The notes under the pieces were generated by a model that made no database searches, was not told where the DNA came from, and was given only the letters and a program-made list of their open reading frames with translations. The position numbers and the translations under genes were made by a program. A DNA stretch of 20,024 nucleotides from a virus. The stretch is taken from positions 1-20,024 of the IMG/VR virus record IMGVR_UViG_3300046714_000159. The stretch is one strand, 5' to 3'. Positions 1-20,024 of this stretch are shown piece after piece (the first letter of the stretch is position 1; each line of letters opens with the position of its first letter).

Positions 1-2
1 CG

Positions 3-1094
3 TTCTCCGGAACGGGGGCGGAAGACGCTGTAAAGGTCATCAAGGAGCAGGAGAAGTCTGCCAAGGAGCCCGAAAAGGGCAAGACGCTATCCGAGGCGGC
101 TTCGGAGCTTGGCAAAAAGGGTGGGAAGGCTGCCGCGGAATCCCGCGCAGCGAAGCAGGCCGAAACGGACAAGGCCCAGCCCGCCAATACCGAGAAGGAC
201 GCGGCGGCCGAGCCGGAAAAGAAGGCCGCCGACGTCGAAGACGACGATGCGGACCTAGCCCCGCACCCCCGCGCCAAGGCCCGCGTCGAGGAAGCCACTA
301 GGAAGGCCAAGGAAGCCCGCGAAGAGGCGCAGCGGGAGCGGGATGCCCGAGTACGCCTAGAGACTCGTCTAGAGGCTCTGGAGCGAACGTCGCGGCCCGC
401 AGAGCGAGAGGCCAAGCCCGCTGAGTCTCGCTCCGACGAACCGAAGCTCAAGGACTTCTTGGCCAATCACGGCGCCGGGAACGAAGCCGAAGCGCTCGAA
501 GAGTGGACGAACAAGCGGGATGAGTGGCGGGATTCTCAGCGCGCGGAGAAGGACAACGCCCGGCGCCACATCGAAGGCATCGCGGCCAAGCACGCCGGAG
601 TCTTCAAGCACGTAACCGAAATGACCAAGACGGACCCCGAGTATTGGGGAGCCGTCCAGGACATCGCGGCCGAACTCGTCCCCACGGAAAGCATCAACTT
701 CAAGACGGGTCAGTATCACCGTGTTGAGAGACCAGGGGCCTTGAATTGGCTTGCCGATGAACTCCACGATCGGCCCGAGATCGCGCCCGGAGTCATGAAG
801 TACCTCTCAGAGAACCGAGACGACTACGCGACGATCAAGGCGTATCGCAGCGACAAAGACGTAACCCGCGCAGTAGCAATTATCGAGGCTCATTTGGGAC
901 GCGCCACCGCTGGCGAACCGCGTTCCGAGGAGCGGCCGGTGTCGAAACCGGTGTCGAGTATGGCGCCTCCTCCCGTGCGGCCAGTCACGGGTGCGCCGTC
1001 TACAGGGTCGAGTGCGGATCCGTACCCACGAGAAGGCGAACAGTTCGACTCGTGGTATCGGCGCACGAACGGAAAGAGAACCGCGGCCCGGTAG
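3..1094 (+). CDS. Capsid scaffolding-like protein (5' end outside window)
   Basis: The reading frame is open from the first bases of the window to a TAG at 1092-1094, giving 363 visible residues without a start codon, so the gene begins upstream. The first 150 residues are rich in Ala, Lys, Glu and Arg and look like a charged, partly disordered coiled coil with a run of Asp near residue 80. The middle (from about residue 145) is more globular and helical, and the last 60 residues are Pro/Ser-rich. Ending 28 bases before the coat gene is the usual place for a head scaffolding protein, which directs procapsid assembly and then leaves. This assignment rests on composition and synteny, not on a recognised motif. 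A TTG at 459 could be an internal start, but the open frame upstream has the same character, so a longer gene is preferred. Confidence 0.72.
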   Translation, partial: FSGTGAEDAVKVIKEQEKSAKEPEKGKTLSEAASELGKKGGKAAAESRAAKQAETDKAQPANTEKDAAAEPEKKAADVEDDDADLAPHPRAKARVEEATRKAKEAREEAQRERDARVRLETRLEALERTSRPAEREAKPAESRSDEPKLKDFLANHGAGNEAEALEEWTNKRDEWRDSQRAEKDNARRHIEGIAAKHAGVFKHVTEMTKTDPEYWGAVQDIAAELVPTESINFKTGQYHRVERPGALNWLADELHDRPEIAPGVMKYLSENRDDYATIKAYRSDKDVTRAVAIIEAHLGRATAGEPRSEERPVSKPVSSMAPPPVRPVTGAPSTGSSADPYPREGEQFDSWYRRTNGKRTAAR

Positions 1095-1097
1095 TTA

Positions 1098-1113
1098 AAC
1101 GTCCCCGGACGTT
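1098..1113 (+). promoter_or_regulatory. Hairpin just upstream of the coat gene
   Basis: AACGTC and GACGTT form a perfect 6-bp stem around the loop CCCG, between the scaffold stop (1094) and the coat start (1123). The coat's GAGG Shine-Dalgarno at 1114-1117 follows directly. No T-run follows, so it is not a standard intrinsic terminator. Its position suggests mRNA processing or control of coat translation, which is inference. Confidence 0.45.
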
Positions 1114-1122
1114 GAGGATCAC

Positions 1123-2361
1123 ATGGCTAACACTCTTGTGAACTCGACCCTCGTTACTTATGAGACCCTTCGGCGCTTCGCCAACAGTCTCAAGGGCGTG
1201 GGTCAGTTCAATCGTCAGTACTCCGACGAGTACGCCAAGACCGGCGGAAAGATCGGCGACACGGCGAAGATTCGTCTTCCCCAGCAGTACGAAGTCTCGT
1301 CCGGTGAGGAACTGGTTGAACAGAACCTTCTGGACCGTACCGTCACCCTGATCCTCAACCGGCGTCGTCACATCGGCATGGGCTGGTCCACGCAGGAACA
1401 GACCATTGACCTTGACGATCTGAGAAGCCGTTACACCAACCCCGCGGGCGACACCCTGGCTTCCGTCTATGACCAGCTCGCAATGGCGGACGTGTACAAG
1501 CAGGTCTACAACGCGATCGGAACTCCCGGAACCGCTGCGACGGCTGCGATCACCTACTCGAACGCCCGGACGAAGATCGCGGACCAGGCCGGTCCCACGA
1601 ACGGCATCGTCGCCGTCCTGACTCCCTATTCCCAGGCTGTCATCGCTGATTCGGTCAAGGGGTATTTCGCTCCCGAGGACCGGATTCGCGAGGCGTGGGT
1701 TGAGGGGATGTTCGCAATGGGCCAGCTCGGGATCGACAAGTGGTTCATGGACCAGAACGTGCCCCGCTTCACCACGGGCGCTGCTACTACCGCGACGCCT
1801 CTGGTCAACGGTGCGGGTCAGACCGGCTCCAGCCTCATCACTGACGGTTGGGGAACTGCTGGTTTGGTTCTCCGCAAGGGCGACACGCTCAGCCTCGGCG
1901 GCGTTCAGTGGCTCAATCCGCTGTCCAAGGAAAACGTCGGCGCCAACGTTCAGGTGGTTCTGACGGCTGACGTGACTCCTGACGGTTCGGGCAACGCTAC
2001 GCTGTCGATCTCGCCCGCGCTTATCACGAGCGGTCCTCTCGCCAACGTGAGCGGCGCTCCGGCGGACAACGCGGTCATCACGTACCTCGCCATGTCGGCG
2101 GGTGGATCGCAGACGGCGACCATCACCGCACAGAACCTCGTCTTCCATCGGGATGCGTTCTATTCCGCGATGGTGGATCTGGTCAAGCCCACGGCCGGCG
2201 CTGACAGTTCTGTAGTGTCGAGTCGTGACCTCAACATCAGCCTCCGGTTGGTGCAGCAGTACGACATTATCAAGGACCGCAACCGCTCGCGCCTTGATTT
2301 CCTCGCCGGATTCGTGGCTGGCAAGCCTGAGTTTGCCACCCGCGTTTACGGCGGACAGTAG
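1123..2361 (+). CDS. Major capsid protein, P22 coat family (HK97 fold)
   Basis: At 412 residues it is close to the 430 of phage P22 gp5. The N-terminal third (SINRQY-like QFNRQYSDEYAKTG, then GDTAKIRLPQQY and a run ending DLDDL) follows the pattern of P22-type coat proteins. Around residues 250-320 is a beta-rich segment beginning LRKGDTLSLGGVQWLNPLSKE. This resembles the P22 coat insertion domain in its typical form (LKRGDKISFAGVKFL). The motif NLVFHRDAFYSAMVDL near the C-terminus is also typical of the family. It should form the icosahedral shell with the scaffold encoded just upstream. The ATG start is chosen because GAGG lies 5 bases upstream and the protein begins with the family-typical MANTL. 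It is the first gene of a closely packed run of virion genes. Confidence 0.93.
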   Translation: MANTLVNSTLVTYETLRRFANSLKGVGQFNRQYSDEYAKTGGKIGDTAKIRLPQQYEVSSGEELVEQNLLDRTVTLILNRRRHIGMGWSTQEQTIDLDDLRSRYTNPAGDTLASVYDQLAMADVYKQVYNAIGTPGTAATAAITYSNARTKIADQAGPTNGIVAVLTPYSQAVIADSVKGYFAPEDRIREAWVEGMFAMGQLGIDKWFMDQNVPRFTTGAATTATPLVNGAGQTGSSLITDGWGTAGLVLRKGDTLSLGGVQWLNPLSKENVGANVQVVLTADVTPDGSGNATLSISPALITSGPLANVSGAPADNAVITYLAMSAGGSQTATITAQNLVFHRDAFYSAMVDLVKPTAGADSSVVSSRDLNISLRLVQQYDIIKDRNRSRLDFLAGFVAGKPEFATRVYGGQ

Positions 2362-2372
2362 GAGATCGGCAA

Positions 2373-3197
2373 ATGGCTGTCACTCAGATCGCATCGACCA
2401 CTCTTACGAACGCAATCACGGCCAAAGACGACACGTTCGTCGTTGGCTCCACGGCTGGTATCACTGCCGGTGTCAGCGGTGGCGCTGTCAATTGGCTCGT
2501 CTTCGCCGGAAAGGGCGGAGTCGAAGTCTGCAAGGTCCAGGCGGTTCCCGTCTCCGGGACCGTACAGGTGTTCCGTGGCCAGCAGGGCACCAAGGCGCGC
2601 GCCCATACTGCGAACACGATCATCTACTACGGCACCCCTGATGTGTTCCGCAACGTGCGGGATAACGTCGCTGGTGTCCTCGGTGACTCGGTTCAGCTTC
2701 CCGAGTACTGCCTTCCCGGCACTCGCGCCCGTGACGGCGCGGGTAACGAGTACGTCATGGTCGATCTTCAGATGACCACGTACAGCGGCGTCACTGTCCT
2801 GATCGACTCCGCGCACGACGCGACGTACTTCGCGGCCGTGCTCGTGGGTGGAAACCAGGGCTTCGTCGGCGTCATGGCCGAAGAGGGCACGTCCAACCAG
2901 TGGGCGTGGGCGCAAATCTACGGCAAGACCGTTGCGCAGGATGCCACCGCGACGTCTGCGGCTGACTCCACGTACGTTCCCACGGCGGCGACGTCCGTCT
3001 CCACTCCGGCGGCGGGCATGGCGGCTATCGCGGGCACTTCTGCGATCGCCGGCACCGTGTTCCTCATCAAGGGCATGTTCATCGATGGGGCTGCGACCTC
3101 CGCGACGACCTCTGCCACGTCGCACACGGGTATTCAGGTTCCCGTGACCCTGAACTATCCCTTCGTGACCGTTTGGCCGGATGTGATCTCCAGCTAA
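2373..3197 (+). CDS. Putative minor head or capsid decoration protein
   Basis: The 274-residue product is rich in Ala, Thr, Val and Gly and appears to be beta-structured throughout, with no membrane segment or catalytic motif. It begins MAVTQIASTTLTNAIT, followed by a segment on binding-surface-like strands (TFVVGSTAGI, VQVFRGQQGTKA). The second half is a low-complexity Ala/Thr/Ser region. The C-terminus (GTVFLIKGMFIDGAATSAT and PVTLNYPFVTVWP) looks like the closing strands of small phage structural proteins. A GGAG site lies about 9 bases before ATG, and the gene starts 11 bases after the coat stop. Position immediately after the coat gene suggests a decoration, head-fibre or head-completion role. 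I do not recognise a specific family, so the role is inferred from position and composition. Confidence 0.62.
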   Translation: MAVTQIASTTLTNAITAKDDTFVVGSTAGITAGVSGGAVNWLVFAGKGGVEVCKVQAVPVSGTVQVFRGQQGTKARAHTANTIIYYGTPDVFRNVRDNVAGVLGDSVQLPEYCLPGTRARDGAGNEYVMVDLQMTTYSGVTVLIDSAHDATYFAAVLVGGNQGFVGVMAEEGTSNQWAWAQIYGKTVAQDATATSAADSTYVPTAATSVSTPAAGMAAIAGTSAIAGTVFLIKGMFIDGAATSATTSATSHTGIQVPVTLNYPFVTVWPDVISS

Positions 3198-4010
3198 ATG
3201 GCAATGGTCTTTGGCGGGTCCCCGGTGTCTTTGCCTCTGGCACCGGGGACGTCCGTTCGTTCGATGCGCAAGGTCGCCTTTCTGGGATCTCACAGTGCCT
3301 CGCTCGCGTCGTGTCCCTGGTTTGATCCCTCGTGGGAGTTCTGGGGACATGCGTCTTCGCGGGCTTGGTACAAGCACGAGGCGCACCGCTATTTCGATAC
3401 GCACCGTCCGGAGTGCTGGACGATCGAGCGGAAGGGCGGGCGCTACATGAACTGGCTCAAGAGCAACACGGTTCCGATCTACATGCAGGACAAGTACCCC
3501 GACATCCCGGCGAGCCGGAAGTATCCGAAGGACAGGCTTCTAGCGGAGTACGGGGGCGTCAGGGACTACGCAAAGAACCACTTCGCCTGGATGGCAATGA
3601 TGGCCCTTGCTGAAGGTGTCCAGACTATCGGGGTTTGGGGCATCAACTACGGGCACGTTTCCGAATACGTGATGCAGCGAGGCTCCGCGGAGTACTGGCT
3701 CGGTCGTCTGGAAGGGGCCGGCGTTCGTCTCATCATCCCCGACGAATGCACGCTTCTCGCTGAACCAAAGGGCCTCTACGGCTACGAATCCCACGACAAG
3801 AACGGAAAGCTCGTGGACGCCTACCGAGAGCGCATTCCCAAACCGGCAGAAACGATTCTGCCAATTGGCCAGGGCGGGGAGAAGTACGAACTGGCCAAGC
3901 TCCCGGCGCATCTCAAGGACCAGATCGCGCAGGACGAGATGGAGCGGCCCGCATGGGCAAACCCCGCACTAATCGGCCGTTCTGACGGCCAAGCACAGGG
4001 AGAAGCATGA
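3198..4010 (+). CDS. Conserved phage protein, probable Rossmann-like fold, function unknown
   Basis: The ATG directly follows the TAA of the gene before it. Residues 23 onward read MRKVAFLGSHSASLASCPW, a beta-strand plus glycine turn like the start of a Rossmann fold, followed by DPSWEFWGHA. Further on, GVWGINYGHVSEYVMQRGSAEYWLG and GVRLIIPDECTLL match a pattern I associate with a common phage protein often found near head and tail genes. It resembles sugar-nucleotide or DUF115-type proteins, but no catalytic residues can be assigned. The first 22 residues are not typical of the family, so the ATG at 3264 (residue 23) is a plausible true start. The C-terminal 60 residues are charged and probably flexible. 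It could modify a virion or host glycan, but this is not shown by the sequence. Confidence 0.55.
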   Translation: MAMVFGGSPVSLPLAPGTSVRSMRKVAFLGSHSASLASCPWFDPSWEFWGHASSRAWYKHEAHRYFDTHRPECWTIERKGGRYMNWLKSNTVPIYMQDKYPDIPASRKYPKDRLLAEYGGVRDYAKNHFAWMAMMALAEGVQTIGVWGINYGHVSEYVMQRGSAEYWLGRLEGAGVRLIIPDECTLLAEPKGLYGYESHDKNGKLVDAYRERIPKPAETILPIGQGGEKYELAKLPAHLKDQIAQDEMERPAWANPALIGRSDGQAQGEA

Positions 4011-4585
4011 GCGATATTGAAATCCTGCCCACCGCGGCGAACGACCCCGAATACAACCGCGAGGGCGGGATCGTCGTGACTCCGGGGAGTGCCCATCAGG
4101 TGTACATGGCGAGGTTTGAACAGCTTCCCCATTCCAAGTGGGCGTTTGGCAATCCGGGGAACCCGTACGTGTTCCGACGTTGGCCCGCGATGATGTACCA
4201 CGCGGAACGGTATCTCGGGCAGATCAAGTGCATGGAAGGCGAGCCCCAGAGGTACGAGTTCCAGCACGACCAGAACTATCTCCAGGCTGTCGAGGGCGCG
4301 AAGCACTTTACTGCCAAGTGCATCCGCATCGTGAACAGCCAGGAGGAATGGGCGCGCGCGATGGAAGAGGGTTGGCGGGACGGCCCCGCCGAAGCCATTC
4401 AGGCGTGCAAGGACCGTGAGGACGGGGTGTCGCAGGTCATCGCGCATACCAACTACGAGGACCGGAACATGTCCGAGGCCGCGAAGGCGGAGAAGTCTGC
4501 CGTCGAGGCCGAGAATGGCAACGTCCCGGTTGCGGAAGTCAAGCGCAAGTACGTGCGGAAGACGAAGAAGATCGCAACGGCCTGA
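4007..4585 (+). CDS. Conserved phage head-region protein of unknown function
   Basis: The 192-residue product starts at an ATG that overlaps the previous stop (ATGA), implying translational coupling. Two short patterns are familiar from phage structural operons: a central FRRWPAMMYHAERYLG (compare FPKMLYH) and IVNSQEEWARAMEEGWRDGPAEA, resembling the common phage motif VNSEEE-x-GW-x-SP-EA. The C-terminal 50 residues are highly charged and end in a Lys/Arg-rich tail (VKRKYVRKTKKIATA) that could bind nucleic acid. There is no membrane segment. It lies between the coat-associated genes and the gp4-like tail gene, so a head-assembly or head-tail connection role is possible. That role is inferred from context only. 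Confidence 0.58.
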   Translation: MSDIEILPTAANDPEYNREGGIVVTPGSAHQVYMARFEQLPHSKWAFGNPGNPYVFRRWPAMMYHAERYLGQIKCMEGEPQRYEFQHDQNYLQAVEGAKHFTAKCIRIVNSQEEWARAMEEGWRDGPAEAIQACKDREDGVSQVIAHTNYEDRNMSEAAKAEKSAVEAENGNVPVAEVKRKYVRKTKKIATA

Positions 4586-4596
4586 GGCTATGACTC

Positions 4597-5334
4597 GTGG
4601 CCACTCTCATCGAACTCATCACCGACGCTCTCGGTGAGATCGGGGTACTAGGCTCCGGCGCGGCTCCTGATGCGTCTCAGGCGGCGCACGCCCTGCGGAG
4701 GATCAACGACCTTCTAGGGCAGTACGCCGCGGATCCGGGTCTGATCTACAAGGTCACGGCGACGGAGTGGACCATCGTCGCGAGTACGCAGAACTACTCC
4801 GTGGGTGTGGGGTCCACGGTGAACGTGGCTCCTCCGGCGCTGAACGCCGTTCAGTCCATCGGGTTCAAAGATACCACTCCCGATCCGGATTACGAGTTCT
4901 GCCGCGAGAAGCCCTATTCCGAGGAAGAGTGGGCTTCCATCACGATCAAGGCTCAGACGGCCACGTATCCGCAGAGGGCTTACTACAACCCCACCGTCTC
5001 CACGGCGACCATTTCCCTTTGGCCGATCCCTACCGCGTCAAATCTCAAGGGGATTTTGTACGCCCTCGAAGCCGTGGCGCAGTTCGCGGCGGTGACGGAC
5101 ACGATCTCTCTCCCGGATCAATACCGGCGGATGTTGGTCAAGAACCTCGCTCTAGAGCTGGCCCCGTCTTACAAGATGGAGCCGTCTCAGCTTCTCGTCG
5201 CTCAGGCTAGAGAGTCTAGGTCCATCGTCCGCGCTGCCAACTTCCGCCCCGAGAACATGATCTTCCCTCGGGAGACGCTGATCTCCGAGCGGAGCGGCGG
5301 GGGAGCCAGCAACTACGACATCAGGCGCGGATGA
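4597..5334 (+). CDS. P22 gp4-like tail accessory factor / head-tail adaptor
   Basis: In P22, gp4 attaches below the portal and is the first protein added after DNA packaging, closing the head and receiving gp10 and the tail. This 245-residue protein begins MATLIELITDALGEIGVLGSGAAPDASQA, the characteristic opening of the gp4-like family. The next helix (AHALRRINDLLGQYAADPGLIY) also fits. It continues with a beta domain ending in TISLWPIPT, and a C-terminal helical part (DQYRRMLVKNLALELAPSYKMEPS) typical of the family. It is longer than P22 gp4 (166 residues). The start is GTG at 4597, because the nearby ATG at 4590 is out of frame. The Shine-Dalgarno is weak (GAGG within CTGAGGC). It overlaps the gp10-like gene by 4 bases, the same order as in P22-type tails. 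Confidence 0.85.
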   Translation: MATLIELITDALGEIGVLGSGAAPDASQAAHALRRINDLLGQYAADPGLIYKVTATEWTIVASTQNYSVGVGSTVNVAPPALNAVQSIGFKDTTPDPDYEFCREKPYSEEEWASITIKAQTATYPQRAYYNPTVSTATISLWPIPTASNLKGILYALEAVAQFAAVTDTISLPDQYRRMLVKNLALELAPSYKMEPSQLLVAQARESRSIVRAANFRPENMIFPRETLISERSGGGASNYDIRRG

Positions 5335-6791
5335 ACTATCCGGCGTTCGTTGGTGCTTCGTACGAGAGTCAATCCCGCATCGCGGACGTGGAGAGGCTTG
5401 TCAATCGGTACGTCGAGAAAATGGAAGTGCAGGGCACGACATCACGATCGGCCCTCTATCCCGTTCCCGGCGTTACGTCTCTCTTCACTTCCACTGACGC
5501 GCCTGGTAGAGCGCATTGGTGTGAGAGCGGACGGGAATTTGCTGTCCAGGGTACGTCTCTAATCGAGTTCGACGTGAATGGGTTCGGAACGTACCGAGCA
5601 ACCGTCGCACTTGACGAGCGGCCGGCGCAGATTGTTAGCAATGGTGACGGCGGGGATCAACTCCTCGTGATCTCCGGAAAGCACGCCTACGTCTACGACC
5701 TGACGGCCAACACACTAACGGAAATTGCATCTCTCAGCGGCAAGGCCACGCAGTGCGGGTACCTGCACGGTTACGGGATTGTTCTGGATTCCGCGACGTC
5801 AACGTTCTACATCTCGGCCCTGCTCGACTTCACGACATTCACCACAGGTACGGACTTCGCGCAACGGTCTACCGTGTCTGACGCCTGGGTGGCGATGGCG
5901 GTCAACGGCATCTATCTCATGCTGTATGGAGAGAAGACTTCCGAGGCATGGTACGACGCCGGGACCGCTTCGTTCCCCTTCGCTCCGCATCCTTCTGGCC
6001 TGACGCTCTACGGCTGTGCCGCCTCCTTCTCTTGTGCTGTTGGTGAGGGGCACGCCTTCCGTCTGGGTCAGTCCTCCATCGGTCAGAGGTACGTACTTCA
6101 CGCCTCCGGGTTCGCGGATGAAGTGGTATCCGATCTCCCCAGGCAGGCAACATTCGATTCGTACCGTGTCGTATCCGATGCGCAAGGCGAAATCATCAAT
6201 TGGCGCGGGCATGTCTTCTATCTCCTCACGTTCCCGGCCGCGGACATTACATGGGCGTACGACCTCACTGGTAACTACTGGTTTGAATGGCGATCGTGGA
6301 TTTCGGAAAACCACGCCTTCACAGTATGGCGTCCGCGTTGGCACGCGATGGCCTTCGGCCAACACAGGATCCTCGATTCACAGACGGGCTCGCTCTACAA
6401 GCTCGATGCCACAGTGTTCCTCGACGTGGACAGCCGTCCGCTGAGATGGCTTCGTGTGGCTCCGGAACTCTCGGCCGCGAACGAACTGATTCAGTTTGCC
6501 CGGTTCGCTCTTGGTATCGAAACGGGCGTGGGAACCGAGGCCACGGGGCAAGGCGAGGATCCGACCGTGATGATGCGGTACTCGGACGACTCGGGACAGA
6601 ACTGGTCCGCAGAGCAACAGAGACGCCTAGGCAAGGTTGGGGAGTACTCGACCATCGTGGAATGGTGGAGGCTCGGAGCGGCGAGACATCGCGTCTTTGA
6701 GGTGAGCGGGTCTGACCCCGTTCCTATGCGCATCGTGGATGCGTTCCTGGACTTCGGCCAGCCCGTGAGAGCGCTTCAGGGGGCGAAGTAA
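5331..6791 (+). CDS. P22 gp10-like packaged DNA stabilisation protein / tail hub
   Basis: In P22, gp10 binds under gp4, plugs the DNA channel and carries the tail needle and fibres. The 486-residue product (P22 gp10 is 472) has the family's opening, FVGASYESQSRIADVERLVNRYVE, and PVPGVTSLFTS. Repeated beta-propeller-like strands follow (QLLVISGKHAYVYDL, CGYLHGYGIVLDSATSTFYIS). From W207 the segment WYDAGTASFPFAPHPSG corresponds to the conserved WYNAG-x-PFPF block of this family. Near the C-terminus RYSDDSGQNWSAEQQRRLGKVGEY is also a recurrent feature. ATG overlaps the stop of the gp4-like gene (ATGA), so the two adaptor proteins are probably translated together. No truncation or frameshift is visible. 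Confidence 0.88.
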   Translation: MNYPAFVGASYESQSRIADVERLVNRYVEKMEVQGTTSRSALYPVPGVTSLFTSTDAPGRAHWCESGREFAVQGTSLIEFDVNGFGTYRATVALDERPAQIVSNGDGGDQLLVISGKHAYVYDLTANTLTEIASLSGKATQCGYLHGYGIVLDSATSTFYISALLDFTTFTTGTDFAQRSTVSDAWVAMAVNGIYLMLYGEKTSEAWYDAGTASFPFAPHPSGLTLYGCAASFSCAVGEGHAFRLGQSSIGQRYVLHASGFADEVVSDLPRQATFDSYRVVSDAQGEIINWRGHVFYLLTFPAADITWAYDLTGNYWFEWRSWISENHAFTVWRPRWHAMAFGQHRILDSQTGSLYKLDATVFLDVDSRPLRWLRVAPELSAANELIQFARFALGIETGVGTEATGQGEDPTVMMRYSDDSGQNWSAEQQRRLGKVGEYSTIVEWWRLGAARHRVFEVSGSDPVPMRIVDAFLDFGQPVRALQGAK

Positions 6792-7315
6792 TGTCTTCTA
6801 ATCCCCTTCCCCTGCCTTCGTACGAGCCTCTGATCGTCAAGAAGGATCGATCCCGCTATCCGAATCCCAAGGACGTGGACCCTCGTGAGGGGTTCATGGC
6901 TCAGAGGTGGCAGGAGTACTTCGACCGCCAAGCTCAGGCCCAGGCGGATGCGTCTGTCAGAGAGAGCGCAGTCAGGCTCTTTGATCAGTCCGCGAGTATT
7001 GCTGCCACGGATATGTCTGACTCCGCGCTGGCTTCCGGGACGTACGAGGTATTGATTTTCGCCACGGTGACTCAAGCGCCCGGAGTGTCATACAGCCTTC
7101 AGGTGGATATTGACTTCGTTTATCGGTCGGTGTCGAAGAAGGCGCTGGGGACTGCCATGACCACGCCGAACACTGTAGCGGCGTCGTTGTGTGTTGTGGT
7201 GCCTATCCTTGTCGATAACGCCTCACCGGTTCGGTACACGGTCACTTACGTGAGCGTCGGGGCTCCGGTGATGAAGTACGACCTAAATCTAATTCTCCGC
7301 CGGGTGAGCGCGTGA
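6791..7315 (+). CDS. Small beta-rich virion protein, function unknown
   Basis: The 174-residue product starts in a TAATG junction, overlapping the gp10-like stop by one base. The first 50 residues are Pro-rich (PLPLPSYEPLIVKKD) and then helical and charged (RWQEYFDRQAQAQADASV). The rest is a beta domain of alternating hydrophobic strands (GTYEVLIFATVTQAPG, LQVDIDFVYRSV, SLCVVVPILVDNASPVRYTVTYVSV) ending in NLILRRVSA. Helix followed by a beta sandwich is common among small podovirus tail or fibre-associated proteins encoded beside gp10. I do not recognise the exact family. Position between the tail hub and the ejection genes makes a minor tail component likely by inference. Confidence 0.58.
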   Translation: MSSNPLPLPSYEPLIVKKDRSRYPNPKDVDPREGFMAQRWQEYFDRQAQAQADASVRESAVRLFDQSASIAATDMSDSALASGTYEVLIFATVTQAPGVSYSLQVDIDFVYRSVSKKALGTAMTTPNTVAASLCVVVPILVDNASPVRYTVTYVSVGAPVMKYDLNLILRRVSA

Positions 7316-7716
7316 TGGAACGAATCCTTCCGGAGGAAGAGTGGCCCCGCCTTCCCGGTGAAGCGGCGAAAGCCTGGGAGACGTTCGGCCCGGAGACGCG
7401 CGTCTTCGTTGTCGAGGATCGCGGCGAGATTGTAGCTACGTGGGCGGCCATCCCCACGGTTCACATGGAGTGCCTGTGGGTGAAACCGTCTCACCGTGGA
7501 TTGGCCGGTGTCGTCCTGCGCCTCTTCCGTGGACTCCGAGAGATCGCGGCCGAGTTCGGAGTGGCGGGCGTAGTCACGTCGTCTCTGTCGCCTACCGTCA
7601 CTGATTTGATTCGACGTTTCGGGGGCACGCCGCTTCCCGGAGAAATGTTCGTGTTGCCAATCGAGATCGCACGGCCCGCCAAGAGGGCCGGGGAGGAAGC
7701 ATGCCTGCCGCAGTAG
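7315..7716 (+). CDS. GNAT-like N-acetyltransferase
   Basis: GNAT enzymes move an acetyl group from acetyl-CoA to an amine. The visible pattern is a strand (ETRVFVVEDRGEIVATWA), a second strand (VHMECLWVKPSHRG) and the acetyl-CoA loop and helix HRGLAGVVLRLFRGLREIA. This loop corresponds to the R/Q-x-x-G-x-G/A site in degenerate form. Then come GVAGVVTSSLSP, a helix (VTDLIRRFGG) and a closing strand (GEMFVLPIEI). The 133 residues are short but adequate for the fold. ATG at 7315 overlaps the previous stop (TGATG). An in-frame GTG at 7312 would add one residue. It overlaps the next gene by 16 bases. A modifying enzyme inside a virion operon is notable, and its substrate is unknown. Confidence 0.66.
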   Translation: MERILPEEEWPRLPGEAAKAWETFGPETRVFVVEDRGEIVATWAAIPTVHMECLWVKPSHRGLAGVVLRLFRGLREIAAEFGVAGVVTSSLSPTVTDLIRRFGGTPLPGEMFVLPIEIARPAKRAGEEACLPQ

Positions 7717-8126
7717 CCGTACCCCTCGCCGTTGCTGCCATCGGAGCCGGTGGGGCGGTGGCAAACGCCAAGATCCAGTCCAACGCCGCCAAGCGGGCGG
7801 CAATGGCCCAGCAGCAAGCCGCGACGCAGGGGATCGACTATCAGAAGGGCCGCGACGCGATCGCTGACTCTCGCTACGACAAGAAGTGGCAGATGTATCA
7901 GCAGGCGGTGGCCGACTACCAGCGGCGTCATGGTGGCGGCGGTGGGCCGGGCGGGGTGTCGATCCCGAACCTGATCCATAGCAGCGGCGGTGGGCAGGTG
8001 CCCGTGTCCCTCGCGGATCTGGTGAATGGCCAGCAGGGCGCAGCGGACAGCGGACAGCAGGCGCAGCCGGGCTCGATCGCGGACACGGCGGGCGGCTGGA
8101 ACGACTGGCAACGGTACGGAGCGTAG
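7701..8126 (+). CDS. Small ejection-type virion protein
   Basis: This 141-residue product overlaps the acetyltransferase gene by 16 bases and begins with a hydrophobic Ala/Gly helix (MPAAVAVPLAVAAIGAGGAV). A Gln/Ala/Lys-rich amphipathic helix follows (AAKRAAMAQQQAATQG). This arrangement is typical of small podovirus internal or DNA-transfer proteins, which can insert into membranes during ejection. The second half is Gly/Gln-rich and probably disordered, ending GGWNDWQRYGA. It is the first of four successive genes with similar Gly-, Ala- and Gln-rich composition. The assignment as an ejection protein is by composition and gene order. Its start also has GGGGAGGAAGC just upstream, a good Shine-Dalgarno. 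Confidence 0.6.
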   Translation: MPAAVAVPLAVAAIGAGGAVANAKIQSNAAKRAAMAQQQAATQGIDYQKGRDAIADSRYDKKWQMYQQAVADYQRRHGGGGGPGGVSIPNLIHSSGGGQVPVSLADLVNGQQGAADSGQQAQPGSIADTAGGWNDWQRYGA

Positions 8127-8135
8127 GAGAACGTC

Positions 8136-8768
8136 ATGGGATTGCTTGATTCGTACCGACCATACACAGAGAACCTTGACCCGGCCGGCGGGAGTGGTCC
8201 GGGTGGGAACGACGGTGGATACAACCCTCCTCCTCCGCCGACTCCTCCTCCTCCGCAGCTCACCGGCGGCATCTCGCCCTTCGGCGCTCCGGCTACCGGC
8301 GGTGGTGGTGGCGGTGGGGGTGGGACCAACAACGACTTCGGGGACTTCGGATTCGGTCCTGTTCCTGGCTTCAATGGGCCGGAGTTCACGCCTCCGAGCG
8401 CCGACGACCTGAACACGCCCGGTTATCAGGCTCGGCTCTCGGCTGGTGAACAGGCTTTGCAGCGCAGCGCTGCATCAAAGGGCCTCGTTCGTTCGGGTGG
8501 AACGCTAAAGGATCTGATCGAGTACGGTCAGAACTTCGCGTCCAACGAGTATAACAACTCGTTCAATCAAGCCCTCCAGGCGTACGGAACGCGCTATCAG
8601 CTTGCCAAGGACAAGTACGCGCCTCTCCTGGCGCAGTGGGATCTTCTCTCGAAGGCTCAAATCCAGAAGATGCTCGCGCAGTACAACCGCGGCACGGTCT
8701 GGAATGCTCCACACGGTGGGGGCGGTGGGGGAGAGCCTTACCCCGATCCTAACCTCTTCGGTCTCTAA
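8136..8768 (+). CDS. DNA ejection/transfer-type virion protein
   Basis: After a short N-terminus, the 210-residue product has a Pro run (PPPPPTPPPP) and a run of nine Gly, both flexible linkers. Residues from about 92 read TPGYQARLSAGEQALQRSA and then SKGLVRSGGTLKDLIEYGQ and NEYNNSFNQALQAYGTRYQ. This is a recognisable phage motif (SPGYQF-x-EG-x-AL-x-RSAAA-x-G-x-LSGGTLK-x-L-x-RYGQ) found in podovirus DNA-transfer and internal proteins of the P22 gp7 type. The C-terminus is Gly/Pro-rich. AGGAGA lies just before the ATG. It ends in a TAATG junction with the next gene. In P22, such proteins leave the virion first and help form a conduit across the envelope. That role here is inferred from the family motif. 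Confidence 0.72.
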   Translation: MGLLDSYRPYTENLDPAGGSGPGGNDGGYNPPPPPTPPPPQLTGGISPFGAPATGGGGGGGGGTNNDFGDFGFGPVPGFNGPEFTPPSADDLNTPGYQARLSAGEQALQRSAASKGLVRSGGTLKDLIEYGQNFASNEYNNSFNQALQAYGTRYQLAKDKYAPLLAQWDLLSKAQIQKMLAQYNRGTVWNAPHGGGGGGEPYPDPNLFGL

Positions 8769-10357
8769 TGGCTGAGCGCTATCCGTACCCCGGATCGTTC
8801 CTTGGGAATGGGGGCGGGGGTTCGTCCGTCGCGGATCTCATCATGCGCAGCGGAGCGGCGAGGGCCGATGCCGAACTCCGCGGGGCGTCAGGGTGGGGAG
8901 ACGCTATCGGAGGTATCACCCAAGCTCTCTCGGGAGGGCTTCAGCAGTACCAACAGCAGAAGGATCAAACGAAGGTCCAGTCCGCTATCCGTGCGGCCGT
9001 CAGCGGTCAACGTCAGACGCCCGGCATGGACGCGAACGGGAACCCGACGCCGGAAACAACTCCCGGCGGGGACATCAATGCGATTCTCGGCCAGCTAGAT
9101 CCTAGACTTCATGGTCAGTTCATGAAGGGCGTTTCCGACTGGAACGACATGATCGGGAAGCGGCAGGAGCGCGACCTTCAGATTCAGAAGCTCCAGAGCG
9201 AGATCAAGGACCACCAGGAAAAGAAGCAGCAGGACGATCTCAACGCCCTAGCCGTGGGCGCCCATCACGTCTCACAACTGTTTGACACGGCCCAGCCCAA
9301 CGCCGCTCTCATCGGAGCCAACGGTCTATATGCTGCGGCCAAGGCGAACGGCCTCGCTGACGATTCCATGGACACGTTCATGTCCGGGGCTAATGACGCA
9401 TGGCAGGCCGCGAAGGGCGACCCGAAGCGCGAGGCGGCGTTTATGGACGCCTTCAAGCAACAGGCGGGGCCGATTCTTTCGGGTTTGATTCAGCGCGGCG
9501 ACGCGACGACGCAAGACAAACTCAAGCCAGAGAAGCCGGTCTCTCTGAGCGAGGGCGCGGTTCTCGTTGACCCGGTGACGGGTAAGAAGATCGCGGAGGG
9601 GGCGCCGAAGCCGGAGACGCGCTCGCCTGAGGTTCAGCGCGCGGAGGCCATCGCCCAAGGAAATGCTCCAAGAGCGGCGAGCCTACTGACACAGATCGGT
9701 CAGGATGCCGCGGCGAGACGGGATCCGAACGTTGCGGCGGCAAGGGCGGATGCGGCGGCGGCGCGCGAGACGGCCCGCAACGATACCCGCGCGGACAAGT
9801 CCTATCAATTCAACTCTGCCGAACTGGAGCGCACAGCGAAGCCCCTGACCGATCAGGCGGAGCGGTTCGGGCGTCTCGTCACGACGATCAACCAAAAGAC
9901 CCCGCAGGCGGATGCTCTGGTTGCGCCGGAGCTGCTGACTGTCATGGCTGGCGGTTCGGGATCTGGCTTGCGCATGAACGAGGCCGAGATTTCGCGCGTG
10001 CTCGGCGGGCGGACGAACCTTGAAGGCGTCAAGGCGGCGCTCAACAAGTGGCAGTTGGACCCCTCGAAGGGCCTGAGTATTACGGACGCGCAGCGGAGTC
10101 AGATTCAAGCCCTCATCGGGGACATGCACGACCGGATCAGTAAGAAGGCTGCGGCATTGGACGAGGCGAGAACGGCGCTTTACAACACGGACGATCCGAC
10201 GAAGCACCGCGAGATCATGGCGAACCTAAAGCGGACCCTTGCGGATCCCGGAGAGACCGGAGGGCCGAAGAAGGTCACGTCTAAGGCTGATTTCGACGCG
10301 CTGCCATCGGGAACGGAGTTCATCGATCCGACTGGACAGAAGAGGCGCAAGCCCTAA
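8768..10357 (+). CDS. Large ejection-type internal virion protein
   Basis: The 529-residue product is predominantly helical and rich in Ala, Gln, Asp and Lys. Near the N-terminus is a Gly run followed by a long helix (LQQYQQQKDQTKVQSAIRA). Residues about 125-155 are a strong coiled-coil candidate (KRQERDLQIQKLQSEIKD). A second long charged helix covers about residues 310-360. The end, VTSKADFDALPSGTEFIDPT, closely resembles the terminal motif of many podovirus internal virion proteins (VTS-x-x-DFDALPSG-x-x-FIDP-G-x-x-R-KP). Together with the surrounding genes it should correspond functionally to P22 gp16/gp20-class proteins, although sequence-level equivalence cannot be shown here. Start and stop are TAATG junctions. 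Confidence 0.7.
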   Translation: MAERYPYPGSFLGNGGGGSSVADLIMRSGAARADAELRGASGWGDAIGGITQALSGGLQQYQQQKDQTKVQSAIRAAVSGQRQTPGMDANGNPTPETTPGGDINAILGQLDPRLHGQFMKGVSDWNDMIGKRQERDLQIQKLQSEIKDHQEKKQQDDLNALAVGAHHVSQLFDTAQPNAALIGANGLYAAAKANGLADDSMDTFMSGANDAWQAAKGDPKREAAFMDAFKQQAGPILSGLIQRGDATTQDKLKPEKPVSLSEGAVLVDPVTGKKIAEGAPKPETRSPEVQRAEAIAQGNAPRAASLLTQIGQDAAARRDPNVAAARADAAAARETARNDTRADKSYQFNSAELERTAKPLTDQAERFGRLVTTINQKTPQADALVAPELLTVMAGGSGSGLRMNEAEISRVLGGRTNLEGVKAALNKWQLDPSKGLSITDAQRSQIQALIGDMHDRISKKAAALDEARTALYNTDDPTKHREIMANLKRTLADPGETGGPKKVTSKADFDALPSGTEFIDPTGQKRRKP

Positions 10358-11826
10358 TGGCTGAGTGGTGGGAATCCGCTCCGCTCGTGGATGAGCCAAT
10401 GCGCCCGATGGTTGCGCATACGCCGACGTCCGCCGGTAACTGGTGGGAGTCTGCCCCCAAGGTGGAGGAGCCTGCCCCGCGCGAGGTAATGAACTATCGG
10501 GGCCTGCGCATCGCTCGGCAGGGGGACAAGGTTGAAGTTAACCCCACGGCCACGGATGAAGATAAGACCGAACTGCTAAGGCAGAGCGGCGAATACCTCC
10601 CGGCAATGGCTTCTCTTGTCGCACCCCACGCCGCCACTGGAACGGCAGCGCGGATCTTGGCGAGTCCCTACACCTGGGGGGCCGTCTCTGGCGGGCGCGA
10701 ACTACTCAAAACCGGCGACCCCATCCGGGCCGGAGTTGCGGCGGCAGAGGGCTACGGCGGGGCGAAGATCGCGGGGCCGGTCGTAGGCAAGGTGCTAGGC
10801 GCGCTCCGTGGCAGGGCGGGCCAAATGGCGGCCGAGGCAGTCCCGGCCATCGAGAAGGCTGTCGGGGAGGCGGCGCCGACCGCGGAGGCAGACATCCAGG
10901 CCCTCGTCCAGAAGATGCGGGATCCGAGCACGCCTCTAACGGGACGCCTCGCCGCGCGGAGAGCGCTCGATGCGGCCGGCTGGAAGATGGAGGCCACGGC
11001 GCCCGCTGCGGCGGAGGCCACGGCGGCGAGTGCGCCCGCTGCCGCTCCGGTTGAGCAGTACGTGGCGCCGCCCCCGCGACCCACGCCCCCGTTCGTAGAG
11101 GATGCCGCGCCCGTCGCTCGGAAGGCAGTCCCCATTCCCGCGAAAGGCAACGTCAAGCCCGCGACGGTCTACGCTCCGACTCCGGTCCAAGGACCGAAAC
11201 CTCTGACCGAGGCGCAGACTGTTCTACGAGGGAGGCAAGAGGAAGCGGCGAAGGCGGCGGGTGTGGACATCGGAGAGGCATTCGGGACCACCACGAACAC
11301 GCCGCCGAAATCAGGCCGACTGGCATTGGATACTGATGTGGTGACGGGCCGCAAAGAAGTGCCATTCAACAGCGTCCAAGGCCAGAAATACCATCTAGCG
11401 GACCTATTGGACGAACAAAAGAGCGTGCGTGGCTGGATCCAAATGCATGCGCGCGGCTATGCAAAAGAGGGAATGCCGGCGGTACAGGAACTCTATAAGA
11501 GGGATGACATTGTAACTGCGGAGATCAAGGCGACAGAGGAGCATATTGCAGCCCTCGGCGCGGGCATGAAAATCGCGGCAAGGGCTACGCCCGCGACCGA
11601 ACAGGCGTCCGAGGGCGCACTGATGACACGGCTCCGGGCCTCCGTGATGATGAAGAAAGACCCGATTGGATTGGTGAACGAGGTGTCCCAGAAGGCGGCG
11701 GAGCTTACTCAGAGTGGCCTTAGCCGGGAGAAGGTTGGCGCGGCGATCGAAGAACTGTACGGCCTGACTCCGGCGAAGATCAAACAGATGACCGACGCTG
11801 TGACTTTTGCTCAGGGGTTGAAATGA
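10357..11826 (+). CDS. Ejection-type virion protein with tandem WWESAP motif
   Basis: The 489-residue product begins with a duplicated motif: EWWESAPLVDEP at residue 3 and NWWESAPKVEEP at about residue 28. Similar WW-x-x-AP repeats occur at the N-termini of large podovirus internal proteins. Residues about 85-140 form Ala/Gly-rich hydrophobic helices (MASLVAPHAATGTAARILAS, IRAGVAAAEGYGGAKIAG) that could contact membrane. Residues 215-270 are a low-complexity Ala/Pro linker. The C-terminal 150 residues are helical and globular. It follows the previous ejection gene through a TAATG junction and is the last of the + strand late genes here. Its final 47 bases overlap tail-to-tail with the minus-strand membrane gene. 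No lytic transglycosylase motif is visible. Confidence 0.68.
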   Translation: MAEWWESAPLVDEPMRPMVAHTPTSAGNWWESAPKVEEPAPREVMNYRGLRIARQGDKVEVNPTATDEDKTELLRQSGEYLPAMASLVAPHAATGTAARILASPYTWGAVSGGRELLKTGDPIRAGVAAAEGYGGAKIAGPVVGKVLGALRGRAGQMAAEAVPAIEKAVGEAAPTAEADIQALVQKMRDPSTPLTGRLAARRALDAAGWKMEATAPAAAEATAASAPAAAPVEQYVAPPPRPTPPFVEDAAPVARKAVPIPAKGNVKPATVYAPTPVQGPKPLTEAQTVLRGRQEEAAKAAGVDIGEAFGTTTNTPPKSGRLALDTDVVTGRKEVPFNSVQGQKYHLADLLDEQKSVRGWIQMHARGYAKEGMPAVQELYKRDDIVTAEIKATEEHIAALGAGMKIAARATPATEQASEGALMTRLRASVMMKKDPIGLVNEVSQKAAELTQSGLSREKVGAAIEELYGLTPAKIKQMTDAVTFAQGLK

Positions 11827-12037
11827 ACTCATTGAGCAGAGTCCCACCGAACCCGACCGCAAAGACCAGAAACAGCAACGTCCGCCCTTGCGTGTACAGC
11901 GTGTCGAGCATGAACACCGCGATCAGGAACCCGAGACCGGGCACCCGTCGAAGGGCCATGTCCGCCCGCGTGAACCAGTCGAAGCGGGGAGGATTCATCT
12001 TGTCCATCGGCAGCACGTCTGCGGGTCGTTCTACCAT
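11780..12037 (-). CDS. Small two-helix membrane protein, holin candidate
   Basis: Read on the minus strand, the product is 85 residues with a soluble N-terminus, then two hydrophobic segments (GLGFLIAVFMLDTLY and TLLFLVFAVGFGGTLLNEF) and a charged tail (EQKSQRRSSV). Small size, two membrane helices and a basic C-terminus fit holins, but no family is recognised. The start is well supported: AAGGAG lies 7 bases before the ATG, embedded in the end of the upstream minus-strand gene. The competing + strand frame over the same DNA (11823-12215) is Arg/Thr/Ser-rich with no recognisable features. It is the mirror of these hydrophobic segments. The gene's end overlaps the last ejection gene by 47 bases. 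The minus orientation is unique in the window. Confidence 0.62.
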   Translation of the reverse strand: MVERPADVLPMDKMNPPRFDWFTRADMALRRVPGLGFLIAVFMLDTLYTQGRTLLFLVFAVGFGGTLLNEFISTPEQKSQRRSSV

Positions 12038-12040
12038 GAC

Positions 12041-12178
12041 TTACTCCTTCGTGTTGAACTGCTTCGGAAAGCACTTCATGAGAACCAAGACGCAACCGCC
12101 GAGAACGGCCCACGCCACCGCGACCTCTAACGACTCGAAGATGAGGACCGCGAGAACGGTGACGCCCAAGGCCAGCAT
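12041..12178 (-). CDS. Tiny membrane protein upstream of the holin candidate
   Basis: A 45-residue minus-strand frame starts with MLALGVTVLAVLIFESLEV and continues with AVAWAVLGGCVLVLMKCFP, two closely spaced hydrophobic stretches and a short basic tail. Its TAA is 3 bases before the ATG of the next minus-strand gene, and the Shine-Dalgarno of that gene (AAGGAG) lies inside its last codons, so the two form an operon. No Shine-Dalgarno precedes its own ATG. Instead a TACCTT box lies 7 bases before the ATG, with TAGTCA 17 bases further upstream. This would fit a leaderless transcript with a weak promoter. It could be a second holin component or antiholin, which is inference. Confidence 0.5.
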   Translation of the reverse strand: MLALGVTVLAVLIFESLEVAVAWAVLGGCVLVLMKCFPKQFNTKE

Positions 12179-12279
12179 GTCCGCGAAGGTAATCCGGGGC
12201 GTTTCGCTTGACTAGCGGAGAAAGGGCGAAAGCCTTGTTTCAGCCCGAGAAAGTGTCACAACCGGAAAGAGGGGGATTT
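12179..12279. promoter_or_regulatory. Divergent control region between membrane cassette and tail fibre
   Basis: These 101 bases separate the minus-strand cassette from the + strand fibre start. They contain TTGACT at 12208-12213, the bipartite repeat at 12231-12261 described separately, and a purine-rich Shine-Dalgarno AGAGGGGG at 12268-12275 placed 4 bases before GTG at 12280. The fibre frame remains open upstream to a TTG at 12208, but that start has no convincing ribosome site. No consensus -10 box is obvious for the fibre gene. Confidence 0.5.
12231..12261 (+). repeat. Bipartite element, copy 1 (AGCCTTGT-N11-AAAGTGTCACAA)
   Basis: AGCCTTGT at 12231-12238 and AAAGTGTCACAA at 12250-12261 are separated by 11 bases. 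The same two blocks with the same 11-base spacing recur at 14479-14509. Both copies lie in non-coding control regions, so a protein-binding site or phage promoter element is the likeliest reading. Confidence 0.6.
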
Positions 12280-13455
12280 GTGCGTAGTCTGAGCCGTTTT
12301 ACCGTCGTCTTCCTGATCGGCCTCCTAGCCTTCTCTCCGCTCCATGCGGCGACGGGGACCATTGCCCCCTTCCCCAAGCACGTCTTTCTGAACAACAGCG
12401 GGCTACCCTGTGTGGGCTGCAAGCTGTTCACGTACTCCGCCGGTACGACCACAAAGGTCAACAGCTACACCGAAGTCACGCTCAGTTCCGCGAATACGAA
12501 TCCGATCGTCTTGGATTCGGCGGGTAGAGCAACCATCTTCCTGACGCCCGGAATCTCGTATAAGTTTGTCCTGGCGCCTTCCACGGACACAGATCCTCCC
12601 ATTGCTGCAATCTGGACGGTTGATAACGTGGACGCGGTTCCTTCCAACGCAAGTAACGTGGATGTGCTCGCCGTTGCTGGAGAAGCGTTCTCGGCCGGAG
12701 ATGCTGTCTATGAGTCGGACGGTCAGGGATCCAGGACGGCCGGGAGTTGGTACAAGATGGACGCCGACTTCGCCTACGCCTCCACGGAGGCCCCGGTAAT
12801 CGGCATCGCTCTAACCGCGGCGGCTGGCATCTCCACGATTGCCACCGTTACCACATCCGGGCGCGTCGTGAATCAAAGCGGCTTGGCTCAGGGATCTATG
12901 TACTACGCTTCGGCCACGGCGGGAGCTTTGACGTCCACGGCACCCACGCTGGCCCGAGCCGTACTGTTCGCGGCTGGTTCCACGTCCGGCAACATCGCGC
13001 GAGACGGGTATCCCAAGTTCGCCTATCCTCCGGTGGGAGTCCCGACGTACGCGAGACAGACGGCTAACGTCACGAAGAACAATAGCACCGTGTTTGGTGA
13101 TCTCACGGGTCTGTCGTTCACGGTTGGAGCATCTCAGACGTGGGACTTCCGCTATACGCTGTTTTGCACGTCTGCTGCCGCTGCGGATATCAAGTTCACC
13201 CTGACAGGTCCGGCGGCACCCACGGCTATCCGGTACGGCCTTCTGGGAAGCGACGGTGGATCCTCGACGGCCTTTTCCACCGCGACAACCATGTCAACGC
13301 TCGGCACAGTGGAACAGACGTTGACTCTTGCGGGCACGCTGAGAAACGGCACGACGGCAGGAACCGTCCAGATTCAAATGGCGCAGAACATCGCGGACGT
13401 ATCCAACACGATTTGTAGCACCGACTCCGCCGTGATCGCTTGGCGCATCAACTAG
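12280..13455 (+). CDS. Tail fibre with N-terminal virion adaptor and Sec-type signal peptide
   Basis: Residues from about 24 (ATGTIAPFPKHVFLNNSG, then KLFTYSAGTTTKVNSYTEV and TNPIVLDSAGRATIFL) are the standard podovirus fibre adaptor domain that joins fibres to the tail hub. The middle (GIALTAAAGISTIATVTTSG and following) resembles small trimeric beta modules. The C-terminal part (VTKNNSTVFGDLTGLSFTVG, GTLRNGTTAGTVQIQMAQN) matches a beta-sandwich common at phage fibre tips, probably receptor-binding. Unusually, the adaptor is preceded by RSLSRFTVVFLIGLLAFSP-LHA, which reads as a Sec signal peptide with cleavage after residue 23. The adaptor has a CVGC pair where related fibres have a small residue pair, and two more Cys lie near the C-terminus. 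The GTG at 12280 (391 residues) is preferred for its AGAGGGGG site. The TTG at 12208 would give 415. Confidence 0.82.
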   Translation: MRSLSRFTVVFLIGLLAFSPLHAATGTIAPFPKHVFLNNSGLPCVGCKLFTYSAGTTTKVNSYTEVTLSSANTNPIVLDSAGRATIFLTPGISYKFVLAPSTDTDPPIAAIWTVDNVDAVPSNASNVDVLAVAGEAFSAGDAVYESDGQGSRTAGSWYKMDADFAYASTEAPVIGIALTAAAGISTIATVTTSGRVVNQSGLAQGSMYYASATAGALTSTAPTLARAVLFAAGSTSGNIARDGYPKFAYPPVGVPTYARQTANVTKNNSTVFGDLTGLSFTVGASQTWDFRYTLFCTSAAAADIKFTLTGPAAPTAIRYGLLGSDGGSSTAFSTATTMSTLGTVEQTLTLAGTLRNGTTAGTVQIQMAQNIADVSNTICSTDSAVIAWRIN

Positions 13456-13457
13456 GC

Positions 13458-13483
13458 TTGACAGCCCGGCTTAGAATCGCTCC
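13458..13483 (+). promoter_or_regulatory. Candidate leaderless promoter of the esterase gene
   Basis: TAGAAT at 13472-13477 is a good -10 box, and exactly 6 bases separate it from GTG at 13484, so transcription would begin at or next to the start codon. No Shine-Dalgarno precedes the GTG. TTGACA at 13458-13463 is only 8 bases from the -10, too close for a normal sigma-70 pair. It lies in a 15-base block (CTTGACAGCCCGGCT) that recurs with one mismatch at the XRE gene promoter. Confidence 0.45.
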
Positions 13484-14350
13484 GTGGAAACTGACCGCCG
13501 CTCGTTCGTCGCATCGTTGCTGGCCTCGCCGCTTCTGACGCTCCGTCCTCCGGTGATGGGTGTTAGACCGAGCCAGCCCAAGTTCTCCCGGACTCAATGG
13601 GGTACGGATCCCCAACAGGTCGTAGACCACTACGCGGCCACGGGAACATCCAAGGGGCATCTCGTCCTCGTTCATGGCGGGGGGTGGACCACAGGGACCA
13701 CCCAACACGGCATCATCCCGTTCTATGCTCCTCTAGCTCAGTCTGCCGGATTCGACGTGACCTCGGTCGGGTATCGCCTCGCCGGTCCCTATGTGGATTG
13801 GCACGTTCAAGTCCAAGACATCCTCGCGGGGATCGCCTACGTCAGGACGAGCCTCGGAGTGAGCGGACCTCTACTCATGATGGGGGAGAGCGCTGGGGGG
13901 CACCTAGCGGCCATGGTGGCTCTAGGTGGGGCTTGTATCGTCCCCGTCGCAGGATTGATCTCCCTGTACGGAGTCCTTGACCTACAGGCGATCGACGCGG
14001 ACTGTCCTGCCCATACATGGTCAACGGACGAAAACGCGATGCTAGCCCTTCGCTACTGTCTCGGGGGCTATCTCCCGTGGGAGGACTGGTACGTGTCGGC
14101 TTACGCTTCTCCCGTCTACCTCGCTCAGGTCACGACGGCGGAAGTCCCGAGAGTCCTCCTCGTCCATTCCACGGACGACCCCCTCATCGGAGCGGAGCAG
14201 TCGAGACGGTTGCAGAGGGTGTTAGCCGGCCGACCGGGGGTTAGCGTGAGTCTTCTGGAGCTGCCTTGGTCCGACCATGGGGGGGTGAAGTTCCAAGCCC
14301 CTCCCGTGTCCAACCTCGTCATGTCCTTCCTCGCGGCGGCCGTTCTATAG
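13484..14350 (+). CDS. Alpha/beta-hydrolase esterase with Tat-like N-terminus
   Basis: The 288-residue product has the hallmarks of HSL/BD-FAE-type carboxylesterases. The oxyanion motif HGGGW is at 64-68, the nucleophile elbow GESAGG at 134-139 (Ser136), a candidate acid in HSTDDPLIG at Asp232, and the catalytic His265 in SDHGG. The order and spacing fit the family, so it is probably an active hydrolase of ester bonds such as acetyl groups. It starts METDRRSFVASLLASPLL, in which DRRSFVA resembles the twin-arginine export motif, though the hydrophobic stretch is short and no clear cleavage site follows. It lies 28 bases after the tail fibre. It may act on host surface polysaccharide, either as a virion enzyme or as an exported conversion factor. 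That role is inference, while the hydrolase fold is well supported. Confidence 0.85.
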   Translation: METDRRSFVASLLASPLLTLRPPVMGVRPSQPKFSRTQWGTDPQQVVDHYAATGTSKGHLVLVHGGGWTTGTTQHGIIPFYAPLAQSAGFDVTSVGYRLAGPYVDWHVQVQDILAGIAYVRTSLGVSGPLLMMGESAGGHLAAMVALGGACIVPVAGLISLYGVLDLQAIDADCPAHTWSTDENAMLALRYCLGGYLPWEDWYVSAYASPVYLAQVTTAEVPRVLLVHSTDDPLIGAEQSRRLQRVLAGRPGVSVSLLELPWSDHGGVKFQAPPVSNLVMSFLAAAVL

Positions 14351-14369
14351 GCGGGGAAGTGACGGCCGG

Positions 14370-14392
14370 TGCGGCATTTCACAAAGGCCGCA
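14370..14392 (+). terminator. Weak terminator-like hairpin after the esterase gene
   Basis: TGCGGC (14370-14375) and GCCGCA (14387-14392) form a 6-bp stem with an 11-base loop, 20 bases past the esterase stop codon. The position suits termination of the late transcript. No T-run follows (the next bases are ACCCAAGG), so intrinsic termination would be weak at best. Confidence 0.25.
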
Positions 14393-14446
14393 ACCCAAGG
14401 AAGCGTACTCCACCGCTATTGGGCCAGGACGCCGGCCGCCACGAGT

Positions 14447-14469
14447 AACTATCGCAAAAGTGGATAGTT
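14447..14469. repeat. Inverted repeat, operator candidate
   Basis: AACTATC and GATAGTT are perfect 7-base complements separated by 9 bases. The two-fold symmetric site lies in the intergenic region upstream of the XRE regulator gene, where an operator would be expected. Which protein binds it is unknown. Confidence 0.45.
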
Positions 14470-14478
14470 CACGGCGCG

Positions 14479-14509
14479 AGCCTTGTCACGGCCTTTCAAA
14501 GTGTCACAA
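14479..14509 (+). repeat. Bipartite element, copy 2 (AGCCTTGT-N11-AAAGTGTCACAA)
   Basis: AGCCTTGT at 14479-14486 and AAAGTGTCACAA at 14498-14509 repeat the element at 12231-12261 with identical 11-base spacing but a different spacer sequence. This copy also forms an imperfect hairpin: GCCTTGT/ACAAGGC plus CAC/GTG with a 2-base bulge. Conservation of the two blocks and not the spacer points to protein recognition. Confidence 0.6.
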
Positions 14510-14515
14510 GGCCGG

Positions 14516-14525
14516 TGGCTAGCCA
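14516..14525. repeat. Palindrome TGGCTAGCCA, operator candidate
   Basis: This is a perfect 10-base palindrome. Nine of its bases (TGGCTAGCC) recur at 14688-14696, between the -35 and -10 boxes of the promoter for the XRE-type regulator. That arrangement is typical of a repressor binding its own promoter. Confidence 0.45.
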
Positions 14526-14678
14526 GCACTGGCCGGACTAGATTTCAGGTCGGCGTTGGGGCGGCTGACGTGCGGGCCGTCCATACCTGACATCGCCCTA
14601 TTTATTTCTCTTGCCACATCAACTGGAGGCGCGTAGTGTGCGTTTGGAAAGAAATGTGGTTGGTGCCGCCGAATTCGC

Positions 14679-14707
14679 TTGACAGCCTGGCTAGCCCAGA
14701 TTATCTT
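14679..14707 (+). promoter_or_regulatory. Sigma-70-type promoter of the regulator gene
   Basis: A perfect TTGACA at 14679-14684 is followed after 17 bases by TATCTT at 14702-14707. The GTG at 14714 lies 6 bases after the -10 box, so a transcript starting at the normal distance would begin at or beside the start codon and be leaderless. The spacer contains TGGCTAGCC, a copy of the upstream palindrome. Confidence 0.55.
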
Positions 14708-14713
14708 TGGCTC

Positions 14714-14920
14714 GTGAAGGCCAAGCCGGTCGAGCTAACCAACGAGCAAGTCCATGGGATCCGCCGGAGCCTGGGCATGACCCAAATCGAGTTCGGGGAC
14801 CTCATCGGCGTAACCATGATGACCGTCTCCAGGTGGGAACGGGGATTCACCAAGGTCTCCGACGCCTACTCCACGACGATCCGTACGCGGGTCGCCGAGT
14901 ACAAAAAGAAGGTCGGATGA
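14714..14920 (+). CDS. XRE-family helix-turn-helix regulator
   Basis: The 68-residue product is almost entirely a DNA-binding domain: LTNEQVHGIRRSLGMTQIEF (residues 8-27) then GDLIGVTMMTVSRWERGFT, with the TQ-x-x-F-G-x-x-I-G-V-x-x-x-T-V-S-R-W-E-R-G pattern of XRE/Cro-type HTH proteins (helices about 11-20, 23-31 and 34-43). It is the first gene of the early or accessory block and is probably a Cro- or CI-type switch that controls its own promoter. Two starts are possible. The GTG at 14714 follows a -10 box by 6 bases and gives a family-typical N-terminus. The GTG at 14636 has GGAGG 6 bases upstream and would add 26 residues with three Trp. I prefer 14714, but both may be used. It overlaps the HNH gene by 4 bases (ATGA). 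Confidence 0.82.
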   Translation: MKAKPVELTNEQVHGIRRSLGMTQIEFGDLIGVTMMTVSRWERGFTKVSDAYSTTIRTRVAEYKKKVG

Positions 14921-15726
14921 CTGAAACCCATGGGCCTGACTCAAACTCGCGTCAGTCTGACATAAGTCCGGCAGATATTCGCCATCTTTCCGATTTGCCG
15001 CCGCAGGACGCTCAGGGATCTAGCGTTACGCAGCTTCCGAGAAGATATCTAACGTCAAGTGACTCAATCACTTGCGGAGATAGCGGTCCCCTAGCAGGTG
15101 ACGCCACCCGAGTTAAGGTCGGTGCTGCTGACACGCACAGAAAGGCTAGTCAGAAAGCCGGAGACGGCACTGTAGAAAGTAGCGGTAAGTGTCAAGTTAG
15201 CAGCCGCAATGCGGATACGCAAGTCCTTGTCATCCGGCCCGGCGTGGACGTGCTCGTGGATGCCGCGGATTACGAGAGGCTCTGGCCTGAGGGCTGGTAC
15301 TTGCTCGTCACCAAGCAGGGCAAGCGGTACGCCGTGGCCCACATTGATGGGCGGCTGGCGTACATGCACCGCGAAGTGCTCAGCGGGCTCGTTGCCGGCC
15401 GAGCGCAGGTAGACCACAAGAACGGGAACACCCTCGACAACCGCCGCGAGAACCTCCGCGTAGCGACGCCGAGCCAACAGCGCGCGAACAGTAAGAAGCG
15501 TCGCGGGTCGGCCTCACCCTACAAGGGCGTTTACGTCCGTGGGGATCGGTTCCTCGCAAAGATCAAGCGCGCGCACATCGGCACCTTCCGTACCGAGGAA
15601 GCCGCCGCCCGCGCCTACGACGCCGCCGCCCTGATCGAATTTGGCGAGTTCGCTCGCCTCAACTTTCCGGTTAACGCCCTGCCCTCGGAAACCTCCCCGG
15701 GGGCAGGGCAAGGAGGTATCGCGTGA
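14917..15726 (+). CDS. HNH endonuclease with AP2 DNA-binding domain
   Basis: Residues 109-185 hold an HNH_3-type nuclease: a VDAADYERLWPEGWYLL lead-in, His151 in MHREVL, Asp166-His167 in VDHKNGN, Asn175 in LDNR and Asn179 in ENLR. An AP2-type domain follows (YKGVYVRGDRFLAKIKRAHI from residue 202, then GTFRTEEAAARAYDAAAL). This HNH-AP2 architecture is typical of phage-borne free-standing homing endonucleases that nick or cut DNA and can spread into related genomes. The first 100 residues are Ser/Asp-rich and look disordered. Their codons use many more A/T third bases than the rest of the gene, and the DNA contains inverted repeats. The ATG overlaps the XRE stop (ATGA), which supports this start. 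A later internal GTG near 15244 lacks a ribosome site. Confidence 0.85.
   Translation: MTETHGPDSNSRQSDISPADIRHLSDLPPQDAQGSSVTQLPRRYLTSSDSITCGDSGPLAGDATRVKVGAADTHRKASQKAGDGTVESSGKCQVSSRNADTQVLVIRPGVDVLVDAADYERLWPEGWYLLVTKQGKRYAVAHIDGRLAYMHREVLSGLVAGRAQVDHKNGNTLDNRRENLRVATPSQQRANSKKRRGSASPYKGVYVRGDRFLAKIKRAHIGTFRTEEAAARAYDAAALIEFGEFARLNFPVNALPSETSPGAGQGGIA
15056..15074. repeat. Perfect inverted repeat inside the HNH 5' region
   Basis: CAAGTGA and TCACTTG are perfect 7-base complements around CTCAA. The repeat lies in the lower-GC, disordered-coding first 300 bases of the HNH gene. A shorter palindrome (GTCAGTCTGAC) lies at 14951-14961. Both look like operator or hairpin candidates and not coding constraint. 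Confidence 0.4.
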
Positions 15727-16082
15727 GCCCTGCCGAAATCATGCATTTCCCCGCCACGATCCCCGACTCCGTGCCGGAGGTTCTTGCCCCCGCCGACCAT
15801 CCATCACCGCAGGGGCCTCCGGTCGTTCTCTGCAATGGCCCCACGGGACCGTGCGTGCTGGAGCTTGGTCACGGCGGCGACCACATCCGCCCTCTCCGTA
15901 CGACGGAGGAGGACGTGATCGCGGGTATCCGTTCCCTCAAGGCAGAGAACGAGGCGTTGCGCCGGCAGCTTCGTCTGGCCGCGGATCTCCTTCGGGCCGT
16001 CCCGGCATACGGCAATCCGGGCCGGGCCTTCCGTCAGCACGTGTGCGACGACTCCGACGCCTTGCTCGGGGCGTCCAAGTGA
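15723..16082 (+). CDS. Small phage protein with Cys/His motif and coiled coil
   Basis: The 119-residue product starts at a GTG that overlaps the HNH stop (GTGA), preceded by a strong AAGGAGG. Residues about 36-55 read LCNGPTGPCVLELGHGGDHI, a pattern (C-x-GPC-x-L-x-x-GH-x-GDH) common in small proteins of phages and probably metal-binding. From about residue 62 it forms an amphipathic helix suited to a coiled coil (RSLKAENEALRRQLRLAADLL). The function is unknown. The tight overlaps on both sides show it is translated with its neighbours. Confidence 0.68.
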   Translation: MSPAEIMHFPATIPDSVPEVLAPADHPSPQGPPVVLCNGPTGPCVLELGHGGDHIRPLRTTEEDVIAGIRSLKAENEALRRQLRLAADLLRAVPAYGNPGRAFRQHVCDDSDALLGASK

Positions 16083-16279
16083 GCCGCGGTGTGAGTGCCC
16101 GCGCTTGGTTCTACGGGCCGGAGGGTTTCGGCAGCACGCGCGGCTCCTTCCCTTCGTCCGAGACGGTGCGCAAGACCGATGAGTCCATGCGGCTGACCGA
16201 CGCCGGCCGCTGTCCCTTCTGCAAGTCCAAGGTTCCTTTCGGTGAGCAGTGCCCGTGCTGGAACAAGGAGAACGACTAA
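16079..16279 (+). CDS. Small zinc-ribbon-like protein
   Basis: The 66-residue product starts at a GTG overlapping the previous stop (GTGA); a second GTG at 16091 is also possible. Its C-terminus, GRCPFCKSKVPFGEQCPCW, contains two close Cys pairs (CPFC and CPC), consistent with a zinc ribbon or knuckle. The N-terminal half is Ser/Gly-rich without clear structure. It ends in a TAATG junction with the next gene. The function is unknown. Such small metal-binding proteins are common in phage early regions and often contact host proteins or nucleic acid. Confidence 0.6.
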   Translation: MSRGVSARAWFYGPEGFGSTRGSFPSSETVRKTDESMRLTDAGRCPFCKSKVPFGEQCPCWNKEND

Positions 16280-16527
16280 TGGCGAACTGGCCCTTGACGC
16301 CGAACGTGGACTACATCTCAAGCCTCGTCTTTGAACGGGAGGCCAAAGCCGCCATCAGCAAGGCGGCGGATGCGGGCTTCGAGGATCCCGACCGCGCCCG
16401 CGAGTTCCTACACCGTGTGGTTGCTCTGTGTTCGGACCAGCTCGTGAGAGTGGCGAGACACGAGAGGGAAGCCGACGACAGAGCCAGAGAGGAGCGGGAG
16501 ACGAGCGTCCCGCCGTACAGCGCATGA
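16279..16527 (+). CDS. Small helical protein of unknown function
   Basis: The 82-residue product starts at the ATG of a TAATG junction. The frame is open further upstream to 16249, but the junction start is preferred. It is soluble and helical, with a charged C-terminal segment LVRVARHEREADDRAREER. This segment resembles LVRVARRERQEDEDHARKI in the membrane protein encoded at 17391-17678, suggesting a shared binding or packing function or descent. No family is recognised. The end overlaps the next gene in an ATGA. Confidence 0.58.
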   Translation: MANWPLTPNVDYISSLVFEREAKAAISKAADAGFEDPDRAREFLHRVVALCSDQLVRVARHEREADDRAREERETSVPPYSA

Positions 16528-16697
16528 GAGCGCTCTTTGAACTCGCCGGGATGTTGGGCTGCCTGTGTTTCGCGCGGGATGTATGGCGCTCACGGGAACG
16601 GCCGATGGACAAAGTGACCGTTGCGCTCCTGACCCTGTTCTGTATGTGCGAGGCGCTGATCTTGTTCGCGAAGTTCTTGGAAAGGATCGCGTCATGA
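16524..16697 (+). CDS. Small membrane protein
   Basis: The 57-residue product starts at an ATG overlapping the previous stop (ATGA). It has a moderately hydrophobic N-terminal stretch (LFELAGMLGCLCFA), a basic loop (RDVWRSRERPMDK), and a clear membrane helix (VTVALLTLFCMCEALILFA). Three Cys lie in the hydrophobic parts. The function is unknown. Size and context fit phage superinfection-exclusion or host-takeover membrane proteins, but this is only a suggestion. The gene overlaps the next in another ATGA. Confidence 0.55.
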   Translation: MRALFELAGMLGCLCFARDVWRSRERPMDKVTVALLTLFCMCEALILFAKFLERIAS

Positions 16698-16828
16698 CCC
16701 CCGCCGCCCTGGCGATCATCGGATTCTGGATCGCGGTCCTCATAGCGGCTTTGGTAGTCGTGACCATGGCTATCTGTTCGGGAGACTCCGAGGAGATGGG
16801 ACGTGTGATTCCGGGGAGGTGGAAGTGA
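16694..16828 (+). CDS. Single-helix membrane protein
   Basis: The 44-residue product is a single membrane helix (ALAIIGFWIAVLIAALVVVT) followed by a short polar tail (CSGDSEEMGRVIPGRWK). Its ATG overlaps the preceding stop (ATGA) and its stop overlaps the next GTG (GTGA), so it is embedded in a coupled run of genes. The function is unknown. The very small size makes a coding call less certain alone, but the consistent junctions on both sides support it. Confidence 0.52.
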   Translation: MTPAALAIIGFWIAVLIAALVVVTMAICSGDSEEMGRVIPGRWK

Positions 16829-17391
16829 GCGACTGGAAAGAGCGGCTAGAGGCGGTGGCGACTCTGGCGAACCGTCCCCGGCCGATGGACGGCGAAGTCT
16901 ACTGCGCCAATCGGACGTGCGGGAATCGCAGGTTGAACCGTACCGATCTGACGTGCTGGGTCTGCGGCGCTGACAAGTTCATCCCGGCATCCGAGGAGAT
17001 GCTGGCGTCGAATCGCTTCACCTTTGTCAAGCCGCCGCGCCGCGAGGAGTCAGCGCCGAAACCGGCGGTGCAAACGAGCCCGCAGGTGTCGCAGGCATGG
17101 CAGAAATACTTTGCATCCCCTGGCTCTGTTCTCTATCCGCCTCAGACCGCGCTGCCAGCACAGGCGACGGCGGCGCCCCAGACGTATGCCGATGTTCTGA
17201 AGCAGTACCAACACGAGTATGAGAAAGCCTATCAACGGGCGGCGCAGCGAATCGCCCCTGTTGTCGGCGTCGCACCGGCGACCGACGAAGAGCACGTTAT
17301 CAGAGCGGGGGAAACAGTAACGGTTCGCATTGATCCAGACCCGCCCAAGCGCTCGTTCGTGGATCGGTTTTGGGGTCGGTTCGGGCTGTGA
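16825..17391 (+). CDS. Zinc-ribbon protein with helical C-terminal half
   Basis: The 188-residue product starts at a GTG in a GTGA overlap; an in-frame GTG at 16819 would add two residues. Residues about 26-47 form a four-Cys zinc ribbon: CANRTC, then CWVCG. The middle is Pro/Gln/Ala-rich and probably disordered. The segment TYADVLKQYQHEYEKAYQRAAQR is a strong amphipathic helix. The last 40 residues include a strand-like IRAGETVTVRIDPDPP and a tail DRFWGRFGL. No family is recognised. It may bind nucleic acid or a host protein through the ribbon. The stop overlaps the next gene in a TGATG. Confidence 0.6.
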   Translation: MSDWKERLEAVATLANRPRPMDGEVYCANRTCGNRRLNRTDLTCWVCGADKFIPASEEMLASNRFTFVKPPRREESAPKPAVQTSPQVSQAWQKYFASPGSVLYPPQTALPAQATAAPQTYADVLKQYQHEYEKAYQRAAQRIAPVVGVAPATDEEHVIRAGETVTVRIDPDPPKRSFVDRFWGRFGL

Positions 17392-17678
17392 TGCGCACCC
17401 TGCTTTTGTGCCTGATCGCGGCGCCCGGCTCGTTCACCGTCCTGCTCCTGGCTATTCGTTCCTTGGTCCGCGTGGCGAGACGTGAACGTCAGGAGGACGA
17501 GGACCACGCCCGGAAGATCCGCATAGCCTCCGAATACGGACTCATGGAGGACGCGATTGAAAGGCGGTCGGTGATGCCGCCGCCGGAGCCTGAAACGGGT
17601 ACGAGCGTACCCAATCCGGGAGCGGTCAAGAGAGATCCCGACGCACCGACAAGCACGTACACGAAAGGAATGAACTGA
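17391..17678 (+). CDS. Membrane-anchored small protein
   Basis: The 95-residue product begins MRTLLLCLIAAPGSFTVLLL, a hydrophobic N-terminal helix that could be a membrane anchor. A positive loop and charged helix follow (LVRVARRERQEDEDHARK), which resembles the end of the protein encoded at 16279-16527. The remainder is Pro-rich and polar. The start is the ATG in a TGATG junction; the frame is open upstream to 17370. The function is unknown. The Arg-rich flank after the helix predicts a cytoplasmic C-terminus by the positive-inside rule. Confidence 0.55.
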   Translation: MRTLLLCLIAAPGSFTVLLLAIRSLVRVARRERQEDEDHARKIRIASEYGLMEDAIERRSVMPPPEPETGTSVPNPGAVKRDPDAPTSTYTKGMN

Positions 17679-17923
17679 TGGGCCTCCGTTTCATAGGTTC
17701 GCTTTGGGTTTCCAAGGCGGGCCAGAAGTCGAAGCTGAACGGCTACTTGGACGGGCCGAACAGGACGCGCGGCGAAAGGATCGTCGTGATTCCGAACGAG
17801 AAGGCCACGGGCGAAAACCGCCAGCCACAGTACCGCCTCTGTGTCCAGGAGGACGAGGCGCCGAAGAAAGATGCCCCGCCTCCGGATGGAGCATTCGGAG
17901 ATTTTGACGAGCCCCCGTTTTAG
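17678..17923 (+). CDS. Small protein with SSB-like acidic C-terminus
   Basis: The 81-residue product begins MGLRFIGSLWVSKAGQKSKLNGYLDG and continues through ERIVVIPNEKATGENRQPQY, a short beta-domain pattern seen in small phage proteins resembling DUF736. It ends GAFGDFDEPPF, an acidic tail finishing in Pro-Phe, like the DDDIPF tail by which SSB recruits partner enzymes. It lies immediately before the ERF annealing gene. Role as a small single-strand DNA binding or adaptor protein is a reasonable inference, but an OB fold cannot be shown from the sequence alone. AAGGAATGAACTG precedes the ATG. Confidence 0.62.
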   Translation: MGLRFIGSLWVSKAGQKSKLNGYLDGPNRTRGERIVVIPNEKATGENRQPQYRLCVQEDEAPKKDAPPPDGAFGDFDEPPF

Positions 17924-17945
17924 CGCCGCCCCAGAAGGCCGCGCG

Positions 17946-17952
17946 AAGGAGG
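17946..17952 (+). promoter_or_regulatory. Strong ribosome binding site of the ERF gene
   Basis: AAGGAGG lies 5 bases before the ATG at 17958, in a 34-base gap between genes. Most other genes here rely on stop-start overlaps, so this independent site suggests the annealing protein is made at a high level. Confidence 0.7.
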
Positions 17953-17957
17953 ATTGA

Positions 17958-18617
17958 ATGCAGCGAAGCGAATCTATCAAGGCCCTGGCCAAGGCACTGG
18001 TCCTCGCCAAGTCCGAGATGGAAGCCCCGACGAAGGACAAGACGAATCCTCATTTCAAGAGCAAGTACGCCGACCTCGCCTCCCTGAAGTCGTCGTATCA
18101 GGGCGCGTTGACGAAGGCCGGTCTCAGTGTGGTCTCGGCGCTCGGCCTGAAGGACACCGTTCTGACCCTCACCACGACGGTGGTCCACGCGGACACGGCC
18201 GAGTTCATGGCCTCTGACTTCCCGATCCCGGCCGGATTGAAGGCGCAGGAGATCGGCTCCGCCGTCACCTACGGACGCCGCTACAACGTGTCCTGCCTGT
18301 TGGACATCGTAGCGGAGGACGACGACGACGGGAACGCGGCCAGCTCGCCCAAGGCCCCGGAGAAGAATCCCAAGATCGAAGCGCGCGCGCCCGTCACCGA
18401 GGCCCCCAAGCCCTCCGAACTCACCCAAGACGAGCGGACGAAAATCTCGTACCTGGCCAAGACGAAGGGCATTACGAAGCAGGACGAGTTCGCCGCCTTC
18501 CTGTCGAAGCTCTGTCCCGTCGCTCGTACCACTTCCGAACTCTCCAAGAGCGAATACGTCTCGGTCTGGGACGCTCTCTCTGCTATGCCGGATGTCAAGA
18601 AAGCGAGTGCGGCGTGA
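17958..18617 (+). CDS. ERF-family single-strand annealing protein
   Basis: ERF proteins anneal complementary single strands in phage recombination (P22 Erf is the prototype). The 219-residue product carries the family's core: NPHFKSKYADLASLKSSYQG at 30-49, a strand LSVVSALG, GSAVTYGRRYNVSCLLDIVA at 100-119, and the acidic DDDDGN after it. Residues 126-160 are a Pro/Ala/Lys linker, and the C-terminus is helical (LTQDERTKISYLAKTKGITK) and probably binds partners. It is flanked by a protein with an SSB-like tail and, 116 bases on, by a RecB-type nuclease, the usual SSAP-nuclease pairing. The start has the strong AAGGAGG site, and the end overlaps the next GTG by 4 bases. Confidence 0.9.
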   Translation: MQRSESIKALAKALVLAKSEMEAPTKDKTNPHFKSKYADLASLKSSYQGALTKAGLSVVSALGLKDTVLTLTTTVVHADTAEFMASDFPIPAGLKAQEIGSAVTYGRRYNVSCLLDIVAEDDDDGNAASSPKAPEKNPKIEARAPVTEAPKPSELTQDERTKISYLAKTKGITKQDEFAAFLSKLCPVARTTSELSKSEYVSVWDALSAMPDVKKASAA

Positions 18618-18736
18618 CGAAGCGCGAACGCAAGAAGTTGGAACGCGACCGCCGCTATCGAAGGATCCGGGTGCAGGGCGAATCCTACAAGGGCCGCGGA
18701 ACGAAACGCCTTCTGCGCGCAGCGGAGGCCGCATGA
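18614..18736 (+). CDS. Tiny basic protein between recombination genes
   Basis: A 40-residue frame starts at a GTG overlapping the ERF stop (GTGA) and ends in an ATGA overlap with the nuclease gene, filling the gap exactly. The product is strongly basic (MTKRERKKLERDRRYRRIRV, then YKGRGTKRLLRAAEAA) and likely binds nucleic acid or is disordered. Perfect junctions on both sides are the main evidence that it is coding. No family is recognised. Confidence 0.52.
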   Translation: MTKRERKKLERDRRYRRIRVQGESYKGRGTKRLLRAAEAA

Positions 18737-19569
18737 CCCGCTCCGACCTCGCCCCCCTCTTGATAGCCCTGCACGACCTACAGGACAAGATCACGCTCGA
18801 TAAACGGCACTGCTACCGGATGAACAAGCAGACGGTTCCGGGAGTGACGACGGTTATCAAGACCATGGACGCCCCTGCGTTGGACGCCTGGAAGGTGAGA
18901 GTACAGGTGGAAGGCACGGCGCGGGCGGCCATGAGAAATCCGCCCCCGAACTTCTATGACTACACCGACGAAGAGGCGCCGATGGTCGAGGCGATGTACG
19001 TGGACAAGCTCGTCCAGATCGCCAAGAAGGAGTTTGAACACGATCGTCTCGCCAACGAAGCCGCCGACGTAGGTAAGCAAGTCCACGCCCTCATCGAACA
19101 TGCAGTAAAGGAACAGCTCGGCCAGGAGACGAAAGCCCCGGAGGCGACGGATGAAGCTTTGTTCATCTTCGCTGGGTGGAGGGAGTGGGCGGAGTCGGTA
19201 GGACTTGAGCCCCTTGCGGCCGAGGCGCGGCTTTATCACCCGCTGGCGGAATACTGCGGAACCGCAGACCTGATCGCGCTGGTCGAGGGTAAGCCCGCAG
19301 TTCTCGACTGGAAACCGCAAGTTCGCCTATACCCGGAGCGCCGGATGCAAAGCGCCGCCTACCGTCAGGCCCTAGTGGAGATGGGCTGGCCCGACATGGA
19401 GGGATATATCGTGGCCCTTCCGAGGGACGGCGGGGAAATCGAAATGGTTCCGATCGGCCCGACGCGGGATGACTACGGGGCGTTTCTCAACTGCCTTGAC
19501 CTGTACCGCTGGTTGAAACAGTTGCAGCGTGCGGAGCGGAAGGCCGCGAAGGACGACGAGGCCGCATAG
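18733..19569 (+). CDS. PD-(D/E)XK nuclease, RecB/Cas4-type phage exonuclease
   Basis: The 278-residue product shows the RecB-nuclease-like pattern: His118 in VHALIEH, acidic EARLYHP, Asp179 in CGTADLIAL, the DWK motif at 192-194 in AVLDWKPQ, and Gln206/Tyr210 in QSAAYRQAL, the family's Q-x-x-x-Y motif. The second acidic position is Asp and the turn after Lys is PQ, where many relatives have KTS or KTG. The N-terminal 100 residues are helical (PGVTTVIKTMDAPALDAWK) as in related phage nucleases. Next to an ERF gene, it is the likely 5'-to-3' resecting partner that creates single strands for annealing. ATG at 18733 overlaps the basic gene. The frame also extends upstream to 18592, which overlaps ERF and is not used. 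Confidence 0.82.
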   Translation: MTRSDLAPLLIALHDLQDKITLDKRHCYRMNKQTVPGVTTVIKTMDAPALDAWKVRVQVEGTARAAMRNPPPNFYDYTDEEAPMVEAMYVDKLVQIAKKEFEHDRLANEAADVGKQVHALIEHAVKEQLGQETKAPEATDEALFIFAGWREWAESVGLEPLAAEARLYHPLAEYCGTADLIALVEGKPAVLDWKPQVRLYPERRMQSAAYRQALVEMGWPDMEGYIVALPRDGGEIEMVPIGPTRDDYGAFLNCLDLYRWLKQLQRAERKAAKDDEAA

Positions 19570-19761
19570 ATGGCAAGAATTGTCGAATTGATCCTGACAG
19601 ATGAACTGCGCGGCAAGGGAGAGCCCGATTTCCCCTATCGGCGCGTGACGCAACTGTTCTTCAAGGACGGCACTCTCTGCTGCGAGTGGGATCCCGCACC
19701 GCCGGCCGGTTGGCAAGGCCCGGAGAATCCCAATTTCGACCCCGGCTGCCATGAAAACTAG
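19570..19761 (+). CDS. Small conserved phage protein of unknown function
   Basis: The 63-residue product reads MARIVELILTDELRGKGEPD, followed by FPYRRVTQLFFKDGTLCCEW. The pattern (R-G-x-G-x-x-x-x-P-x-R-x-V-x-Q-x-x-x-x-x-G-x-L) recurs in small proteins of many phage replication and recombination regions. It directly follows the nuclease gene (one base after its stop). No Shine-Dalgarno is evident, so it may be translated by coupling. The end is Cys- and Pro-containing and overlaps the next gene by 11 bases. The function is unknown. Confidence 0.66.
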   Translation: MARIVELILTDELRGKGEPDFPYRRVTQLFFKDGTLCCEWDPAPPAGWQGPENPNFDPGCHEN

Positions 19762-20024
19762 CCCCCAGTCTATTAAATCGCGTCGAAAAATAGGCTCCGG
19801 TCTATTAATCGCGTTTGCCATGCTGGCGCTGGCCTGCGACCCGCCGCCGCCGCCTATTCCATCCGACCCGCCTGTGTCATCCGTGGAGGGCGAAGCCCGC
19901 TACGAGATCCGAAGCCTCACTTGCGACTATCCGGGCTTCTGCGCCAAATGCGGCCTGACATTGAAGGGAAGGTTTGAATGCAGCGCCGGGTTTTGGCGGA
20001 ACTGCCCCGGTCATCAGGATACCA
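19751..20024 (+). CDS. Pro- and Cys-rich lipoprotein-like protein (3' end outside window)
   Basis: The frame starts at ATG 19751 (11-base overlap with the preceding gene) and is open to the window end, giving 91 visible residues. KSRRK at 9-13, a hydrophobic stretch (IGSGLLIAFAMLALA) and Cys29 form a signal peptide with a permissive lipobox (ALA-C), so the mature protein could be lipid-anchored. Asp at +2 is the E. coli inner-membrane retention signal. A Pro-rich segment follows (DPPPPPIPSDPPVSS), then a Cys-rich part (CDYPGFCAKCG and CSAGFWRNCPGH) like a small metal or disulphide domain. The Pro-rich lipoprotein design recalls Rz1 spanins, but the Cys-rich part does not, and no Rz partner is seen. 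It could be an immunity or exclusion lipoprotein. Confidence 0.55.
   Translation, partial: MKTSPQSIKSRRKIGSGLLIAFAMLALACDPPPPPIPSDPPVSSVEGEARYEIRSLTCDYPGFCAKCGLTLKGRFECSAGFWRNCPGHQDT
19768..19814 (+). repeat. Direct repeat GTCTATTAA(A)TCGCGT, 32-base period
   Basis: GTCTATTAAATCGCGT at 19768-19783 and GTCTATTAATCGCGT at 19800-19814 differ by a single A. Their starts are 32 bases apart, about three helical turns, so a bound protein could occupy the same face twice. They lie in the signal-peptide-coding part of the lipoprotein-like gene, and the one-base difference puts them in different phases of the reading frame. Confidence 0.5.

Follow-up and report, generated by a model that had tools for sequence, protein, structure and literature searches.

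The gene at 12280-13455 (plus strand) of a 20,024-base virus record, which was analyzed over its whole length and is called the window below, raises the question of why the head-binding (adaptor) domain of an apparent podovirus tailspike should be preceded by a Sec-type signal peptide, when tailed-phage virions are taught as wholly cytoplasmic products. The open reading frame begins with a GTG and translates into 391 residues, and a probable ribosome binding site (AGAGGGGG, 12268-12275, plus strand) lies 5' of the start codon.

Residues 1 to 23 (12280-12348, plus strand) read VRSLSRFTVVFLIGLLAFSPLHA, and ATGT follows the predicted cleavage site; the net charge is +2, the core is devoid of charged residues and the -3/-1 site is LHA. 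Leaders were called with a fixed rule in three parts, namely a charged n-region, a hydrophobic 8-mer and small residues at -3 and -1, and by rule score the product has the n-region, the hydrophobic core and the -3/-1 residues of a substrate for Sec and signal peptidase I. The rule was positive for this one of the 20 likely genes in the window and negative for the other 19, while a laxer scan of alternative starts flagged one more short reading frame (17370-17678), which is probably a membrane protein. A longer form of 415 residues requires the TTG at 12208, where the ribosome site is weaker than at the GTG at 12280. The first in-frame ATG, GTG or TTG downstream of 12280 is the GTG at 12412, inside the CVGC motif of the adaptor, which means that none of these codons can yield a leaderless protein whose adaptor is whole, and the suggestion that an internal start at the adaptor would remove the signal had to be given up. 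A tailspike of the Pam1/P22 type begins at the head-binding domain; here the 23-residue leader comes first.

The adaptor itself occupies residues 24-122 (12349-12645, plus strand). A profile built from the adaptor family matched the cryo-EM structure of the Pam1 tailspike head-binding domain (7EEQ) with E=2e-16 in hmmsearch and also matched the Pan3 tailspike (9VYG and 9VYH), and the window protein alone matched 7EEQ at 1e-7 in phmmer. A model of the adaptor, with pLDDT values mostly of 85-93 in the core and about 60-73 at both ends, retrieved 9VYG (8e-5), 7EEQ (3e-4) and the P22 structure 2VKY (7e-3) in Foldseek, and P22 9JG6 was also found more weakly. By sequence and by predicted fold the adaptor is thus the head-binding domain of a podovirus tailspike. 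The CVGC pair (C44 and C47; 12409-12420, plus strand) lies within it, and alignments show Leu/Gly or other residues at these positions in leaderless homologues. Residues 123-253 (12646-13038, plus strand) form a middle domain that tblastn finds also in the leaderless relatives L020, L031, L176 and L023, and that is modelled with low confidence; the full-length AlphaFold model has a mean pLDDT of 51, with the adaptor alone well modelled. The last 138 residues (254-391; 13039-13452, plus strand) are predicted by AlphaFold2 as a TNF/C1q-like jelly roll, with a pLDDT of 80.6 for a monomer modelled from a two-row alignment. Its best solved matches in Foldseek are TNF-like lectins, and tail-fibre proteins and fibre tips of phages are among the top hits in viruses. 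With a head-binding domain in front and a jelly-roll tip that has fibre matches behind, the protein is built like a receptor-binding fibre of a virion. The original prediction of a CVGC pair and two more cysteines near the C-terminus holds as to the four cysteines, which are at 44, 47, 296 and 379, but C296 lies some 95 residues short of the C-terminus. C44 and C47 would be joined by a disulfide in the adaptor, and C296 and C379 would probably pair in the tip; for the C-terminal domain, a relative in L274 carries no cysteine.

Strong evidence for the leader comes from its distribution among homologues. Relatives from isolated phages begin at the adaptor, with Leu/Gly or other residues in place of the two cysteines, as do most of the first 80 from IMG/VR. 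The closest relatives of the window protein, L018 and L020, which are 62-65% identical to it, have neither leader nor CxxC. A search with a DNA pattern written for CxxC adaptors gave 25 viral contigs. The fixed rule was positive for 22 of 24 distinct CxxC adaptors, a count that takes in the window and the prophage L122, and the leader is at the same place in them. Among the Leu/Gly matches listed, many of them fetched with an equivalent DNA pattern, the rule was positive for 2 of 144 distinct adaptors (Fisher p=4e-23); this comparison set is a sample and not a census. Homologues that start at the adaptor, which had been named as evidence against a leader, are found in the wider family and not among the CxxC-bearing relatives, where the leader recurs. 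With so few positives among comparable Leu/Gly adaptors a chance resemblance was dismissed, and we regard the leader of the 12280-13455 product, as read from its sequence, as very probably genuine; the Sec-type leader with an LHA-A site that had been proposed is borne out both by the rule and by this split.

Exceptions were found on both sides. One of the two rule-negative CxxC adaptors, L108, has a leader that is visible by eye, while the other (L002/L113) is truly without one; directly upstream of it lie a short reading frame of hydrophobic residues and a stop codon in frame. In L002 this frame (5980-6060) is 21 residues long and in the same frame as the CxxC adaptor; it is possibly a recently lost leader or a separate small peptide. 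Conversely, the leader-bearing adaptors L131, L213, L221, L279 and L280 retain PLxGG.

In a first phylogenetic tree of the adaptors the leader state changed about seven times. When the CxxC columns were masked and the nearest relatives added, 13 leader changes were obtained (12-13 in bootstraps, at least 5 of them on supported branches) from about 91 columns, many forks being poorly resolved because the adaptor domain is short. The nearest row to the window is then L018, with an identity of 65-66%, without leader and without CxxC. In five supported independent pairs CxxC followed the leader 4.5 times on average and the opposite direction was never seen, the floor of a sign test with five pairs being p=0.06. 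Since the tree demands repeated changes of the leader, a single inherited accident was dismissed; instead, leader and added cysteines appear from these alignments to have been gained together several times among the relatives, which suggests export of virion parts.

Mature leader-bearing fibres contain 1.71 cysteines per 100 residues vs 0.63 in the comparison proteins (p=3e-8), and the difference persists without the adaptor pair (p=3e-4). An even number of cysteines was seen in 10 of 14 non-redundant fibres (p=0.09), which is a trend and was therefore dropped as a proof of disulfides. The idea that the cysteines suit an oxidising compartment thus gains strong comparative support, the leader being tied to both CxxC and cysteine richness.

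The association extends to neighbouring genes. The adjacent downstream gene carries a leader in 15 of 31 cases vs 8 of 177 in Leu/Gly phages among the matches listed (p=3e-9), and such leader-bearing neighbours are also rich in cysteines, while the upstream gene shows no difference (1 of 46 vs 4 of 299, again among the matches listed). Uninterrupted runs of three to four leader-bearing tail-region genes, mostly with many cysteines, occur in the near-complete genomes G003, G011 and G002, and the ejection genes have no cysteine. G003 has a second leader-bearing pair distant from the fibre cluster (L264, 16220-18477, plus strand), one member of which is a protein of 594 residues with 21 cysteines. 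In the G010 clade, which is linked to Acidobacteriota, all four relatives, the prophage included, encode directly 3' of the capsid gene a protein with a leader and with four cysteines in its mature part (the leader of L285 was called by eye). From its position and a phrog_1101 domain shared with tail proteins, the product may be a capsid-surface protein. A related gene of G003 is leaderless, as is a more distant one of the window (2373-3197, plus strand; phrog_1101 domain), which is distantly similar to the leader-bearing version of G010 (L266; BLAST E=0.004).

The context of the fibre gene bears on whether its product is a part of the virion. The window encodes a major capsid protein of the P22 coat family (1123-2361, plus strand; Pfam P22_CoatProtein, phrog_283) without cysteines and without leader, as well as head-closure genes. 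Two large cysteine-free genes and a DNA-ejection gene that marks the context of a tailspike slot (8136-8768, plus strand; phrog_598) precede the fibre gene, which therefore lies after the ejection genes as in PBR31 and other isolates. The adaptor gene is present as a single copy in the window and in 19 of 19 related records, a count that covers this type of tailspike and records that may be fragments, and that speaks against an extra decoy copy beside a virion tailspike. Downstream of the fibre gene is an alpha/beta-hydrolase esterase (13484-14350, plus strand; Pfam Abhydrolase_3/BD-FAE, PHROG esterase) with the twin-arginine N-terminus METDRRSFVASLLASPLL, which the Sec rule misses and which is possibly exported via Tat. 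Opposite the gap 5' of the fibre gene, two small reading frames with membrane segments are found on the minus strand (11780-12200), one of them of 85 residues with a weak DUF5985 match, and G010 too has a minus-strand gene at the corresponding place.

The original prediction had favoured a secreted fibre-like decoy or exclusion factor. On such a reading an exported trimer would use its lectin-like tip to bind surface glycans of the infected cell or lysogen and would block or destroy the receptors of competing phages, with the adaptor as a relic. The leader, the lectin-like model of the tip and the neighbouring esterase with its possible Tat leader would all suit such a function, as would the one relative that resides as a prophage in a bacterial chromosome and has more exported genes adjacent to it. 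Against this, the record has no second adaptor gene, and the gene occupies the slot of the tailspike, so that a decoy would leave the virion without a head-binding tailspike of this type; in addition the adaptor remains conserved, and a receptor decoy does not account for the co-gain in the capsid-adjacent gene of one clade. We consider this explanation rather unlikely and, from the single copy, the tailspike slot and a domain solved in virions, favour a real virion part; on these sequence grounds the 12280-13455 product is quite likely to be one.

A second explanation is that the hydrophobic segment is never cleaved and stays in the virion, where it would insert into the host membrane at ejection or anchor the fibre. 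The hydrophobic N-terminus does abut the virion domain directly, and additional hydrophobic segments occur in some relatives, such as L100 with its leader and a C-terminal membrane segment. A retained segment is nevertheless very unlikely, as the core is short and small -3/-1 residues are kept at the expected place though the leader sequences are otherwise divergent, as the link to CxxC and cysteine richness implies an oxidising compartment, as adjacent proteins without adaptor bear leaders of the same kind, and as isolated phages include leaderless homologues. The leader-bearing CxxC fibre of L100 (5146-6552, minus strand) ends in a possible chaperone-like segment, then the membrane segment and RRRR, an arrangement that looks as if the fibre crossed the membrane and stayed anchored in it until its release. 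Dual targeting, in which an inefficient leader lets one part of the protein leave as a free enzyme or lectin while another is kept for cytoplasmic virion assembly, would account for both virion slot and leader without attachment after lysis, but is highly improbable since no other ATG, GTG or TTG start gives an intact adaptor and a retained precursor would have a blocked adaptor N-terminus and lack the disulfides implied by the gain of cysteines.

The leader speaks for export, whereas the head-binding domain, the single gene copy and the position in the tailspike slot speak for a part of the virion; the two can be reconciled if the fibre joins the particle after lysis. In the explanation that we prefer, the 12280-13455 product would be the phage's own receptor-binding tailspike or fibre, made as a precursor that is exported through Sec and then cut by signal peptidase I after LHA. 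The mature fibre would be disulfide-bonded in the periplasm, with C44-C47 in the adaptor and probably C296-C379 in the tip. Because capsids assemble in the cytoplasm, the mature trimer would meet the particle only once lysis mixes the compartments, and docking of the head-binding domain on the short tail would be the final assembly step. In P22 the tailspike is the last part to be added, and completed particles can also receive it outside the cell. Export of the product is well supported by the sequence comparisons, and from these we infer export and cleavage as events, the pairing of the bonds, trimerisation and docking after lysis. That the fibre joins the particle after lysis seems somewhat more probable than not, and the whole, an exported and disulfide-bonded tailspike joining the virion after lysis, is probable to a similar degree.

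The window protein has the adaptor fold in common with the tailspikes Pam1 gp17 (7EEQ), Pan3 (9VYG/9VYH) and P22 gp9, and shares a sequence family with those of Pam1 and Pan3; as in the window, these tailspikes are found in the slot after the ejection genes, and they have a C-terminal receptor-binding part, as the window protein would too. Pam1, Pan3 and the other isolate relatives examined begin at the adaptor and have neither leader nor CxxC, whereas the window protein has both. There is also a likeness to coat proteins of filamentous phages such as M13 pIII, virion proteins that are synthesised with a Sec leader and acquire disulfides before assembly, these phages being assembled at the membrane and extruded. 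The window phage, in contrast, is tailed and has a P22-type coat protein, and its fibre has no C-terminal membrane anchor. Lambda Lom is a phage-encoded exported protein of the host surface (PMC12309495), and like the window fibre gene it is a leader-bearing gene in the tail-fibre region, but it forms a barrel in the outer membrane and remains with the host, while the leader in the window precedes a virion head-binding domain. The target proteins of phage DGRs have been stated to lack signal peptides (PMC6199706). Searches of the open literature, which took in few subscription papers or preprints, turned up no account of tailed phages whose tailspikes bear a leader, and no virion proteomics of a leader-bearing phage came to light.

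More broadly, several lineages of tailed phages, diderm Acidobacteriota phages among them, may export outer virion parts to the periplasm, where these would fold oxidatively, and finish the particle only after lysis. We put this forward tentatively, and as tentatively the exported set that it would comprise, namely the tailspike, accessory spikes and the capsid-adjacent protein of one clade. If true, routing through Sec and disulfide formation could stabilise receptor-binding proteins, which could pass between co-infecting phages at lysis or work as free enzymes before the virion is completed. It would also explain cysteine-rich, leader-bearing and "bacterial-looking" genes in tail regions, which may be mistaken for host or moron genes, and a leader in front of a CxxC adaptor would be a simple rule for finding such phages and genes.

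As to hosts, the prophage L122/L278 is in a Candidatus Acidiferrales genome, where it is followed by a gene for a lipid A acyltransferase and by further genes that look bacterial, and at least one host is therefore a diderm with a periplasm. Searching 396 Acidobacteriota genomes gave the adaptor in four. Three of them have a leader, namely the known prophage and two with PLxGG in place of CxxC, and the fourth is a distant one without leader. The two PLxGG adaptors (L279 and L280) are in proteins with 7-9 cysteines elsewhere. After the fibre gene of the prophage, L278 (5714-7486, plus strand) encodes a lipoprotein-like cysteine-rich protein, a product that may be an outer-membrane barrel, and an HNH nuclease with a leader.
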